Shown: in pieces, positions 1-64,000 of the stretch
How the letters are laid out: every line of letters begins with the position of its first letter
Position numbering within the stretch: position 1 is the first letter of the stretch
From: a virus
DNA: 64,000 nucleotides
Reading direction: 5' to 3' (one strand)
Virus record (IMG/VR): IMGVR_UViG_3300036770_002165
Span: 31,598-95,597 of that record
The notes under the pieces: model-generated
Seen by the model: the letters and a program-made list of their open reading frames with translations, nothing else
Databases searched by the model: none
Told to the model about the DNA's origin: nothing
Translations under genes and position numbers: made by a program

Positions 1-1
1 C

Positions 2-385
2 ATGTTCGACTCGCCCGAGTCAGCATCGTGGACCCACCCGTCCACTGGTGAGATCTTCCGTCCGCACGCTGAGTTCAGCGTGTTCATGACCACCAACGTG
101 GAGGACATGGACGAGTTGCCCACGGCACTCAAGGATCGCTTCCCTGTTGCGATCCGCATCAACCAGCCGCATCCGACTGCTCTGCTGTCGTTGTCGCCTG
201 ACCTCCGTCAGGCTGCCAGCCTCAGTGCTGACCGTCGTGGTGAGCAGCGCATCTCCATGCGTACCTGGAAGGCCTTCGACCAGATGCGCAAGTCCCTCGA
301 TGACGAGCGTGCTGCCGCTCTCATCTTCCGTGACATGGCTGTCGACGTGCTCGACGCCATTCGCATCAACGCAGTCACCGCCTAA
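2..385 (+). CDS. AAA+ ATPase (MoxR/CobS-like), C-terminal part
   Basis: Partial gene cut by the left window edge; the ATG at position 2 is probably internal. The visible 127 residues match the end of a MoxR/CobS-type AAA+ module: a sensor-1-like FMTTN stretch (about residues 28-32), then LPTALKDRFP with a candidate arginine finger, then a helical lid. Walker A and B must lie to the left of the window. The next gene, 28 bp downstream, encodes a VWA protein, the usual partner of MoxR ATPases. Together they probably form an ATP-driven remodelling pair whose substrate is unknown. Family call is good; function is inference. Confidence 0.72.
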   Translation: MFDSPESASWTHPSTGEIFRPHAEFSVFMTTNVEDMDELPTALKDRFPVAIRINQPHPTALLSLSPDLRQAASLSADRRGEQRISMRTWKAFDQMRKSLDDERAAALIFRDMAVDVLDAIRINAVTA

Positions 386-394
386 TCATTAGGC
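380..394 (+). repeat. Palindrome GCCTAATCATTAGGC over a stop codon
   Basis: Perfect 15-bp palindrome (7-bp arms, central C) containing the TAA stop of the AAA+ gene at 383-385. Relatives of the core CTAATNATTAG occur at other gene junctions of this arm (1786-1798, 2218-2228, 3075-3087, and a half-copy at 7152-7161). In several copies the right arm runs into the next Shine-Dalgarno. Confidence 0.6.
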
Positions 395-413
395 CAAACA
401 GAAAGGGGTCATC

Positions 414-1790
414 ATGACCAACGGCTCGGCTTATCCCGAGTTCCAGGAGCGTGATGACGTAGAGGTCGGTACGTGGGATGTTCGCCCGTCGATCACCCCA
501 CGTACCGACTTGGTTAACCGCATCATGGCAGTGCCTCTTGGTACTGACCCCAACTCACGTGCGATCCGTAACCGTGAGACGATGCGTGCCAAAGTAAGTC
601 CTCAGGAACTTTACATTCCTATTGACTTGCCTCCGTCATTTCCTCTCATGGATGCTTGCGAGACTGTGCGTCTCAACGCACTGCTCAAGCACCAGGGCGT
701 AACACACGATGCTGACAGCATCGACGCACGTGGTCTGTCTGCCATGGTCGATCGTGCCCTTGCTAGTCGTGACGTCAACACTCTTGTTGACCTAACGATT
801 AGGCACTACGGCACCAAGGCTGGTAAGTCAGTGTCTCGTGCGATCAAGGATGCGTCTGACAAGCATGGGCTGCCCCAGGCCAACGAGTACTTCAAGGGTC
901 TGCGTAGGGTTCTACGTGACAACTGTGGTAACTGGTCATACAGCTACTACCGGCGTTACTTGTCCGACAATGACCCGTCATCTTTGGCATCGCACGGGCA
1001 CGATGATGTGGTAACGATACCTCACGGTTATCGCTACACCACTGGGCTTGCTGCTGCTGTCAATCGTTTCCTCGAACGTGGTGCCGATCCGACTGCCGAG
1101 GTCAAGCCCAACGAGGTTCCTGGTGATCTCCCCGAGGCTGGTGACATGCCCACCGACTTCGCACCACTCAGGCTTCAGCATCTGCCCAAGCCTGAGCGTG
1201 TCGCTGGTCGTATGGGTCGCAAGCGTTCGGCTACCAACATCGGTGTCAATCCACGCCGTATCCACCGCTACCTGGTTGATCCTGAGAAGCGCATCTTCGA
1301 CCGCCGCATCCGTGGCATTGGTGGTGTCGTTCTCATCGACCAGTCTGGCTCGATGCATCTCAGTACCGACGAGATCTGGGACATCATCAACGCCAGCCCT
1401 GGTGCCACCATCATCGGCTACAGCCACAGCGATGGTGCCCCGCACAACTGCTGGGTGCTTGCTGAGAACGGCAAGGTAGTCAGCGAGGTGCGTGACGGCA
1501 ACGGTGGTAACGGTGTCGACGGCCCTGCCTTGCTGTACGCTCTCAGCAAGCGCAAGAAGGGTGACCCACTCGTCTGGGTGTGCGACGGCCACGTCACTGG
1601 TCGTTACGACCTACACACTCGTGAGTTGGCCAAGTGGTGTGCTCAGGTAGTCTCCAAGTACAACGTCCACATGTGTGAGGACGTGCCCGAGGCTGTCGAA
1701 GCACTCAAGCAGGTGCGTGACGGGCGCAAGTTGCCTATGCGTATGGTCGGCGCAGTCAAGTCTGCTGGCCTCAGGCTCGCACACGCCTAA
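414..1790 (+). CDS. VWA-domain protein, partner of upstream AAA+ ATPase
   Basis: The 458-residue protein has a C-terminal von Willebrand factor A fold. A MIDAS motif DQSGSM begins at D309 (DxSxS), followed by about 145 residues with the expected alternating strands and helices. The N-terminal 300 residues are alpha-helical and unrecognised. No HExxH motif is present, unlike the second VWA protein of this window. It begins after an AAAGGGG Shine-Dalgarno, 28 bp behind the AAA+ gene. MoxR/VWA pairs act as chaperone-like remodelling machines in bacteria (RavA-ViaA, CbbQ-CbbO, CobS-CobT); the target in this phage cannot be told from sequence. Confidence 0.75.
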   Translation: MTNGSAYPEFQERDDVEVGTWDVRPSITPRTDLVNRIMAVPLGTDPNSRAIRNRETMRAKVSPQELYIPIDLPPSFPLMDACETVRLNALLKHQGVTHDADSIDARGLSAMVDRALASRDVNTLVDLTIRHYGTKAGKSVSRAIKDASDKHGLPQANEYFKGLRRVLRDNCGNWSYSYYRRYLSDNDPSSLASHGHDDVVTIPHGYRYTTGLAAAVNRFLERGADPTAEVKPNEVPGDLPEAGDMPTDFAPLRLQHLPKPERVAGRMGRKRSATNIGVNPRRIHRYLVDPEKRIFDRRIRGIGGVVLIDQSGSMHLSTDEIWDIINASPGATIIGYSHSDGAPHNCWVLAENGKVVSEVRDGNGGNGVDGPALLYALSKRKKGDPLVWVCDGHVTGRYDLHTRELAKWCAQVVSKYNVHMCEDVPEAVEALKQVRDGRKLPMRMVGAVKSAGLRLAHA

Positions 1791-1798
1791 TGGTTAGG
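1786..1798 (+). repeat. CCTAA-TGG-TTAGG junction palindrome
   Basis: Inverted repeat with 5-bp arms spanning the TAA stop of the VWA gene. It is a variant of the 380-394 element. Its right half is also the 5' strand of the long leader hairpin that follows. Confidence 0.45.
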
Positions 1799-1838
1799 AC
1801 GGGCGTACGCCGCAATCGTGCGCCCGTCCAGCCCTAAC
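1793..1838 (+). promoter_or_regulatory. Leader hairpin 1 with conserved loop GCAATCGTG
   Basis: ACGGGCG (1799-1805) pairs perfectly with CGCCCGT (1821-1827). Outside it GTTAGG (1793-1798) pairs with CCTAAC (1833-1838) across a CCAGC bulge, giving 13 base pairs. The 15-nt loop ends in CGCAATCGTG. The same loop core and a following GTCCA occur in hairpins at 5773-5797 and 13232-13250 with different stem sequences. It lies just before the AAGGAGG of the gene at 1856, so it belongs to a 5' untranslated region or intercistronic spacer. There is no U-tract, so it is not a normal terminator. Confidence 0.62.
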
Positions 1839-1855
1839 AACCAAGGAGGGACAGT

Positions 1856-2221
1856 ATGTCCGTCACACAAGGTATGCCCAACGGCGTGCTCGTTTACCTG
1901 GATAACGAAACAGGTAACTGGGTCATGTCGGTCAACAGATTCGTCAAGAAGAAGATTGACGCAGAGCAGCGTGCTGAACTCCTTCAGCAGGCTAAGGAGT
2001 TTCTCCGTGAAGCACAGAGCCAGGGTTTCCCAGTCGTTGATCCTGACGACGATGACGCAATCTCCGAGCGTATCCCGTCGATTGGCGAAGAAGTCGAAGG
2101 ACTTGAGTCACTCAATCGGGTCCTCGAAGGTGGTCTTGAAGAGGCGGCGTCGATCCTCCCTAACCTCTGGGATTGGCTCGTCGGTATCACCGAAACGCCG
2201 TGGCAGCCCGACGAGGACTAA
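1856..2221 (+). CDS. Hypothetical acidic protein, 121 aa
   Basis: Not recognised. The start is set by an AAGGAGG Shine-Dalgarno about 8 nt before the ATG. The protein is acidic and mostly helical (Glu/Gln/Ala-rich middle), with an Asp cluster near residues 62-67 and a Trp-containing C-terminus. It follows leader hairpin 1 and precedes a junction palindrome, so its translation may be regulated from the leader. Confidence 0.65.
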   Translation: MSVTQGMPNGVLVYLDNETGNWVMSVNRFVKKKIDAEQRAELLQQAKEFLREAQSQGFPVVDPDDDDAISERIPSIGEEVEGLESLNRVLEGGLEEAASILPNLWDWLVGITETPWQPDED

Positions 2222-2228
2222 TGATTAG
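2218..2228 (+). repeat. CTAATGATTAG junction palindrome
   Basis: Perfect 11-bp palindrome (5-bp arms, central G) that contains the TAA stop (2219-2221). It continues directly into the AGGAGG Shine-Dalgarno of the next gene. Confidence 0.5.
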
Positions 2229-2238
2229 GAGGGCTTAG

Positions 2239-2445
2239 ATGCCTCTTAGCCCACAGTTCGCAGACCTTAACAAAGGTCTAGAACAAACACTCACCACACA
2301 AATCAAAAACAGTGTGGACGAAATGTTGTCGATGACTGCTGGTCACCAGATAGTCTCGGCATCAGAAATGGCCGACAAGTTGCTTGACCTACGCATCCTT
2401 GTCAGCCAACTAGAACACCAAGGAGAACCACATGGTGACGATTGA
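2239..2445 (+). CDS. Hypothetical protein, 68 aa
   Basis: Small unrecognised helical protein with a strong TTAGGAGGG Shine-Dalgarno upstream of its ATG. Its end overlaps the start of the next gene by 14 nt, which suggests translational coupling. Confidence 0.6.
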   Translation: MPLSPQFADLNKGLEQTLTTQIKNSVDEMLSMTAGHQIVSASEMADKLLDLRILVSQLEHQGEPHGDD

Positions 2446-3079
2446 CGATGTGTGGAAGCACATCAGCAACAAGATTGCGAACAAGGTAAACGACCCGTTT
2501 GCTGAGTTGTTCGCAATGGTGATCCCCGTCGATACAGAGGGCAACTTCTGTAAGGAGATCAACTCGGACTGCGAGGAGTACGAGGGCGATAGTTACACGC
2601 TCCTTCGCAAGTTGAGTAAGACCACTGAACTCCTGCCCAGCGGGACGTTTGCGTATGCCTGCCCGGCTAAGATTAGGCAGGTTGATCTGGCTGGGCGAAA
2701 CGCCGATGAGATCGACGCCGAGGAGTTGGAGGAGTTGCGAGCCAGCACGACTCCCACTCAGGTGCTGATGATCAACCTCGTCCATGCGGTCGAGGCTAAG
2801 GACGACGGCCATCCTGGTGACATGGTCATCGAGAGCGGCGTCTACTACATCGATGAGAACCGTTTCGAGGCGTTGCCCACGCTGGTAAACGGTTCCGACG
2901 ACCAGGGGCAGGACAGCAAGGGCCCGCTGACCATTGCTCTTGGTGCTCTCGCACTTGCGTGGGCACTCAGTAACGACAGGCTTGGTGACGTGGGTCGAAT
3001 GCTCAAGGAGTCATTGGACCTGGCCAAGAAGTCGTTGGAACAGGCAGAAGCAGCTTTCAACAATCTGCCGAAGCCCTAA
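2432..3079 (+). CDS. Hypothetical protein, 215 aa, with C-terminal hydrophobic segment
   Basis: Not recognised. The ATG follows AAGGAGAACCAC inside the end of the previous gene. Residues about 168-182 form an Ala/Leu-rich hydrophobic stretch (LTIALGALALAWAL), followed by an amphipathic helix rich in Lys/Glu. The hydrophobic part could be a membrane segment or a buried helix. Confidence 0.62.
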   Translation: MVTIDDVWKHISNKIANKVNDPFAELFAMVIPVDTEGNFCKEINSDCEEYEGDSYTLLRKLSKTTELLPSGTFAYACPAKIRQVDLAGRNADEIDAEELEELRASTTPTQVLMINLVHAVEAKDDGHPGDMVIESGVYYIDENRFEALPTLVNGSDDQGQDSKGPLTIALGALALAWALSNDRLGDVGRMLKESLDLAKKSLEQAEAAFNNLPKP

Positions 3080-3087
3080 TCATTAGG
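3075..3087 (+). repeat. CCTAATCATTAGG junction palindrome
   Basis: Perfect 13-bp palindrome identical to the core of the 380-394 copy. It contains the TAA stop at 3077-3079, and its last bases start the TTAGGAGG Shine-Dalgarno of the next gene. Confidence 0.58.
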
Positions 3088-3095
3088 AGGCAACA

Positions 3096-3506
3096 TTGCA
3101 TTCCAACATCTCGATGCTAGTTATATTCCCTAACGGCATCGTTGCAGTTCCTGAGGAGTACATGCCTGAGGACACACCCATGCACGAGGTCATCAACGCA
3201 CAAGTCGGAGGCCACTTCGACTCTGTGCGTCCGATGCGTCGTGAACAGAAGTTCATTGGCTATGTCAATGACGAGGGATTGCTTATGGGTCTTGAGCCTA
3301 ACGCTCTTGCCAGCGCAGTCTTCGGACGGTTCCTTGCGGGGCCGTGCGTCATCGTTGGTACAGCCAATGAGTTCGGGGAAGAGAACGGTGAGGATTACAA
3401 CCTCATGGATAACGATCTCGACCTCATCATGCGCATGGCACAGCCACTTCTTATGTGGCGTGACAGCGTTGACCAGCAGAAACAAATTGAACAACTGAGA
3501 GGATGA
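3096..3506 (+). CDS. Hypothetical protein, 136 aa, TTG start
   Basis: Not recognised. The chosen start is TTG at 3096, because a GGAGG (3086-3090) sits 5 nt upstream and no ATG is comparably placed. The N-terminus is hydrophobic (SMLVIFPNGIVAV). The stop is only 1 nt from the next ATG. Confidence 0.6.
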   Translation: MHSNISMLVIFPNGIVAVPEEYMPEDTPMHEVINAQVGGHFDSVRPMRREQKFIGYVNDEGLLMGLEPNALASAVFGRFLAGPCVIVGTANEFGEENGEDYNLMDNDLDLIMRMAQPLLMWRDSVDQQKQIEQLRG

Positions 3507-3507
3507 C

Positions 3508-3981
3508 ATGAACCTTTCCATGGAGATTGCCGAGTGGGTCAACAAAGACCTGCGTGAGTCAATCGACGAGACGCTGCGTTACCGAGCCACCCGCTTGTTC
3601 GCAGTTAACAAGACAGCCAACGGATACGAGCGTCGCCTCGTGGACTCCGACCCTGATCCGTACGATCTGATCAGGCGGCTGCCCAAGCCTGACAAGGTGG
3701 ATGCCTACTGCCTCGTCATGACTGGGTGGATGACTCCCATCGCTGATGGTGACGACGACGAGCAGATCAACAGCCCGTACAACGACGAGCGTGTGCGTGT
3801 GCGTCTCTGCGCCGCTGTGTCCGACGCTGGTGTGTCGGTGCGTGTACAGCGTTGGGTCAACGGTTACCCGGAGGGTGACTCGTTCGAAGATGGGGGCGAG
3901 GGTTCTTTCCCCGATGCTCTCCGTCTGTGGTGGGACGCCACGCAAGGGCGTAACAACCTGTTCGAACTGATGGGTGACTGA
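3508..3981 (+). CDS. Hypothetical acidic protein, 157 aa
   Basis: No family recognised. The protein is acidic with a DDDEQ cluster near residue 90 and several Trp in the C-terminal third. It starts 1 nt after the preceding stop, behind a GAGGATG ribosome site, and its final A is the first base of the next ATG. Confidence 0.6.
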   Translation: MNLSMEIAEWVNKDLRESIDETLRYRATRLFAVNKTANGYERRLVDSDPDPYDLIRRLPKPDKVDAYCLVMTGWMTPIADGDDDEQINSPYNDERVRVRLCAAVSDAGVSVRVQRWVNGYPEGDSFEDGGEGSFPDALRLWWDATQGRNNLFELMGD

Positions 3982-4442
3982 TGTTCCGTAAGACCATTAT
4001 CGCCCTCTCTGTTGCTGGTGGGCTAATGGTTAGTGCGTGTGGGGGTGAGACTGTGTACGTCACGGTCTCACCCTCCACTACGGAGCCAGCCTCAACTACA
4101 ACGGTGCGTAAGACAACCACGACGTTGGCTACCACGCCACCGTTGGCCACCCGCCCACCATCAAACGTAAGCACGTATGACCCCGATGCTTACGACACTT
4201 TCCTTTGGTCAAGTGTTCGTGACTTCTGGTGGTTGTTCACTGAAGAACAGCTGCTCCAGATGGGCCTGCTTGTCTGCGAGGAGTTCGATCGTGGGTCAAC
4301 TCTCGACCAGGTCACCATGGCTTTGGTGGAGGTTCTTAACGACAGCAATACGGCGTACCTAGCCGAGGGTATGGCTGCGGTTACCGCTGGCGCTCTGACC
4401 TACTTGTGCCCCGAGCACAGTTGGTGGCTTAGCACCATCTAA
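3981..4442 (+). CDS. Putative lipoprotein with Thr-rich linker
   Basis: The first 20 residues form a lipoprotein signal: basic FRK, a hydrophobic core, then lipobox VSAC with the acceptor Cys at residue 20. Residues about 28-60 are a Thr/Pro-rich linker typical of exported actinobacterial proteins. The rest contains two further Cys and resembles small host-derived DUF732-like exported proteins only loosely. It should be anchored outside the host membrane, possibly for superinfection exclusion or envelope modification; this role is speculative. The start overlaps the upstream stop (TGATG). Confidence 0.65.
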   Translation: MFRKTIIALSVAGGLMVSACGGETVYVTVSPSTTEPASTTTVRKTTTTLATTPPLATRPPSNVSTYDPDAYDTFLWSSVRDFWWLFTEEQLLQMGLLVCEEFDRGSTLDQVTMALVEVLNDSNTAYLAEGMAAVTAGALTYLCPEHSWWLSTI

Positions 4443-4459
4443 TCACTAGGAAGGATCAC

Positions 4460-4696
4460 ATGATCATCCTGTACAACAAACACACTGGTGAGCACTTCAA
4501 CGCTGACGACGTGGTGCTTATCAACACCAGAGACATGGACAGCCACGTGCTGTCCGAGTTAGAGGACGGCAACCACGACGTGCTCGCAGACTTCGCTGAG
4601 ACTTCTGTGGCCACGCCGTTCTGGGAGGCGTTCGACCCTTTCGCTGAGCGTAAGGACAATCCCAACTATGGGTACGGCCCAACAATCCTGGTATAG
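4460..4696 (+). CDS. Hypothetical protein, 78 aa
   Basis: Small acidic unrecognised protein. An AGGAAGG Shine-Dalgarno precedes the ATG. A degenerate junction palindrome (CTAATCACTAG, 4439-4449) covers the upstream stop. Confidence 0.58.
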   Translation: MIILYNKHTGEHFNADDVVLINTRDMDSHVLSELEDGNHDVLADFAETSVATPFWEAFDPFAERKDNPNYGYGPTILV

Positions 4697-4708
4697 GAGG
4701 AGATAACC

Positions 4709-5233
4709 ATGGGTATGGATGTGTATGGCAAGAAGCCGCGCACTGAGCCCGGCGGATACTTCCGCAACAATGTCTGGTGGTGGCGTCCGCTGTGGCAGTA
4801 CTGCGTAGAGCAGCACCCCGACATCATTGACCCCAAGACTGCTGAGGCAGGCCACTTCAATAGCGGCGCTGGCCTCAACGCAGGTAAGTCCAGGGCCTTG
4901 GGTAAGGCGCTGTTGGAGGATATCTCCAATGGGGTCACCGACAAGTGGCGTGAGGAGTACTACGCAGCGATCGCCACGCTCCCGATGAGAGAGTGCACAC
5001 TCTGTGGTACAACGGGTATCCGCACCGACGACGTAGGTAAGGATCACGGCATGGACACACGAGAGCTAGACCCTGAGACAGCGACCCTCTTGGGCCGCAC
5101 ACATGGATGGTGTAATGGTTGCAATGGTGAAGGACACATGGAGCCATGGGAGGCCGGTTACCCATTCGAAGTAAGCAACGTCCGTGAGTTCGCAGAGTTC
5201 CTGTTGAACTGCGGAGGATTCGAGATTCACTGA
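4709..5233 (+). CDS. Conserved phage protein with zinc-binding cysteines, 174 aa
   Basis: It begins with MGMDVYGK, the hallmark of a widespread phage family of unknown function, followed by a Trp-rich patch (VWWWRPLW, residues 23-30). In the centre CTLC (near residues 97-100) and CNGC (near residues 136-139) make a four-Cys zinc site. A TAGGAGGAG Shine-Dalgarno fixes the start. The stop overlaps the next start (TGATG). Confidence 0.7.
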   Translation: MGMDVYGKKPRTEPGGYFRNNVWWWRPLWQYCVEQHPDIIDPKTAEAGHFNSGAGLNAGKSRALGKALLEDISNGVTDKWREEYYAAIATLPMRECTLCGTTGIRTDDVGKDHGMDTRELDPETATLLGRTHGWCNGCNGEGHMEPWEAGYPFEVSNVREFAEFLLNCGGFEIH

Positions 5234-5526
5234 TGATCCCTGAGAACATTGAAGATCTGAGCGAGATCGAGTTGGCTGCTTTGTTGCGACCACTCAATCC
5301 GCACCAGAAAGACATACTCAAGCGACGCCTCGGCCTAGCTGGGTATGAGAAACAAACCTTGCAAGAGGTTGCAGACAACATCGGCAAGGATGTAGATTAC
5401 GTCCGCTTGATGGAAGTCAAGGCAATGGTTGACCTCGGTTGGGTCAACCTCGTCAAGAAAGTTGAGAACCACAATGAAGCCATACTTGAACACCCAAGTA
5501 ACCGTTCAGTTCCAGCGACTGAGTGA
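5233..5526 (+). CDS. Orphan sigma-70 region-4-like HTH protein, 97 aa
   Basis: Residues about 18-68 align by eye with region 4 of primary sigma factors: a conserved RLGL turn, then TLQEVADNIG and VRLMEVKAM where RpoD has TLEEVG... and IRQIEAKAL. No region 2 or 3 is present, so it cannot act as a complete sigma factor. Region 4 binds the -35 element and the beta flap of RNA polymerase, so it may be an accessory or appropriation factor, or simply a sigma-fold DNA-binding protein. Starts at an overlapping TGATG. Confidence 0.6.
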   Translation: MIPENIEDLSEIELAALLRPLNPHQKDILKRRLGLAGYEKQTLQEVADNIGKDVDYVRLMEVKAMVDLGWVNLVKKVENHNEAILEHPSNRSVPATE

Positions 5527-5761
5527 AACACCCATTACTCCTGAGTGTCGCACCATTAACGAAGGTGAGGACAACGAATTCCACATCTTCCAGTTTAATG
5601 TTGAAGAAACTCTTCCTCACAAGGTTCAGTTCTTCTTCAATACCACTCAGGAGTTCATCAACTTCCTCAACGATCTTCGCAGTACATGCGAGAACAAGAT
5701 CTGGGATCTGACGGCAATGCCGAGCGAGTACGAGTACGACTACGCTCGTGAGCCGTTCTGA
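5474..5761 (+). CDS. Hypothetical protein, 95 aa
   Basis: Unrecognised. The likely start is ATG 5474, which lies inside the end of the sigma-4-like gene (53-nt overlap). A longer reading from 5429 would add 15 basic residues that look like read-through of the other frame. The C-terminal part is acidic and aromatic (EYEYDY). The Shine-Dalgarno is weak, so expression probably depends on the upstream gene. Confidence 0.5.
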   Translation: MKPYLNTQVTVQFQRLSETPITPECRTINEGEDNEFHIFQFNVEETLPHKVQFFFNTTQEFINFLNDLRSTCENKIWDLTAMPSEYEYDYAREPF

Positions 5762-5772
5762 CCCCCAGACAA

Positions 5773-5797
5773 CCCGGCGTCGCAATCGTGCCGCCGT
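5773..5797 (+). promoter_or_regulatory. Leader hairpin 2 with conserved loop GCAATCGTG
   Basis: CGGCG pairs with CGCCG around a loop containing TCGCAATCGTGC, followed by TCCAA. It has the same loop core as hairpins 1 and 3 with a different stem. It sits about 17 nt before the TAGGAGA Shine-Dalgarno of the ParB-like gene at 5827. Confidence 0.6.
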
Positions 5798-5826
5798 CCA
5801 ATCCACACACAAGTAGGAGAACCCCT

Positions 5827-6624
5827 ATGCGTACCTCTGTTCAGAGGGTTACGCCAGACATGGCACGGACCATGCTGGCAACAAACACCAAGAACCGCAA
5901 GCTGCGGCGTGCGCGTATCAACCAGTACGCCGAGCAGATGAAGCGTGGCCAGTGGCAGGCTACCGGGGAGGCGATCAAGTTCGCCAAGGACGGTACTCTG
6001 CTCGATGGTCAGCACCGTCTCCATGCGGTTATCGAAGCCAACGTTGAACTCGACATGCTCGTGGTGCAGGACCTCGACTTGTCGACGTTCAAGGTCATCG
6101 ACTCGGGCCTTACCCGCACTCCGGGTGATGCCCTCCAGTTGATGGGGATCAGCAACAGCAACCATAAGGCTGCTGCTATCCGCATGTACATCGCTGCTGA
6201 TGCTCAGATTCCGATTGACAAGAGCACTGCACTGACCAACCTCATCACCCGCACCGATATCACCAATTTCGTTGCTGTTAACGATGATCTGGTCAACGAT
6301 GCTGTTAACGCAGCCCGTACCGTGTACAACAACTGTCGGGGTAACCGCCCCGCTTGGGCTGCTCTGTACATGATGATCACCAAGAAGTACGGACAGGCTG
6401 AGGCCGAGATGTTCTTCCAGTCAGTTGCGGAGGGTACGAATATGTCCCCTGGTGACCCGCGTCTTGCCCTGCGCAACTGGGCGGTTCGCAACACCAGCAA
6501 CCCGTACCGTGGCGAGCATCTGTATGCGTACTGCCGTGCCTACAACGCTCACCGAGCGGGTGACAACATGCACTTGCTGCGTCTTCCTATCCCGGCGCAT
6601 CGCAAGCCTCCCGTCGTCGACTGA
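5827..6624 (+). CDS. ParB-like (DGQHRL) DNA-binding/nuclease-fold protein
   Basis: The N-terminal third has the ParB/sulfiredoxin fold signature: conserved positions around RINQYAEQMKRGQW, then LLDGQHRLHA (about residues 60-69), where ParB-family proteins bind nucleotide. The C-terminal two thirds are helical and family-specific. Phage members are usually annotated ParB-like nuclease but have no proven role. ATG 5827 is preferred over an in-frame ATG at 5788 because TAGGAGA lies 6 nt upstream and the 5' extension would translate leader hairpin 2. Confidence 0.7.
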   Translation: MRTSVQRVTPDMARTMLATNTKNRKLRRARINQYAEQMKRGQWQATGEAIKFAKDGTLLDGQHRLHAVIEANVELDMLVVQDLDLSTFKVIDSGLTRTPGDALQLMGISNSNHKAAAIRMYIAADAQIPIDKSTALTNLITRTDITNFVAVNDDLVNDAVNAARTVYNNCRGNRPAWAALYMMITKKYGQAEAEMFFQSVAEGTNMSPGDPRLALRNWAVRNTSNPYRGEHLYAYCRAYNAHRAGDNMHLLRLPIPAHRKPPVVD

Positions 6625-6932
6625 TGGACGGGTTCCGTATCACCGAGTCGACAGCTGACTTCTACTGGCAGATCATCCATGATCATCCGGAGGAGTTCAA
6701 ACTGGGGCTCGTTGAATCACAGTTGTCGACCGGGGTCACCTACAATGGTGACCCCGAGTCGGCACAATCAATCGCATATGACTTTGGCCGTACTTTCGGT
6801 GAAGCGATGCACGCCCTGTGGGAGAACCTAGATATGGATCACCCACTGTGGAACGACGACGCTTACTGCGATCATGGCCCGAGTGTCTACGAGAGCTATT
6901 GCCCCAAATGCACAGGACAAGAGGATGCCTGA
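6624..6932 (+). CDS. Hypothetical protein, 102 aa, C-terminal Cys/His
   Basis: Not recognised. It is coupled to the ParB-like gene by TGATG. The C-terminus has CDH and CPKC (residues about 83-97), which could bind a metal. Confidence 0.55.
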   Translation: MDGFRITESTADFYWQIIHDHPEEFKLGLVESQLSTGVTYNGDPESAQSIAYDFGRTFGEAMHALWENLDMDHPLWNDDAYCDHGPSVYESYCPKCTGQEDA

Positions 6933-7161
6933 ATTTCACGTTTCATCTAAGCGAATTGTCTACACAAAATTCGCTGCACTAGCACTGACAATCTTGCTCG
7001 CCGGGCGTATCATGCTCAGCGACCCCAACGTGGTGTACCGGTACATCGGTACTCTTGCGTTCATCGGATTCAACATCCGAGCCATGATGTTGGCCGTGTA
7101 CATCCAGTACCGTGGTAAGCACGGTTGGGGTAGTACGGTTGATATCCCAGATAATCATTAG
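6925..7161 (+). CDS. Small membrane protein, 78 aa
   Basis: Two hydrophobic segments (about residues 14-28 and 38-56) predict two transmembrane helices. The start ATG 6925 overlaps the previous gene by 8 nt and follows AAGAGG. The stop TAG is part of a TAATCATTAGGAG element that is also the next Shine-Dalgarno. Function unknown; no holin family is recognised. Confidence 0.55.
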   Translation: MPEFHVSSKRIVYTKFAALALTILLAGRIMLSDPNVVYRYIGTLAFIGFNIRAMMLAVYIQYRGKHGWGSTVDIPDNH

Positions 7162-7172
7162 GAGAACCACCA

Positions 7173-7436
7173 ATGAGAGCTAACCCGTACGTACTTACCT
7201 TTGACGACGGTGCAGACGGTGGCCCAGAGCATTTGTTGTGGGTACTCACCGGTTTCTACTGCAAGTTCATGAAGCAAGGCGAGTTGGTATTCGAAGGGGT
7301 TATCAAGGAGGTGGAGAGCTCCTTGGGGGAGGTACTAGTAGAGATACCCATTGACGAGAGGCCTGACCTAAGCGGCCCAGATCGTCGCCGCCTACTTGAC
7401 ATCTACGAAGACTTTGACGAAGTGATCTACCAATGA
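7173..7436 (+). CDS. Hypothetical acidic protein, 87 aa
   Basis: Unrecognised acidic protein with a good TTAGGAGAACC Shine-Dalgarno. It ends 9 nt before the SNF2-like helicase. Confidence 0.58.
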   Translation: MRANPYVLTFDDGADGGPEHLLWVLTGFYCKFMKQGELVFEGVIKEVESSLGEVLVEIPIDERPDLSGPDRRRLLDIYEDFDEVIYQ

Positions 7437-7445
7437 GGACCACAA

Positions 7446-8885
7446 ATGCTTACGTTGCCAACTCTGGCTGTACCACTTCTAGCGCACCAGCAGGAGGCGG
7501 TGCAGTTCGTACTTGACCATCAGCAGGCTTACCTAGCATTAGATATGGGGTTAGGTAAGACAGCCTGTGCCATAGGAGTTGTGGAGTCTGCTCGTGTTAT
7601 CGGGCAGACTCCTGCTCTTCTGGTAGTGCCCCCGTCGTTGCGTACGACGTGGATCAAGGAGTTGCAGAAGTTCGCTCCGCATCTCAAAGTGTTTGTAATC
7701 AAGGGTATGGAGACATACCCATTACCACCTGCTGATGTGTACATCATCGGTGACTCCGTGATCCGTAGTTGGGTAGACAAGGACGACCCCCACTCGCTAC
7801 GGCACCAGATCAAAGTGCTAGTCGTTGACGAGGCCCACCGTGTTAAGAACATGGGCTCTAGTCGTACTCGTGCTGTCATCGAGCTAGCCAAGACGATCCC
7901 TGGTTTCAAGATCCTCATGTCCGGTACCCCTACTCCTAACGGTAGGAACATGGAGATGGGTTCGCAGATCGAGATCCTCGGGGCGTCTGCCTGGGCCGCT
8001 GTCGGTGGTAAGGGTAAGTTCTGGAACTACTACTGCCCCGTGGAGCGTGACGACAAGGGTCGCCTTAACCGTTACGGTAAGCGTGCCAACATCGATTCAC
8101 TTGGTCTGCACGAGGCAATGACAGGCTCGTTTATGATGCGCCGACGACGTGAGGAAGTGCTAAACCTGCCACACAAGGGTAGATCAGCAATTCATATCGA
8201 AGGACGTGGTAAGGCTGTAAGTGATTACATCCTTGCCGAAGAAGATCTTGTTGCGTATCTAGCTGGCGAGGGGTTGCCATTCCGTGCCGCTATGCGCAAC
8301 GAGGCACTCGTCAAGCTAACCACCATGCGGCGGTTGGCTGGCGAGTGCAAAGTTCGTGGTGTTATCGACCACGTGAAAGAGCTGCTCGTTGAGACGGCGC
8401 ACGACGATGTACCCATGGGTATCTTTATCGTTGCTGAGCACCACTCGGTGATGAGCCCCATCGCTGAGGGCCTTGACAAGTACGGCGTGGTCATGTACAA
8501 CGGAACAATGGGGGATAAGGAGAAAGCATCAGCCGTGGAGGACTTCACGTCTGGTGCCGCTCGGGTCATGGTTGGCCAGATCAAGTCGGCGGGTGTCGGC
8601 CTGACACTCCATGGTGATGGTCGTAACCACCGTGTCATTATCGCCCAACTACCTTGGTCACCTGCAGATATCCAGCAGGCCGAGGACAGGCTGCATCGCA
8701 TCGGGCAAACATCCGATGTTGAAGTAGAGATCTGCCTTTCCAGCATCGACAACTCATGGACAGTAGATGAACGTCTGTGGGGATTGCTAGAGGGCAAAGC
8801 ATTCTCAGCTAGTGAACTCATCGATGGTAAGGGTGAGTTCTTACTAGAGGAGATACAAGACAGCATCATTGATTCTTACAGATAA
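7446..8885 (+). CDS. SNF2-family DEAH-type ATPase/helicase
   Basis: The 479-residue protein carries a complete SF2/SNF2 core: Walker A MGLGKT (residues 34-39), DEAH (128-131), motif III SGTPTPNG (around 159-166) and the C-terminal RecA lobe ending in QAEDRLHRIGQ (about 408-420, motif VI arginine). No accessory DNA-binding domain is visible. Phage SNF2 proteins probably translocate on dsDNA and remodel protein-DNA complexes during replication or repair. A second SNF2-like protein of this phage is at 35415-36962; their sequences differ considerably. Confidence 0.85.
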   Translation: MLTLPTLAVPLLAHQQEAVQFVLDHQQAYLALDMGLGKTACAIGVVESARVIGQTPALLVVPPSLRTTWIKELQKFAPHLKVFVIKGMETYPLPPADVYIIGDSVIRSWVDKDDPHSLRHQIKVLVVDEAHRVKNMGSSRTRAVIELAKTIPGFKILMSGTPTPNGRNMEMGSQIEILGASAWAAVGGKGKFWNYYCPVERDDKGRLNRYGKRANIDSLGLHEAMTGSFMMRRRREEVLNLPHKGRSAIHIEGRGKAVSDYILAEEDLVAYLAGEGLPFRAAMRNEALVKLTTMRRLAGECKVRGVIDHVKELLVETAHDDVPMGIFIVAEHHSVMSPIAEGLDKYGVVMYNGTMGDKEKASAVEDFTSGAARVMVGQIKSAGVGLTLHGDGRNHRVIIAQLPWSPADIQQAEDRLHRIGQTSDVEVEICLSSIDNSWTVDERLWGLLEGKAFSASELIDGKGEFLLEEIQDSIIDSYR

Positions 8886-8893
8886 GGAGAGAT

Positions 8894-9082
8894 ATGCCCA
8901 TTATCAAATCATCAACAAACGGAGATGACATTACAGTTGTTGTCTTCTCCAAGGAGGAGGCCGAAGCCTTCGTAAACATGATGTGGAATGCATCTTTCAA
9001 GAAGAGCAAGGATGTTAAGGAATCTATCGAAAAGCTAGAAGAAATGTTCTATGCATTCGGTATTCCTTACCCTCCTGAGTGA
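8894..9082 (+). CDS. Hypothetical protein, 62 aa
   Basis: Small unrecognised protein starting after AAGGAGAGAT, 8 bp behind the SNF2 gene. It is the last gene before an 81-bp gap (9083-9163) that separates it from the second AAA+/VWA pair. The gap holds an imperfect inverted repeat and a possible TAGGAT -10 without a convincing -35. Confidence 0.5.
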   Translation: MPIIKSSTNGDDITVVVFSKEEAEAFVNMMWNASFKKSKDVKESIEKLEEMFYAFGIPYPPE

Positions 9083-9163
9083 CGAAGGTCACAAAAATAA
9101 TCCCACAACTTTCCTGTCTTATGGATAGGATGAACCTCAACCACCAACTGAAAGGAACCACCA

Positions 9164-10369
9164 ATGGTTGCAGCCAAAGCCCTCCGTGAGGGCATGGAAG
9201 TAGTCATCAACTCCGGGCCCTACACCGGACTGATAGCACGGGTCATCGATCCCACCGTCTTCCCCGACGGGCACCCCGACCAGCGCAAGATCCGTGTTGA
9301 TATCGCTGGTGTCGGTGAGACGCTGATCATTCCCAAGCAGCTCAGCATCACCGGCATGGCCCCCGTGGTGCACAGCGCACCAACTGTGGTTGCCAGTACT
9401 GCACCAGTGCACGTGCCAACCGTGGCCGTGTCCAAAACGCCTATCACATCTCTTGACGATCCTGCCCTTGACCGTTGGCGTCCACAGCGTGCCAGCGTTG
9501 TCAAGGAGTACGTATCTCGAGAGTTGCCTGGCGGTATCAAAGATGTCGATGCGCTAGTCAAGTACTGGCGTGACGACCGCATCGATGGGTACGCCCCTAA
9601 CATCGGCCTGGTTGGTGACACCCAGTCCGGTAAAACAATGCTGGTTGAGGTTCTCGCCCACCTTGTGGCCAAGGAGATGGGGTTGTCTAAGCCCTTGCCG
9701 ATCTTCTTGCTCGCCGGTAACAGCGCCATTACCGACCACGATATGTTCGGCCAATACCGTCCTGACGACACGGGTCAACTCGTGTGGATGGAGGGTGTGG
9801 TTGCCCTAGCCGCACGCATCGGCGGAATCCTGTATCTCGACGAGGTCAACGCAATGCCTGGTGCAGTCACCGCGGCTTTGCACCCGTTAGCTGACGATAG
9901 ACACCAGTTCGTTAACATCCGTAAGCCTGTCGATGACGGGCACGGTGGCATGATGCCTGATGTTGTCAAGGCATCTACTGACCTGTGGATCATGTCGACG
10001 TACAACCCTGGCTATGCCGGTATGAGCAAGGCTAACGAAGCATTCCTCGCACGGTTCCGCTGGTTGCAGTGGAACTACGACGAGGAAGTTGAGAAGAAGT
10101 TGATCAAGTCGCCTGGTGTCAGGTTGCTTGGCCAGTCTCTCCGCAACGCCCGTGAGGGTCGTGCTATCTCAACACCGGTGGGCACATCCGCACTGCAGCG
10201 TCTTGAGCGTGACATCGCCATGTTCGGCGTTGAGTACGCACTCTGGTCGTTCTGCGGGCAGTTCACCAGTAAGGCCGAGCGCACTGTTGTCGAAACCCTA
10301 ATCGAAGACCGAAGCATCCGGCTCATGATTACCACAGAAGTCGAGGGGACAGTTAAGGAGCAAGCATGA
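9164..10369 (+). CDS. AAA+ ATPase (MoxR/CobS-like)
   Basis: The 401-residue protein has an N-terminal basic region resembling a KOW-like beta barrel (about residues 1-65). A MoxR-type AAA+ module follows: Walker A GDTQSGKT (151-158), Walker B LYLDEVNA with D226/E227, a sensor-1 STYNP near 280 and an arginine finger region ARFRW near 297. It overlaps the downstream CobT-like VWA gene by 4 nt (ATGA), so the two are co-translated. It is the full-length counterpart of the truncated gene at position 2. Phage homologues are often called CobS, but no cobalt-insertion context exists here. Confidence 0.82.
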   Translation: MVAAKALREGMEVVINSGPYTGLIARVIDPTVFPDGHPDQRKIRVDIAGVGETLIIPKQLSITGMAPVVHSAPTVVASTAPVHVPTVAVSKTPITSLDDPALDRWRPQRASVVKEYVSRELPGGIKDVDALVKYWRDDRIDGYAPNIGLVGDTQSGKTMLVEVLAHLVAKEMGLSKPLPIFLLAGNSAITDHDMFGQYRPDDTGQLVWMEGVVALAARIGGILYLDEVNAMPGAVTAALHPLADDRHQFVNIRKPVDDGHGGMMPDVVKASTDLWIMSTYNPGYAGMSKANEAFLARFRWLQWNYDEEVEKKLIKSPGVRLLGQSLRNAREGRAISTPVGTSALQRLERDIAMFGVEYALWSFCGQFTSKAERTVVETLIEDRSIRLMITTEVEGTVKEQA

Positions 10370-12297
10370 CAGACATTGATGAGCCCCAGGAAGTAGTGCC
10401 CGGAGTAATGACCCGCAAGGAGTTACAGAACTCACGATCTAGGCTACGTAACTGGATCACACGAGATGCTGCTAACTCTGAGAAGCGTGCTCGTAACCTC
10501 GCGGCACAGCTGCTAGCAACTGCGGATAACAACTACCTTCACCGCTCCCGTAACGAGAGGATGAAGTCAGACGCGCTAATCAATAGCGTTAGCAATCTGG
10601 CTAGCCGAGTGCTAGTGAGTATGAACGTTACAGCACGGGTTAAAGTGTCCCACGGGTCGGCTAAGTACTCCGGTAGGGCTGTTCAAGCTTACACGGACTT
10701 TGACACGATTAACATTCAGGTTGATCCATCGTCGTTTAACACCAGCAGCATTGAGAGCGTGTCTGAGCTAATCCACGTAATCAAAGGCCTTGTGTACCAC
10801 GAGGGTGGGCATATCGCATGGACTACGCCGATGTCATCGTTGTGTGACAGGATTGGGTGCAGCCGTAACCACGATATCGATGGTAAGCAGTACCCGTTGG
10901 TGTATATGCAGCAGTCGTGGAACGTTCTTGAAGATCAGCGTATGGAACGCGCCATGGTTGTTACCTCTCCGATCATGGCTAAGTACTTCACGAGTATCGT
11001 TGCGAAGTATGCCATTGACCCGCAGCTTCCTGGCCTAGCTTGGCCGTGGCTTGTTGGCCGTACGTATTTGCCAAAGGAATTGCGGCGTGCTGTACGAGCC
11101 GAGGCTGAGCGCATGGAGGCTGCCCACCTTATACCGAGGATGGAGTCCGCTATCTTGGCTTACTGCAATGCCAGCGATGCCAGGACAATGCACGATGCTG
11201 TTATCGAGATGCACATCTGTCTTATGGAATGGCTTTCTTCCAACAACGGCAAGATCAGCGAGGTTGACCGTCACTCTGGCCTTTTCAAAGATGACAAGCG
11301 CAGTTCACAGGAAATGCCAGTTCCCCCAACGCCAATGGAACCAGACGACAACGGTGATTCAAGCGAGGGGGGCAGCCCGTCTGACGACGCTGGTGAGGAC
11401 ACGCAGGAGAAAGACGAGAACGACGGTGACTCAGATAGTGATAAGGATTCCACCGACAAGTCGGCGGGTGATGGTGTTAGTGATAAATCGATCAAGGAAC
11501 AGCTTGAGCAGATCGTAAACCAGAACATCAGTTCAACCAACATTAACGAGGTTAATGAAGTTATGGCTGATATCAACACCAGCCAGGGAATGATGGCTAT
11601 TCGTGACGACACAATCAAGCAGATGAATAACACTGAGGTAACACTGAGCACCGAAGTCCGTAACCGTATGCTTGATGTGCTTGACCGCTTGGTTGTTCAA
11701 GTAGATCCGTCTTGGATGTTCTATCGGGAGAACGGTGTGCTAGACCCCACCGCCTACACGACACGTGAGCCTGGTGACATGAACTTCTGGTCAGGCATGG
11801 ATGGGGATAAGGGCAACGGCCATGATCTCGCTGTGTCTCTGCTTATCGACTCATCAGGGTCGATGGGCAATGAGATCGAGAACGTCAGCATCATGGCTAT
11901 GGGTATCCGTAAGGCGTGCGAGCATTACGATATCCCCTGCACTATCACCACGTTCTCTGAGGACGTACGCTTAGTTGCTGCCGGTGACGAAGAATGCGGG
12001 TTTGTCAAGGTAGAAGCTGGCGGTGGTACGCAAGTGTTCGATGCCATGACCATCCTTGATGACCAGCGTTACGGTAAGCATAACCACCTCGTAGTCATCC
12101 TTACGGATGGTGAATGGAGCGACCTAAAGGACGTGCGTATCTGGGGTAAACCAACGCGCCACATCATGATCGTCGGGTACAACGTAGATCATTCAATCAT
12201 TGCTGATAAGGGCGCTAATAGCGCCATTACCATTAGCAATATCAACGAGCTAGCGCCGCTAGTCACAAACTCCCTGGCTGGGTATTTCGGTAGCTAG
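10366..12297 (+). CDS. CobT-like VWA protein with HExxH motif
   Basis: The 643-residue protein has three parts. The N-terminal half holds a zincin-like motif HEGGH (H145-H149) with a downstream LEDQRMER segment (E189) that could give a third ligand, as in CobT-type proteins. A very acidic low-complexity linker occupies about residues 315-375. The C-terminal VWA domain has MIDAS IDSSGSMG with D495. It is translated from AAGGAGCAAGC overlapping the AAA+ gene. The pair should form a ring ATPase/adaptor complex; substrate unknown. Whether the HEGGH site is catalytic cannot be decided. Confidence 0.8.
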   Translation: MTDIDEPQEVVPGVMTRKELQNSRSRLRNWITRDAANSEKRARNLAAQLLATADNNYLHRSRNERMKSDALINSVSNLASRVLVSMNVTARVKVSHGSAKYSGRAVQAYTDFDTINIQVDPSSFNTSSIESVSELIHVIKGLVYHEGGHIAWTTPMSSLCDRIGCSRNHDIDGKQYPLVYMQQSWNVLEDQRMERAMVVTSPIMAKYFTSIVAKYAIDPQLPGLAWPWLVGRTYLPKELRRAVRAEAERMEAAHLIPRMESAILAYCNASDARTMHDAVIEMHICLMEWLSSNNGKISEVDRHSGLFKDDKRSSQEMPVPPTPMEPDDNGDSSEGGSPSDDAGEDTQEKDENDGDSDSDKDSTDKSAGDGVSDKSIKEQLEQIVNQNISSTNINEVNEVMADINTSQGMMAIRDDTIKQMNNTEVTLSTEVRNRMLDVLDRLVVQVDPSWMFYRENGVLDPTAYTTREPGDMNFWSGMDGDKGNGHDLAVSLLIDSSGSMGNEIENVSIMAMGIRKACEHYDIPCTITTFSEDVRLVAAGDEECGFVKVEAGGGTQVFDAMTILDDQRYGKHNHLVVILTDGEWSDLKDVRIWGKPTRHIMIVGYNVDHSIIADKGANSAITISNINELAPLVTNSLAGYFGS

Positions 12298-12334
12298 GTT
12301 GTAGCAACAATAAACACAAGGTAGGGTGAACCAC

Positions 12335-12694
12335 ATGGACCACAACATTGAGAACCAAATCAGAGAGTTTCTGCAGATCAGAGACGCAATCAAGACATTT
12401 GAGCCCAAGCTCAAAGACCTTGAAAACCAACTGAAGCAGTACATGACAGACAACGAGATCAAGAAGATCACCGTCGATGGACGGACCATCACCTTGGTTT
12501 CGTCGCCTGGTGTACGTAACTTCAATGCCGAAGAACTGCAGAAGCTCATCTCCGCAGCAGTGTTCAAGCAAGTCACAGAACCTAAGGTCAAGACAGAACT
12601 TCTTGATGCTGCTGTAAGTCTCGGCAAGATCCCCCAGGATGTTGTCGATCAAGTAACAACAAAAACCCCCTACAACCAGTTGCGAGTCAACTAG
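12335..12694 (+). CDS. Hypothetical coiled-coil-like protein, 119 aa
   Basis: Unrecognised. The first 45 residues are a Lys/Glu/Gln-rich heptad-like helix, followed by a short beta segment (KKITVDGRTITLVSSPG) and a helical tail. The layout resembles Gp157-type phage coiled-coil proteins, but the match is loose. ATG 12335 is preferred to GTG 12326 because TAGGG lies at a better distance. Confidence 0.55.
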   Translation: MDHNIENQIREFLQIRDAIKTFEPKLKDLENQLKQYMTDNEIKKITVDGRTITLVSSPGVRNFNAEELQKLISAAVFKQVTEPKVKTELLDAAVSLGKIPQDVVDQVTTKTPYNQLRVN

Positions 12695-12703
12695 GAGATA
12701 ACA

Positions 12704-13078
12704 ATGAAAACCATCAAGAGTAGTACGTACAACCTCAACCCCCGCGATCTTGACCTCAAGACTCTGGTTACCCTGGTTGCTGAGGGTTACGTCGAGAGTG
12801 ACATCGCAATCGTCCTCATGGCACGAGCCTCAAACGTAGACGAGGGTGCCCTCGCCAACGCTCTCCGCAAGGTCCCCAAGGCTGTCCGTAAGGCCACCAA
12901 GTGGACCGTCGAAGAGGAGCAGATCATCATCAAGATGTGGAACGAGGGTAAGACCGCTCGTCAGATCGGGGAGATCATGGGCCGCACCGCTGGTTCCGTT
13001 GGTCTCCGTATCAACCACTTGCGTAGCGCAGGCCACGAGCTCGTCTCGCACGAGGCTGGCCGCCGCAAGCAGGCGTAA
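12704..13078 (+). CDS. Myb/SANT- or GcrA-like DNA-binding protein
   Basis: The C-terminal half (about residues 63-105) reads KWTVEEEQIIIKMWNEG followed by RQIGEIMGRTAGSVGLRINHL. This is the three-helix Myb/SANT or GcrA-type HTH, with the recognition helix near residues 88-100. The N-terminal 60 residues are helical and unknown. A GGAGATAACA site fixes the start. Its stop codon abuts the first strand of the structured leader at 13079. Confidence 0.62.
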   Translation: MKTIKSSTYNLNPRDLDLKTLVTLVAEGYVESDIAIVLMARASNVDEGALANALRKVPKAVRKATKWTVEEEQIIIKMWNEGKTARQIGEIMGRTAGSVGLRINHLRSAGHELVSHEAGRRKQA

Positions 13079-13226
13079 GGAGAGTAAGCCGGAGCCTTCA
13101 GGAACCTTAGTAGGGGTAAGCGTGGTCATTCGCTCCCCTGTCTCCTTTCACCTGAAGGAACTCTCCTCCCTCCCATCCCTATTTCGTTGCTGTTGCGGGG
13201 ATGGGAGGGTGAGTCCGGTTAGACTC
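13079..13226 (+). promoter_or_regulatory. Highly structured leader RNA candidate
   Basis: The 187-nt gap before the HNH gene contains nested perfect pairings. P1 pairs GGAGAGT (13079-13085) with ACTCTCC (13160-13166). P2 pairs CCTTCAGG (13095-13102) with CCTGAAGG (13151-13158). P3 pairs AGGGG (13112-13116) with CCCCT (13135-13139) and AGCG with CGCT inside it. A separate 12-bp stem pairs CCCTCCCATCCC (13168-13179) with its complement at 13198-13209, with an 18-nt loop. A further 5-bp GAGTC/GACTC hairpin lies at 13211-13226. No U-tract follows any stem, so simple termination is not indicated. A riboswitch-like or protein-binding leader is possible. Confidence 0.6.
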
Positions 13227-13231
13227 CACAC

Positions 13232-13250
13232 CAGCGCAATCGTGGCGCTG
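13232..13250 (+). promoter_or_regulatory. Leader hairpin 3 with conserved loop AATCGTG
   Basis: CAGCGC (13232-13237) pairs perfectly with GCGCTG (13245-13250) around the 7-nt loop AATCGTG. TCCA follows, then the AAGGAGG (13254-13260) of the HNH gene. This is the tightest of the three copies and defines the shared element: a variable stem, a constant GCAATCGTG spanning stem end and loop, and TCCA before the Shine-Dalgarno. Confidence 0.65.
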
Positions 13251-13265
13251 TCCAAGGAGGTCTAT

Positions 13266-13736
13266 ATGAGTCTGTGCCGTGGCCCGCTATGTAGCGAGAA
13301 AGTCGTGGCTAAGGGTTTGTGCGCTGCGCATTATAAGCAGATGCAGCGTGATGGTGTCTTACACGTCATTGAGAAATCCAAACTCCCAGAAGATAAGTTC
13401 TGGAAAAATATCAACCGCACTGACGATGGCTGTTGGTTGTGGACCGGCCCGGTTGACAAGGGTTATGGGCGTATGTACGTGGGTAACAAAGCGTTTCAGG
13501 CGCACCGATGGTCATACGAGCAACACAAGCACATAAGTCTTACCAAGGCTGAGACGCTGGACCACCTATGCCGAAACACGCTGTGCTGTAATCCCGATCA
13601 CCTTGAAAAGGTTTCTCTTATCGAGAATATCGAGCGGCAGCACCTATACCACGCGCTTAACGCCGAGATAAAGCGCCTGCGAGAGTTCTTGATTGATATC
13701 GGGTACAACCCCGACACGCTACAAAAGGAGATGTAA
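13266..13736 (+). CDS. HNH endonuclease (HNH_3-type, homing-like)
   Basis: This 156-residue protein has an N-terminal zinc-like cluster (C5, C9, C18 with H22), CWLWTG near residue 58, an AHRWSYE strand, then LDHLCRNTLCCNPDHL, the HNH active site with Cys pair, and a helical tail. Proteins of this type are usually free-standing homing endonucleases in phage genomes. ATG 13266 is set by AAGGAGG; a longer in-frame reading back to 12846 would be antisense-like to the Myb-like gene. It sits behind an unusually long structured leader. It lacks the RuvC part of IscB. Confidence 0.78.
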   Translation: MSLCRGPLCSEKVVAKGLCAAHYKQMQRDGVLHVIEKSKLPEDKFWKNINRTDDGCWLWTGPVDKGYGRMYVGNKAFQAHRWSYEQHKHISLTKAETLDHLCRNTLCCNPDHLEKVSLIENIERQHLYHALNAEIKRLREFLIDIGYNPDTLQKEM

Positions 13737-13951
13737 TGGAAGAGGAAATCCCTAACGAGGTACAACTTAGGTACATCAAACACCCGTACTTCTGCCCTTA
13801 CTGCGAGAGTGAGAGCATAGGACTGGTTAACCACCCCGAACCATCAGAAGCAGACTTCGTGACTCAGACCGTCGGCTGTGCTGACTGCGACAACGTGTGG
13901 TTAGAGGTGTACCAACTAAGCGGTATCGAGCCGTACCCCAGCCTGCCATGA
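13736..13951 (+). CDS. Zinc-ribbon protein, 71 aa
   Basis: Two CxxC knuckles, CPYC near residue 20 and CADC near residue 50, form a classic zinc ribbon. It starts at TAATG overlapping the HNH stop. Function unknown. Confidence 0.58.
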   Translation: MEEEIPNEVQLRYIKHPYFCPYCESESIGLVNHPEPSEADFVTQTVGCADCDNVWLEVYQLSGIEPYPSLP

Positions 13952-13992
13952 CCGGGAAAGCATTTCATAACCCTTCCGATAACGGAATAGAT

Positions 13993-14208
13993 ATGAAATC
14001 TGACGACATCGTGACCCGACTATGGCAGTACACGCCAGAAGCGCCAAATATCCCAATGGAGACACGGTTGCTTCTGAATGATGCCGCCAATGAAATTTTA
14101 CGACTTCGGGCTGAAGTCGCCCGTCTAGGCACATTCCTGCATCCAGTTGGAATGGTCATAAACACCTATGGGACAAGCCTGACAAAGAGAGCATGCAATG
14201 AAACCTGA
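13993..14208 (+). CDS. Hypothetical protein MKSDDIVTRL..., 71 aa
   Basis: The N-terminus MKSDDIVTRL is nearly repeated in the next gene (MKPDDIVTRL), and both have a NEI-R-LR helix about 30 residues later, so the two are tandem paralogues of a common small phage family. ATG 13993 is chosen by that similarity. An alternative ATG at 13948 overlaps the previous stop (ATGA) and would add 15 residues. Confidence 0.5.
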   Translation: MKSDDIVTRLWQYTPEAPNIPMETRLLLNDAANEILRLRAEVARLGTFLHPVGMVINTYGTSLTKRACNET

Positions 14209-14512
14209 CGACATCGTGACCCGACTACGGGAATCGCTAGAAATGATTCACCCCGACCCCCAGGATGTGCGCGACGCCATCAACGAGATTGAACGGCTAC
14301 GTGGATACCAGGCAGGATATGCCGGTTTAGTCGAGGATAACTCGACCTATGAAGATGAGGTAGAGCGTCTCAAAGGGTTGTTAGACCCCATCATCAAGGC
14401 ATTCACGGTTCAGGGACCCGTTCCTGCGTACCATGAACACATCAAGCGCGGTTTGAAGAAAGAATGGCCTGTTCTGTACCGAGCGCTAGAACAGGCTAGT
14501 AAACAGTACTAG
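14198..14512 (+). CDS. Hypothetical protein MKPDDIVTRL..., 104 aa
   Basis: Paralogue of the preceding gene with a longer C-terminus. It overlaps that gene by 11 nt. It is helical and coiled-coil-like (Glu/Arg-rich around residues 25-65). Function unknown. Confidence 0.55.
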   Translation: MKPDDIVTRLRESLEMIHPDPQDVRDAINEIERLRGYQAGYAGLVEDNSTYEDEVERLKGLLDPIIKAFTVQGPVPAYHEHIKRGLKKEWPVLYRALEQASKQY

Positions 14513-14522
14513 GAGAACCACC

Positions 14523-14972
14523 ATGCAGACATTCGTACCATACGGTAAACACTTCGTTGGTAATGCCGCTGTTCTTGACCGACAGCGATTAGGTAAGCAA
14601 CGAGTCGAAGGATTACAAATCCTCAGAACACTTAAGGGCATCAACTACGGATGGGCCAACCACCCAGCTGTCAAGATGTGGGATGGCTACGAGGACGCCC
14701 TGGGGTATTACACCCTAACCATATGTAACCGTTGGACTTCTTATGGTTACAAAGACACCTGCGCTTACAAGGTGCGCCAAATCCTCCCGCATCTTACTGA
14801 CGCAGTTATTAACCGTGAGCAGATCAGGGAAACGATTGAAATGCCGCCGTGGTTAGACGACCTAGACTTAATGATGTCTCATAGGTCAAACCTGATCCGT
14901 AAGAAGCCTGACTACTATGGACCGATATGGCCAGAGACTCCTAGCTACCTGCCTTACAAGTGGCCCCGCTAA
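14523..14972 (+). CDS. Pyrimidine dimer DNA glycosylase-like (MSMEG_6728 family)
   Basis: The sequence matches the MSMEG_6728-type family throughout: MQTFVPY, then VLDRQRLGKQRVEGLQIL (residues 18-35), NHPAVKMWDGYEDAL and a final RSNLIRKKPDYYGP segment. The family is related to T4 endonuclease V and is annotated as pyrimidine-dimer glycosylase, suggesting UV repair. The AGGAGAACCACC site fixes the start. Its stop overlaps the convergent deaminase stop inside a CCGC-TAA-GCGG palindrome (14966-14976). Confidence 0.75.
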   Translation: MQTFVPYGKHFVGNAAVLDRQRLGKQRVEGLQILRTLKGINYGWANHPAVKMWDGYEDALGYYTLTICNRWTSYGYKDTCAYKVRQILPHLTDAVINREQIRETIEMPPWLDDLDLMMSHRSNLIRKKPDYYGPIWPETPSYLPYKWPR

Positions 14973-15367
14973 GCGGCGGCGACCATCTCCCTTACCCGCA
15001 TCTTTCCCCATCCGGTAGGGGTGGTCCAGACGGCGGTGTGAATACCGTAATCGTTTAGCATCTCTTGGCAACGCTCACAAGGCATAGCCATACCTACATA
15101 ACCGCTTCTGGTTACCCGCGCGACGTAGATCTTCGAGCCAGCTACGTCTCCAGCGCGTCGGATCGCCACCTCTTCTGCGTGGTAAGAGACCCCATCAAGA
15201 GACATTACCTTTGAGGGGTGGTTACGGTAACGATTAACACCAGTGCTTAGGACACTCCCACCACGGACGATCACCGCCCCCACTCTCCATTGAGAGTGAG
15301 GTGCGGTAACCGCCTGATCCATAGCGTAGTTAAGCCACCTAAAGTCAGATGAACTCAGGGAGGGCAT
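14969..15367 (-). CDS. dCMP/cytidine deaminase-like protein
   Basis: Zinc-dependent deaminase signature: HAEE (residues about 63-66) with the catalytic Glu, and PCERC (about 93-97) as the PCxxC zinc motif. At 132 aa it fits a minimal deoxycytidylate deaminase, which would supply dUMP for thymidylate synthesis; nucleotide level versus nucleoside specificity cannot be told. Its start overlaps the end of the WhiB gene by 23 nt, and no clear Shine-Dalgarno is seen. Confidence 0.75.
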   Translation of the reverse strand: MPSLSSSDFRWLNYAMDQAVTAPHSQWRVGAVIVRGGSVLSTGVNRYRNHPSKVMSLDGVSYHAEEVAIRRAGDVAGSKIYVARVTRSGYVGMAMPCERCQEMLNDYGIHTAVWTTPTGWGKMRVREMVAAA

Positions 15368-15875
15368 TGTTTTTGATCATTCTTTCTACTGCTGACGTGG
15401 TGGTGTCCAGGTAGGGGGCCAAATCCGCAGCGAGAGATACGGGTTTAGGCTTACCCTCCATTCGGCGCATCCTTTGGATGTCTGTAATCAAATACCTAAC
15501 TGGTATACGTGAATCTTGCTCTAGATTGTCAAGCGACATCTTGCGCCTATCGCGCGAAGTCTGCCCGCCGTACATCCCATAGGTAAGCCCGTTATCCAGG
15601 GCAAACGCTAGGCACTCTTTCCTAACTGAACACTTAGCGCACAGCAACCGAGCGCGGCTAAGCATGTTGCCCTGAAGGTTGGGGTTTGTTGAGTCCTTAG
15701 TTCTTTCTCTGGCCTTCTTCTGGGCCACTGTCATCCCGCTTAGATCTTCTTTTTCGGGAAAGAACACTCTGGTGTCTTTACCCTTGCAGGCTGCCTTGGA
15801 GCGCCATGCGTCATCCCCCCAGTTATTTAGTGATGGTAGTTGTACTTGTCTTTGTAGGTCTAGTTCTAGTTCCAT
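15345..15875 (-). CDS. whiB: WhiB-like transcription factor 1
   Basis: Four cysteines in WhiB spacing (C30, C79, C82, C88; the last three as CxxCxxxxxC) should hold a 4Fe-4S cluster. They are followed by the GMYGG turn (about 99-103) and a basic RDRRK segment. The insert between the first and second Cys (48 residues) is long for the family. An extra C-terminal domain of about 60 residues looks HTH-like (LAADLAPYLDTTTSAVERMI). WhiB proteins bind the primary sigma factor region 4 and redirect transcription; phage copies can block or retune host genes. Confidence 0.82.
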   Translation of the reverse strand: MELELDLQRQVQLPSLNNWGDDAWRSKAACKGKDTRVFFPEKEDLSGMTVAQKKARERTKDSTNPNLQGNMLSRARLLCAKCSVRKECLAFALDNGLTYGMYGGQTSRDRRKMSLDNLEQDSRIPVRYLITDIQRMRRMEGKPKPVSLAADLAPYLDTTTSAVERMIKNNALPEFI

Positions 15876-15881
15876 AGTCTT

Positions 15882-16949
15882 TCAGATGTTAGAGATGATG
15901 TCTGTTAGTAGCTTTGTACCAATTGAAATGTCTCGTTTAATCCGTACCACCTCCCTGTTCATGTCCGCCTCCTCTTGTCGTACTCGGTAATCCGACAGCC
16001 TCTTAATGTGCTTACCCCAATCAAGAGGTTTTTTGGCGATCAACCCAACGCCGAGGTCGTGCTGCAGCTCAATGTAGGCGTCGAGGTTGCTGGCGATGAA
16101 TGGCACGCCCGCTGCGGCATACTCAAGGCCCTTGATGTCTGATTTACAACGATTAAAGGGCATGTTGGTCAGCGGTACTATGCCGATATCCATGACCATC
16201 AGCTTTGGGTACTGATCGTGGGGGACTAAGGGCATCGTAGACACTGCTTCTTCAGGTACCCCAACACGGGAAGCAAAAGAGGGGGCCTTATCAGTTACCC
16301 CTCCGTGAAACAAGCGGATGCTCTCGTTGCGGACTAGCGGGGCAAGCACACCTTTGAGGGTTTCAAGGTCCCCTGAGCGATGCTTGGTACTACCTACCCA
16401 CCCAACTGTAGGCACTGGCGTGTCGAAGTGCTCACGTGGGGTGAACCGTCTGGCGTCTACGGTGTTCTTGGAGATCACGATCGGCGCACGACAAAAATCC
16501 TTGACACGACTAGCTAGGTAAGGTGTGCTGGCTATGACAAGATCAGATCGTGAGATGATCGACCGATAGTGATTGAAGTTCTCTTTGGGGTTGCGCTTAG
16601 GGTGGTTGTGGTTGAACGCATCGTTAGCTGTTGAAAGGCCCCAATACCAGTCATCAATGTCATTAATGATCTTGATGCCCTGCTTCTGGGAGGCCACAAT
16701 ATGGTCTGCGATACCAGCGTGCATAAGGCGCTGCATGAGGATCACGTCGACATCGTGCAACCCACCCGCTTGATCCATGATCCCCAGGTGGTCGTTAATC
16801 CAGGTAAGCGTCCCCGTAACGATAGAAAACGGAAGATGTTCGATGTACTGGCCAACACGGGCCCAACCAGAGCCACCCCACCGTTCTTTTTTATCAGCTG
16901 TCTTCTGCGGACTTGCCCAGTCCCCTGACGCTATTCCTAGTCTTAACAC
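15882..16949 (-). CDS. Glycosyltransferase, GT-B type
   Basis: The 355-residue protein resembles family-4-like GT-B transferases. The N-terminal domain starts with a glycine-rich WGGSGWARVGQYI. The C-terminal domain has VGWVGSTKH, a DIGIVPL strand and the sugar-nucleotide signature KGLEYAAAGVPFIAS (E near residue 270). Possible substrates are hydroxymethylated phage DNA bases, virion proteins or host surface glycans; nothing here decides among them. It begins inside the end of the small zinc protein gene. Confidence 0.78.
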   Translation of the reverse strand: MLRLGIASGDWASPQKTADKKERWGGSGWARVGQYIEHLPFSIVTGTLTWINDHLGIMDQAGGLHDVDVILMQRLMHAGIADHIVASQKQGIKIINDIDDWYWGLSTANDAFNHNHPKRNPKENFNHYRSIISRSDLVIASTPYLASRVKDFCRAPIVISKNTVDARRFTPREHFDTPVPTVGWVGSTKHRSGDLETLKGVLAPLVRNESIRLFHGGVTDKAPSFASRVGVPEEAVSTMPLVPHDQYPKLMVMDIGIVPLTNMPFNRCKSDIKGLEYAAAGVPFIASNLDAYIELQHDLGVGLIAKKPLDWGKHIKRLSDYRVRQEEADMNREVVRIKRDISIGTKLLTDIISNI

Positions 16950-17097
16950 CCTTTTCCCCTTTGTACACCATTAGATGAACTTTCTTCCCTACCCCGCAAC
17001 AGTGGGTTGGAGCCTCGGTAAGAGGGACAAATACTTCCAACCCACTGTTGCACTTAGGGCACTCGTAGTACCCTGCGGGCAGTAGGGGTTTTTCCAT
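16894..17097 (-). CDS. Small zinc-binding protein, 67 aa
   Basis: CPKC near residue 13 and a CC pair near residue 34 could form a zinc ribbon. The C-terminus is basic. ATG 17097 overlaps the stop of the upstream HTH gene (ATGA). The last 56 nt overlap the glycosyltransferase start. Confidence 0.55.
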   Translation of the reverse strand: MEKPLLPAGYYECPKCNSGLEVFVPLTEAPTHCCGVGKKVHLMVYKGEKGVKTRNSVRGLGKSAEDS

Positions 17098-17294
17098 CAG
17101 GCCGACTTTGGCTTGCGACGGTTCCAAGTGGTTGCAAAGGTGCGGATGTCATCCAGGTTCCACAGCGGGGTGGCTGCGAGAGTACGGATGGGCTTAGGGA
17201 AATCGGCGCGCTTACGCAACGCATGGATCTGCTGCTTGGGGCAGCTAAGAAGCTCTGCGACTTCCGCGGTTCCACCGATGTTATTGATGTCCAT
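17097..17294 (-). CDS. Small MerR/excisionase-like HTH protein, 65 aa
   Basis: GGTAEVAELLSCPKQQIHALRKRADFPKP is a winged-HTH of the Xis/BldC type, followed by the PLWNLDDIRTFA wing that identifies helix_turn_helix_17-like proteins. It fits a small regulator or recombination directionality factor; no integrase is present, so a regulator is more likely. AAGGAG and ATG 17294 define the start. It is the first gene after a well-formed promoter with an operator-like repeat. Confidence 0.68.
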   Translation of the reverse strand: MDINNIGGTAEVAELLSCPKQQIHALRKRADFPKPIRTLAATPLWNLDDIRTFATTWNRRKPKSA

Positions 17295-17334
17295 ACTTGC
17301 TCCTTGTTTTGTACACCGTGGTGGTGTGGGATAC

Positions 17335-17363
17335 ATGATACACGTGTTGTGATCAACGTGCAA
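17335..17363 (-). promoter_or_regulatory. Sigma-70-type promoter for the HTH regulator
   Basis: Read on the minus strand, TTGCAC (17358-17363) and TATCAT (17335-17340) are separated by exactly 17 nt. The inverted repeat CACGT/ACGTG (17341-17345 and 17356-17360) lies between the boxes and overlaps the -35. It could be the operator of the regulator encoded just downstream. Confidence 0.62.
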
Positions 17364-17364
17364 C

Positions 17365-17976
17365 TTACGGGTGGCGTTGAATTGTGGTGTACTTGTTACA
17401 TGGGGTAGCCCATGGCCCACGCCAGCCACAGCCGTGCTTTTCTTCGCCGTACAACCAGATGGCTAGGCCAGCCCGGAGGTTGATCTCTGGATTGTAAAGG
17501 TCATCACAGGTGGTAAGGATGCCACGGTCCTGCAACCAACCAGCCTTTGACCATTGTGAGGGCCTGCACCAGTAGCCGTTGATCTGCATCAGGCCGCGAG
17601 AGCCGGACATAGGGTCGGTCTTGTTGTGGCTACCGATGTTGCACCGACTCTCTCGGTACAAAACGTATGAAAGAGTCGGCCACTCCTCTGCTGGCCACCC
17701 AACTAGAAGGGCCAACTCGCGCCACTCGCCACACTTACCGTAGGTATCCCTGGCGATTTGCTTGAAGTCAACCCCGGACAGATCGGGGAATGTGGTTGTG
17801 GTTGTAGGTGCTGGGGTTGCTGGTGGTTGTGTTGTAGGTGCCGCCGTGGTGGTAACCACAGTAGTCGTTGTCGACTCGGGGGCCGCTGCTGGTGTTCCTA
17901 CTTGCCCTGCGCAGAAGGTGATCACGAGACTTGCGATTGCTACACCTACTGCTCTGGGGATGGTGAGGATACTCAA
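17365..17976 (-). CDS. Exported lytic transglycosylase (SLT/lysozyme fold)
   Basis: An N-terminal signal sequence (hydrophobic residues about 9-24) is followed by a Thr/Pro linker (about 32-66) and a catalytic domain. YRESRCN holds the catalytic Glu of the goose-lysozyme/SLT family, and SRGLMQINGYW is the diagnostic GLMQI motif. It should cleave peptidoglycan glycan strands outside the membrane, so it may be an exported endolysin or a host-wall remodeller. The start is TTG 17976: AAGGAG lies 7-8 nt upstream and no ATG is available. Confidence 0.78.
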   Translation of the reverse strand: MSILTIPRAVGVAIASLVITFCAGQVGTPAAAPESTTTTVVTTTAAPTTQPPATPAPTTTTTFPDLSGVDFKQIARDTYGKCGEWRELALLVGWPAEEWPTLSYVLYRESRCNIGSHNKTDPMSGSRGLMQINGYWCRPSQWSKAGWLQDRGILTTCDDLYNPEINLRAGLAIWLYGEEKHGCGWRGPWATPCNKYTTIQRHP

Positions 17977-18006
17977 TAGTCTGCTCCTTGATAGGCGGAT
18001 AAAGCA

Positions 18007-18033
18007 AACGCCCTACTTTGGACGTAGGGCGTT
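18007..18033 (-). terminator. Terminator-like hairpin between WhiB 2 and transglycosylase
   Basis: A perfect 10-bp stem pairs AACGCCCTAC with GTAGGGCGTT around a 7-nt loop. On the minus strand it is followed by TTTGCTTTA, a broken U-tract. It lies in the 95-bp gap downstream of the WhiB 2 gene and upstream of the transglycosylase, so it probably ends or attenuates the long leftward transcript. Confidence 0.6.
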
Positions 18034-18071
18034 GACTCAATGTTACCATCTGGTTACGAAAAGTTCCTACA

Positions 18072-18446
18072 TCATCCACCAATTAGGGTAAAGAGCAGGG
18101 CTTTTACGTCGAACTCGACGCCTTGAGCCGGGAGTAGAGACAGGTCCGCGCGATTCGGGATGCGTACGTTGGCCTCTCGGCACGGGGCACACCGGCAACC
18201 TTTTCGGTATGCCTCAACAGTACCGCACTGAAGCTTTACTGTTCCGCGACGTTCTTGCGGGGTCAACCCACCCCACATACCCCAGGTTTCCGACTTACCT
18301 GCCTCAAGACATTGCGCCCATACCGGACAGCGGTGGCACGCCAGCTTGGCAATGGTGTAGTACTCGTTGGGTGAGGACGACTCAAGGGGGGGATACCACA
18401 GGTCGGCGTTCTTGTGCCGACAGAGCGCGTCCCGCATCCACTCCAT
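18072..18446 (-). CDS. whiB: WhiB-like transcription factor 2 with extra Cys module
   Basis: Short WhiB domain: C9, C37, C40 and C46 (CxxCxxxxxC) with GMWGG at 56-60 and a basic LTPQERR after it. Behind it sits a second module containing KGCRCAPCREAN, a Cys-rich motif that occurs in actinobacterial and actinophage proteins and may bind zinc. It differs strongly from WhiB 1, so the two are not a recent duplication. The start overlaps the previous stop (TAATG). Confidence 0.8.
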   Translation of the reverse strand: MEWMRDALCRHKNADLWYPPLESSSPNEYYTIAKLACHRCPVWAQCLEAGKSETWGMWGGLTPQERRGTVKLQCGTVEAYRKGCRCAPCREANVRIPNRADLSLLPAQGVEFDVKALLFTLIGG

Positions 18447-18868
18447 TACGAGTTGAGTGGACGTTCCTCTAGTATTACTTCATCAAACAGGCGCTCGTTT
18501 GAGAGTAGGTGCCGTGGGTGTGGTGAGGCGCTGCGACGAAACAGGCACACTGCGATAATCGCATACGTGGCGATGTCAAGGAGGCTGTCCTCGATCCCCT
18601 CGTTCTTGAGGGTAGATCCCTTAGCAGCCGATTGTAATCTGGCCACCTTGTCGCTTACCCGCATCATTGCCCCAACCCATGGCTCGATACCCCAATTAGC
18701 GGATGCGCTTACGTTTGCAAAGAAGTCCTCGTCGGTGCCGTAGTCCGCACCCTTGCGGCGGTGCATCTCAAGAACCTCTTCAACGACTGTTTCAAACTCT
18801 GGGCTACCGTTGGTGATCGCTGGTTCTAGGGCCCGAATCATGGCTTGCCTCATTTCTTGAAAGTCCAT
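18446..18868 (-). CDS. DUF1599-like protein (nucleotide-modification-associated)
   Basis: EEVLEMHRRKGADYG and SDKVARLQSAAKG...EDSLLDIATYAIIA are the two conserved blocks of the DUF1599 family, related in layout to MazG-type pyrophosphohydrolases. The family is linked by genome context to modified-base metabolism, but its reaction is not established. At 140 aa it is complete. TGATG overlaps the upstream gene. Confidence 0.68.
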   Translation of the reverse strand: MDFQEMRQAMIRALEPAITNGSPEFETVVEEVLEMHRRKGADYGTDEDFFANVSASANWGIEPWVGAMMRVSDKVARLQSAAKGSTLKNEGIEDSLLDIATYAIIAVCLFRRSASPHPRHLLSNERLFDEVILEERPLNS

Positions 18869-19185
18869 CAGTGTGTGTGGGCGTGTGTCGGGCCGTTATG
18901 GAGATAGGCGTGTACAGCGTTACGTACCCATTCCTGAAGGAACGAGGAGTTGATCATCGGTAGGATCTCGTGTGTTAGATCTACAACTTCATTGCCGACA
19001 GTGAGTGTAACTTGTGTTAGTTCTCTGTACCGACGAAACTCAGCTGCCTGAGCAGCGATGAACTCTGAGGCATCACGGAGGATGTCCGCGATGTCCTGTA
19101 CGGTGTAACTCGTCATATCCGAGATCAGGTCATCAGCCGTCTCGGCAAGAGACTTAGCGTATTGGTATGCGTCAATGGGTTCCAT
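18868..19185 (-). CDS. Hypothetical helical protein, 105 aa
   Basis: Acidic helical protein of unknown family with a His-rich end (THAHTH). It starts after an AAGGAGC site and is translationally coupled to the DUF1599-like gene. Confidence 0.58.
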   Translation of the reverse strand: MEPIDAYQYAKSLAETADDLISDMTSYTVQDIADILRDASEFIAAQAAEFRRYRELTQVTLTVGNEVVDLTHEILPMINSSFLQEWVRNAVHAYLHNGPTHAHTH

Positions 19186-19220
19186 GTATGCTCCTTGTTA
19201 GGCCCGTGATACTACAGGTT

Positions 19221-20657
19221 CTACTGCTGCTCGTCAATGTTTATTACGTTGGCTATGAAGTTATCTGTACGAGAGGCATCTAACCCGCCTCCCGGTAACT
19301 GCCTGGATATCTCCCCGGCCTTTTGGCCAAAGAGCCTAGAAAGTACACCGGCACTACCGCGGGCCTCGACCTCAATACGCATCATGTCGCGGGTGTCAGA
19401 GATATTCTTAAACTTGTCAACCAAGGCAAAGAGGCGATCCATCTCTGATGAAAGGGCTGGGTCAAGACCTTGTCCCTCAAGTTCCTCAGCAAACCGAGCA
19501 AACAAAACTCGGCTTGCCTGCATCTCAATTAACGCCTGCAGCATGGCGGTCAGCTGGTCCTTGGTGCGTATCTCCACAGGCAACTTGTAACCACAATCAG
19601 AATGTTCGCGGAATGCAGGACAACGAGATGCTAGATAGCAACTATCACACTGGCGTAGAGGACCCGATTGATACCTGATTACGGGGGTCTCTTGGGGGTC
19701 CACTTCAATGTATTCACCCTGGTCATAGTCGGTTTGAGTACCAACCGAGACTATGTTCTCTATACCGATTACCGGTAGTAATACGCGTTCCCCCTCGTGC
19801 CGCCTTTCTAGGGGCGCGGTAGTAATAGGTGATGCTTTGGGAACCAGTTTAGGTGGGGTATGGGTTTCAGGGGTCATAGTAACTATTTCCCCTGTTTCGT
19901 TGTTTACGAACTCTTCTTCGTCGTCATCAACCTGGGGGTCATAGGCCCTAATTGTGGACTCTTCCCACGCCAACCACGAGCGGATGGCAAGTGTACCCAT
20001 TGCACTAACATCGTCTTCCATAACAGCGTCGTAGTCGACTCCGAGACGGATGATGTCTGGGCGGTGCTTCTTGCGAGACGACTCTTTCTGCTGGGCCGGG
20101 TACCGCCGTAGCCCGTGCCCATCCCATACCTGGGTTTCCCCGTAGCGAATAACGGAAGTCCAGGAGCCGACGACTACCGCTGACCAAGGTAGGGATTCGA
20201 TAACGTCTGGCTTACTTGTTAAACCAATTAAGGAGGCTCCCCACCGCTGCGAGAGGGAGCGGATGCGCGGGGCGGTCTTAGCGTTGATTGCTTTGTCGGA
20301 TATGGCGGCTCGCCCGTATCGTTGGCATAACCACGCTAGACGCTCTAGGTCGTCCCCGTCAGACCACAGGGGTATGTATTTATCGCCCATCCAGTCACCG
20401 TCATAGCCAGGACGACCTATGACGAAAGAGAGATCATCGATGTGTTCCCGAACGAAGTCCGTATACCGGTTCTCATCCTCATCACCTTCTGAGGTGTACA
20501 ACAGAACCTCAGCACCATTGAACACGGTAGGGACGTGGAACTCCTTCACCTTGGGGATAGGCAAGTGGGTAAGGTTGACCGCCATGCTTTGTACGCCGTT
20601 AGCGATAAGCATGTTTCTGTGGGCACCCTTTTCAGCTCCGCCCAGGAATACCTTCAT
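19221..20657 (-). CDS. Unknown 478-aa protein with C-terminal Cys cluster
   Basis: Not recognised. The N-terminal 230 residues look like an alpha/beta fold (KVFLGGAEKG at the start, then SFVIGRPGYDGDW and SAVVVGSW), broadly like a TIM-barrel. After an acidic linker comes CDSCYLASRCPAFREHSDC (about residues 335-355), a four-Cys zinc or Fe-S site, then a coiled-coil-like helix. ATG 20657 (GGAGGG upstream, ATGA overlap) is preferred to GTG 20669. It forms one operon with the HAD-like and zinc proteins upstream. Confidence 0.65.
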   Translation of the reverse strand: MKVFLGGAEKGAHRNMLIANGVQSMAVNLTHLPIPKVKEFHVPTVFNGAEVLLYTSEGDEDENRYTDFVREHIDDLSFVIGRPGYDGDWMGDKYIPLWSDGDDLERLAWLCQRYGRAAISDKAINAKTAPRIRSLSQRWGASLIGLTSKPDVIESLPWSAVVVGSWTSVIRYGETQVWDGHGLRRYPAQQKESSRKKHRPDIIRLGVDYDAVMEDDVSAMGTLAIRSWLAWEESTIRAYDPQVDDDEEEFVNNETGEIVTMTPETHTPPKLVPKASPITTAPLERRHEGERVLLPVIGIENIVSVGTQTDYDQGEYIEVDPQETPVIRYQSGPLRQCDSCYLASRCPAFREHSDCGYKLPVEIRTKDQLTAMLQALIEMQASRVLFARFAEELEGQGLDPALSSEMDRLFALVDKFKNISDTRDMMRIEVEARGSAGVLSRLFGQKAGEISRQLPGGGLDASRTDNFIANVINIDEQQ

Positions 20658-21127
20658 ACATCCCTCCACGAGCGCTCAGCAGCCTTCAGGGCCTGTGTGT
20701 CAATTTCATCTACAAGTGAGCCCCACTCCCTGATCTTCCTACCCGTATCCCATTCGGGGCGAACGATATATGGTACGGCTGCTACCAATGTGGGGATGCC
20801 CAGCTTGATGGTCTCGGCGCATGTCCTGGCGTCGTTGTCTATGTACCAGTTAATCTTGCCCGCGGCTGACCCAATGCGGTGTACTTTTTCCGCTTTGAGA
20901 ACTGGGTCTTCCTCGTCTAAAAAGTCAAGCATTGATGCCTTGAACTGTTCCCGTTTAAGCCAGTCCATAAATTGCGAGCGGTCATATACCTCGTCGCATA
21001 CAACAATTATACGGCCCATGTACTTATCAAACATGGCACCCCACAGGGCTCTGCCGTCTGAGTCGGGTTGCCGTAGCGACAGGTTCTCAGCTGGCCTTGC
21101 CAGGACAGCAAAGTTAAAGACGATCAC
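20654..21127 (-). CDS. HAD-like protein, 157 aa (tentative)
   Basis: GTG start overlapping the upstream stop (GTGA). YIDNDARTCAETIKLGIPT resembles the late motif of HAD-fold hydrolases (acidic pair, then A...LGIPT), but the first catalytic motif DxDxT is not clearly present. Either a divergent or a non-catalytic member. The role is linked only by context to the following unknown 478-aa protein. Confidence 0.5.
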   Translation of the reverse strand: MIVFNFAVLARPAENLSLRQPDSDGRALWGAMFDKYMGRIIVVCDEVYDRSQFMDWLKREQFKASMLDFLDEEDPVLKAEKVHRIGSAAGKINWYIDNDARTCAETIKLGIPTLVAAVPYIVRPEWDTGRKIREWGSLVDEIDTQALKAAERSWRDV

Positions 21128-21582
21128 CCGTCGTACATCCCCTTAGCCTTACGTACCTTATGAATAACGTAAGCGGATGCTGGGCAGTAATGGCATAGGT
21201 ATTGGAGGTTCTCCTTAGGCACACCGATAGTGCGGCCAATCACCTTAGACCCATCCTCATAATCTGGACACATTCCAGATGGCCGGTTATGCTTGTTGAA
21301 GCACTTAAGGGCTTCAACCTTGAGGTCATCGCGTACTTCTCGTACTTCCCACTCGTTCTTGAGGAGCTCTTTTTGGATCTGAGTTTCATTGCCCAGCTTT
21401 TCCCAGGTCTTCTCGTCTACCCGGAAGATAAGGGATAGGTGGGAGTCAGGGTTCTGATCCGATGCCTGGCCGAGGTGGCGTTTGATTAGTTCCTGGAGCT
21501 CCATGTCGTAGTCAGGAGGGCCGTCATAGTCGTGCATCTTATACATGGTGCCGCAAGAACGGCAGGCCAGAAGCCTGGGCAT
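21124..21582 (-). CDS. Zinc-binding hypothetical protein, 152 aa
   Basis: CRSCG at residues 7-11 and CHYCP near residue 130 could join into one zinc site. The middle is charged and helical. TTAGGAGC precedes the ATG. First gene of the three-gene block with the HAD-like and 478-aa proteins. Confidence 0.55.
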   Translation of the reverse strand: MPRLLACRSCGTMYKMHDYDGPPDYDMELQELIKRHLGQASDQNPDSHLSLIFRVDEKTWEKLGNETQIQKELLKNEWEVREVRDDLKVEALKCFNKHNRPSGMCPDYEDGSKVIGRTIGVPKENLQYLCHYCPASAYVIHKVRKAKGMYDG

Positions 21583-21606
21583 ATTGTGCTCCTAATTAGC
21601 GATTAA

Positions 21607-21831
21607 TCAGTCTTCAGCGTAGCCTGATTCGTACTCGTGGTCAAGTACCTTAGGTGTAACACCCTTCATCATATCAGTTACGTTGTATTGTGCCTGTAGT
21701 AATCCGGACCGCACGTTGGCGTGTGACTCGTCGACTTCACCACCGCGGTCTGGAGTGAGGTTCTTCAGACGCCCATCATTTGTGCCGAGGTGGAGGTCGT
21801 TGTTCATCGAGCGGGAGTCGTTGATAGCCAT
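21607..21831 (-). CDS. Hypothetical protein, 74 aa
   Basis: Polar, probably disordered protein of unknown family (Asn/Asp/Arg/Gly-rich N-terminal half). AAGGACCCGCT precedes the ATG. Confidence 0.5.
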   Translation of the reverse strand: MAINDSRSMNNDLHLGTNDGRLKNLTPDRGGEVDESHANVRSGLLQAQYNVTDMMKGVTPKVLDHEYESGYAED

Positions 21832-21847
21832 AGCGGGTCCTTATCTG

Positions 21848-22798
21848 TCAGAGCTTCTTGCCGAAACCGCGGTTACCTTTACCGCGGCCACGGTTGCGTG
21901 GTTGGTTGGGGCGCTGTGAAGCGCCTGCTGCTCCGGTTCGTCGCTGTGTGGTGGTCTGCTGTCCTGCTGCCATGTTTGATGCTCCCTGTTGGTGTTGTGA
22001 GAAGGTTGGGGAATCCCAAATGTCACCGGAACCCCAAATGTCATCAGATCCTACACTATAGGTGGACGCGCCGCTAGTGGATTGCGTTACTGGTGTTCCC
22101 CAAATGTCATCCGTGGGACCACCAGTTGTAGCGCTCTGTGTCATCGGGAATGACCCGAGAAGGTTAACTTCTCTATTGGCCGTGGGCCTACGCAGTGGCG
22201 ATTTAGCCCCTGGTTGCATAGGGCCTTGCTGCATACCTGTCTGCAGGGATTCTGCAGTTCCCATAGTGCGCCCAGCAAACTCCCCCAGACGAGCAGACTT
22301 TGCAGCTGCGGCTTGCTTGTCTGCACGTGCCTGCTGACGAGAACGGATGTTCTGTATACGCTCTGCTCGCTGTTGCTTTCCACGGTAATTTTGGTAAATG
22401 GGTGTGCCACCAAAACGAAAGTCAAGATCTGGGTCAGCCCCAGGCATACGGTCCATGGCAAAGTTGGCCGCTGTCTTGCCCAACTGTGCAGTCATACCGG
22501 CGGTGTTGGCGAGTGTTCGGTAATTGTACCCACCTGGGTTAGATGGGGTTCCACCACCACCGGGGCCGCTGATTGATACTGATCCTGAGCCAGTGTTATA
22601 CCCCCAGTTACCTCCTGGCGCGGAGGAGGGGCTACCGAGTGTCGTGCGGTATCCGGGCTGATCAAGGTAGCTCCAGATGTCGTCCTCACGGCCACCGTAA
22701 CGCATGGCCATAATACGGGAGAAAGTATCGACGTTGCTGGCGTTACCCGCCATCGGGGTAGACGACCATCCTGGATTTTGTGCCTGCATTACCATCAT
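21848..22798 (-). CDS. Gly/Gln/Ser-rich disordered protein, 316 aa
   Basis: Low-complexity protein with three spaced repeats of a D-DIW(G/S) motif (near residues 38, 229 and 251) and a basic Gly/Arg/Asn tail (RNRGRGKGNRGFGKK). No domain found. The repeated DIW motifs look like short linear binding sites, and the RG-rich tail like an RNA-binding end. Overlaps the next gene upstream (ATGA). It may be a virion or scaffold-like component, but nothing proves it. Confidence 0.6.
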   Translation of the reverse strand: MMVMQAQNPGWSSTPMAGNASNVDTFSRIMAMRYGGREDDIWSYLDQPGYRTTLGSPSSAPGGNWGYNTGSGSVSISGPGGGGTPSNPGGYNYRTLANTAGMTAQLGKTAANFAMDRMPGADPDLDFRFGGTPIYQNYRGKQQRAERIQNIRSRQQARADKQAAAAKSARLGEFAGRTMGTAESLQTGMQQGPMQPGAKSPLRRPTANREVNLLGSFPMTQSATTGGPTDDIWGTPVTQSTSGASTYSVGSDDIWGSGDIWDSPTFSQHQQGASNMAAGQQTTTQRRTGAAGASQRPNQPRNRGRGKGNRGFGKKL

Positions 22799-23094
22799 GA
22801 ACTCCAGAGACTGCTCATTGAATACCGACCAGAACCGGAGAACGAACCGTCCTCAAATGAAGTACGCATTACTGGCATACCGGATACCCAGGACCTATAT
22901 GAGGGAGCGCCGTAGCGGCTGGTGTTGAGCACACTAATGATGGTGTGCTCTTGGCGAGCAAAACCAAGACGATCTGGGAAAAGAACCTGGGGTACGACAG
23001 GGCGTGTTTGCCTAATGGTCTCTGGATCGCTGATCGCGGATTCCAGGGCCAGGTCAGTAAGCATCTCCTGCCGTGTAGTCCAAGGCTTAGGCAC
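22795..23094 (-). CDS. Hypothetical protein, 99 aa
   Basis: Unrecognised. GTG start behind AAGGGT, 2 nt after the stop of the preceding small gene. The C-terminus is Ser/Gly-rich. Confidence 0.5.
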   Translation of the reverse strand: MPKPWTTRQEMLTDLALESAISDPETIRQTRPVVPQVLFPDRLGFARQEHTIISVLNTSRYGAPSYRSWVSGMPVMRTSFEDGSFSGSGRYSMSSLWSS

Positions 23095-23096
23095 TA

Positions 23097-23261
23097 TTAG
23101 TACCCTTGTGAGTTAGCGTTGTCCCCACGACCAGCGCCCATGCCACCACGAATAGTCCCCTTGATCTTTCGCGGCTTAGGTGCAGGTGCAGTAGTTGAAT
23201 CAAACCGCTCGGTTTGATCTCCTTCTGGCATTCCCTGTGGATTATAAGATCCTGATCCCAT
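23097..23261 (-). CDS. Small Gly/Pro-rich protein, 54 aa
   Basis: ATG 23261 follows a GAGGT site and overlaps the stop of the upstream gene (TGATG). The protein reads MGSGSYNPQGMPEGD..., with a KPRKIKG basic centre and a Gly-rich end. No family is known. The packing between two coupled genes supports it being real. Confidence 0.55.
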   Translation of the reverse strand: MGSGSYNPQGMPEGDQTERFDSTTAPAPKPRKIKGTIRGGMGAGRGDNANSQGY

Positions 23262-23425
23262 CACTTACCTCGCTTTTTAATAGCAGCGTTGGCTGCCCTA
23301 ATTGCTTTAGCATCGTCTCCTGTAGATTTTAGCACCTTATTTGCTACAGCAGACCACTGCTTCTTCTCAGCATTGGTGTTTACTTTTTTATTCTTTTTAG
23401 GTGCGTCAGATGGTTTCCAGGGCAT
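23261..23425 (-). CDS. Small basic phage protein MPWKPSDA..., 54 aa
   Basis: MPWKPSDA followed by a Lys/Asn-rich stretch, then KKQWSAVANKVL and AIRAANAAIKKR. This arrangement is a conserved small family that I recall from many phages, function unknown. GGAG precedes ATG 23425. Confidence 0.65.
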   Translation of the reverse strand: MPWKPSDAPKKNKKVNTNAEKKQWSAVANKVLKSTGDDAKAIRAANAAIKKRGK

Positions 23426-23426
23426 G

Positions 23427-23936
23427 TCATCTCCACGGTGGTGCTAGGCGCTTTAGCTTGCTGCGGCGCTCCATGTTGACGACTTCCTGCTGGGGCCGAG
23501 ACAACCCACGTGGAATACCGCGGGGGCCGGTCTTACCGTCGTTGGTAAGACGCACAGGCTCCGCCCCAGGTGGGGCGAACTTCTTGCCCTGAGCCTGCAA
23601 CTGCAGGCCGGTCAGGGGATTGAACTCCTGTGGCCAGATGTAATCACCCTGGTTGATGCGCTCACCTTTGTGCACGCCACGTGAATACGGTCTGGTGTTG
23701 GAACGCATTACCGCATTTGTCAACTTATCTTGACGGCGATTAGAGGACATTGTCCCCAAATACCCGTCTGGGTACTGCACATCAGGAGATGCGCCCCAAG
23801 CGGCAAGCTGCTGGTCCTTACCGTTACGGAATACTGGGGCGGGTCCAAGCAGGGGCTGGCTGGTATTGGCATATGGGTCGTAACCCCCACCCCAATCAGT
23901 AAAAGTCTGTTGGTTAGCCACGGCTATTCGCACCAC
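23427..23936 (-). CDS. Hypothetical proline/glutamine-rich protein, 169 aa
   Basis: Unrecognised, largely disordered (Pro, Gly, Gln, Arg). The open reading begins at GTG 23936; GTG 23921 (MANQQTF...) is an alternative, and neither has a strong Shine-Dalgarno. Part of the run of disordered small proteins between 21.6 and 26.4 kb. Confidence 0.52.
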   Translation of the reverse strand: MVRIAVANQQTFTDWGGGYDPYANTSQPLLGPAPVFRNGKDQQLAAWGASPDVQYPDGYLGTMSSNRRQDKLTNAVMRSNTRPYSRGVHKGERINQGDYIWPQEFNPLTGLQLQAQGKKFAPPGAEPVRLTNDGKTGPRGIPRGLSRPQQEVVNMERRSKLKRLAPPWR

Positions 23937-24051
23937 CCATGCTGTTCAAGATGGAAGCCTGCCCACCTCCTGTGGGGGGAACTGGGCGCGGCTTCTTCTT
24001 GATCTTGCGCTTCTTAGAATCAGTAGTCTTCTTTGACGCCAAATCGACCAT
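23914..24051 (-). CDS. Small Lys-rich protein, 45 aa (tentative)
   Basis: Open reading from ATG 24051 to TAA 23916-23914 with a dense basic stretch (KKRKIKKKPR) and a Pro/Gly-rich end. AAGGAG is only 1 nt from this ATG, so a TTG three codons later may be the real start. It overlaps both neighbours, so the call is moderate. Confidence 0.4.
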   Translation of the reverse strand: MVDLASKKTTDSKKRKIKKKPRPVPPTGGGQASILNSMGGANSRG

Positions 24052-24172
24052 GCTCCTTGCGTCGTTGTTTGCTTTGATGGACTACTTCTTCTTCGTATAA
24101 CTCATCAAACTGATCTTCATAGTCTGGTGAGTTAGCTAGTTTGTACCAGTCTTTTTGTGAATGTTTTGTCAT
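24020..24172 (-). CDS. Small acidic/charged protein, 50 aa
   Basis: ATG 24172 to TGA 24022-24020. A charged protein with DYEDQFDELYEEE in the middle and a basic end. The 15-nt AT-rich spacer before it contains no Shine-Dalgarno, so expression probably depends on the 734-aa gene upstream. Confidence 0.48.
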   Translation of the reverse strand: MTKHSQKDWYKLANSPDYEDQFDELYEEEVVHQSKQRRKEHGRFGVKEDY

Positions 24173-24187
24173 ATAGATAATAAATAT

Positions 24188-26392
24188 TTAGGGCTGCTGG
24201 CGGCGCTTCTTCTCTTCTGCCTTTTGCAAGTTGTAATTATAATTAGACAAGCCTCGTTGGTATGCCCCAACCATACCCCCGCGTGACTCAAACGGTGCTA
24301 CGTGTAACGCCCTGTTGCGCATTTCAAAATCAGTAGGCTGATCCTTGGGAGCCTTAAACTCCTCCATTGCACCGGTCTCTTCGCTGTACTGTAGTGGCGG
24401 CATAGGTCCGGTTCCGGGAACTACTGGGTACGCCTTCTTGGGCGGTTGGCTTAGCGCTGCAACAGCTTGCTGGTATGTTGCAACGAACTGCTGGCCTCGC
24501 ATTGCCTGACGGGCGGCAATACCCTCTGGTGACTTGTAGAGAGCGGCCTGAGCGTTGCGGGCAACATCCTGGGCTACACGCTGGTCACCACCTGCTGGTG
24601 CGGGCCCTTGCTCTGGTGCAGGAGGGGCTGCTGGGGCTGGGCGTGTGCGTGGCGTTACGCCAGGCGAAACCTCAGTACCACGACGCCACATTGGCACTTC
24701 GCCACGCTCCCATTTAATAGTGTCGCTGGGGCCGACTGTGCCGGTGTACATACCAGCCTCTAGGGCGGCTCCGGCACGCGGGCTGCGCTGTTTCAGTTCT
24801 GCAATACCACGGAGTGATGGGGTTGGCATTGACCGGCCTGGGTCGCTGCGCCGCCCCAAATTACTGCGTCGGTAATCGAAGGGGACGGGAAGTCCCTTGC
24901 CATCCTGTCCCTGCAGCTCAATATCATATGGCTGTTCGCCGCCAATACGAGGACCACCTTCGGCAAGGGGGCGCAGTTCAGAGTAGGTCTTTAGACCAAG
25001 GGGTTGCTCTGCGACTTCGATCTCACCAATAGCAGATGTAATTTCATCAATACCCATGGTGTTGATCATTTGCTTTGTGGTCCCCCGAAAGCCAGCCTTC
25101 TGGTATTCACGAAGATTTGATTGCAATAGGTCTGTACGCATTGGCGTGCCAGTGGGGTTAGCAGGGTCAACATCAGCACTTACTGGGTTTACCAGGCGGG
25201 CGGCCTGCCCTGAGCTAGTGCGTGAGGTTTTTGCTTTCGGGATATACGTAACCCCAACTTTTCCGCTGCGCCTTTCGCGACGGCGACCAACTACCTCGCG
25301 TAGCGCCCCTTCGTCAGTCAGGGGGTCCATGATGTATGGTTCATCGGGGTCGTCTGGATTGGGTGTAATCCGAAATCCTTCACGAGTTTTCAATGGGACA
25401 TTACGTTGAACATCTCGAACCACTGATCCAACTGCAGATCGCGTTGTTTCTGGGCTGACAGGTGCTTGCCCGAACATAGCTCCGAGGCCACTTACAACCT
25501 GAGATGCCTCCGAGGCTTCCTCCTGTGTTGGGAACGTTATACGTTGTCCAGTGAGATCTCTACCAACCTTGGGGTCCCATGCTTTTATAGCAGCAGCATC
25601 AGCGGCACTCGGGGATGGGCCTGGACGACCGCCTCCGAGGATCATCGGACTGCGGCGTTGTGTCTTTTCAAAATACTCTGGCTGTTTAACTTCCTTAACA
25701 AGACGTGTCCTCTGAGCGCCTTCGGTGATGCCGATTGACTTCTCAAGTGATCCGATTGAGTATGGCTTTGGCTTATCAAATCCCGCAGGACGGTCGGCGC
25801 TTCCAACAACTACGTCTGCCTCTGGTGTGGTATCGCTAGCGGCGCGCTTGATCTGTGTGCGTCGAGCCGTTTTTGGATCCGGGCTCATAATACGTGGTGT
25901 CTCGGCAGCACGGCCAATCGACTCCTGCTTAAGAATGTCTCCTACTGGAGTGCCCGCTCGCCGCGAAGGCATATTACGCCCCAAAACGCGAGATGAAACA
26001 TTTGCTCCTGGTAGGAACCCCTGAAGGGAAGTGTCCCGAGCAGTAGCGTAATCAGCTAGTACACGCGCTGGGTCATCACTGAACTGGGTTGATAGATAGT
26101 CAGGATCAGAAATATCGATGTCCTGCCCTACATCAAGAGCCGATCGCAGGCCAGTGCTGATATCAGGGGTTTCATCTTCTTCGAGCCCGACGCTGACCAT
26201 CCCGCCTTCGGTGGGATCGTAGTCTTCGACTGATCCTCCTGATAGGGCAATGTCTGATTCAGCACGCTGTTTCCGCAGGCGACGAGCTTCATCAACGCGC
26301 GCCTCAGCCTGGAGTCGCTGCTTTGTCTTTTGGCCTGTTAGCTTAGCGCGACGATTTGCAGGAGCGCTTACTCGCTTTTTCTTTGAAGCCAT
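24188..26392 (-). CDS. Large disordered protein, 734 aa
   Basis: No domain recognised. The N-terminus is strongly basic (Lys/Arg-rich first 45 residues). The body is rich in Pro, Arg, Gly, Ser and Thr, with a Pro/Ala stretch near residues 580-605, and the C-terminus is basic. Such composition suits an internal virion, scaffold or host-takeover protein. GAGGTTACATTA precedes the ATG. It has its own candidate promoter at 26426-26454 and begins a run of small disordered genes. Confidence 0.65.
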   Translation of the reverse strand: MASKKKRVSAPANRRAKLTGQKTKQRLQAEARVDEARRLRKQRAESDIALSGGSVEDYDPTEGGMVSVGLEEDETPDISTGLRSALDVGQDIDISDPDYLSTQFSDDPARVLADYATARDTSLQGFLPGANVSSRVLGRNMPSRRAGTPVGDILKQESIGRAAETPRIMSPDPKTARRTQIKRAASDTTPEADVVVGSADRPAGFDKPKPYSIGSLEKSIGITEGAQRTRLVKEVKQPEYFEKTQRRSPMILGGGRPGPSPSAADAAAIKAWDPKVGRDLTGQRITFPTQEEASEASQVVSGLGAMFGQAPVSPETTRSAVGSVVRDVQRNVPLKTREGFRITPNPDDPDEPYIMDPLTDEGALREVVGRRRERRSGKVGVTYIPKAKTSRTSSGQAARLVNPVSADVDPANPTGTPMRTDLLQSNLREYQKAGFRGTTKQMINTMGIDEITSAIGEIEVAEQPLGLKTYSELRPLAEGGPRIGGEQPYDIELQGQDGKGLPVPFDYRRSNLGRRSDPGRSMPTPSLRGIAELKQRSPRAGAALEAGMYTGTVGPSDTIKWERGEVPMWRRGTEVSPGVTPRTRPAPAAPPAPEQGPAPAGGDQRVAQDVARNAQAALYKSPEGIAARQAMRGQQFVATYQQAVAALSQPPKKAYPVVPGTGPMPPLQYSEETGAMEEFKAPKDQPTDFEMRNRALHVAPFESRGGMVGAYQRGLSNYNYNLQKAEEKKRRQQP

Positions 26393-26425
26393 TAATGTAA
26401 CCTCACCGACTAAATGGGATATGAA

Positions 26426-26454
26426 TAGATATTACCACTTTGTGGAGGTGTTAA
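26426..26454 (-). promoter_or_regulatory. Candidate promoter upstream of the 734-aa gene
   Basis: On the minus strand TTAACA (26449-26454) and TATCTA (26426-26431) are 17 nt apart. The spacer contains CCAC-AAA-GTGG, a small inverted repeat. The -35 overlaps the SpoVS stop codon, in the 58-bp gap between the two genes. Confidence 0.42.
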
Positions 26455-26735
26455 CGGATTACAGGCTTAAAGGTTATGGCAGAGATAACCTCACCATTCT
26501 CGCCCTTTATGTCATCAAATCCGATAACAAACGAGAGGTCAATCCCTCGCGGTGCGGCAAACCCGCGAGCAATAGCGCAGGCTTTGGCGGCCTGGTTAAC
26601 TGCGCTGGCACCGATGGCCCGCATCTTGGGGGCCTGCCCTGCTACAACCGCTCGGGCTACGATCGAGCCCACACTCTGGGGGTTGCTCGTACCGGAAACC
26701 TTTATTACGTCATCTACCGATAGCTCTTGAGACAT
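26451..26735 (-). CDS. spoVS: SpoVS-like (Alba-fold) nucleic-acid-binding protein
   Basis: The 94-residue protein follows the SpoVS family from end to end: IKVSGTSNPQSVGSIVARAV, then IGASAVNQAAKACAIARGF and the APRGIDLSFVIGF strand, with a final beta hairpin. SpoVS is a small dimeric Alba-like protein needed for normal sporulation timing in Bacillus; the molecular role is uncertain but fits DNA or RNA binding. In a phage it may act as a nucleoid-like or RNA-binding regulator. A hairpin precedes it, and CGGAGTACACA sets the start. Confidence 0.82.
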   Translation of the reverse strand: MSQELSVDDVIKVSGTSNPQSVGSIVARAVVAGQAPKMRAIGASAVNQAAKACAIARGFAAPRGIDLSFVIGFDDIKGENGEVISAITFKPVIR

Positions 26736-26754
26736 TGTGTACTCCGTTATACTC

Positions 26755-26774
26755 TTATGGACCTACGTCCATAA
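26755..26774 (-). promoter_or_regulatory. Hairpin upstream of SpoVS gene
   Basis: Perfect 8-bp stem TTATGGAC/GTCCATAA with a 4-nt loop in the 42-bp gap between the resolvase and SpoVS genes. The following bases (AGAGTATAACGG on the minus strand) are not a U-tract, so it may be an operator or mRNA-processing site rather than a terminator. Confidence 0.45.
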
Positions 26775-26777
26775 ATA

Positions 26778-27137
26778 CTAGGAGTAACCGGCCTCTTTTA
26801 ACAGTTCAACCAAGTCACTAAGGCGCATAACAACGTATGAATCACCCAACGCTTTTTCCCCTTTACCAGGGCGTTTAACAACCAGGGCAGGGGCGGCATT
26901 ACCCAGGTTAGCTGCCTGCTCTACCGTGGCATCTAACCACGCACTCAACGAGAACGCCTTCTGGTTCTTGCACTGTACGGCTACCTGTCGATTGGGGCCC
27001 TTGATCCCATTGATATCCCCCGTATCGCCGCCGCCCTTTAGTACGGTCCGCTGTGCCTCGGGGAAACCGTTGTCGTTTAGGTACTGACGTACAAGGGTTT
27101 CAAACGCTGTGCCCTTTTGCTTAGCTCGGTTGCCCAT
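26778..27137 (-). CDS. Hjc-like Holliday junction resolvase (PD-(D/E)XK)
   Basis: A 119-residue nuclease with the archaeal-Hjc-type pattern: KGTAFETLVRQYL (E13 region), R at about 30, GGGDTGDI with the catalytic Asp near residue 42, and VQCKNQK with the ExK-equivalent QxK near residues 54-56. The change from E to Q in the last motif is found in this family. It would cleave four-way junctions made during phage recombination and before packaging. Confidence 0.7.
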   Translation of the reverse strand: MGNRAKQKGTAFETLVRQYLNDNGFPEAQRTVLKGGGDTGDINGIKGPNRQVAVQCKNQKAFSLSAWLDATVEQAANLGNAAPALVVKRPGKGEKALGDSYVVMRLSDLVELLKEAGYS

Positions 27138-27294
27138 CGGCTGCTGTCCTACGGCGTTTATATGCTTCGTTAATTATTTCTGGCTGGCGTCCGCATAGTC
27201 CACACACGCCCATACGCAGATAGGGTATGTGGGGCCAGTCCCTGCAACATCTTGCTGTTTTGAGATCTTCGTATACTATGTAGTCGTTATCCAC
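27121..27294 (-). CDS. Small zinc-ribbon protein, 57 aa
   Basis: GTG 27294 overlaps the end of the upstream coiled-coil gene. CC at 17-18 with CGLC near residue 35 and a His between them could bind zinc. A longer upstream reading (to 27384) would lie entirely in the other gene and has no ribosome site. Confidence 0.5.
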   Translation of the reverse strand: MDNDYIVYEDLKTARCCRDWPHIPYLRMGVCGLCGRQPEIINEAYKRRRTAADGQPS

Positions 27295-27616
27295 CGTTGT
27301 TCGTTTCCTGCATGTACATACGGATGCGCTCGCGCAAATTAAAGACCTCATTACGTAGATGTAGAATCTCTTCTTCTCGATCATTAACGGTGTTCATTAG
27401 CTGTCGAGCAATATCCGCGTTATGGGCTGCCTGCTCGCGGTACCTAAGGGTGTCCTCTTGCTGTGCGTCTAGCATGGCCTTCAGTATGTCTCGGATTTCT
27501 CCGAGAGTGTCGTTAGATCGCATCTGCTGGCCCAGTTCGTTACTGCGACGTAGCTGCTCGTTTGCTTCCTTGGCTGCTGCACGGCCAAGCTCATCCCATG
27601 TTGGGCTAAACGTCAT
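27287..27616 (-). CDS. Coiled-coil protein, 109 aa
   Basis: Almost wholly helical with heptad-like Leu/Ile spacing over residues about 15-105. No family recognised. AAGGGTCAATC precedes the ATG. Confidence 0.6.
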   Translation of the reverse strand: MTFSPTWDELGRAAAKEANEQLRRSNELGQQMRSNDTLGEIRDILKAMLDAQQEDTLRYREQAAHNADIARQLMNTVNDREEEILHLRNEVFNLRERIRMYMQETNNGG

Positions 27617-27804
27617 GATTGACCCTTTTTCTTTTCAAGCTTCTTTAAAGTCTTCATAGCCTTTTTATACTCTTTTTTGTAGATGTAAGAGTAGTTAGCT
27701 GATCTTTTTAGGCGGCCAAAGATGTTGTAGGCCTTAAATGGTTTGGGCGTCTTTTCTTGTTCCAATTTATGCTCCAAATCTACTTGTACGTTGTTCTTTA
27801 CCAT
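27613..27804 (-). CDS. Small Lys-rich protein, 63 aa
   Basis: Acidic N-terminus, then a Lys/Tyr-rich C-terminal half (KKEYKKAMKTLKKLEKKK). ATG 27804 is used; an upstream TTG at 27813 is possible. Overlaps the previous gene by 38 nt and the next by 4. Confidence 0.5.
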   Translation of the reverse strand: MVKNNVQVDLEHKLEQEKTPKPFKAYNIFGRLKRSANYSYIYKKEYKKAMKTLKKLEKKKGQS

Positions 27805-28267
27805 GAAGCCCAATACGACGGCTTAGTTCCCTAGATAGAAGTTGCGCACCGCGCTCGCAGCCCTCAAACAGAGCTTCCACAAGTTTCCGATAAGCCCGAG
27901 CATTCTGGTACTTCTCCTGCTGAAGAACTACCCGCTCGTCTACATCACGGCGGGCCTTGGCAATAGTAACACGGTCACCCTTGGCGTCCGATCCCCACTG
28001 CTCGATAAGGACCCGGGCCTCCAGGATGCGGGCCAGGTTGGATTCCTTGTCCTCATCGATCTCAGACTTTACCAGCTCAGCCTTGGCGTAAGACACCCAG
28101 GCCATGAACTGGGAATAGAGTTCCATGAGATCTCTGTCGTCCATGTCGTCAAGGTCGAACGGGATGGTTGGAGGGTTATCACCGGGGCGGTTGGGCAGTT
28201 CAAACTTACTATTGAACTTTGTAACAGCAGGGTGTTCGGCTTGATCTCTACTGATGATCCGTGTCAT
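27767..28267 (-). CDS. Hypothetical helical protein, 166 aa
   Basis: Acidic helical protein next to the Cas4-like nuclease. It starts with ATGA overlapping that gene's stop, so the two are probably made together and may work together. The DDMDDRDLMELY segment and long Arg/Glu-rich helices resemble recombination-accessory proteins of phages, but no family is named. Confidence 0.58.
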   Translation of the reverse strand: MTRIISRDQAEHPAVTKFNSKFELPNRPGDNPPTIPFDLDDMDDRDLMELYSQFMAWVSYAKAELVKSEIDEDKESNLARILEARVLIEQWGSDAKGDRVTIAKARRDVDERVVLQQEKYQNARAYRKLVEALFEGCERGAQLLSRELSRRIGLHGKEQRTSRFGA

Positions 28268-29136
28268 TGCCAGCAGACTTTCTGGTAGGGGCAGTACTTG
28301 CATCCTGTGCAGTCTTTTGACTCTGCCCAGTCGGGTCGTTCGGGAGCAACATTCTCAGATAGGCATTCAATAACCAGTTTGCATTTGTCAAGAATTGGTT
28401 TAACAATCTCTTCGTTGTACCTGACCACAAACTCTTTGACTTCTTGTGTTGGCTTCCATTCATAGATGAACACAATCTCTTCGATGCCAGTGCAGTAGAG
28501 GTACAGATTACCCTGCCGGACATGAGAAGCAAACGGCTGTTTGATGTTTTGCCATAGGCCATCGATGTTCATGGCTCCGCTTGAGTAGTCCGCAAACAAT
28601 TTGGGCTTCTCAAAGCGGACAGTGCCAACGCCTACGCTCTTGACTTCGACAAGGGCTGTACCTTGTTTATCAACCACTTTTCCATCCGCGTGCCCGAGTA
28701 TCCGGTGTTCAGCGTTATGCACAGGAACCTCGCGGTACCTAATACGAACACCACCGCAGCTAGGGCAGGTATCAGGAGCAGTTGCAGTCCAGGTATGATC
28801 ACACGTCTCACAGTCCCAGTCACCTGACAGCACCCCGGCTTTCCATAGTAGGGTTTGCCATTTGTGGTGAATGGCGTGACCCTCTTCGAATACGTTTAGT
28901 CGGCTGAACGTCAGCCGCTCCTCTTTCTTAACCTCACCGGTAATGGTGTAGTACGACGACCGGGGGCACCAGTGCTTCTTGGAAAGCTCGCTGGGGTGCA
29001 GATGGTCGGTATCTCGAAAGGTGTTGCGCATCTGCTGAGACTTGATCAACTGCATTTCTGCCAGCGGAACAAGGCGGCCACGGGACTTCAATGATTTCTG
29101 GTACTCCTTCAAGTACCACGGTGTCTCGTCAGCCAC
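28264..29136 (-). CDS. Cas4-like / RecB-type PD-(D/E)XK exonuclease with Fe-S site
   Basis: The nuclease core shows GHADG (motif II Asp, about residue 148) and ALVEVKS (ExK, about 161-166). Cys 57 and the C-terminal C279-x2-C282-x5-C288 reproduce the four-Cys 4Fe-4S pattern of Cas4/AddB nucleases. A zinc ribbon CETC...CPSC (about 109-127) is inserted. GTG start, overlapping the preceding TAG. Phage Cas4-like proteins trim DNA ends for recombination; no CRISPR array is nearby. Confidence 0.78.
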   Translation of the reverse strand: MADETPWYLKEYQKSLKSRGRLVPLAEMQLIKSQQMRNTFRDTDHLHPSELSKKHWCPRSSYYTITGEVKKEERLTFSRLNVFEEGHAIHHKWQTLLWKAGVLSGDWDCETCDHTWTATAPDTCPSCGGVRIRYREVPVHNAEHRILGHADGKVVDKQGTALVEVKSVGVGTVRFEKPKLFADYSSGAMNIDGLWQNIKQPFASHVRQGNLYLYCTGIEEIVFIYEWKPTQEVKEFVVRYNEEIVKPILDKCKLVIECLSENVAPERPDWAESKDCTGCKYCPYQKVCWQ

Positions 29137-29372
29137 TATTCAGATGCTCCTGGGTTATGCCATGCGGTGTGTAGATCTGTGTGGGGTTCAAGTACTGCTG
29201 AGTGGCACAGTTCGCAAATAAAAATATTAACCTTATTTGAATGCTCTATAACATTGTGGTATTCGACACCATCTTCAACACCAAATATGGGTTCTGACTT
29301 ATAAGTAATCTGCACTATTCCTGGTGTTGAATACCCTGGGATTGAATTAGTATGAATAGTCTCTTCAGTCAT
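29136..29372 (-). CDS. C2H2-like zinc-finger protein, 78 aa
   Basis: The C-terminal half contains CELCHSAVLEPHTDLHTAWH, a C-x2-C...H-x3/4-H arrangement of C2H2 type. The N-terminal half is short beta-rich. ATG 29372 lies inside the end of the upstream nuclease gene. Confidence 0.55.
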   Translation of the reverse strand: MTEETIHTNSIPGYSTPGIVQITYKSEPIFGVEDGVEYHNVIEHSNKVNIFICELCHSAVLEPHTDLHTAWHNPGASE

Positions 29373-29721
29373 CGAGTCCACCCAGGTCTTCGGCCATGGC
29401 AATAAAATCGTCTTCATTGAGTACGACGAAGTGCTTGCCACCAATATCGAACTGCAGAACGGGTGTTCTGTCGTCCAGGATCGCGCGCTGTGTTAGCTCG
29501 TTCATCTCCTGAAGCTTAACGCTGTAGCTCTTAACGTTATTGGTCAACTTGTTCTCAATAAGGAACTTGTGGCTACGGACATCGTTCTTGCGAAGCCACC
29601 CTGAGCCTGACCCGGCGTTGCGGCTACCGCGGTAGATTTTTGCTGACCGATCTTCCTGCTTGCGTGAAGCTTTCATAATGCTGCGTCGTGCAGCTTTGGC
29701 GTCGTCCTTACCAAAAATCAC
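29365..29721 (-). CDS. Putative PD-(D/E)XK nuclease, 118 aa
   Basis: RGSRNAGSGSGWLRKNDVRS followed by FLIENKLT (E-x-K) and VLQFDIGGKHFVVL suggests a small archaeal-type PD-(D/E)XK or Holliday-junction nuclease core, with the NDVRS Asp and ENK as catalytic residues. GTG 29721 overlaps the recA stop (GTGA) and sits 8 nt after AAAGGAG, so it is the preferred start. Its place directly behind recA supports a recombination role. Confidence 0.6.
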   Translation of the reverse strand: MIFGKDDAKAARRSIMKASRKQEDRSAKIYRGSRNAGSGSGWLRKNDVRSHKFLIENKLTNNVKSYSVKLQEMNELTQRAILDDRTPVLQFDIGGKHFVVLNEDDFIAMAEDLGGLDD

Positions 29722-30734
29722 AGGAAGTACTCCTTTGCTTTCTGCTTTAGCTCTTCTTGCATTGTTAGGTCCCCGCGAACATGGGTTACTAGAGCGTCTT
29801 TGCCCTGCCACTTCTGATCGCCGTAGTTGTAGTAGGCACCCGCCCGCGTGATTACCTCAATAGCAATACAAATGTTAACGATGTCTTTTACTGTGTCGAA
29901 CTCCCCAAGATGGAAAGTGTCGTGGTCAGCAAAGTAAAAGTCAACCTGAGCAACCTGTTGCGGTCGATAGGTCTTGTTCTTCATAGTACGGGCACGGATC
30001 GTCTGGCCGATGGGCTCGTCTTTATGCTTGATCCACTCATCACGCTTGACTTCCACGCGAGTGAAGTAATGGAAGTTCTTGGCCTTGCCACCGGGTGTAG
30101 TGCGCGGATCGCCGTACAAGACTCCGATCTTCTCGCGCCACTGGTTGATAATCAACCCAGTACAGCCACGGTCTTCCCGAATGAGGGAGCGCTTCTGTGC
30201 CTTTGACGACTTGCGGAAAAACTTACCTGTAAGGCGAGCGCCAAGGCCGACGGAAAACTCTTCCATCATCTTCTCTGCTTCATCACCAGGCACCAAAGCT
30301 GGTAGGGAGTCGAGGATAATGCAGTCAACAGCACGGTTTTCCATGGCACGGAGAATCAGATCGTAGGCGTGCTCCATGACGTTGGTCTCTACCACCCATA
30401 GGCGCTCAAGATCTACGCCAATCGCAGCAGCATACTCTGGTACAAATTCCTCGGCAGCAACCCACATTGCAATCCAGTCCGGATCAGCTGCCTGGTTGGC
30501 GGCGATGGTCTTGAACGCAAGAGCTGTTTTGCCTGATGACTCGTCCCCGATTATCTCTGACCACTGATTTACAGGCCAGCCACCACCAAGCATGAGGTCA
30601 AATGCTAGGACCCCAGTTGTAATGCGAGGAAGCTCTTCTTTGACCTGGCTACCTTGGACGATGATGTCTTCGCCGTACTTTTTGTTGACGGAAGCGACGA
30701 TCGACTGGATCGTCTCCCACTGCTCAGATTTCAA
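29718..30734 (-). CDS. recA: RecA-family recombinase
   Basis: Walker A GDESSGKT (63-70), a RecA-like core with strand-exchange ATPase sequence, VDCIILDSLPALVP (Walker B, about 136-149) and TGLIINQWREKIG (loop-2 region). 338 residues is normal for RecA/UvsX. The start is TTG 30734, fixed by TAGGAGAACAAC. It drives strand invasion for repair and recombination-dependent replication and is followed by the nuclease block. Confidence 0.88.
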   Translation of the reverse strand: MKSEQWETIQSIVASVNKKYGEDIIVQGSQVKEELPRITTGVLAFDLMLGGGWPVNQWSEIIGDESSGKTALAFKTIAANQAADPDWIAMWVAAEEFVPEYAAAIGVDLERLWVVETNVMEHAYDLILRAMENRAVDCIILDSLPALVPGDEAEKMMEEFSVGLGARLTGKFFRKSSKAQKRSLIREDRGCTGLIINQWREKIGVLYGDPRTTPGGKAKNFHYFTRVEVKRDEWIKHKDEPIGQTIRARTMKNKTYRPQQVAQVDFYFADHDTFHLGEFDTVKDIVNICIAIEVITRAGAYYNYGDQKWQGKDALVTHVRGDLTMQEELKQKAKEYFL

Positions 30735-30747
30735 GTTGTTCTCCTAG

Positions 30748-31143
30748 TTATACAACCCAGCTGGATTGTTCGCCTTGTTCGTAGATTCCGTTCCAGCCGC
30801 ACTCAAAGCAACGTGGGGCTGGGGTGGCACCATTCACCATAGTGCCTTTGGCCCGAGAAAACACGTTACGACTACCGCAGGATGGGCAAGTTGCACCACC
30901 CTCACGACGGGCCGCTTCGCCGCCCTTCCATAGACGGATAGCTTCACCCATCGAAACGTTATCTGTGGGGGCACGGTTCTCGTCTAGAACCCGCTGATTA
31001 CCTGGTTGGGCCTGTTGCGCGGGGGCTTGAACAGGAACATGCACCCCAAACCTCGTTGGGGGTGTTACCGGGGGTGCGGTTTCCTGGCGCTGGGTTGGTC
31101 GCGGTGAGGTATCTGCCAACCGGCGTGACCACCAATCACTCAT
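30748..31143 (-). CDS. Zinc-ribbon protein next to RecA, 131 aa
   Basis: The N-terminal 60 residues are Pro/Gln-rich and disordered. The C-terminal CPSC (about 88-91) and CFEC (about 112-115) form a zinc ribbon. Perhaps a ssDNA- or RecA-binding adaptor, by position only. Confidence 0.55.
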   Translation of the reverse strand: MSDWWSRRLADTSPRPTQRQETAPPVTPPTRFGVHVPVQAPAQQAQPGNQRVLDENRAPTDNVSMGEAIRLWKGGEAARREGGATCPSCGSRNVFSRAKGTMVNGATPAPRCFECGWNGIYEQGEQSSWVV

Positions 31144-31591
31144 CGTCCTCTTCCTCGTCTTCTAGATCGTACAGCTCGTCGTCTTCATCGGTGATGATAA
31201 ACGTGAGGAGGTTAAATATAGCGGAACCTTTGCTGCTGTCAATCTCCCTTGGTGCAACTTCTGGCAGTAACAACATGTCGTTATCTACCAGGTGCGAAAC
31301 AAGAGCCATACCGAATGACATGATTACATTCTTAGTGTTCTCAAGATCGTCCTCGTCTAGATCGTTATGTATCTTGACAACTTCCATCATCCATTCCGAG
31401 CATTCCTGGATTGTCTGGAAGATACCGAGGTTAGTCAGGATTAGCCAGCGGCTAATAGTGTCCATTATTTCGCTCTCCTGTACCTCTTGAGAGGGTACGG
31501 AGAAACCAGCAGACGAAGCAATCTTTTGCCCTTCTAGGATAGATAGGGCCAGATAGAAATTTCGTTTGTCTACTGGGGATGTGCTCATCAT
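31136..31591 (-). CDS. Hypothetical protein with acidic tail, 151 aa
   Basis: Unrecognised helical protein ending in a run of Asp/Glu (EDEEEDDE). Overlaps the polymerase stop (ATGA). Acidic tails on replisome-linked proteins often bind SSB-like or basic partners, but this is inference. Confidence 0.55.
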   Translation of the reverse strand: MMSTSPVDKRNFYLALSILEGQKIASSAGFSVPSQEVQESEIMDTISRWLILTNLGIFQTIQECSEWMMEVVKIHNDLDEDDLENTKNVIMSFGMALVSHLVDNDMLLLPEVAPREIDSSKGSAIFNLLTFIITDEDDELYDLEDEEEDDE

Positions 31592-33681
31592 TTACCTTTA
31601 GCCTCCGCCCAGCTAGCTGCTGAGTGACAGGACACCTTAAGTGGGATGCCCTCATATGTTACTCCATCACCCATAGCCGTAACCAGCAGGTTCATCAAGT
31701 CGTCTGCCTGGCCCTGCTCTACAAGGACGACGAGTTCGTCGTGTACCTGTACCAGCAGCTTTGCCCCGTGAGGTGATAGTGCGTCGTAAACATCGATCAT
31801 TGCTTTCTTGCAAATGTCAGCAGCAGACCCCTGGACTACGGCGTTTACGGCTTGCCTTTCCGCGCGCGCTCGAAGCTGCTGATCAGTAGATACAAGATCG
31901 TTGAGGTGGCGACGACGGCCAGAGAGGGTACTAACATAGCCCTTAGACTTTCCATAGGATATAACCTCTTGCTTCCATTTAGTTATTCCAGAAAACTGTC
32001 TATAGTACTGGTCAATAACAAACTTAGCATGCTCTTCGTCAATGCCCGTTGTTCGGGCAAGCTTCTGAGCCCCACCACCGTAGGCGGTTAGGAAGTTAAC
32101 GCCTTTGCCTAGCTGCCGCTCTTCTGGGGTGATCTGCTCTACTGGCTTATTGAGGCACAGCGCAGCAGCGCCGGAGTGGATGTCCGCCCCCGTTAGGAAG
32201 AACTCGCTCATCTTTACGTCGTGGGAGAACATGCACATGACCCTAAGTTCGATCTGGTCGTAGTCGGCAACGAGCAGTTCGTAACCTTCCGGGGCCACGA
32301 ACAGGCCTCGTACGTGGCTGTCGCGAGGGATATTCTGCAAGTTCGGGTTGCTTGATGAAAGACGCCCGGTGGCCGTACGGTGCAGGTGGAACGATGGGTG
32401 CAGACGACCGTGGTTTAACTTTGGCAGCAAACCGTCAACATATGTTGACACCAGCTTTTTGGTTTCAGCCCACTCCAACATGAGTGGCACTACTGGGTGC
32501 TTAGTCTCTAGTTTACGAAGTGACTCCTCATCAACAGATGGCTTACCGCTGGGAGTGGTTTTTGATGGCTTGAGACCAAGTCCGCCTTCCCTTTTCTTGT
32601 TGAAAAGTAATTGCTGCTTATGCCTCACGCTGTCGGGGTTGAACCCGGGCGGCGCGTAGTTCATCATTTCAAGGTTGATCTCGTTAAGGCGCTGCTCTAA
32701 CTCTTTGCCAAGTTTGGTCATTGACCTCTGGTTAACCGGGATGCCCGTGTCTTCCATGTCCATGAGCACGCGTAGTACAGACATGTCCTGGCGGAGAGAA
32801 GCAAGGATCTCTGGAGTCTTAATAACCTTTGCGTACAGCTTTTTGTACAAAAGCCATGTCCACCTAACGTCCAGGTGGACATAACGGAGAGCCTCTGTAA
32901 ACGAGGTTTCCGTGATCATCGCTCCTAGTTTCCCGTCACGATGGTAGGCATTAAACCCATCGAAGTTGTGAGCGATCAGATGCTCAAGACTGTACTCAGT
33001 CAAGTTCTCATTCAGCACGTGCTGCAGCAGCATCGTATCAAGGAAGGGGCCAGGGGGAAGGTCACCACCGAAGTATTTACGTACTGACCTGGTGTCAAAC
33101 TTTACGTTATGCCCTACTTTGACAATGGTGTCATCAAAGAATATGGGGCGCAGGGCATCAAATACCTCTGACGGTGACAGTTGCTTGGGGGGCTGGCTGT
33201 ACACGGCTGGTTTGTAATACTTAGCCTTAGCCTTAGATTCCTTGCCGTTCTTAAGTATGGCGCGGTAGCCGGGGGGCGGAACCGTTGAGCCGTCACCGCG
33301 TTCAGCTGGTTCTAGCATTGCCCCGTTGGGGTGCCCCATAGGGATGGCCCAAGACTGGTTATCCGTAGCTATACCAATCCAGAACACGCTGTTGCGCAGC
33401 GGATCCAGAGCAAGGTTGTTGCGCCACCGATTGACGATGATCTCCCGTGCCCGAGCAAGGACATCGGGGTGGGTCGTCTTGAGGGTGGCTAGGTGATCTT
33501 GCCACTCACGCTCAATCCACTGCTCTACGTCTGGGTGGCGCTCTATGGAACCGAGTGTCTCTACGTCAAAAGCAAACGCCCCGACGCGTTGAACTTCGGC
33601 AACTATCTGGCGCAGCTCTTCTACGGTGGAGACGAAGCAGGGGGCCGTGTAGCCCCCTGCTCCTACCATCTCTGTTGTCAC
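31588..33681 (-). CDS. polA: DNA polymerase I (family A) with 3'-5' exonuclease
   Basis: 697 residues. The proofreading domain has FDVETLG (D39/E41), GHNVKFD and YVHLD. The polymerase domain has motif A ADYDQIELR (D473, E478), motif B RQLGKGVNFLTAYGG and motif C QVHDEL (D648). The Phe of motif B that corresponds to E. coli F762 is kept, but the next Gly is Leu. No 5'-3' exonuclease domain is present, as usual for phages. The start is GTG 33681, or ATG 33669 four codons in. It is the replicative polymerase of this phage. Confidence 0.92.
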   Translation of the reverse strand: MTTEMVGAGGYTAPCFVSTVEELRQIVAEVQRVGAFAFDVETLGSIERHPDVEQWIEREWQDHLATLKTTHPDVLARAREIIVNRWRNNLALDPLRNSVFWIGIATDNQSWAIPMGHPNGAMLEPAERGDGSTVPPPGYRAILKNGKESKAKAKYYKPAVYSQPPKQLSPSEVFDALRPIFFDDTIVKVGHNVKFDTRSVRKYFGGDLPPGPFLDTMLLQHVLNENLTEYSLEHLIAHNFDGFNAYHRDGKLGAMITETSFTEALRYVHLDVRWTWLLYKKLYAKVIKTPEILASLRQDMSVLRVLMDMEDTGIPVNQRSMTKLGKELEQRLNEINLEMMNYAPPGFNPDSVRHKQQLLFNKKREGGLGLKPSKTTPSGKPSVDEESLRKLETKHPVVPLMLEWAETKKLVSTYVDGLLPKLNHGRLHPSFHLHRTATGRLSSSNPNLQNIPRDSHVRGLFVAPEGYELLVADYDQIELRVMCMFSHDVKMSEFFLTGADIHSGAAALCLNKPVEQITPEERQLGKGVNFLTAYGGGAQKLARTTGIDEEHAKFVIDQYYRQFSGITKWKQEVISYGKSKGYVSTLSGRRRHLNDLVSTDQQLRARAERQAVNAVVQGSAADICKKAMIDVYDALSPHGAKLLVQVHDELVVLVEQGQADDLMNLLVTAMGDGVTYEGIPLKVSCHSAASWAEAKGK

Positions 33682-33686
33682 AGAGA

Positions 33687-34391
33687 TCAGCCGTCCAGGT
33701 CCTCAAGTGCGATCTGCTGGAGATCCTTGCGGGTTGGGATTTGGATGATCTCTGGTCCGTAGGCGTTCTTCTTGAGACGGGCAATGTCGTCGGGGCTGAG
33801 CACCGGCAAGTCCCATTCTTCAAGATCTCGTTCCTTAACGAGTTGGTGGTTAGTTGCCGAAGTGGCACCCTTGCCGCTGCGGGACACCGCCCAGTAGTGC
33901 TTCGACAATGGTCCCTGACGGGGGTCGTTGTGGAAGTTCTTCAGCTGGTCGATAACACGGGGGCCAACCTCGTACGACTTGACACTAGGGTCACTGTCGC
34001 TGCTGAGAAGAACCACGTTAAACGAGAAGCGGGTGGCCGGTCGGCTACCAGCATCGCAAAGTGGGCAACCCTTTGGGTCGATGTCAGCAATACAAGTGAA
34101 TGACTTCTGGCCGGAACGCTCGATCCAGTGCTGGCGATAGGAAGCGTAAGGCTCGTCCTCAAGGAACTTGATGACGATTGGGTCTTCCATAACGCGCAGA
34201 CGCTGTGCGTACGGCGAGTCAGCATTCTTGACGGATTCTGCTGCTCCCCAGCCGCGGCGGATTACTCGCGCTGCAGACGCTGGACGCTCTTCAGTCTCTT
34301 CGTCGTCTTCGGTGACTGCGACGGGAGCCTTGGGGGCACGGACCGGAGCCTCGTCCTCCATGATCTCGTCTTCGTCGTCGTATCTACTCAT
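33687..34391 (-). CDS. Single-stranded DNA-binding protein (gp32-like)
   Basis: The 234-residue protein has an acidic N-terminal arm, then FLEDEPYASYRQHWI...C...CPLCD, matching zinc-containing phage SSBs of the T4 gp32/actinophage type, followed by RFSFNVV and an OB-like barrel. The tail is mildly acidic. AAGGACAAACATC precedes ATG 34391. It lies directly before the polymerase gene on the same transcript. Confidence 0.7.
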   Translation of the reverse strand: MSRYDDEDEIMEDEAPVRAPKAPVAVTEDDEETEERPASAARVIRRGWGAAESVKNADSPYAQRLRVMEDPIVIKFLEDEPYASYRQHWIERSGQKSFTCIADIDPKGCPLCDAGSRPATRFSFNVVLLSSDSDPSVKSYEVGPRVIDQLKNFHNDPRQGPLSKHYWAVSRSGKGATSATNHQLVKERDLEEWDLPVLSPDDIARLKKNAYGPEIIQIPTRKDLQQIALEDLDG

Positions 34392-34402
34392 GATGTTTGT
34401 CC

Positions 34403-34843
34403 TTAATCGTTGGGCCATTGAGTTTGAAGGTGCTGTCTGAAGCCGTCCCAGTTGGCCTGGGCTGGGTCGTCTATCTCGTACCGCGACAGCGCGGTAAGTA
34501 GAAACTCTACCTGCTCAAGAGTGTAGAGCCTACGTCCTTTCAAAGGTTTTCCAGGAATCTGTTCTTTCTTGGGTGGCTGAGTGCGGTACTTGGCTTTTGG
34601 TAGCCACCCCTTTAGTTCCCACATTCGGATAGTCCCTGGCTTCCTACCCAGGGCTTTTGCTACTTCTCCTACTGTAAAGAACTGCCGTGGGGTTCCGTTG
34701 ACAACCAGTATCTTGGACTTTGCGCCGTTGAATCGATCCTCAGCGAGTATTCCCTCGTTGTTTTTGACGGGGCGATTCTTGGGTGGGGTCTTTCCTGGGA
34801 AGTCAGGCAGGTTGCCGAACAGCTCCAGAGGATCACGAGGCAT
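34403..34843 (-). CDS. MerR-type HTH DNA-binding protein, 146 aa
   Basis: FFTVGEVAKALGRKPGTIRMWELKGWLPKA (about residues 57-85) is a MerR-like winged HTH, continued by the RRLYTLEQVEFL wing. The N-terminus is Pro-rich. ATG 34843 overlaps the stop of the small gene before it; GTG 34852 is the alternative. A regulator of the replication genes is likely. Confidence 0.68.
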   Translation of the reverse strand: MPRDPLELFGNLPDFPGKTPPKNRPVKNNEGILAEDRFNGAKSKILVVNGTPRQFFTVGEVAKALGRKPGTIRMWELKGWLPKAKYRTQPPKKEQIPGKPLKGRRLYTLEQVEFLLTALSRYEIDDPAQANWDGFRQHLQTQWPND

Positions 34844-34994
34844 CTGAGTCACCGCGTTTCATGTCAATAAAATCTTGAGCGTCAGTCAGCATGACGAAGG
34901 AAGCACCCACGTACTGGTACAGATCCCTGTTGTTATCCACTTTTTTGTATATCTTATAGAGTTCTTTATGACGAATGATAACGTAATCACTCAT
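34833..34994 (-). CDS. Small hypothetical protein, 53 aa
   Basis: ATG 34994 to TGA 34835-34833. The protein MSDYVIIRHKELYKIYKK... is basic in the first half. The reading frame overlaps both neighbours by a few bases, which matches the coupled style of this operon. Confidence 0.58.
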   Translation of the reverse strand: MSDYVIIRHKELYKIYKKVDNNRDLYQYVGASFVMLTDAQDFIDMKRGDSDAS

Positions 34995-35415
34995 CATCGT
35001 CGTCGTAGCTCTTCTTTTCTACGAGCTTAAATGCCCAGGTCTCTCGCTCGCTGTATAGCTTTGCGAGCTCTTCTTCCTTGTCGGGGTTTTCCCAGAAGTG
35101 CTTGAGTAACAAGTCTTCTGACAGAACCTCGATCGTCTCCTTGACAGAATCCCACAGACCGTTTTCACGGGCCCACTCTTCAGCGTTAACGCGGTCAAGA
35201 TTTCGTGATACACGACGCTCGTGTTTGACCTGGCTGCCTCCAGCCGCGAGCCACAGGTGCCCCTTGTCATCAGGGACCCCATGGGTTTTGACGAGCCGAA
35301 CTAGTTCCTTCTTTAGTTCGTCTGTGCGCGCGGCAATCTTGTCGGAAAACTCCTTGGATTTGCGGTACTCGGTTACGAGCGACTCAACAACTGAAGCATC
35401 GACTTTTGATTCCAT
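34987..35415 (-). CDS. Hypothetical helical protein, 142 aa
   Basis: Charged, mostly helical, ending in DDDDE. No family recognised. TAATG overlaps the helicase stop. Confidence 0.58.
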   Translation of the reverse strand: MESKVDASVVESLVTEYRKSKEFSDKIAARTDELKKELVRLVKTHGVPDDKGHLWLAAGGSQVKHERRVSRNLDRVNAEEWARENGLWDSVKETIEVLSEDLLLKHFWENPDKEEELAKLYSERETWAFKLVEKKSYDDDDE

Positions 35416-36962
35416 TAGACCTGTGACTCCCTTAGAAATTTTGAAAGACTGCTTAACATAATGTCATACCCACCTTTTACGTCATGGTGTTTACCATCTA
35501 CAAAGGCTTCGTTGATCGATCGTTTTTCCTGGAGCATCTCGTACTGCCGTTCCTCGATCGACCCCTGCATGACGAACGTTGCAATAGTAACGTGCGAGAA
35601 CGTTGATGACAAGCGGATGATCCTGGCCTCACGCTGTTCAAGCTTACCACTGCTCCATGGCAGATCATACGAGATGAGGTAGTTGGCCATAGGCAAGTCG
35701 ACTCCGTAACCACCAGCATCTGATGACAAGAACAGCCTGGTGTTGGGGTCAGAGGAGAACTTCTGCTTTGCAACGTCTTTCTCCTCTGAGTTCATGTCCC
35801 CAGTAAACAACACGCTGTTAGTCAGCTTTGCTGTAGCGCGCTTGATAAGCCTGAGGTTGTCCTTGAAGAAAGAGAACAGCACAATCTTGTTGGCGGGGTC
35901 CTCATCAAGCACCTGCTCGATGTAGTCCATGACTGCATCTAGCTTCGGCGTGCCGATGCTGGCTGGCATAAAGCCGCGGCTGACGATCAGGTCAGCGTAG
36001 GCGCTGCCTTGCTTGGGTCGGTCTGGATCGGCAAATGCTTGGGCAGAGTTAACAATTAGCTGTGGGTTGTCACAGAGCATCCGTAGAACGAGCAGTCTAG
36101 ACATGATCTGGCCCTGGGCTTCGTTTGACTCCGGATCGTTGTAGTGTCGCCAGATGTTGAATGACCCGCCGTGCTTGCTGATTACCTGCTGTAACTGGTT
36201 AAGAAGATCAGATGAAATGGTCCGGTACAGCTGCGCACCAGCTGAGTCAAACGGGACCGGGATCGTCTGGTGGATGATCTGGGGCAGCTGGTCGGCAATG
36301 TCTTCGCGGGTCTTTCTTACCATGCATTCGGTCATGGACTCGTGTAGCGACTTTAAGTTTCTGTAGCGCGTTGGCTTGCCAAAATGGTCGCGGACAATAA
36401 AGGTGCGGTCAAAGGTGTCAAACCTACCGAGCACTTCTGGATCAACGAATTCCATAATTGAGAAGAGCTCTTCAGGGCGGTTCTCAATTGGCTGACCAGT
36501 TAGGGCGTAGCGGTAGTAGACCCGACGGCCAATCTTCTTGATGATCTTTGAACGTTTGCTGACCCGGGACTTGATGATGGTTGCCTCGTCAACAACTACC
36601 GCCTGGTAATCGACTTTGAGACAGTGAGACAGATCACGGATGAGTGTCTCAGGATTTACAATGATGTACTTAGCCGACAGCGTGGAGCGCCATGCCTTAA
36701 CGCGCTCTTTGGGGTTACCGTCGATAACGACTACTCTAGAATTTGTAAACCGCTCGATCTCTCGCATCCACTGGTACTTCAGGGAAGCCGGAACAACAAC
36801 TAGGCACTTGTCCACCTCGTTTGATTCCATGAGCTGCTCTATAGCCGCGATGGTGGTAACGGTCTTTCCCGCGCCCATTACAAGGCCGAGTAGCATCTGC
36901 CCTCGGTCAACCATACGGGCGACAGACTCTTCCTGGTATGGGTAAAGCTTTCCGTTAAACAT
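35415..36962 (-). CDS. SNF2-family helicase
   Basis: 515 residues. Walker A MGAGKT (29-34), DEAT in motif II, ALTGQPIENRPEELFS motif III and SGKLEQREARIIRLS motif VI, where the usual HR(I/L)GQ is altered. It is not closely similar to the other SNF2 protein of the window. ATG 36962 overlaps the primase stop (TGATG); an earlier in-frame ATG at 37070 would lie within the primase gene. Located in the replisome operon, it probably acts in fork restart or branch migration, like UvsW. Confidence 0.85.
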   Translation of the reverse strand: MFNGKLYPYQEESVARMVDRGQMLLGLVMGAGKTVTTIAAIEQLMESNEVDKCLVVVPASLKYQWMREIERFTNSRVVVIDGNPKERVKAWRSTLSAKYIIVNPETLIRDLSHCLKVDYQAVVVDEATIIKSRVSKRSKIIKKIGRRVYYRYALTGQPIENRPEELFSIMEFVDPEVLGRFDTFDRTFIVRDHFGKPTRYRNLKSLHESMTECMVRKTREDIADQLPQIIHQTIPVPFDSAGAQLYRTISSDLLNQLQQVISKHGGSFNIWRHYNDPESNEAQGQIMSRLLVLRMLCDNPQLIVNSAQAFADPDRPKQGSAYADLIVSRGFMPASIGTPKLDAVMDYIEQVLDEDPANKIVLFSFFKDNLRLIKRATAKLTNSVLFTGDMNSEEKDVAKQKFSSDPNTRLFLSSDAGGYGVDLPMANYLISYDLPWSSGKLEQREARIIRLSSTFSHVTIATFVMQGSIEERQYEMLQEKRSINEAFVDGKHHDVKGGYDIMLSSLSKFLRESQV

Positions 36963-37885
36963 CAGGCTACCCAGGGGGGGACAACGGTTGCTGTAGCAAG
37001 ACCGCGCTCGATTTCCTCGTCGGTCATATCCCCGATGTCTTTGGCATCCGTGCCACCGTAATTCCACCAACGAATGCCGCGGCGTGGGGTGTCCATAAAC
37101 TTGTACAAGTTCTTGCTCGACTTTAACCCTGCCTCGTCGTTGTCCATAGCGATGACAACTCGGCTAGCTATATGAGTCAGTAGGCGGCACTGTTCATACG
37201 AAACGGTAGCACCGAACGAAGCGACAGCATTTGGCTTGGTGAACACACCGGCAAACCTGACTACGTCAAGAGGCGATTCGACAAGAACAACTGTGGCACT
37301 GCGGACACGCTCAACGCCGAACAGCGTGTGGCTCTTCTTAACCCCAATCGGGTAGTTGCGCACCCAGTCTGGCTTCTTTTCCTGCCACCCCTGTAGTTGG
37401 CCTAGGGGTGAGATGATCGGCAGCGCCCAGCTTTTATTAGTGGGATTCCACCGTACTCCGTACCGGTACGCAACATCGGGATCAAGATTTCGCGACGCGC
37501 ATCTACGGTCTGACACACGTTCAAATGAGAAGAACGCATCGCGATCAACTACTACTGGAACGTCTGGGGTTGTGGAGTCCCCAGCAGCCAAGCGCTGCAT
37601 CCCAGCGTTTACTAGGAACTGCTGAGCGGAGATCGAGTCGTCCCCAGAAAGCTCACGCAATAGTGACGATAGAGAGCCGCGTGCACCGCATGAAAAGCAG
37701 ATCCACAGTCCGGTTGAGGAGTTGATACTCCACGATGGTGAGCGATCCTCGCGTCCTACTGTGCGCACATGGACTGGGCACCTGCCCATGATCTCACGAT
37801 CGCCAACCTTGGTGATCTCCACGCCCGCTGTTTGCAGAACGTAAGCAATGTCAGTCGAAAGATGGGTCGACGCTGACGCTGCCAT
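36962..37885 (-). CDS. dnaG: DnaG-type primase
   Basis: 307 residues. The N-terminal CHC2 zinc site is C36, H39, C63 and C66. The Toprim core has VVLVESPLDVVRFA (catalytic Glu) and VVIAMDNDEAG (DxD). GGAGGTGTTCG precedes ATG 37885, which lies within the end of the helicase gene (35-nt overlap). It makes RNA primers with the adjacent DnaB. Confidence 0.88.
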   Translation of the reverse strand: MAASASTHLSTDIAYVLQTAGVEITKVGDREIMGRCPVHVRTVGREDRSPSWSINSSTGLWICFSCGARGSLSSLLRELSGDDSISAQQFLVNAGMQRLAAGDSTTPDVPVVVDRDAFFSFERVSDRRCASRNLDPDVAYRYGVRWNPTNKSWALPIISPLGQLQGWQEKKPDWVRNYPIGVKKSHTLFGVERVRSATVVLVESPLDVVRFAGVFTKPNAVASFGATVSYEQCRLLTHIASRVVIAMDNDEAGLKSSKNLYKFMDTPRRGIRWWNYGGTDAKDIGDMTDEEIERGLATATVVPPWVA

Positions 37886-39104
37886 CGAACACCTCCTCAA
37901 ACTCCATAGTTGACCAGTCCCACTTGATATGGACCTCACCAGTGGGAGCGGAGCGCGCTGACACTACGCGGATGATTGCTTGATCATCGATGTCTGGGTT
38001 GCGCTCAACGCCAAGGATTAGGTCAGCGTCTTGAGCAAACGATGAGGTGTAACCAATCGCGTCTGCTGTGACTGCACGGGTCTTCTTGTTGTTTAGCTTC
38101 CAAGACAGCACCTGGGTAGTGGACACCACTGGAATATCGAAGCGCTGGGCTAGTCGCTTCAGAGATCGGGTGATGTTGGTGAGCGCCTGTGGTGAACCCT
38201 TTGGCTCTCCCTCTTCATCATCCATTAGGTACACGCCGTCAACGATGATCAGATCCGGTTGGTACTCCTGGATCTTTCCGGCTAGAGCAGTAACCGTGGT
38301 AAGCGACGAAGTGTCTTCGCTAAATACGAACGGCTGCATATGTTTGCGCCGTGACAATGCCGCCCGGATCTTCTTCATGTCTGCGTTGTTGAGATCACCT
38401 GAGAGGATGCGACCGTACGGCACTTTAGAAATGAGTGCGTCATAGCGGGCCTCCTGCTCTTCGATACTCATCTCAAAGGAGACGAATAGGGGGCGTTTAC
38501 CATGAACGTGAGCGGCGTTGGCGATGATGAGAGCGAAGAGAGACTTACCACGCTTAGGCTCTCCAGCGAAGACAATGAACTGCTGTGGGCGCAGCCCATT
38601 GGTGATTTTGTCGAGCCCGTGAAACCCGGTGGGTATGCCACGAAGAGCATTGGGTGACAAACGCATTTCTTCATATCGAGCAAGACGATCCTCCCAGTTT
38701 TGAATGATGTCAACATCGCGTAGGCGTGCTGCTTCTACCGACGCTTTTTGAAGACCGGATGACAGCAACTCCATTGCCTTGTTGACATCGTCGTCGTTTA
38801 GTGCGGCGATGCCGGGTGTCAAGGAATCAAATAGACACCGCTTCTTGTAGGCGTCGAAGATCTCTTCAAGAAGACGGGTGAATGGCTCATCCGTAGCATC
38901 GTGCAGAGTAATACCGCCGTGCTCTTGTACGAACACGCGCTCGCTAGGCACCGCTCCATGAGAGCGTTGGTACTCAAGAATCCAACGCCAAATGTCGGAC
39001 CACTCCCCAGTCAGGTGGTCTGGCTTTAGCCCTGACCGGACAGGAACAGTTGTGTCCTTTTCCTGAATGACTTTTGAAATTAGGTAGAGCTCGCTCGACG
39101 ACAT
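37851..39104 (-). CDS. dnaB: DnaB-type replicative helicase
   Basis: 417 residues. GEPKRGKS (Walker A, G181-S188), LIIVDGVYLM (Walker B, about 275), VVSTTQVLSWK (motif H3 Gln) and AQDADLILGVER. It has a reduced N-terminal domain. The start is ATG 39104 in TGATG; GTG 39107 is an alternative. It unwinds the fork and is loaded by the DnaC-like ATPase upstream. Confidence 0.88.
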   Translation of the reverse strand: MSSSELYLISKVIQEKDTTVPVRSGLKPDHLTGEWSDIWRWILEYQRSHGAVPSERVFVQEHGGITLHDATDEPFTRLLEEIFDAYKKRCLFDSLTPGIAALNDDDVNKAMELLSSGLQKASVEAARLRDVDIIQNWEDRLARYEEMRLSPNALRGIPTGFHGLDKITNGLRPQQFIVFAGEPKRGKSLFALIIANAAHVHGKRPLFVSFEMSIEEQEARYDALISKVPYGRILSGDLNNADMKKIRAALSRRKHMQPFVFSEDTSSLTTVTALAGKIQEYQPDLIIVDGVYLMDDEEGEPKGSPQALTNITRSLKRLAQRFDIPVVSTTQVLSWKLNNKKTRAVTADAIGYTSSFAQDADLILGVERNPDIDDQAIIRVVSARSAPTGEVHIKWDWSTMEFEEVFDGSVSVDPSFD

Positions 39105-39544
39105 CACATTCCCCAGGCCGTGTTGGAACTGACGACAGTAGCACGCATACCGAGCACGTAGGCGATCTCCTTGCTCGGCACGTAAACAACTTTGATGCTG
39201 CGGTCGTACCGTAGGTCAGCTTCGTAATCTTCAGGTGATGCGTAGTCGGTGACCGTGCATGAAACACCCTTGCGCAACAGCCAGCGATAAATTTCCTCTA
39301 CCGCTTCTCCGGGAAGGAAAGTGATGACTGCGGTGTTTATGCCGCGGCGCTCTACTGCGTCAATCAAGGACTTCAGCGGTAAATCGTTTGGCTTCCATAG
39401 CTTCAACGCTTTCTCCCAGTCCCCACGCCTGATGTAAAACTTCTCTTTGATAGCTGCTGCACCAGTTGGTCGCTCAGCCAACAGATCTTCGAAGACGCAG
39501 GCTTGACCGAAGACTGTGTACGAGTAGATGTCTCCCTTTTCCAT
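39104..39544 (-). CDS. Hypothetical protein between loader and helicase, 146 aa
   Basis: Unrecognised alpha/beta protein. It overlaps both its neighbours by one base (TAATG and TGATG), so it is made in step with the loader and helicase and may be a helicase partner. The sequence alone gives no more. Confidence 0.58.
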   Translation of the reverse strand: MEKGDIYSYTVFGQACVFEDLLAERPTGAAAIKEKFYIRRGDWEKALKLWKPNDLPLKSLIDAVERRGINTAVITFLPGEAVEEIYRWLLRKGVSCTVTDYASPEDYEADLRYDRSIKVVYVPSKEIAYVLGMRATVVSSNTAWGM

Positions 39545-40125
39545 TACGAAACACGCACCTCCCCCATCTCCAGAACGGCGCTCTTAACGCGGTCACCGTA
39601 GCGGCGGTTGAAGTCAGTAACGCCAAGTGTTGTGGTGATGATGACACTGCGGACGTTCTCGTAACGACGACGGATCAGGCTCCCGATTTCATGAACAGAA
39701 AATTCTGTCTCACGTTCCTGCCCAACACCATCAAGAAGCACAACATCGAACACGCCCTGGATGTACTTCACCAAGTACGGGCTTGAGTACATCTCGGGCA
39801 GCAAGTTGTCGCTGTCAAAAGTGTCCTTGAGCATCTCGATGTATTGCTCTGCGGAAACGAACCTGGCGGATAATCCCTTAGTGATCAAATGCCGCAGTAC
39901 TTCCTGTGCGAGCACTGTCTTACCTGTCCCTGGCTTGCCATGGATAAAGAGGCTGCTGCCTTCCTCGTAGTTGTTGACCCAGTGCGCGGCAACCGGGTGG
40001 ATGTCGACTTCAAGATTGCGAAACCGCGGTGGGATCTTGGCGTGGAACAAGCGCTCGTCGCTCGGGCGGTTGCGCCACCAGGCTGCGGATTTCCAGTCAG
40101 TCGGTGTCTGGTAGTTCTGGCTCAT
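39544..40125 (-). CDS. DnaC-like AAA+ helicase loader
   Basis: 193 residues. GKPGTGKT (63-70), DVVLLDGVGQE (Walker B, about 114-124) and SVIITTTLG (sensor 1). The size and layout fit DnaC/IstB-type loaders. GAGGACCACC precedes ATG 40125. It should load the neighbouring DnaB at the origin. Confidence 0.8.
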   Translation of the reverse strand: MSQNYQTPTDWKSAAWWRNRPSDERLFHAKIPPRFRNLEVDIHPVAAHWVNNYEEGSSLFIHGKPGTGKTVLAQEVLRHLITKGLSARFVSAEQYIEMLKDTFDSDNLLPEMYSSPYLVKYIQGVFDVVLLDGVGQERETEFSVHEIGSLIRRRYENVRSVIITTTLGVTDFNRRYGDRVKSAVLEMGEVRVS

Positions 40126-40453
40126 GGTGGTCCTCTTGTGTGTCGTTGTAGGAGTTCTCAATTATGTCCCAAAATTTTGAGTTGTCAATCTTCCGCTTGT
40201 GTACAACAGTGGTGTGTACATCAAGACCAGCTTTAGTACTAAATTGCGCTGAGCATTCAGGGCACTTCTCCATGTCCTTTTTGGGAACTTGTTGACGGGT
40301 GCAGAAAATGTCAGTGGGAATCAGTTGGTCCATAGAGTGGTCGAACCAAAGCTCGTACTCCTGCGGTGAGGAGAAGTTCTCATTAACCCAGGCAGCAAAG
40401 AACAGGATGTCATCAAGGCTTGAAAATACGTAACGCTTATCATTTTCTTCCAT
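40097..40453 (-). CDS. C2H2 zinc-finger protein, 118 aa
   Basis: CPECSAQFSTKAGLDVHTTVVH (about residues 64-85) is a clear C2H2 finger with the ordinary Phe and Leu core. The N-terminal half is acidic and aromatic. It lies between initiator and loader, so a role in origin recognition is possible. Confidence 0.62.
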   Translation of the reverse strand: MEENDKRYVFSSLDDILFFAAWVNENFSSPQEYELWFDHSMDQLIPTDIFCTRQQVPKKDMEKCPECSAQFSTKAGLDVHTTVVHKRKIDNSKFWDIIENSYNDTQEDHHEPELPDTD

Positions 40454-41678
40454 GATTGATTCTTCTGTAGTTGTACACAGCCTCCGTAATTGAAGCGGCC
40501 TGGGGTCTTAAATTTTCTTTTGACAACTTGATCAGCTCGTCAGGCAGTGGAACCCCAGTTAGGGACTCCCGTAGCTCAACCGGGTCACCGTCTTCTTCAC
40601 CAGCTATAACTCTTACTAACGAGTTTAGCGTAGATAGGGTAGGTTTAAATTCTTCAGATGTACCACCTGAACTATTCTCGATGAGGTAAACTACTAGTTC
40701 GGGGTATCGATAACAGATATCCATTCCGTACATGATCACGGTGTTCCTTATGACCTGATCACTCGCCCGGTCATCCCACGGTAGGTCTAGATCACCGCGC
40801 TGAAAGTCGTTTACGACGAAGGAGAGAACGGGGTTGTCTACGGCAACCGTAGCGTCGGTCTGCTCCATTAGTTTTTTCTGCACGGCCTTGCTGGAGAATG
40901 TCAGCACTGGGTTGTCTGAGTTGCGCCAGTGCTCTACGTCGAGGAAGCGTTTGATCATCTGTGAGATGGTGAACTCTGTTAGGCCGGAGTCGGCCAGCGT
41001 GTTGAGGGTCCTTTTCAGTATCACGACTTCTTGCGTGGAGTACGTGCGGCTCATGATAACCCGGGGGTCACCAATGAACTGGGTGACGAGTCGCCCTAGC
41101 TTCCGGTTGGGTTTCTTCTTCGGTGCCGGATCGAACGGAACGTCCTCTCGGTCTGGGTCTGCCCCAAAGATCATGTCCTCACCTCCGCCGCTTGCGGCCC
41201 TCTTTAGTACTTCTATGTCACTAATATCTAGTATCTCTATTGCAATTTCGCGAATCCCCTGGTCGGGCCAGGAAAATGGCCCATTTGAATAGGTCACCGG
41301 TGACCTATTGGGAGCACCATCATGGGTACTTGAATAGGTCACGGCTGACCTATTGAATAGGTCACCGGTGACTCTATTGGTTGGCTTTTGATAGATGATC
41401 TTGTACACATTTACGGCTGGCTTACCACGCCTGGTGGTGAGTACCACTCGATGTTCTTCGAGCCACTTTAATGAACGCTGTACCGTTTTTGGGCTAACCA
41501 TTACGTACTCTGCGATCTGGTTGATAGACGCCCTAACCTCTTGCGTACGGCGTTCCATGAGGGCTACTAGTCCTACTAAAACCTGTAGGTCACGCGCCTG
41601 ACCGTGGTCGCGGATCTCCTCCGCAGCCCACACGGGAACCGCCAAGAAAGGTCCCTGAAAAAGCGAGTTGGTGGTCAT
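40440..41678 (-). CDS. Replication initiator-like winged-helix protein
   Basis: 412 residues. A winged HTH spans about residues 20-95 (DLQVLVGLVALMERRT...ASINQIAEYVMVSPKTVQRSLKWLEEHRVV), as in RepA/lambda-O-type initiators. The C-terminal 200 residues are helical. Its gene contains three palindromic iterons (41288-41378) that also produce a near-repeat in the protein (NRxxVTYS twice). Helicase loader, helicase and primase follow. ATG 41678 is preferred to GTG 41699; it lacks a Shine-Dalgarno but lies where a leaderless transcript would begin. Confidence 0.7.
   Translation of the reverse strand: MTTNSLFQGPFLAVPVWAAEEIRDHGQARDLQVLVGLVALMERRTQEVRASINQIAEYVMVSPKTVQRSLKWLEEHRVVLTTRRGKPAVNVYKIIYQKPTNRVTGDLFNRSAVTYSSTHDGAPNRSPVTYSNGPFSWPDQGIREIAIEILDISDIEVLKRAASGGGEDMIFGADPDREDVPFDPAPKKKPNRKLGRLVTQFIGDPRVIMSRTYSTQEVVILKRTLNTLADSGLTEFTISQMIKRFLDVEHWRNSDNPVLTFSSKAVQKKLMEQTDATVAVDNPVLSFVVNDFQRGDLDLPWDDRASDQVIRNTVIMYGMDICYRYPELVVYLIENSSGGTSEEFKPTLSTLNSLVRVIAGEEDGDPVELRESLTGVPLPDELIKLSKENLRPQAASITEAVYNYRRINHGRK
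41288..41378. repeat. Three palindromic iterons, candidate replication origin
   Basis: Copy 1 (41288-41309) is a perfect 22-bp palindrome with half-site AATAGGTCACC. Copy 2 (41333-41354) keeps both 9-bp arms AATAGGTCA/TGACCTATT around CGGC. Copy 3 (41356-41378) has the same left half and a right half with one extra T. Copies 2 and 3 are separated by 1 bp. They lie inside the initiator gene, as the iterons of lambda O do. Alternative: autoregulatory or partition sites. Confidence 0.65.
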
Positions 41679-41701
41679 GGGTGGGGCAGAATACACCACC
41701 C
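41679..41701. promoter_or_regulatory. Operator-like inverted repeat around the initiator -10
   Basis: GGGTGG (41679-41684) and CCACCC (41696-41701) are perfect 6-bp arms separated by 11 bp that contain the -10 box. Protein binding here would block the initiator promoter. It is the best autoregulation candidate in the window. Confidence 0.5.
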
Positions 41702-41716
41702 AAGAAACATGCGCAA
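41688..41716 (-). promoter_or_regulatory. Leftward promoter of the initiator operon
   Basis: On the minus strand TTGCGC (41711-41716) and TATTCT (41688-41693) are 17 nt apart. Start of transcription would fall near 41681, within about 3 nt of ATG 41678, so the mRNA would be leaderless, which is common in actinobacteria. The -35 is also one arm of a GCGCAA/TTGCGC hairpin (41711-41728). Confidence 0.48.
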
Positions 41717-41767
41717 TGATCCTTGCGCGACCAGCGCTCCCGGTGCTACGTTACGCATACCAGGCAG

Positions 41768-41797
41768 TTGGTGGTTCTCCTACCTGGTTTGTAGGTT
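41768..41797 (+). promoter_or_regulatory. Rightward promoter candidate for the dps operon
   Basis: TTGGTG (41768-41773) and TAGGTT (41792-41797) with an 18-nt spacer. The -10 fits the loose TANNNT actinobacterial form. It lies within a hairpin region (ACCAGG 41759-41764 with CCTGGT 41783-41788). Moderate evidence only. Confidence 0.35.
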
Positions 41798-41803
41798 CAG
41801 CAG

Positions 41804-41844
41804 ACGCCGGGGCTCATGGGGTAAAATCTCCATGACCCCGGCGT
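41804..41844 (+). promoter_or_regulatory. Strong leader hairpin before dps
   Basis: ACGCCGGGG (41804-41812) pairs with CCCCGGCGT (41836-41844), and inside it CATGG (41815-41819) pairs with CCATG (41830-41834), 14 base pairs in all. TTGTGTTTC follows, then the AGGAG of dps at 41854. It could act as a terminator/attenuator or as a 5' stabiliser of the dps mRNA. Confidence 0.55.
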
Positions 41845-41863
41845 TTGTGTTTCAGGAGCCTAA

Positions 41864-42298
41864 ATGGACGAGCTAATTAAGGCACTCAAAGTAGCTATGG
41901 CTGATGTGGTTACCATGTACTTCATGGCCCACGGGTACCACTGGAATGTAGAAGGTCAGGACTTCAGCCAGTACCACGACCTGTTTGGGGATATCTACGA
42001 GGATGTCTATGGCTCAGTCGATCCTTTGGCTGAGAACGTACGGAAGCTTGATGACTATGCGCCGTTCAGCCTCCAGAAGTTCATCGACCTTCGTAACGTC
42101 GAGTTCAAGGATGTTGACCCCACGCCAAAGGCAATGGCCAAGTCACTCATGAAGGCCAACGAAACCGTGATCGGGACACTGAACGATGCCTTCAAGAAGG
42201 CTGAAAAAGCTGACCAGCAGGGGATAATGGACTTCCTTGCTAGTCGAATTGATATGCATATGAAATGGGCGTGGCAACTCCGCGCCTCAACTAAGTGA
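41864..42298 (+). CDS. dps: Dps/ferritin-like DNA-protection protein
   Basis: The 144-residue protein has the Dps signature: HGYHWNVEGQDFSQYHDLFGDIYEDVYGSVDPLAE (given here only for residues about 23-57 as the motif HWNVEG, then D/E ligands in YEDVYGSVD). His, Asp and Glu of the intersubunit ferroxidase site are kept, and the C-terminal helix follows. Dps forms 12-mers that oxidise Fe(II) and shield DNA. In a phage it could protect DNA or manage oxidative stress. AGGAG lies 5 nt upstream. The operon continues with four small basic proteins. Confidence 0.8.
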   Translation: MDELIKALKVAMADVVTMYFMAHGYHWNVEGQDFSQYHDLFGDIYEDVYGSVDPLAENVRKLDDYAPFSLQKFIDLRNVEFKDVDPTPKAMAKSLMKANETVIGTLNDAFKKAEKADQQGIMDFLASRIDMHMKWAWQLRASTK

Positions 42299-42305
42299 GG
42301 TAACT

Positions 42306-42596
42306 ATGGCATCAAAGAAAGACCCGCGCTTAGAGCGCGCTGGAGTCAGCGGCTACAACAAGCCCAAGCGGACACCAGATCACCCCACTAAGTCGCACAT
42401 TGTTGTGGCCAAAGAGGGCGACAAGGTAAAGACAATCCGCTTTGGTGAGCAGGGCGCGGAAACTGCTGGCAAGCCCAAGGCCGGGGAATCAGAACGCATG
42501 AAGGAAAAGCGTGAGTCATTCAAGGCTCGTCATGCTGCCAACATCAAGAAGGGCAAGATGTCCGCAGCGTACTGGGCTGACAAGGTGAAGTGGTGA
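42306..42596 (+). CDS. Small basic conserved phage protein, 96 aa
   Basis: The sequence DPRLERAGVSGYNKPKRTPDHP and KARHAANIKKGKMSAAYWADKVKW matches a family of small basic proteins I recall from cyanophages and other aquatic phages (DUF6321-like). Very Lys-rich. Function unknown; DNA binding is likely from charge. Confidence 0.65.
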   Translation: MASKKDPRLERAGVSGYNKPKRTPDHPTKSHIVVAKEGDKVKTIRFGEQGAETAGKPKAGESERMKEKRESFKARHAANIKKGKMSAAYWADKVKW

Positions 42597-42787
42597 TGGC
42601 CGCCAAAAAGAAGACCGAGTCGAAGGTCAACGAGGCTGGCAACTACACAAAGCCCGCTCTACGCAAGCGCCTTTTCAACGAGATCAAAGCAGGAACCAAG
42701 GGTGGAGACCCAGGCGAATGGTCTGCTCGTAAAGCACAGCTCCTAGCTAAGCGCTACAAGGAAGCTGGCGGAGGGTACAAGGACTGA
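42596..42787 (+). CDS. Small basic conserved phage protein, 63 aa
   Basis: TKPALRKRLFNEIKAGTKGG and PGEWSARKAQLLAKRYKEAGGGYKD belong to a known small phage family with no assigned function. ATG 42596 overlaps the previous stop (TGATG); an ATG two codons earlier is in-frame but inside the previous gene. Confidence 0.65.
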   Translation: MAAKKKTESKVNEAGNYTKPALRKRLFNEIKAGTKGGDPGEWSARKAQLLAKRYKEAGGGYKD

Positions 42788-43035
42788 TGGCCAAGAAAGA
42801 GCCGCAGAAGAATCTTGAGGCTTGGACAAAGCAAGAATGGCGCACATCCGATGGGTCACCGTCCAAGGGAAAGAAACGTTATCTGCCAGACAAGGCATGG
42901 GACTCTCTGTCACCTTCAGAGAAGGCCGCAACAAACAAAGCCAAAGCTGAGGGCAACCGCAAAGGTAAGCAGTACGTCGACCAGCCCAAGCAGATCGCCA
43001 AGAAGACTGCGAAGCATAGGAAGGAGGGCAAATAA
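42787..43035 (+). CDS. Small basic conserved phage protein, 82 aa (DUF5872-like)
   Basis: TKQEWRTSDGSPSKGKKRYLPDKAWDSLSPSEKAATNKAK follows a well-known short basic protein family (DUF5872-like). TGATG overlap with the previous gene. Unknown function. Confidence 0.65.
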   Translation: MAKKEPQKNLEAWTKQEWRTSDGSPSKGKKRYLPDKAWDSLSPSEKAATNKAKAEGNRKGKQYVDQPKQIAKKTAKHRKEGK

Positions 43036-43151
43036 TGTGTAAGGAATGTGGATGCGGACTTTCCAACCCCAAGGCACCTGGCTTCGGCAAGGGACCCAAG
43101 GGCAAGAAGAAGGAAGCTGCAAAGAAGGCTCCAGCCAAGAAGAAGAAGTGA
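43035..43151 (+). CDS. Tiny Cys- and Lys-rich protein, 38 aa
   Basis: MCKECGCGLSNP at the start gives a small Cys cluster (C2, C5, C7), then Gly/Lys and a histone-H1-like KKEAAKKAPAKKKK tail. TAATG overlap with the upstream stop. Probably DNA or metal binding. Confidence 0.6.
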   Translation: MCKECGCGLSNPKAPGFGKGPKGKKKEAAKKAPAKKKK

Positions 43152-43188
43152 AGTAAGTCTTAGTCAGTAGTTACTGATACAAAGCTCA

Positions 43189-43210
43189 GAGCCACCCTTT
43201 CGGGTGGCTC
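43189..43210 (+). terminator. Rho-independent terminator of the dps operon
   Basis: Perfect 9-bp stem GAGCCACCC/GGGTGGCTC with TTTC loop, followed by TTTGCTT. It lies 38 bp after the last gene and separates the plus-strand operon from the minus-strand structural block. Confidence 0.8.
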
Positions 43211-43277
43211 TTTGCTTGGGGGATTATGTTGTGCTTGCAGTAACCATTCGCCCACCGGGTTTATGGTCAAGGTGAAG

Positions 43278-44000
43278 TTACCACTTCTGTGCGTGTTCGA
43301 CAACCACTTCCATTATTTTTTTAAGGATTTCTTGACCGCCGTTGAACCCGATCTCTGTACCGTCTTCCATCAGTACGATGATGGACCCGACCTTCTGTTC
43401 ATGTTGCCCGGACAGCATGTTCACAGCTTCTTCTTTGGACTTAGGATCAAACCCCTTGTCCTTTGCCATGCGCTTGACCAATGCTGTGGGCATCATCTCA
43501 AGCGTCTCTCGCTCGTAATTGGTTTCACCAATGTCAGGAAGTTCCTCTTCCTTCTCCTGCGGCTCATCAGAATCGTTATCCAAGATGATCGGCACAAGTC
43601 CGTTTGTTAGCTCTAGCGTTGGGAGCCGAAGATCGATCGCCTTAGACGCAATACTTACAGAATAGTTTTCCTTCTCCTGGTCCCACAGCACCAAGGCCAG
43701 GCCCTCTACCTCGCGGTTCTTAAGGGCGTTGATAATGTGTGCGTCTACATCATCAACAACAGTTACCGAGGTGGCCTTTTGCGCAAGGACCTTTGGCACA
43801 GCCTTAACCCCGTCCTTAGCTACAACAGAGAACGCAGCCTCGTTGTCCACTACCCAATCGTAAACTGCCTCAAGACCGTCAGTTACTTTGCCGTACCAGG
43901 GGACAATGAACACGGGCTCAAGCCCAATGTCATTAAGAGATGCCTCAATTACCTTGCGGGATGCTGATCCCGATCCAATAACTCCGTACGCCTCGCGCAT
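43278..44000 (-). CDS. Hypothetical protein, 240 aa
   Basis: Unrecognised. The N-terminal part begins GVIGSGSASRKVIEASL and has Rossmann-like alternation. The acidic middle has an EPQEKEEELPD stretch. The C-terminal part has a small HeH/SAP-like LVKRMAKDKGFDPKSKEEAVNML followed by a beta hairpin. AAGGAGAACC precedes the ATG. Last gene of the structural transcript. Confidence 0.6.
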   Translation of the reverse strand: MREAYGVIGSGSASRKVIEASLNDIGLEPVFIVPWYGKVTDGLEAVYDWVVDNEAAFSVVAKDGVKAVPKVLAQKATSVTVVDDVDAHIINALKNREVEGLALVLWDQEKENYSVSIASKAIDLRLPTLELTNGLVPIILDNDSDEPQEKEEELPDIGETNYERETLEMMPTALVKRMAKDKGFDPKSKEEAVNMLSGQHEQKVGSIIVLMEDGTEIGFNGGQEILKKIMEVVVEHAQKW

Positions 44001-44009
44001 GGTTCTCCT

Positions 44010-44264
44010 TTATCTTAGGCTCTTACGTTGGGCCATGTCCCCAACGAGTGTCGCCAAGCGTAGTAGCGCATGGGTCGCTCCTGCAACTGTCGCAACTGAC
44101 AATCCTGAAATCCAGATGTCATCTAGACCCGCCACTGCTGCTGCCCCATACCCAGCCGCGATACTAGCGGTTAGGTTAACCCATGGCATCGGCTCCTTAG
44201 GCAGGAGTGAGTCCAAAAACTGTATCAGTTTGTATACGGCTAGGCCAGCGACTAGTAATTCCAT
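44010..44264 (-). CDS. Small membrane protein, 84 aa (holin candidate)
   Basis: Two or three hydrophobic stretches (about residues 1-15, 30-46 and 50-66) and a basic C-terminal tail (AQRKSLR). It resembles holins in size and layout, but no family is recognised and the neighbours are baseplate genes. No Shine-Dalgarno is seen before the ATG. Confidence 0.5.
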   Translation of the reverse strand: MELLVAGLAVYKLIQFLDSLLPKEPMPWVNLTASIAAGYGAAAVAGLDDIWISGLSVATVAGATHALLRLATLVGDMAQRKSLR

Positions 44265-44276
44265 AATTTAAATATA

Positions 44277-46220
44277 TCAGGGCAGCGTGGGTGTTCCGCC
44301 AAAGTCGCTCGGGAGTAGATAACCACTTGGTAACTCATCAACAACTTCTTCAGCCTGAGCCAATCCCTTAATTACGTTCCAGTTAAGTGACCACAACGGC
44401 GTTGCAATGTTGTTTGGTTGGTTGCTATAGACAGGAGCAGCGTATGAAACCTGAGTAACAGGAAGTATTTGAGCCAGATACCGATCAGCAAGAGAGCGCG
44501 TCTTTTTGTAGTTTGAGTTATACACTGAGTACGACTGCTGCGGGTCTCCCTCTACTTCTGACGACGGGTCATCAAAGTTGTGCCACCTATAGTCAGAAAC
44601 GCGTTGCCCAGTTGTGTAGTCAATTACCCACCCCCCCTCAGCGCTGTCCCCATCAAAGTATGTTCCGCCTAGCGTTTTTTCTAGTAATAGTCTTTGGAAT
44701 CCCTTACTGATGTTAGCTGAGGTATTTACAAATATTGTTAGAGAGGCCGTGTACCACTCAAGGGTTGCTGGTGGAATAACCATTTCCCAGTACTTAATAC
44801 CTGCAATGACAATTGGGTTACCAGCATCACATACCAAAACATCATCTTCAGTACCTGAATATCCTGCTGAAGCTGCGCCAGCCCCATTGAGTGCATACAG
44901 TGCAACTCGCACAACCTGGTCTTGTGCGTTATCAACAAAGTCTCCGTGCATAGAGAAGTACAGACGTTCGCCTGGAGAAATTGGGATTGTGTTGTCGATT
45001 GTCTTTAGATAAGACAAAGACCCCCCAGAGGCAGGGTCGGGGGCGTATTGCCAGAACTGCTCGTTAATTTCTTCCTGGAACTGTTCGTCAGCATCCGCAA
45101 ACTCGTCGTACGGACTGAGCGACGAGAATGGGTTACCACCTTCGTATGTCGCGTCAACTACTGGTACTGACGCACCACCAGCTTCAAAGGTGTCTGTAAA
45201 CGTGGATGTTCTAGGAGTACCACCAACTAGAGAACCGGCAGCACCACCAATAATGTTGGGGTCTTTAAGCAGGTTTACGCGCTGTGCGTAAATATCAATA
45301 GCAGGCAGAGGGCCACCGAGGTTAAACGCCGCCTCAGATCCAGTAGCTGATTGTACAATAAGTGCGATACTTGCGGGGGTACCCAAAGCTCGACGAATAA
45401 GCCCAACACTGTCAAGAATATTTCTAAGCTTTGCTGTACCTAGTTCGTCTGAGCGTATGTCTACTGTTAGATCTTTAGCTAGGACATCGAGTACCTTGGA
45501 GTGCGCTACAAGGGGGTCTTTAAACGACATTACGTAGTCAATAGTTGTACGTGCCCTATCCGCCTCAAACCCAAATAGCGAGATCATACGCTTGAGCGGC
45601 CCACCGGAACCAGAATCCAAGCGTGAGTCAAGGTCTCTGTAATACTCCGGAATCTTTTCGTACATGTCATCTGAGCATCCGTAATTGTACGGAAGCAATT
45701 CAGACACTGACGCTACGCGGTCGTAGTAAGCAGAGCCAAAAGCATTTTCATACTTAATAAACATCGTGTAGTATGCCCATTTGCCGGGCTGTACGTAATG
45801 TGTTAGTGAAGTAGAGTTATTAGTGTTAATTAACAACAACCCTTCCGCAACTGTCTGTGGCTCACCGAGGTCTGAGTACACGATAAGGACACGGGTTGGT
45901 TGAGGTGACGGGCTTAGTGCCTCAGCAAGAGCGACATCCCACGTCAGCTTTACTTCATTGTAATCAAGTACTTGTGATTCAAAGTACGAAATAGAAGGGG
46001 TTAGACTCCCCGGAACAGATGGTTCAGAGAGTACTGGAGATGGGCTTAGGTCATCTGATCTAAGTTGTGTATCTTCGTCTTCACGTACTGGCAACCCAAC
46101 AAAGGCGGCTTCGCTACCCACTGGGTATTGAAGGTACGAGCCATACACGGACGCCGAACCAGACGACGCCGACTCAGCATCTGATTCGTATTTTTGAATT
46201 ACAAAGGATTTACGAGCCAC
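44277..46220 (-). CDS. Baseplate/tail protein, P2 gpI-like region
   Basis: 647 residues. The region about 190-310 (YEKIPEYYRDLD..., FGFEADRARTTIDYVMSFKD, LIRRALGTPASIALIVQSATG) matches phage tail protein I-type adaptors that sit between baseplate J and fibres. The C-terminal half is beta-rich and family-specific. GTG start behind AGGTGAAAC. It follows the baseplate J gene, as in P2-like modules. Confidence 0.7.
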   Translation of the reverse strand: MARKSFVIQKYESDAESASSGSASVYGSYLQYPVGSEAAFVGLPVREDEDTQLRSDDLSPSPVLSEPSVPGSLTPSISYFESQVLDYNEVKLTWDVALAEALSPSPQPTRVLIVYSDLGEPQTVAEGLLLINTNNSTSLTHYVQPGKWAYYTMFIKYENAFGSAYYDRVASVSELLPYNYGCSDDMYEKIPEYYRDLDSRLDSGSGGPLKRMISLFGFEADRARTTIDYVMSFKDPLVAHSKVLDVLAKDLTVDIRSDELGTAKLRNILDSVGLIRRALGTPASIALIVQSATGSEAAFNLGGPLPAIDIYAQRVNLLKDPNIIGGAAGSLVGGTPRTSTFTDTFEAGGASVPVVDATYEGGNPFSSLSPYDEFADADEQFQEEINEQFWQYAPDPASGGSLSYLKTIDNTIPISPGERLYFSMHGDFVDNAQDQVVRVALYALNGAGAASAGYSGTEDDVLVCDAGNPIVIAGIKYWEMVIPPATLEWYTASLTIFVNTSANISKGFQRLLLEKTLGGTYFDGDSAEGGWVIDYTTGQRVSDYRWHNFDDPSSEVEGDPQQSYSVYNSNYKKTRSLADRYLAQILPVTQVSYAAPVYSNQPNNIATPLWSLNWNVIKGLAQAEEVVDELPSGYLLPSDFGGTPTLP

Positions 46221-46227
46221 GTTTCAC

Positions 46228-47658
46228 CTACACCGAAATTCCACCAACGGTGGTAAACGAGACTGCGCCCTTTCTTATTAGCTCAACGTTAGATGGTGCC
46301 GTACCAGTGACTGTTATTGTTGCGTAGTCAACACCTTCAGTTGAATGTATTGTGCGGTACACATCACCAATACGAATGTCTTTTCCAAATTCGATGTTCT
46401 CTATCGAGAATAGCGCGTCAATTTCGCTCTCAACCACACGTTTAACCGCAGCTGCTTCGTACCCATTTGTAATATAAATAGTACCCTCAATTGACTTAGG
46501 TCTAACTGTCACACTTGCCGGAGCATCAACTGTTACACCCAACATTGACAGCTGCTGAAGCGTGCCTTCCACTATAGCTACGGTCACTGGGTCAACGGCA
46601 ATGGTGTTACTTGAGTATGTAACGTAGTCGGCAATGTATGGGATTGTGTAAATAGAAACAGTGGCAGTAGCTGGGTTATACGCAGCCACTGATTTGTATA
46701 CCCCTTCAAGCTGGAGCGATAAGTCAACATAATCTTGAAGAGTTACAGCTCGCGACTGGGTCTGGATTGCCGCCTTGATAGACCTTTTTATTGATTCAAG
46801 GCTTTCCCCGTCACTACCGCCAATACCTGGTGTTGACCCAGTTACTGCTACGCCGTCGAAGGTGTTGAACTTAAACCCAAGAATTGCGTTTTGCGCAATG
46901 TTAGCTGCCTGACCATTTGTAGTGTTATACGAAACTGTAATGCGCACCCCGACAGGCGGAACACGTCCACTAACGCGGTTACCAAATCGCACTGACGTAA
47001 ATCCTTCAGTAGTGGTGTACACGGAGAAACCACTCACATTTGTTGGAAGCGCGTTTACGTTTTGAACACGAGTCCACTCGGTCGGGTTCTCGCCGTCTTC
47101 GTAAACAAACACCCGTACAGATGATGGAATTACCTGGGAGTTAGATATTGTGTAGGACTGACCTACCTGGCCAGTGGCGCTGTTGGTCAGAGTTTCTTCT
47201 GGGTACTGCACACCTTCGAATACCTGAATGGACCCAGTCTGACCGGCGTCAACAGTAACGTTGGATGTGGAGTAGAACTCATAGTTCGCATCCGAACCCT
47301 CACCAATAAACAGTGTTCCTGCCGGTATGACCACCGATGATGATGATGAGTTACCCACATAAACGGTAACGCGGGCTGGCGTTCTCGTTCGTGGTGTGTA
47401 GTCAAACAGGTTGGCAAGAGCAAGGATGCTTTCTTTTTGAGTGGCAGTATCTAAAAATGCTTCGCCAGCGGCTCGGTCTACATAGTAATGTAGTATGTCT
47501 CCCATATATGCCCACAGATCGACCAACAACATAGTGAAGTCCGAGGGATCACGGTCGGTCCAGTCGGGCAAAACGCGCTCAGCACGAGCAAGAAGATCTC
47601 GTCTTATGTTCTCATAATCGCGACTTGCGAAGTCGAACCCCGGGGTATTTAACGGCAT
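46228..47658 (-). CDS. Baseplate J-like protein (wedge)
   Basis: 476 residues with the baseplate-J layout: WTDRDPSDFTMLLVDLWAYMGDILHYYVDR near residue 35, the ARVTVYVGNSSSSSVVIPAGTLF beta region, and QLEGV/AAYNPATATVSIYTIPY in the middle. It is the T4 gp6-equivalent of the baseplate wedge. AGGAGATCAAAG precedes the ATG. Confidence 0.85.
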   Translation of the reverse strand: MPLNTPGFDFASRDYENIRRDLLARAERVLPDWTDRDPSDFTMLLVDLWAYMGDILHYYVDRAAGEAFLDTATQKESILALANLFDYTPRTRTPARVTVYVGNSSSSSVVIPAGTLFIGEGSDANYEFYSTSNVTVDAGQTGSIQVFEGVQYPEETLTNSATGQVGQSYTISNSQVIPSSVRVFVYEDGENPTEWTRVQNVNALPTNVSGFSVYTTTEGFTSVRFGNRVSGRVPPVGVRITVSYNTTNGQAANIAQNAILGFKFNTFDGVAVTGSTPGIGGSDGESLESIKRSIKAAIQTQSRAVTLQDYVDLSLQLEGVYKSVAAYNPATATVSIYTIPYIADYVTYSSNTIAVDPVTVAIVEGTLQQLSMLGVTVDAPASVTVRPKSIEGTIYITNGYEAAAVKRVVESEIDALFSIENIEFGKDIRIGDVYRTIHSTEGVDYATITVTGTAPSNVELIRKGAVSFTTVGGISV

Positions 47659-47668
47659 CTTTGATCTC

Positions 47669-48079
47669 CTAAATCAAGCTGTCTTCGGTTAGCTCCGATG
47701 GCACGGCAACGCTAAATCTTACCACCTGCGGAGAACCTAGTGGTAATCTATAAATTACTGTTATTCCAAGTGTTGTTTCTGGATTGCCGTATGAAGCAAT
47801 TGTGTTTGTTGGAGATACCCTTATGTCAAGTATACTAACTCTACTGATTGCGTCGGCAGCATCTTGCCGAGCGTCAATTATAAAGTCAGCTAACGACAAA
47901 CTGTCTAGCTGATCGAACAGTAGTCTCCGGATATCCGATCCATAACGATGCCGCATTACGCGCTCAAATTTACCGGTAGTAAGAACGTCAACAATCTTTT
48001 GCTCAGCAATAGTTGTAACTGATGATGTTGTTTGAGTTTTACCACCAACAAAATTAAATGGAATTTTTAAAGACTTCAT
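47669..48079 (-). CDS. Baseplate wedge protein, gp25/GPW family
   Basis: 136 residues. ADFIIDARQDAADAISRVSILDIRV and TTLGITVIYRLPLGSPQVV are the signature of the gp25/GPW lysozyme-like wedge protein, here without obvious catalytic residues. Its place directly before baseplate J is canonical. Confidence 0.82.
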   Translation of the reverse strand: MKSLKIPFNFVGGKTQTTSSVTTIAEQKIVDVLTTGKFERVMRHRYGSDIRRLLFDQLDSLSLADFIIDARQDAADAISRVSILDIRVSPTNTIASYGNPETTLGITVIYRLPLGSPQVVRFSVAVPSELTEDSLI

Positions 48080-48081
48080 AG

Positions 48082-49047
48082 TTACACCTTAATTATGTAA
48101 TTTAAAACAATATATGGCTGAAGTATATTAAAGGCAGTTGGACTTGCGCTTCCGGCATTGCCGGTGTCACCAGATGCCTGTCCTGTTGTAACGCTTGTGG
48201 TTGGAATAGAAACAGTGTGATCGTGCGAATCGTTTGAAATAGAATGTGTATGACTACCACCACTTATACTCACTGACGACCAGTTACCAACGTTGCCTGA
48301 TACTGTTCCTCCACCGGTAAGGTTATCCCCCCAAAAGTTTCTTGAGACAGTGTGACCATGCGAACCACTGCTGCTGATATCACCATGGTCGTGTGTGTAT
48401 GAGGTAGTGCTACCGCTGTGTCCGTGGTTAGCTGAGTGTGTGTGACTGTTTAATGAATGACTGTGTTGCGGGAGGTTTGTTAAAGCAAGTGCTATTGACT
48501 TACCCCCATCTGTAAAGCCAATGGCGTTGAATTCGGTTTGTGTAACATCAAGCCCAACCGGTACTTTGCCCTTTAAATTTGGAAGGCGAAATTGTCCGAC
48601 AGGCTCACCGCCAATAGCGTACACGTCTCCAATGGCTGTGTACAAAGCAGAATATAAAGTTTTAGAAACAGTCCCCCCCTGACATAGCAGCCACCCGGTT
48701 GGTGCCGCACTTCCTCCAAACTGCATTATTGCGCCGGATGGGACGGACTGTTCCTCTTCGGGAGGTGGCTCCTCTCCACCACCCCCGCCACCTTCAGCAG
48801 CTTGGATAACCGCCAGATTAGGGTAGACCATATACACATTAGAGAAACGGTCGTCTTCAATGGCCACTACTACTTGGCTACCAAGTAGGGGCACTTCCCA
48901 AGTACCATTTACAGCAGCTCGACCAATCTTTGAAATGGGCAATACCTCTGTTGGGCCAAGAATCGCCGGTATGCGCACTCGGATATCTCCGGTTGTTGCG
49001 GAGGCATACGAAACCACGGCTCGATATAAGTTCATTCCATCATACAT
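48082..49047 (-). CDS. Spike-like OB domain fused to tail-collar fibre
   Basis: The first 75 residues (GDIRVRIPAILG, WEVPLLGSQVVVAIEDDRFSNVYMV) look like the OB fold of gpV/gp5 spikes. A Glu/Pro/Gly linker follows, then PSGAIMQFGGSAAPTGWLLCQG, the phage tail-collar domain, and a His/Ser-rich region with many HSH and HDH motifs that may bind metal. ATG 49047 is chosen over 49119, which lies inside the hub gene. Confidence 0.7.
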   Translation of the reverse strand: MYDGMNLYRAVVSYASATTGDIRVRIPAILGPTEVLPISKIGRAAVNGTWEVPLLGSQVVVAIEDDRFSNVYMVYPNLAVIQAAEGGGGGGEEPPPEEEQSVPSGAIMQFGGSAAPTGWLLCQGGTVSKTLYSALYTAIGDVYAIGGEPVGQFRLPNLKGKVPVGLDVTQTEFNAIGFTDGGKSIALALTNLPQHSHSLNSHTHSANHGHSGSTTSYTHDHGDISSSGSHGHTVSRNFWGDNLTGGGTVSGNVGNWSSVSISGGSHTHSISNDSHDHTVSIPTTSVTTGQASGDTGNAGSASPTAFNILQPYIVLNYIIKV

Positions 49048-50206
49048 ATAGTTCCACCGTTTGTTTAGACGCAACCCACCCATTATCCACGTAATTTGCT
49101 TCTGGAGCAAGCCCTTCAAGGGTTACTGGCGGTACCAAGAATTCTCCAGATGTGTTGTAATCCCGTGAGATCATCAGCTCGGTACCATACGTGGAACCAC
49201 CGACGCTATGCTTAACATCACGCACGTACCACAGACCTTCAAAGTTTGCCTCGTATCCATCTACAGAAACTATTCCTCCGGGCACAATCCCTGCACCAGC
49301 AGAGATCTGCACATGTGCATTAAAGGCAAAGTTCTTTTTGCGCTCTGCTTCAATCAGCTTTTGACCTTCACCAATTGACATGGCAGAATCAACAAGAGTG
49401 CTGATGTACTGGGGGGTTTCACCATACCCAGACCATGATGGTACAGGCCCATTCTCCGGATCAGACACGATTGTTATACTTCCGTTATCGTCAATAGACG
49501 ACACACGGTACTTGTATGACTCGCCATCAGGAGTTAGGTACCCAAATGTACCAGTTAGTTTTAGTATGGCGCCAGGTGTAGGACCAGCATAGGTGTTTTG
49601 TGGCACCAGTCTTTCGAAAGACGCACGACGACCTATTGCTTTAAACGGATCCCATATCCGCATGTGTGTTCCATGAACGGTCATTGAGTAACCGTAGGTT
49701 TCACATAAGCGCACCAGGAATTCCCAGTCAGACTCGTTTGCTTGAACAGCATTCCGAATAATGAACTCATCCTTAATTACCGACAGGCTGAACTTATATC
49801 TAGCAGCTATTTCTTGAGCAATTTTATAAATAGTAGTAGCGCCCCAAACTCTACTCCTAGTGCTTTTCATTGACACAGAAGCACCAAAACATATTACTCT
49901 TGCAGAGTAAAACATAGATTGGTTAACTATCGGCGCTGATGAGTTGTACTCGGGCTCTACATAGAGTACGTACCCAACAAATTCTTGGTACCTACCAGGA
50001 CCAGAATTTAGTGTGAACCTAACTGGTGCGCCCACGTAGTCAGTTATAGCCTTTGATGGTATCCCATTTAAGTGAATAGTTAGTATGTCATGCTTATTAA
50101 TACACAGGTCTAAGTCAATGTTACTTACTGAAAAGTAGTTAACTTCAACACCACCTATTTCCAGATACGTTTTTGGAGATAGCGGTGACCCACTGTGAAC
50201 AATCAT
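49040..50206 (-). CDS. Tail hub protein, gpD/late control D-like
   Basis: 388 residues. IYKIAQEIAARYKFSLSV, then NAVQANESDWEFLVRLCETYGYSMTVHG and RIWDP are characteristic of P2 gpD / T4 gp27-type hub proteins. Overlaps the LysM gene (ATGA). It forms the hub that carries the spike. Confidence 0.8.
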   Translation of the reverse strand: MIVHSGSPLSPKTYLEIGGVEVNYFSVSNIDLDLCINKHDILTIHLNGIPSKAITDYVGAPVRFTLNSGPGRYQEFVGYVLYVEPEYNSSAPIVNQSMFYSARVICFGASVSMKSTRSRVWGATTIYKIAQEIAARYKFSLSVIKDEFIIRNAVQANESDWEFLVRLCETYGYSMTVHGTHMRIWDPFKAIGRRASFERLVPQNTYAGPTPGAILKLTGTFGYLTPDGESYKYRVSSIDDNGSITIVSDPENGPVPSWSGYGETPQYISTLVDSAMSIGEGQKLIEAERKKNFAFNAHVQISAGAGIVPGGIVSVDGYEANFEGLWYVRDVKHSVGGSTYGTELMISRDYNTSGEFLVPPVTLEGLAPEANYVDNGWVASKQTVELYV

Positions 50207-50445
50207 GAGGGTATGCGGATTACGGTTCCGGTTGGGATGGAGTCAGGCCATTCAACCTGCGGATTGATATCTGCTATTTCCCAGTAGCGGGTTGGGTCGT
50301 TAAGTACGCGTGCTGCTATACGTGAAAAAGTATCCTTGTCACGTGTCACATACTGGTAGTAGGTAACTGATTCATACGGGACTCTATCGGCAAGACGCCC
50401 ACCGTTAGACAACCTGTAGCGACTGGATGTTCTATAGATAGCCAT
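50203..50445 (-). CDS. LysM-domain tail protein (gpX-like), 80 aa
   Basis: YVTRDKDTFSRIAARVLNDPTRYWEIADINP... is a LysM-like fold, as in P2 gpX and contractile-system hub adaptors. AAGGTGACTTATT precedes the ATG. It sits between the hub and the large 626-aa protein. Confidence 0.78.
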   Translation of the reverse strand: MAIYRTSSRYRLSNGGRLADRVPYESVTYYQYVTRDKDTFSRIAARVLNDPTRYWEIADINPQVEWPDSIPTGTVIRIPS

Positions 50446-50451
50446 AATAAG

Positions 50452-52332
50452 TCACCTTATATTTGGGTTAACATTTGGGTTGTCGCTTACATCAGCGCCG
50501 TTACTTTCCCAATTTAAAATCATTAGTTTTCTAAAGTTACTAGTGCCACTAAGAACGTCTGAATATGTTTTCTTAATAGATACCTCGTCTGAGGACGACC
50601 CATAAGATACTGATATATCAAAATCAAAGTCCACTATGTAGTACGCGTTTTTAAGCCACGAAAAGCTACCACTTTCAACATCAGCGTAGCTACCGATATT
50701 TTTGTGTATAGCAATTGATGAAATTGCCTCGTTGGGCAATCCTGAGTTACTTGCTCCTCCACGAATTGACCTTCTGCGCACCCGCTCAGCCGCAGCCCCG
50801 GAACCGCTAGTCCCACTTCCCCAACCATCTTTAGAGGTGCATGATTCAGTACCGGAGTACGTGCCTATGAGCCTGGTTGTGTTGGAACTTGTGTAAGATT
50901 TATTAGCCAATAAGGCGTCTGCTTCCGCCTTAGTTAATCCAGGACTGGTTATCTTGCCGTATACGTTTATACTCCAGGTATAAGAAACCGTAAATGTTGA
51001 GCCCTCCTCGTACAGCCGGAGTATTGAATCAACGTCAGCTCCGCGCCTTACTATCGTTCCGTCTGGAAGAGTCTCATCAAACCCACCTTCTTTTGGAACA
51101 ACATTAGGAAATCCTAAGAACAACGCTCTTCCTGATATATTATTTTTACTTGCAACGTTGTCAGCAACAACTAACGTCCAAACTGGCAACTTGTTTTCCG
51201 CTTCTCTAGCGCTGTCATCCCATGATGTTGTCCCCTTCTCATCCCACGCCGAAGAAATCACGAACTTTTTTGCTGTTATCTGCAGGGCTTTAACTATCTC
51301 TGCACGAGTCGCTTCATTTTGCTCACGTTCTTGACGTATTGATTCTGCTGCGTCCTTAAAGGTCTTGGTGAGGAACGTATCTTGGCGAGCAAATCCGATG
51401 TACATAGCACTCATGTTCATCGTTACACGGCACATAAGCGGTACCATTTTTGTATTAAACTTAAGAAAATCAACATTAGTCCCCGTTATGAACCCGTCAA
51501 GCATAAACAGGCTAGAGAACATAACGCGAACTGGGTTTGGCATGAGCAACCCCCAGTTACCATAATTTGCTTCTAGAATGTCGTTTAAAGCAGCATCGTC
51601 GACTTCACCAAGCGTACTTGACGTAGTAGAACTAGACGTTTCAGTACCCTCCGTGGTTGCCCCGTCTTCAGTTGATGTTTCTGCGTCTATTTGATTTCCC
51701 AGTATGCGCTCAGCCCCGGACACCAGAGTCTTTTTTTGAAACTCAAGCATTTCTCTAGAAAACCCTTGGCCTATTACTGAGTACAATATTCGTAGATCTG
51801 CCATTACCCCTATGTCATAAGCATCTTTATCTGGGTTGGGGTTTAGTGGATCTACGTTCTCCTCTGAGGACTGGCTGTAATCAAGCCAACTTTCACCAGT
51901 TTTCCTACCCTTAGATAGTTCATGAGATCTGTCAAACAAAAGATCAAAAGTAAAGTTAACAACCGCACCTATTGGCTGAGACAGCTGAGCAACATCCTGC
52001 AGCAATGGTAGATAAAGATCCTCTCGCATTGCTACGTTCTGTCGGATCTCTTGAGGGTTAAATTGAAAATTGCAACGACTTATCGGGACGTTACCAAACT
52101 GTGGTTGCTCCAGGTTGCGTATGTAACCTCTATGTATTTTATAGTCGCCGCGTGATATTGTGTCAGCAAAGGAATTGAACTTACGCTGCAGTTCCGATTG
52201 CGCATCAAGAAACCTGATGTTCTTATCTGGAAACATGAATGGCGGGTTTTCTTTGCCGCCACCTGATGGTTTTGCGCCACGCGTATCCTGCGCCCAGTCA
52301 ATGTTGAAGAATCCATCCTCACGATAACCCAT
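50452..52332 (-). CDS. Baseplate/tail-hub associated protein, 626 aa
   Basis: The block near residues 75-125 (CNFQFNPQEIRQNVAMRED..., AVVNFTFDLLFDRSHE) resembles the N-terminal domain of tube or cap proteins in contractile injection systems (Afp7/Pvc7-like), which are typically followed by a LysM. Here the LysM is a separate gene just downstream. The rest is unknown with a Ser/Thr/Glu-rich linker near 215-235. TGAGGAGAAG precedes the ATG. Confidence 0.62.
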   Translation of the reverse strand: MGYREDGFFNIDWAQDTRGAKPSGGGKENPPFMFPDKNIRFLDAQSELQRKFNSFADTISRGDYKIHRGYIRNLEQPQFGNVPISRCNFQFNPQEIRQNVAMREDLYLPLLQDVAQLSQPIGAVVNFTFDLLFDRSHELSKGRKTGESWLDYSQSSEENVDPLNPNPDKDAYDIGVMADLRILYSVIGQGFSREMLEFQKKTLVSGAERILGNQIDAETSTEDGATTEGTETSSSTTSSTLGEVDDAALNDILEANYGNWGLLMPNPVRVMFSSLFMLDGFITGTNVDFLKFNTKMVPLMCRVTMNMSAMYIGFARQDTFLTKTFKDAAESIRQEREQNEATRAEIVKALQITAKKFVISSAWDEKGTTSWDDSAREAENKLPVWTLVVADNVASKNNISGRALFLGFPNVVPKEGGFDETLPDGTIVRRGADVDSILRLYEEGSTFTVSYTWSINVYGKITSPGLTKAEADALLANKSYTSSNTTRLIGTYSGTESCTSKDGWGSGTSGSGAAAERVRRRSIRGGASNSGLPNEAISSIAIHKNIGSYADVESGSFSWLKNAYYIVDFDFDISVSYGSSSDEVSIKKTYSDVLSGTSNFRKLMILNWESNGADVSDNPNVNPNIR

Positions 52333-54998
52333 TAACTTCTCCTCAATGCCTGTAGCTCGATTTCTTTACGAATAAGAGCAGCAACTTCTTTAGCAATTTT
52401 TTGTAAATCTTGTGATGACCCATTGCCTGACATGACAATATTTGGGCTGATGTTAAATGTTGGTCCACCAGTAAGTGACACCGCTGCAGTTCCCCCACCA
52501 CCAGACATCTGTGCGAGTTGAGGTGGTCCAGCCGGGTCACCACCACTTAAAGAGGTTGGCACTCCGCGTCCCTCCAGCACTCCGCGCGCGGCGTAGTCTG
52601 GGGCCCATCCCTTAACCATCTTTTCAATTGCCGTGATGATGTCATAAGGGTTATTCGTGTTTGACTGAAGCGCTTTAATAACCCCTTTACCATGTTTCAT
52701 AATATGGTAAGCATTCATCTTTAAACCCTGCTGGTAGTTAGCAAAGTCCTTTACGCCAGTCGTATTAAAATCAGTCCAACCATCGAGGTTTGTTGTACCC
52801 CCCATTGCCTCAGCCGTTGGCTTGCTGACAACAGCCAATGGGTTGAACCTGGCCTTAGTACCCTCTGCTGCAATCCAAGCAGATATGGCTTCCATATTTG
52901 CCAAGTTGATAGGAGCGCCTACTTCACGCAGGAAATCTTGCGCCCAGCGGGTAATGTCAACGCCAGATTTTGCGGTCCCTCCACCCCTGAAGTCCCCGAA
53001 TGTGACGTACGTTCCTGCGGAGCTCTTTACCTTACCGTAGGCTTTCTTACTATTACCACCGCGCACCCCCCCAACACCGGAACCGGAACCAACGCTTATC
53101 GACCGTTCAACTCGGTCAGCGATTGTGACGTTACCGTAGCCGCGTTGTGGTTGAGCTTGTGATTCACCCCCACCGTAGTGATCAAGGCTGTCGCCAAAGT
53201 CCGAGTCAGCGGTATACGGCGCAGCGCCAACCCCACCCCTACCCCAGGGAGCACCTGACTCCTCGTACTTTGACCGTGAGTTAGGTAGCTCTTCTGGCTG
53301 TACATGCCACGGTTCGTTGTTGACACCCCCGAAGTGTTTTAGACCGTACTTATGGGCGTTCTTAACAACCCAATCAAAGTCACCAGTAAGGTCTACGGCC
53401 AAGCCAATTTCATGCATTGAGCGCCCAGGTGGAGCTGCGGGGTTCCCGCTTACATGCTCCCAGTAAGAGCCGTCCCAATAAACGTTTGGCTTACCGTTGG
53501 TGGTTTGTTTATCAGTCTTTTTGTAACGGCTTGTAAACATTGTTCTTTGAGAGGCAGCACTTCGAACACCTTCACCGAACCCAACATTTGGGTTGTCCGC
53601 CATCATGCGCATTACTCTGTCGCGCATCTTTGGGTGCAACTGCTTGAAGCTACTGTTGTTAAGAGCCGACTTAACATTTGGGGTTGAAGCGCTTACCCCG
53701 GCTGTGTTGCCGTCAGGGTCACCACCACCCCCGGTTACGCCCTGGAATATCGTAGTAGCAATACGGTTGCTTCCAACCATTCCGAGGATGCCAGACAACT
53801 TATCTTCCAGAGCCCCGAAGGCCCTGGTAAGAGTTTGGGTTTGACGCTCTAGATGGGCGTAGTTGTCTACTTGGCGACGGTAGAATTGCTCGTCCCTAGA
53901 TGTTTCAAGACGCTGGGTCTCTTCAACTTGCGTAGCAAAGTTTTCCTCGATACCCATAAGGCGGCGGGCCCCCTCCTGGGAGGGGTCATACATCCCCTTA
54001 CCACCCTTTTCTTTATACGTAAGGTTTGATTGGGCGTATTGAATGACCTGGGTGATCATATCCGAGGGAACACCCATAGCGGTTAGCTTTGCCCGGGTAA
54101 CTGATCCTGGCTGAAGTGCGCTCTTCAATGTGTCCTTATCTGTAAGGCCAGCAGAACGAACTATGTTTTGCATCACACTCATCATTGAATTCTGGGTTCC
54201 CCCAGGCCCAATGAGGCCAGTTCCAGTCATCATGAACAACCGGTTCGCAGTTGGGGCGCTAGCCAGGCTGGCCATCATTCCGGTGACATCACCCGTGCTC
54301 AGTTGGTAACCACTGAGGGTTCGCATCGCCTCAACGCTAGAAGCCTGCTGACGACCGCTAATTCCCGTCTGAGCTTCCATGGCCATTAGGTCGTTGATGC
54401 CCCCAGCTCCAAGACGGTACTGGGTCAGGGGCATACGGTAAGTCGAGCTAACCCCAAGCTGACTTTGGCCAGTCATCTGCTGGTACAGCACAGACATTCG
54501 GTCTGCTGCAAGTACCCCTTCACGACCTCGCTCAAATCTCGAATTAGCGGCGTCAATGCCCATGTTGATACCGCCAAGAATGGCTGTACCGGCAGCAGCC
54601 ATTCCGCCGCCCTTCATGAGACCACCAAGCATCTTGGTGCCCCCTCCGCTGGAGAGCCCTGATATCGCGTTGGATATTCCTCCACCGCCACCACCAGATC
54701 CAGCTGCCTTAGCTGCTGCGGTAGCTGCCTTGGCTGTTTCTATGCCAGTGATGACATTGGTTCCAGCTGATGTACCGCCGGTGTCCCCCCCGGTTCCGCC
54801 CATAGCAGCAGCTATATCAGCTTTTAGTTTCTTGCCTATCTTTTCAAACTCTTTAGAAATGTCCGCGAGTAGGGGCTTGATAGCTGTGCGTGCTTCGTCA
54901 ATAGACTTCTTGACGTTGGCACTACCCCCAAGGGCGTCCTTAAGTTGGTCAACACCAGTAAGGCCAAGGAATTGAGTTACATTAATTTCCTCTGCCAT
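52332..54998 (-). CDS. Tape measure protein with peptidoglycan hydrolase domains
   Basis: 888 residues. After a short coil the segment about 70-150 is Gly/Ala/Thr-rich, followed by helical tape-like sequence. An M15/VanY-type peptidase domain follows: SMHEIGLAVDL (about 525-536) and EPWHVQP (about 558-564) give the zinc His/Asp ligands. Near residues 685-815 a muramidase-like domain has ISAWIAAEGT and TDFNTTGVKDFANYQQG. These enzymes can breach the host wall during tail contraction. Its length suggests a tail of roughly 130 nm if the usual 1.5 angstrom per residue holds (inference). Confidence 0.78.
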   Translation of the reverse strand: MAEEINVTQFLGLTGVDQLKDALGGSANVKKSIDEARTAIKPLLADISKEFEKIGKKLKADIAAAMGGTGGDTGGTSAGTNVITGIETAKAATAAAKAAGSGGGGGGISNAISGLSSGGGTKMLGGLMKGGGMAAAGTAILGGINMGIDAANSRFERGREGVLAADRMSVLYQQMTGQSQLGVSSTYRMPLTQYRLGAGGINDLMAMEAQTGISGRQQASSVEAMRTLSGYQLSTGDVTGMMASLASAPTANRLFMMTGTGLIGPGGTQNSMMSVMQNIVRSAGLTDKDTLKSALQPGSVTRAKLTAMGVPSDMITQVIQYAQSNLTYKEKGGKGMYDPSQEGARRLMGIEENFATQVEETQRLETSRDEQFYRRQVDNYAHLERQTQTLTRAFGALEDKLSGILGMVGSNRIATTIFQGVTGGGGDPDGNTAGVSASTPNVKSALNNSSFKQLHPKMRDRVMRMMADNPNVGFGEGVRSAASQRTMFTSRYKKTDKQTTNGKPNVYWDGSYWEHVSGNPAAPPGRSMHEIGLAVDLTGDFDWVVKNAHKYGLKHFGGVNNEPWHVQPEELPNSRSKYEESGAPWGRGGVGAAPYTADSDFGDSLDHYGGGESQAQPQRGYGNVTIADRVERSISVGSGSGVGGVRGGNSKKAYGKVKSSAGTYVTFGDFRGGGTAKSGVDITRWAQDFLREVGAPINLANMEAISAWIAAEGTKARFNPLAVVSKPTAEAMGGTTNLDGWTDFNTTGVKDFANYQQGLKMNAYHIMKHGKGVIKALQSNTNNPYDIITAIEKMVKGWAPDYAARGVLEGRGVPTSLSGGDPAGPPQLAQMSGGGGTAAVSLTGGPTFNISPNIVMSGNGSSQDLQKIAKEVAALIRKEIELQALRRS

Positions 54999-55010
54999 AG
55001 GGCTCCTCCG

Positions 55011-55142
55011 TTACTGATTACGCCATTTTGCCATACGGAACCAGAAGTCCCTTTGGCGTACGGTCATAGACCGTAGGTCCGACATACTGAACCCTTTGTA
55101 AACGGAGGCTATTAGTTCGTATTCCCAATAAGTATACTTCAA
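55011..55142 (-). CDS. Small tail-region ORF, no normal start (possible frameshift product)
   Basis: Open frame of 43 residues from TTG 55142 to TAA 55013-55011, ending immediately before the tape-measure ribosome site. It reads YWEYELIASVYKGFSMSDLRSMTVRQRDFWFRMAKWR, which is well organised and unlikely by chance. It has no Shine-Dalgarno and no upstream ATG. Its frame is open for about 13 codons into the end of the previous gene (+1 relative to it). A programmed frameshift that extends that gene is therefore plausible, as in tail-assembly chaperones before tape measures. Confidence 0.5.
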   Translation of the reverse strand: MKYTYWEYELIASVYKGFSMSDLRSMTVRQRDFWFRMAKWRNQ

Positions 55143-55143
55143 A

Positions 55144-55941
55144 TTAACTAAGTAAAAGTGAGATCCAGTCGATCCTGATAATCAATTCCTGATCACAGTG
55201 AGCGCACGGGACCTTCACCTCCTCTAGCTTTGGGCCAGCCTTGACGTCAAGGATGGCTTTGACCATCTTATTGCGATCTGCAACGTTAAGGGACTTAGCC
55301 CACTTCTCAATGTTCTGCGGTTGCTCACCGTCTTCCCAGACTGAGCAACTAGCGATCATGAAGGTGTTTTGCTCAGACGATGTCTGGGACTTCTTGCCTA
55401 TTGCTGAGCTATCACCAGTGGTCGGAACTCGCAGCTTTGCCTTCTTACCGTTGCGTAGTTTAATCTCAATTGGAGATCGCAGATCAACGTTTGGCTCCTG
55501 GATGGGGAAGTCTTCATCCAAATCCATGACCACGTCGTTATCTTTGTCGCAATTTGGGCATGTGGCCTGGAATTCCTTGGTTGCACCGTATGTGGCGCGG
55601 ATGACTCCTAGAAATAGGATGTCTCGATCACCCATGGAAATGTTGTCAAGAACGCTGGGGTTATCGGCTACGGTAAGTTTTCCTACTCGAACAACAGTTC
55701 GCTTAAGAAGCGTCACCATGTAATCCGAGTAGCTGATCGTACCTTTGGCTTCGATCCCGGACATGTACTCTTCGTCCTCGCCGGTCATCTCCCTGACCTC
55801 TGCCTCGGTCTGCCATATACCGCTAACGGGGTCCATAAGACCCCGTTGCAGTGTGACTATAAGGCTTTCTGAAGGGCGGAGCTCTGGTACAGGATCTTTA
55901 ATGGCGTCATTCAACGCCGATGCATCAGATTGAATACTCAT
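55144..55941 (-). CDS. Tail assembly chaperone or baseplate hub (gp26-like), 265 aa
   Basis: Zinc knuckles CPNC (about 128-131) and CAHC (about 248-251) bracket a beta-rich centre. Its place between the tube and tape measure is that of tail-assembly chaperones, and its size and Cys pattern recall T4-type gp26 baseplate proteins. AGGAGAATAA precedes the ATG. The short frame after its end (55011-55142) may be a frameshift extension. Confidence 0.6.
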   Translation of the reverse strand: MSIQSDASALNDAIKDPVPELRPSESLIVTLQRGLMDPVSGIWQTEAEVREMTGEDEEYMSGIEAKGTISYSDYMVTLLKRTVVRVGKLTVADNPSVLDNISMGDRDILFLGVIRATYGATKEFQATCPNCDKDNDVVMDLDEDFPIQEPNVDLRSPIEIKLRNGKKAKLRVPTTGDSSAIGKKSQTSSEQNTFMIASCSVWEDGEQPQNIEKWAKSLNVADRNKMVKAILDVKAGPKLEEVKVPCAHCDQELIIRIDWISLLLS

Positions 55942-55965
55942 TTATTCTCCTAGTTATTTAATTGG

Positions 55966-56565
55966 TCAGCCACCAAGGCCAGCAAGTGAAGCCACTTCTT
56001 CTGGGCTCCAACCTACCACAAACCCCTCATGGTGAACAGTTAGCTGCTGAACAATAATGCCACTGTCACCAGCGTTAAGGTCACTCAACGAGTAGGCACC
56101 TGGCCAGCAGTTAAACAGCTTGAAGCCAAAGCGGGCGTTGCCCAGCTGCAGGTTGTTGCCCTCCACCGTTCCAGGGCTATTGTACGATCCAGCCGAGATT
56201 GGGTGGTCATACACCTTAACAAGGATGTCGCAGCGGTAGTCGTTGTCCTGGCTCGTTGAACCGCCTGACGCCTGGTTCCATGAGTGGAGGAACTGCTGCC
56301 ACTTGTACATCTGTGACTGGTTTTCGAACACACCGCGGCTAAAGGTGATGGGGGCAAAGTCGGACTGACCGATGAACTTATGCGGATGAGTATTCATTCC
56401 GCCCTCGCGGTATCCAACCATCTCGTTCTGTACAGATAAGCCAGACATGGCGGCAAAGCCAATGCGGGACAGATTCTGAGTCAGGTTACCAAGAGCGCCG
56501 TCAGCGTTGATAGTTACCTGGAATTTAAAGTTGCGAATTGGGTCGCTTTTAGCTGAACGTGCCAT
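55966..56565 (-). CDS. Tail tube protein (gp19-like)
   Basis: 199 residues. DPIRNFKFQVTI at the start, the SGLSVQNEMVGYREGGMN block and ITFSRGVFENQ are the T4 gp19/Hcp-like tube signature. It polymerises inside the sheath. AGGAGTTTATAA precedes the ATG. Confidence 0.88.
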   Translation of the reverse strand: MARSAKSDPIRNFKFQVTINADGALGNLTQNLSRIGFAAMSGLSVQNEMVGYREGGMNTHPHKFIGQSDFAPITFSRGVFENQSQMYKWQQFLHSWNQASGGSTSQDNDYRCDILVKVYDHPISAGSYNSPGTVEGNNLQLGNARFGFKLFNCWPGAYSLSDLNAGDSGIIVQQLTVHHEGFVVGWSPEEVASLAGLGG

Positions 56566-56576
56566 TTATAAACTCC

Positions 56577-58106
56577 TCAGAGTGTTGATGCGGTGTTGGA
56601 ACCGCCGGTCCATTGGCTGATATTGATTACAACGAATTCGGCTGGGTACTGCAGGGCGACACCAACCTCCATACGAACTTCTCCATTGTTCACGGTGAGC
56701 GCGGTGTTGTTTGTCTCATCACAGATTACGTAGAAGGCCTCAGAAGCATTAGCCCCCTTAAGACCACCAGCGCGCCAAAACTCGCTGAGGATGGCAGACG
56801 CAGTCATGTTGAGGCGAGTCCACAGCCGGTCGTCGTTGGGCTCAAACACTGCAAAGGATGTTGAATCCTTCAGTGTCTGCTTCAGGAAGTTCAACGAACG
56901 ACGAATCGTGATGTACTTACCGGGGCTCGTGCGGTCAAGGGTGCGTGCACCATTAACCACAATCCCTGCGCCTGGCACTGCCTTGAAGATGTTGACACCG
57001 AAATTGTCGTACAGCAGGGCGGAATCAGCCGAGGTGAACGTGCCGGTAAGGCCAAGTGCGTTACGAACCTCTGCAGCGTACCCGGCTGGTGACTTAGCTA
57101 CTGAACGAGTAAAGTCAGTTCGGACGTAGATACCAGCGATGGCCCCACCCGGATAGGTGTCACGAATAGCACCAGGTCCAGTCTTTGTTGGGTCCACCAT
57201 CTTAAGCATTGGGTAGTACACCGCACCGTAGGAGGACGCGGTGTAGCCGCCGACCGTTCCAGCACCGATAGTTGTGGTGTCGGTTGAAGTAGTGGGGTCG
57301 ATAATTACGAACGAATTACCTCGCTCCTCAGCCTTTGCAAGAAGCGCGTTCACTACCGCACTGCTTGTCTGACCAGGTGCGTTTAGAAGAAGCACACCTT
57401 CAACGGTGTCAAGGTTAGAAAGAGCAGAAATGTAATGGGTTGCTTCTACAGGGTCTCCATCGGAGCCCATAAACATTGAGAAGACATCAGAACTAAAAGC
57501 CCACTCTGCGCTAGCAGTTAGACCGCTAGCTACGGAAACCTGCACGTACTTGGAGTATGTGTTTATTACAGTCTCAACGTATCGGTTGTTAGTTGGGTCA
57601 GTTGAAACTTCATTCCAACGCTCTACCTCAACACCAGCGAGCCGAACAGAGACGTTAAAAGTAGGAACTACTGATGCTGTAGCAGCTACTGCCCCGCCGG
57701 TAGTTACGATCGACAGATCGTCACCCCAGACGCCCTCACTGGATGCTTCGACGGAAAATAGAGCGGCAGAGGCTGCTCCTGTACCATTTGGGTAATACGC
57801 AACCGTGGCGGTCGCCTTTGTAGCAGGGCTGCCATCTCCTGAAGTGCGTAGAACTCGCAGGATGTAGGCATCACGACCACCATTAGCAAAGTAGTGGTAA
57901 ACGGAATAACCCATCTCATGCTCAATGGAAATGTCGCCAAACGTCGACTTAAATGAGCTCCATGAGTTGATGAGTGTTGGTGTCAGCGGTCCACGTGGGG
58001 CTGTACCGATAAAGGTGGCTACAGCCTGAGCGTTGTTAGCGCGAGCAACGTTACTTACCAATGGCGATTCGGTAACGTAAACACCTGGGTTTGAGTATGT
58101 AGGCAT
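56577..58106 (-). CDS. Tail sheath protein
   Basis: 509 residues. It begins with the sheath start SNPGVYVTE, followed by AVATFIGTAPRGP and a C-terminal conserved domain with RRSLNFLKQTLKDS, LWTRLNMTASAILSEFWRAGGLKG and a final QYPAEFVVINIS strand. It marks a contractile tail. GGAGGTCATTTAA precedes the ATG. Confidence 0.92.
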   Translation of the reverse strand: MPTYSNPGVYVTESPLVSNVARANNAQAVATFIGTAPRGPLTPTLINSWSSFKSTFGDISIEHEMGYSVYHYFANGGRDAYILRVLRTSGDGSPATKATATVAYYPNGTGAASAALFSVEASSEGVWGDDLSIVTTGGAVAATASVVPTFNVSVRLAGVEVERWNEVSTDPTNNRYVETVINTYSKYVQVSVASGLTASAEWAFSSDVFSMFMGSDGDPVEATHYISALSNLDTVEGVLLLNAPGQTSSAVVNALLAKAEERGNSFVIIDPTTSTDTTTIGAGTVGGYTASSYGAVYYPMLKMVDPTKTGPGAIRDTYPGGAIAGIYVRTDFTRSVAKSPAGYAAEVRNALGLTGTFTSADSALLYDNFGVNIFKAVPGAGIVVNGARTLDRTSPGKYITIRRSLNFLKQTLKDSTSFAVFEPNDDRLWTRLNMTASAILSEFWRAGGLKGANASEAFYVICDETNNTALTVNNGEVRMEVGVALQYPAEFVVINISQWTGGSNTASTL

Positions 58107-58811
58107 TTAAATGACCTCCGAAAACGGGGTAGTGAATACAGTGGGGTTCTGATTGTCTGCATTTGTAATAGTAGCAACAACTGATGTAACTTGCTTGACT
58201 TGGACTAGGTCGGATGCGGGGATCTCAGCCGACATATGTAATGTGTACACTTTTCTAAAGATCCGCTTACGGTAGCCAGCTTCTCCGTCAAGGAGATCGC
58301 TGTTTACCCACGAGATCAAATCAAACCGACGGATTGTCCCGTCTTCCGGGACCTCGATAAAACCGCGGCGAAAGGGCGCTACGCGTCGCAAAATCTTCGA
58401 GGTCAACTGCCGATCATGTAGAGCGCTTCTGGCGTAGGTTGAGATTTGGTAAATGAGAGTCACTGGAACAAATGAATCCGTCCGCAAGTAGTCGTTGCCA
58501 CCCAGCTCAGCAGCCATGCCAGCGGCGTCTAGTTCGGACGGGAAATAATCGAGGTAGACAGGAGATAGGGATGCCCCGGAAATACCACTCGCGTAGTAGT
58601 ATGACTGCTCGGAGTGCTGCAGGGATCGGTTATGGGATAGCCCAACATGCTCGATTGTTATAAACGGGTATTCCTTCTCGGTCTCCCCCTCGGGATAACG
58701 GAAGAATACTTTTGCGACACGCTGGGGGTTCTTATCGTCTGATACAGATATATTCGAAAAGCGAGCCTTAATAGCGGCATCTTCTGCGAGCAGGAATCCG
58801 GGATGAGTCAC
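58107..58811 (-). CDS. Neck/tail-terminator-like structural protein, 234 aa
   Basis: Not firmly recognised. It starts at GTG overlapping the previous stop (GTGA). Beta-rich with an EYPFITIEHVGLSH block. Its place between sheath and neck genes fits a tail terminator or neck protein. Confidence 0.58.
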   Translation of the reverse strand: MTHPGFLLAEDAAIKARFSNISVSDDKNPQRVAKVFFRYPEGETEKEYPFITIEHVGLSHNRSLQHSEQSYYYASGISGASLSPVYLDYFPSELDAAGMAAELGGNDYLRTDSFVPVTLIYQISTYARSALHDRQLTSKILRRVAPFRRGFIEVPEDGTIRRFDLISWVNSDLLDGEAGYRKRIFRKVYTLHMSAEIPASDLVQVKQVTSVVATITNADNQNPTVFTTPFSEVI

Positions 58812-59194
58812 AGGTCGTAACCCTTCATTGCGACTTTGTACTCCTCGTTAAAGTCATTCTCGTAAACCCGCATTACACCTCGTGGTGGGGAGTCTGGGGT
58901 ACCGTACTCCAGGGCCTCTGCCATCCGCAGTTCTTCTTCGGTACCTTCCACCCCCACCGTTACCCGGTCATCCGCGCCGATGGTTACATTTAGGTTTTGT
59001 GCTGATGTGCCCCACAGTTCCGGAGACGATGCCTCACGCCTAATCTTTGATGTAAATGAGCGGGCTACACGGGAACGTATGGATGGTTTTACTGAGGATT
59101 CAGAAAACGCGGAGGTGAACCCGATGGAGCCTAGGAGGGCGTTAGCCAACACAGAACTAGGAGAGGATTCAGATGTAGAGGTAGCCTTAGACAT
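58808..59194 (-). CDS. Neck protein, HK97 gp10-like, 128 aa
   Basis: The C-terminal AEALEYGTPDSPPRGVMRVY pattern is that of head-tail connector proteins of HK97 gp10 type. The N-terminal half is basic and Ser-rich. GGAGAGTACGGCC precedes the ATG. Confidence 0.6.
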   Translation of the reverse strand: MSKATSTSESSPSSVLANALLGSIGFTSAFSESSVKPSIRSRVARSFTSKIRREASSPELWGTSAQNLNVTIGADDRVTVGVEGTEEELRMAEALEYGTPDSPPRGVMRVYENDFNEEYKVAMKGYDL

Positions 59195-59254
59195 GGCCGT
59201 ACTCTCCGGGTTCTGGGCAGTTGTAGTACCTAACGCACGTCAGGTGATATAAGT

Positions 59255-59791
59255 TTACCCTAAAGTAGGGAGGGTTGCAGGCCATGCGTAATTGTCTATA
59301 CGCAATTGCTCAGGTCCTGGATCATTTATAAACTCTTGGTCAATTAATATTTCTTGACCAGCAATAAGCACAAACACGTCATCGCGTAGACGGCCACGGA
59401 CCCGATAATCGTAGACAGAGTAGTACCTACCATCATATGAAAATATATCATTTAGATGGTTACGGTATTCCCAAGGTTGGTCTATACCAGCGTCTCGCAT
59501 GTCCTGGATTGACACAAACATGTTCATTGTTTGCACAGGCTGACGGCCTTCTGGGATAGACCTCTTTTGATCTTCGTTCTCTGAACCCAAAAGTATAGGA
59601 AGTACTACTCCAGTCTTGTACTCCCTTCCACCAACGCCTGGTACACCCTCGTCATAAACATCGTCGTAGATGCTATTGACAGACGCTGACCCTAGCGGCT
59701 TGAATTCATACCAAATAACGCTTTCGCCAGCCACATCGTGGTGGCGGCGGAAGTGTTTGTTTATGATGCCTAGTTCTCTACGAACGTCCAT
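59255..59791 (-). CDS. Structural protein, 178 aa
   Basis: Unrecognised. TGATG joins it to the upstream gene. RRELGIINKHFRRHH at the N-terminus and a beta-rich body. Probably a neck or connector component by location. Confidence 0.55.
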   Translation of the reverse strand: MDVRRELGIINKHFRRHHDVAGESVIWYEFKPLGSASVNSIYDDVYDEGVPGVGGREYKTGVVLPILLGSENEDQKRSIPEGRQPVQTMNMFVSIQDMRDAGIDQPWEYRNHLNDIFSYDGRYYSVYDYRVRGRLRDDVFVLIAGQEILIDQEFINDPGPEQLRIDNYAWPATLPTLG

Positions 59792-60588
59792 CAGTAGTAC
59801 GCCGTAGTCGTCTGCCCAGATCTTGGGGTAGTGTCAACGTACACGTCCTCCCGCAGGTTGTCGTCGGATAGCTCGGTGTTAACAACACCGGAATCGATAT
59901 CTGGCCAGAGACGCTCAAGTGGTGAATAGTCCCCGAATTCCTTAGGCTTGTATAGAGGTACAAGGCGATTAGTGGTGCGGGATGTACGTCGTAGGCTAAA
60001 TACCTCAAGTCGGTCTACGCCGATGTTAAGCGCCGTAGCATGACGCTTGTACTCCCCTTCCCACTGAGCAAGCATGGACTGAACCATACGGAAACGTTGG
60101 CTGGCCGGAATGTGCACAGACTCAGACGTTATTACGTCGATATCACGGCTGTACTCAGTAAGAAGGGCCCAAAGACATTCCACAATTGCAGCAATACCAA
60201 TGGCGTTGACAAGCATGTCTGACATGCCTTCTATACCAACCTTTAGATCGCGCAAATGCTTTTCTAGGGCGCGCTGAGAGTAGAACGATAGATCAGCTGG
60301 GGTTACCCATTCATAGTAGTATCCCTCAATCAGGAGCTTTGACCCAGTTGGTGGTACCGACGCCAGGCGAAGGATGCCGTTGCGGTCATCAAGTGAGTAC
60401 GACGATGACGCCAGCTCCGTCGTCACACCTGTAGTTGTGTACGTTGCAACCCACAGGCTGCTTGCGTCTATGTTGGTCTGCCCTAGTTGGTAGGTGCGCC
60501 CAGCAACGTCAAAAGTTGTTTGAAAGAAGCGCGGAAAGTCCCGAAGGTAAGTACGGGCAATCGTCTCTATATCTGCAAAGGTAGCCAC
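59791..60588 (-). CDS. Structural protein, 265 aa
   Basis: Unrecognised. GTG start at 60588 without a strong Shine-Dalgarno. An N-terminal helix and beta region are followed by a helical middle and an extended end. Neck or adaptor role is inferred only from place. Confidence 0.55.
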   Translation of the reverse strand: MATFADIETIARTYLRDFPRFFQTTFDVAGRTYQLGQTNIDASSLWVATYTTTGVTTELASSSYSLDDRNGILRLASVPPTGSKLLIEGYYYEWVTPADLSFYSQRALEKHLRDLKVGIEGMSDMLVNAIGIAAIVECLWALLTEYSRDIDVITSESVHIPASQRFRMVQSMLAQWEGEYKRHATALNIGVDRLEVFSLRRTSRTTNRLVPLYKPKEFGDYSPLERLWPDIDSGVVNTELSDDNLREDVYVDTTPRSGQTTTAYY

Positions 60589-60600
60589 GTCAATATTCTA

Positions 60601-60735
60601 CTATGAGTCAGGTAAGGTATCTTGACGGGCCTGGTTAACACCAGGGTATGAATCTCTGAGTCTCTTACTAGTTATAGACCTTTTAAGTAGTACGGTTAGT
60701 GCCCCAAGACCAGTTGGCTTAGGCAAAGTGCTCAT
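60601..60735 (-). CDS. Small basic protein, 44 aa
   Basis: ATG 60735 overlaps the stop of the collar-fibre gene (ATGA) and follows AAGG. It reads MSTLPKPTGLGALTVLLKRS... and ends at TAG 60603-60601. A compact coupled gene of unknown function. Confidence 0.55.
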   Translation of the reverse strand: MSTLPKPTGLGALTVLLKRSITSKRLRDSYPGVNQARQDTLPDS

Positions 60736-61985
60736 GCGTACCTTATAAAGTATCGGACGTACAACGTCTCTGGACGGAGGTCAATTGGGGTCGGGGACTC
60801 TTGTCCTGCGTAACCAGTAAACAAGTTTGAACTAGGGGGGATAGCCACGCTATGGCGGTGGTCTGGGGCTTTTTCAGTTTTTGCTGTCCCATTAATATTG
60901 CTTTGAACGTTTGGGTCACCCGGTTCAGATACCGCCCTAAAGGAGCTAAACGTGTTGCGGCGGTAGTCATGTAGGTGCTCTCCGCCCAACCCGCTGTCCA
61001 CCGCGTTGTGACCGTGGTCCATGGTATGGCGGTGCCGCGGCAAGTTACCTTCAGTCAGGGTTACTTGAGACCCTACGTTTCCTACTGGTGATGCAAGCGA
61101 ACCTCCAGTGGATGGCAGCCCGGCAAGATACATACCGCGAAGGTCTGGTACTTTAAATCTGGTTGTACCCGACTCTTGGCCAAAGGAGTAGTTTAAGACA
61201 TTAAACAAAAGTGGCTTTGTTACCGGGTCTTCAAACCTTCCGTCGCACTCCATCCACACTGCCGGATTTGGTGAGCTACCCGCAACAAGCCAAGTAATTA
61301 CCGTACCTACAGGCACACCTGGGTCAGCCTGGATGTTGGCTAGCTCTACCCACTGGTCACTGGTGCGCTTTACGTAAACTCCGGATGAACCAACACCTAG
61401 AGATCCGGTTTGTAAGTAGAAGTCACCTACGGAACCAACGCTTGGTTGTGGGGCAACAGGTCCACGAAAAGGTATAGGTGTTTGAATATTCTTACGTTTG
61501 TCGACGATTTCTGCCGATGTAATACTGTTACTGGCAAAACGGTAGATGCTAGCTAGAACCACATCTGTGTCGGGGTTGAAGTAGCTGAGTACGTTCAAAC
61601 CCGCTGTAGAAACAATGCGGCTCTTGGACTTGGGGAAAGCCGGGTTAGTTGCTGACTCACTACCAAACAGGCACACTACGGATGCCGTTGACCCAGAAAC
61701 ACGCGCAACAATTAGGTCAAAACGTAGGGTACTTGGGGGTGAGGGAAGGGGTAGGTAACTGTTCGGCTCTACTGCGTAGACGGTGCCGTTAATTACAACC
61801 ACACCACCGGCTACTGCTACTGCGGTGCCCTGCACTGTAGTTGGTGTTACTTCACACCCACTAATAACCCCGGTATTACTGTTACCAAGAACCTCAAAGT
61901 CAATTGAGTCTGGCTCGGCCTGGTCTAACGCTGAGTACTTGTTACCCGACGTGGTATCGATCGCGTTAGGAATAATGTAAGGCAT
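60732..61985 (-). CDS. Tail fibre protein with tail-collar domain
   Basis: 417 residues. GTVITWLVAGSSPNPAVWMECDG, RFKVPDLRGMYLAG, then HRHTMDHGH and GEHLHDYRR are the tail-collar domain with a His-rich metal-binding region. The N-terminal half is beta-rich. It is the second collar-domain protein here, the other being 48082-49047. GAGGTAGCAA precedes the ATG. Confidence 0.76.
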   Translation of the reverse strand: MPYIIPNAIDTTSGNKYSALDQAEPDSIDFEVLGNSNTGVISGCEVTPTTVQGTAVAVAGGVVVINGTVYAVEPNSYLPLPSPPSTLRFDLIVARVSGSTASVVCLFGSESATNPAFPKSKSRIVSTAGLNVLSYFNPDTDVVLASIYRFASNSITSAEIVDKRKNIQTPIPFRGPVAPQPSVGSVGDFYLQTGSLGVGSSGVYVKRTSDQWVELANIQADPGVPVGTVITWLVAGSSPNPAVWMECDGRFEDPVTKPLLFNVLNYSFGQESGTTRFKVPDLRGMYLAGLPSTGGSLASPVGNVGSQVTLTEGNLPRHRHTMDHGHNAVDSGLGGEHLHDYRRNTFSSFRAVSEPGDPNVQSNINGTAKTEKAPDHRHSVAIPPSSNLFTGYAGQESPTPIDLRPETLYVRYFIRYA

Positions 61986-61993
61986 TTGCTACC

Positions 61994-62245
61994 TCAGAGG
62001 GTGTCGTAGATGTTTCCTGACGCCCGCAGGTAGTTGAAGAGGTCCTTGGGGAGCTTGTAGCGCTTACCATCTTCAAAGTTGTAAGCAGTACGGCCCCAGA
62101 ACATCTTCCAGGTTCCCTTAACACGGGCGTTTACGAGATTTGCGTCGGCAGCCATTGCGATTACCGGCTCTTCGACAACTGGTTCTCCGTAAACCACAAT
62201 GTCTTCTTCTACTTCAACGAACTCTGGATTTGTTTTCCGAACCAT
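61994..62245 (-). CDS. Small virion-associated protein, 83 aa
   Basis: MVRKTNPEFVEVEEDIVVYGEP followed by a helical C-terminal part with WKMFWGRTAYNFEDGKRYKLPKDLFNYLRASG, similar to small head or neck proteins of aquatic phages. AGGAGCTAAA precedes ATG 62245. Confidence 0.58.
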   Translation of the reverse strand: MVRKTNPEFVEVEEDIVVYGEPVVEEPVIAMAADANLVNARVKGTWKMFWGRTAYNFEDGKRYKLPKDLFNYLRASGNIYDTL

Positions 62246-62274
62246 TTTAGCTCCTATTGGGTACATAAATGAAG

Positions 62275-62304
62275 ATGGTGGGGGTGGTTACCCACCCCCA
62301 CCAT
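62275..62304 (-). terminator. Strong GC-rich hairpin downstream of the endonuclease gene
   Basis: Perfect 13-bp stem ATGGTGGGGGTGG and its complement around a 4-nt loop (62288-62291), followed on the minus strand by CTTCATTT. It sits between the endonuclease VII-like gene and the 83-aa gene and likely ends or attenuates the head transcript. Confidence 0.6.
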
Positions 62305-62328
62305 ACTACATCATCCGGCCTCTGTGGC

Positions 62329-62793
62329 TCAGGAAATGGCACCACCGAGGTATCTTATGGCTGATAGTAGTAGGTTTGGATTATCTTTAAAATGTCCTAA
62401 TCCAGAATTGCAGTTAGTACAGAGTAGGCCCCGTACGCAGTTTCCGCAAGATGTAGGACCCGAACAACATGCATGGTCGTGGTCTACTGATAGACGACTT
62501 GTAGGCAGACTGCTTAATACAGTACCACAAACAGCACACTCACCATTTTGTTTTGCAAGTAAATCGTCGTATTGATCTACTGTTAAATTAAACCGCTTAA
62601 GTCTCTGGCGTAGCTTTTGAGCGTTGTATAGATCTGGGTTGTTGTTAATCCAGTTTCGTTGTTTTATTATCCCGCATGACTTGCAGTATGGTTGTATTTT
62701 TAATTTACTTTTTGAAGACTTACTTTTGTGATACTCAGTTAGTGGTTTTTCAGTCTCACAGTTGGGACATTTCTTGGTGATCTCGTCTGACAT
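62329..62793 (-). CDS. Endonuclease VII-like HNH protein
   Basis: The 154-residue protein has an N-terminal zinc ribbon (CPNC...CKSC), then CAVC, VDHDH and CVRGLLCTNCNSGLGHFKDNP, which are typical of recombination endonuclease VII. T4 endonuclease VII resolves Holliday junctions, but free-standing phage versions often behave as homing-type elements. It lies alone between head genes and is flanked by two hairpins. AAAGGC precedes the ATG. Confidence 0.76.
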   Translation of the reverse strand: MSDEITKKCPNCETEKPLTEYHKSKSSKSKLKIQPYCKSCGIIKQRNWINNNPDLYNAQKLRQRLKRFNLTVDQYDDLLAKQNGECAVCGTVLSSLPTSRLSVDHDHACCSGPTSCGNCVRGLLCTNCNSGLGHFKDNPNLLLSAIRYLGGAIS

Positions 62794-62810
62794 GCCTTTA
62801 GAATAACATG

Positions 62811-62840
62811 GAAGAAGGGGGCCAACTGGCCCCCTTCTTC
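62811..62840 (-). terminator. Strong hairpin after the major capsid gene
   Basis: Perfect 13-bp stem GAAGAAGGGGGCC and its complement around a 4-nt loop. No U-tract follows on the minus strand (CATGTTATTC). It lies 20 bp after the capsid stop and before the endonuclease gene; likely transcript end or mRNA stabiliser for the highly expressed capsid gene. Confidence 0.62.
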
Positions 62841-62860
62841 GCAGTAACTATGAAGTTCGA

Positions 62861-63940
62861 TCAGGAGATCGCCCCTCCAAGTGTATTCAGGATGACTCGT
62901 GACTCGTGAGTGATGACACCGAAGCCCCAGATGGCGTACCAAGCGAGACCGTGCTCACGACCGAAGTCGATGACGCCACCGTCGCGGAGTTCAACTGGGA
63001 GTGCGATGGCATGACCAAAGGCGTTGTCACCGATCATGATGGCGCTGTAGGACTCAGCGTCGGGAGCCTGTGCGCCACCGGCCACTGGATCGAGGTCAGC
63101 GGGAAGGGAAAGACCCTTCTTGACCTGGGTGGTCTCAATGAACACCACGTCGTAGAGACGCCCGATTTCACCAAGCATGAAGTTGCCGGGGGCGGCGTAC
63201 TTGGTGACTTCGATGAACTCTGGCCAGTCGCGGAGGCTACGGGCCTGTGATGGGTGCACGAAGCACACGTAGGTGTCGCCAAGACGGGGGATGTTCTGAC
63301 CGGCGAGGACCTCGACAGCGTCCTTGATGGAGGCTGGACTGAGGTAGCCAGGGGCGCTGGCTGTGCCGACAGTACCCGCATCGTATGGGCTGATTGCGCC
63401 ACGGGTTGTCGCGGGGTTACGACCGAAGACAACGCTTGGAGCAACGGCAGAGCCGCCACCGAAGGGAACGCCGTTGGCGTACAGGGTGTTACGAGCCTGG
63501 ATGTCCATGCTCTGGGCCATGTGACGACCAAGGAGACGTGAGGCGGAGGCCATAACGTCGTCGAATGAAGCATTAAGCAACAGTTCGGTAACGGCAACGG
63601 CCTGACCATGCTCAGTCACGGTGATCTGAATCTGGCTAGCTGACAGGGCTACTGGCTCCATACGCACACCTTCGGTGAGTGTTGCACCGGTGCTCTCGTT
63701 TACGGCGAGGTTGGTGTAACGCATGAAGTTGATGGTGAGACCTGGCATAACGCCAAGCTCGGTCTTCTTTACAGCAAACTGCTCGAACCGTAGTACGGGC
63801 ATGGCCTGGAAAAGAATTTCCTTTGACCAGATCTGCTGAATTGCTGGTGAAAGAGTTGCGTCACTGGAATAACCGGTCGTAGTAATGCTCTGAAGACCGG
63901 CTCCGGTAACCGCACCTCCTGCGGGGGCGGGAAATGCCAT
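62861..63940 (-). CDS. Major capsid protein (N4-gp56-like)
   Basis: 359 residues. The N-terminal region has SKEILFQAMPVLRFEQFAVKKTELG and NFMRYTNLAVNESTGATLTEG, then AVAVTELLLNASFDD and AQSMDIQARNTLYANG. This is the N4-gp56 major-capsid family with the HK97 fold. GGAGGATAACACC precedes the ATG. It is at the beginning of the visible structural cluster; upstream bases to 64000 show no further complete gene. Confidence 0.82.
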   Translation of the reverse strand: MAFPAPAGGAVTGAGLQSITTTGYSSDATLSPAIQQIWSKEILFQAMPVLRFEQFAVKKTELGVMPGLTINFMRYTNLAVNESTGATLTEGVRMEPVALSASQIQITVTEHGQAVAVTELLLNASFDDVMASASRLLGRHMAQSMDIQARNTLYANGVPFGGGSAVAPSVVFGRNPATTRGAISPYDAGTVGTASAPGYLSPASIKDAVEVLAGQNIPRLGDTYVCFVHPSQARSLRDWPEFIEVTKYAAPGNFMLGEIGRLYDVVFIETTQVKKGLSLPADLDPVAGGAQAPDAESYSAIMIGDNAFGHAIALPVELRDGGVIDFGREHGLAWYAIWGFGVITHESRVILNTLGGAIS

Positions 63941-64000
63941 GGTGTTATCCTCCGATGGATAGGTTTATTGGTTGGGTTGTTAGAACCGGCCTCGTTGAGT

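Follow-up and report, generated by a model that had tools for sequence, protein, structure and literature searches.

A candidate lambda-type replication origin within the initiator gene of an environmental bacteriophage of about 95 kb

Three related palindromes lie inside the gene for a putative replication initiator in the virus record IMGVR_UViG_3300036770_002165, and this raises the question of whether the gene carries the iterons of its own replication origin. We analysed a stretch of 64,000 nucleotides of this record (the window) together with related loci. Hereafter, positions are those of the window unless the record is named, the sequences of the palindromes are given for the plus strand, and distances with a plus sign are counted from the last iteron in the direction of the gene.

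The palindromes and the gene that carries them

Each of the three palindromes is 22 bp long (Table 1). The sequence-only reading had described three related palindromes, one of them perfect, within the initiator gene, with a single base pair between the second and third copies, and both points were borne out, the first by the coordinates and a search with the core pattern and the second by the coordinates. When the 18-bp core was searched in the 64 kb with up to three mismatches, matches were found at the three palindromes only, giving 6 strand-hits against 0.12 expected, a number that was reached in 0 of 100 shuffles. The half-site AATAGGTCAC occurs four times in the whole 95,597-bp record, each time at the array, which is located at about 72.9 kb of the record and about 300-415 bp into the gene. 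The region upstream of the gene contains no site at 0-1 mismatches. The degenerate arm of the third copy reads ATAGAGTCA on the gene strand and keeps the 9-bp register of the family half-site ATAGGGTCA, which suggests that the shorter half-site of this phage is derived from the family form.

Table 1. Positions in the window of the candidate origin elements, the initiator and its domains, and the neighbouring replication genes
Feature	Position	Strand	Evidence or remark
Iteron, perfect palindrome AATAGGTCACCGGTGACCTATT	41288-41309		two 11-bp arms without spacer
Iteron, palindrome broken solely at the centre AATAGGTCACGGCTGACCTATT	41333-41354
Iteron with one degenerate arm AATAGGTCACCGGTGACTCTAT	41356-41377
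AT-rich element, candidate DNA unwinding element	41201-41240		72% AT in a gene of 49% AT
Short inverted repeat GCCGC-AA-GCGGC (GCCGCAAGCGGC), directly past the AT-rich element	41187-41198		compensatory variants in relatives
Replication initiator gene, 419 aa as listed	40440-41699	-	phrog_678 'replication initiation O-like' E=4.5e-6; AlphaFold2 model
Winged-helix DNA-binding domain, aa ~19-103	41391-41645	-	AlphaFold2; CAP/CRP profile match; half-site covariation
Recognition helix, aa 70-82	41454-41492	-
Variable specificity residue Q74	41478-41480	-	covariation with half-site
C-terminal helical domain, aa ~198-418	40446-41108	-	pLDDT 88 modelled alone
Small zinc-finger-like ORF, 118 aa, between initiator and loader	40097-40453	-	zf-C2H2_4 E=0.0015, under Pfam cut-off
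DnaC-like helicase loader	39544-40161	-	phrog_50 E=7.9e-26
146-aa ORF, loader-helicase interval	39104-39544	-	no significant family in Pfam or PHROG
DnaB-like replicative helicase	37851-39107	-	PF03796 E=2e-37; phrog_19 E=7.9e-65
DNA primase, zinc ribbon and Toprim	36962-37939	-	phrog_47 E=1.1e-34; Toprim_2, Zn_ribbon_DnaG

The initiator probably starts at the ATG at 41678 and not at the GTG at 41699, because the sequence ...PM-TTN is conserved. In its AlphaFold2 model, for which 35 sequences were aligned, a confidently predicted winged helix reaches to about residue 107; it is followed by disorder at about 108-197 (pLDDT below 50 at nearly all residues) and by a helical C-domain from about 198. 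The iterons encode residues ~108-139, the AT-rich element ~154-167 and the short inverted repeat ~168-171, and thus all the proposed origin elements fall within the DNA that codes for the predicted disordered linker. The predicted winged helix is CRP/FNR-like: comparison with PDB profiles gave a CAP match at residues 49-91 (E=9e-4), and the Pfam Crp-like HTH score was sub-threshold, at 19.1 against a cut-off of 27 bits. Its weak fold matches include the Rep initiators 4pql, 4pt7 and 5kbj and also the partition proteins TubR and AspA. The C-domain, which presumably contacts the loader or the helicase, matched no Pfam family and no PDB fold, and has one close homologue, from an uncultured phage. 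Initiators of related loci match the PHROG profiles phrog_1032 (9.5e-21), phrog_391 (5.4e-19) and phrog_270 (1.2e-17).

The initiator gene had been placed directly upstream of loader, helicase and primase genes. The order is correct and the directness is not, as the 118-aa ORF precedes the loader and the 146-aa ORF precedes DnaB. ORFs at both places, zinc-finger-like at the first and homologous-looking at the second, occur in many relatives. Past the primase, a SNF2-type helicase is encoded in the same direction, followed farther on by an SSB-like protein and a DNA polymerase. On the other side, a divergent Dps/ferritin-like gene (41864-42298, plus strand; PF00210 E=8.9e-17; phrog_3636 'DNA binding protein') adjoins the initiator gene. 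An Rfam scan of 40-43 kb detected no known RNA element.

Conservation of the array and of the elements beyond it

With the initiator as sole query, one locus was found, and it is identical. Using DnaB and the loader as queries, we collected about 80 loci from IMG/VR; they contain 45 distinct initiator genes, whose products are, apart from the identical copy, about 27-57% identical to that of the window. In nearly all of the 45 genes, 3-4 palindromes are located at the same linker, the exceptions being lineages with variant repeats and one truncated contig. The consensus iteron of the family is ATRGGGTCA-N4-TGACCCYAT. Start-to-start spacings of 22/23, 33/34, 45 and 57 bp were the only ones observed; they are near multiples of 11.3 bp, the pattern that dimers lined up along a single face of the helix would produce. 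Of 57 exact GGTCAN4TGACC sites counted over 20 phage records (1.50 Mb), 54 fall in the initiator gene, which makes up about 1.7% of that sequence, and the reversed control pattern gave 3 matches. A binomial figure for this restriction counts related genomes as independent and is not a real probability.

Outside this group, the initiator had no relative in 84,980 bacterial and archaeal genomes, and the 50,697 phage records searched yielded none beyond a partial winged-helix match. The sole tblastn match among cultured phages was a partial winged helix in a Parageobacillus phage. Streptomyces phage LuckySocke, which is among the closest cultured DnaB matches, has no iteron-like repeats near its DnaC-like loader.

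The repeats had been thought to force near-repeats on the protein, so that selection on DNA would outweigh constraint on protein. The first part applies to two window copies, which share a frame (NRSAVTYS and NRSPVTYS), and not to the third, which is read in another (NRVTGDLF). The second part gained stronger support than the original argument offered, since copies in different frames favour selection at the DNA level. Across the family, copies occur in either of two frames, and the resulting peptides bear no relation to each other (G-S-x-x-T-x-S and R-V-T-x-D-P-I); over 21 representative genes, 41 copies use one frame and 29 the other. The third frame would place a TGA in frame, and the sole copy found there (L070) has AGA instead. 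Shuffling of synonymous codons seldom regenerates the arrays; for the window gene, in which 4 sites are observed, shuffles gave a mean of 0.52 and a maximum of 3. Among these 4 observed sites, the one at gene position 617 is a stray and matches only in part. The array is held by selection at the DNA level.

New in this analysis is the conserved order past the iterons, an AT-rich element and then usually a hairpin. The AT-rich element of the window begins 47 bp beyond the last iteron and ranks in the top 0.4% of the 40-bp windows of the gene. All 41 genes tested have a 40-bp stretch within the top 1.3% of AT content of the gene, starting at +33 to +53. Over the whole genome, the AT content of 100-bp stretches peaks (77%) in the structural-gene region, at 48032-48131. 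Between the last iteron and the AT-rich element, another hairpin, GGGCCATTTTCCTGGCCC at 41265-41282 (6-bp arms, 6-nt loop), was noticed in the copy of the window only.

Most genes then have a short inverted repeat at +85 to +94, which takes the forms GACCGCGAGCGGTC, GTCGCAAGCGAC and GGCCGATGGCC in relatives. Among nine distinct sequences of the 5-bp hairpin type, 2 of the 5 pairs have changed on both sides, and 100% of the cells pair as against 22-58% when the alignment is slid. The window hairpin by itself is unexceptional, as 27% of the other windows of its gene score as high; the hairpin appears persuasive through the relatives and weak when this genome is considered by itself. The most distant initiator clade has, within the coding region at +55, a perfect inverted repeat with arms of 15-16 bp (ACAAAGGGAAATGTCT..AGACATTTCCCTTTGT; L054:4158-4191, with equivalents in L055, L057 and L060-L068). 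Compensatory changes occur between its subclades, amounting to two doubly changed pairs in four distinct sequences only.

Covariation of the sites with the DNA-binding domain

Exchanges and losses of the winged helix were compared with the repeats at the same genes. In L049 and L050, a different winged helix is joined to a homologous C-domain, and the linker repeat differs as well (GGGCGGACAT, 22/23 or 46 bp apart). In L071 and L072, the gene is cut to a 171-aa C-domain without winged helix (4436-4951 in both); no site was found in the record of L072, and none of the repeats at the gene in L071. In L074 (185-1158) and L076 (3794-4725), the winged-helix part and the C-terminal part are separate adjacent ORFs, and iteron-like repeats (GTGTCA..TGACAC) remain with the winged-helix ORF.

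At a finer level, one residue of the recognition helix varies with the half-site. Lysine is found with GGGTCA, the glutamine of the window with AGGTCA, isoleucine in L053 with GTGTCA, and isoleucine in L076 and methionine in L074 also with GTGTCA. In the tree, L053 groups with the K-type L070 (support 97/92), away from L074 and L076, indicating at least two separate origins for the pairing of I/M with T. Both arms of the palindrome change in step among GGGTCA, GTGTCA and AGGTCA, and the symmetry is kept. The pattern ETVxR in the recognition helix of the initiator resembles E209-T-I-S212-R213 of FNR, and in an alignment by eye the variable residue appears to correspond to FNR Ser-212. The FNR box TTGATN4ATCAA is contacted mainly by E209, S212 and R213 (PMC4505428).

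Such covariation would equally be predicted if the palindromes were operators or roadblocks through which the winged-helix protein represses its own operon, replication starting elsewhere. The sites do belong to the operon's first gene, and the protein resembles CRP/FNR transcription factors in its DNA-binding domain, with a similar recognition-helix pattern, an N4-spaced box and the CAP profile match. Unlike these regulators, however, the modelled initiator has no effector-binding domain, with about 20-45 residues before the winged-helix core, and its gene context is one of replication, the neighbours being loader, helicase and primase. Repression also leaves the constant AT-rich element and the hairpin unexplained, and the sites are deep inside the gene and not at the promoter, and upstream of the gene none was found at 0-1 mismatches. 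We therefore consider it improbable that repression is their main function, although the same sites may be autoregulatory as an additional role.

The origin reading and comparison with known initiators

The locus is very probably a lambda-type intragenic replication origin of a bacteriophage of about 95 kb, within its own initiator gene. This assignment is made because initiators with as little as about 27% identity keep the array at its place and it is almost absent elsewhere in those genomes, because the AT-rich element and usually the hairpin come next in conserved order, because the sites alter or vanish with the DNA-binding domain, and because the replisome genes for loader, DnaB and primase adjoin. 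The sites, their near-restriction to the gene, the element order, the DNA-level selection, the covariation and the neighbourhood were computed. The proposal of the sequence-only reading, that the palindromes are iterons of a candidate origin in the initiator gene, is thus supported by conservation, element order and covariation with the DNA-binding domain.

A different function, in which the protein binds the palindromes as a centromere-like partition site of a plasmid-like prophage, would fit the weak structural matches to TubR and AspA, and palindrome arrays are known at centromeres too. Nevertheless, neither a tyrosine integrase nor a ParA-type ATPase above the cut-off is present in eight related records, G003 having a single sub-threshold ParA-type fragment, the lack of a relative in the 84,980 bacterial and archaeal genomes gives no sign of a prophage, and the neighbours are replication genes. 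We rejected this very unlikely reading, as no ParA above cut-off and no integrase was found in those records. It is hardly conceivable that the repeats serve neither regulation nor an origin and represent a palindromic mobile element or a repeat at the level of the protein. Palindromic elements capable of inserting into genes do exist, and the peptides of two window copies are alike. Yet the genomes have practically no sites outside the initiator gene, copies are read in both of the permitted frames with unrelated peptides as the result, and the symmetry is preserved as both arms change together.

For an origin at this locus, we infer the binding, melting, helicase recruitment and replication start by analogy, with steps modelled on the lambda, SPP1 and pSK41 literature (PMC7466680, PMC6022878, PMC6316719, PMC5703833). 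Winged-helix dimers would bind the 22-bp palindromes with one recognition helix per GGTCA half-site, and at least three bound dimers, on sites in steps of about 11.3 bp, would build an O-some-like complex. This complex would strain and melt the AT-rich element 47 bp downstream in the gene direction. The C-terminal helical domain would then bring in the phage DnaB, which the DnaC-like loader would place on the melted strand next to the hairpin, and priming by the primase of the phage would come last.

The layout had been likened to that of lambda O, and in architecture the likeness holds; no direct homology was found at the sequence level, hhalign of the initiator against lambda O alone giving a probability of 0.1%. 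PHROG profiles labelled O-like do match the initiator family, 'O-like' being the name of the profile. In the lambda origin (PMC7466680, PMC6022878), palindromic iterons likewise lie in the middle of the initiator gene and encode the linker between an N-terminal DNA-binding and a C-terminal domain, an AT-rich tract comes next, and the loader gene is downstream, as the DnaC-like loader is here two genes on. By the measure used here, the lambda tract starts about 3 bp past the iterons, whereas in the present family the AT-rich element starts at 33-53 bp. In addition, the present phage differs in its iteron sequence, in encoding DnaB and primase, and in the CRP/FNR-type winged helix.

Two other systems share the plan. 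In SPP1, gp38 binds direct repeats in its own gene 38 at oriL, which has an AT-rich unwinding element, and the phage provides the loader gp39 and the DnaB-type gp40 (PMC6316719); the likeness is one of description, and SPP1 has a second origin, oriR, whereas the genome of the window has one site array. In Rep of the staphylococcal plasmid pSK41, a RepA_N protein, a winged-helix N-domain binds four boxes inside rep, and the origin encodes the central linker to a separate C-domain (PMC5703833). Unlike the present case, pSK41 is a plasmid and the Rep C-domain binds the host DnaG, whereas this phage encodes a primase. PF06970 (RepA_N) was not among the Pfam matches of the initiator at E up to 1, and the fold resemblance to RepA_N initiators is weak and concerns the winged helix alone. 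In sequence, the family is apparently close neither to lambda O nor to RepA_N. Judged by homology, it seems to be a separate family, because no direct match to lambda O was found and the C-domain matches neither a Pfam family nor a solved fold. A bolder reading, possible though doubtful, is a separate superfamily combining a swappable winged helix with a novel C-domain fold, in which one residue would largely set the iterons (K for GGGTCA, Q for AGGTCA, I/M for GTGTCA) and the hairpin would be a signal for helicase loading or priming. If this were true, origin specificity could be read from sequence.

The intragenic plan has already been reported for lambda O, SPP1 gp38 and pSK41 Rep, and the present family would be another case. 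For these environmental phages, it provides a candidate origin that is well supported and complete in its parts. The swaps of winged helix and iteron, their joint loss, and the covariation of a single residue with a single base are natural experiments that make the co-evolution of initiator specificity and an intragenic origin directly testable.

GC skew had been proposed as a check, a minimum elsewhere being counted against an origin here. The cumulative minimum is at record position 87,768, about 15 kb from the iterons, and formally speaks against the locus, but the skew is weak and is inconsistent in five related genomes, and we set it aside as uninformative for or against an origin here. 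In the window, the cumulative skew turns near 56.2 kb, inside a run of genes that share one direction. The ends of the 95,597-bp record carry a 67-bp direct terminal repeat, which suggests that the record, though listed without end repeats, is a complete genome with a circular map.
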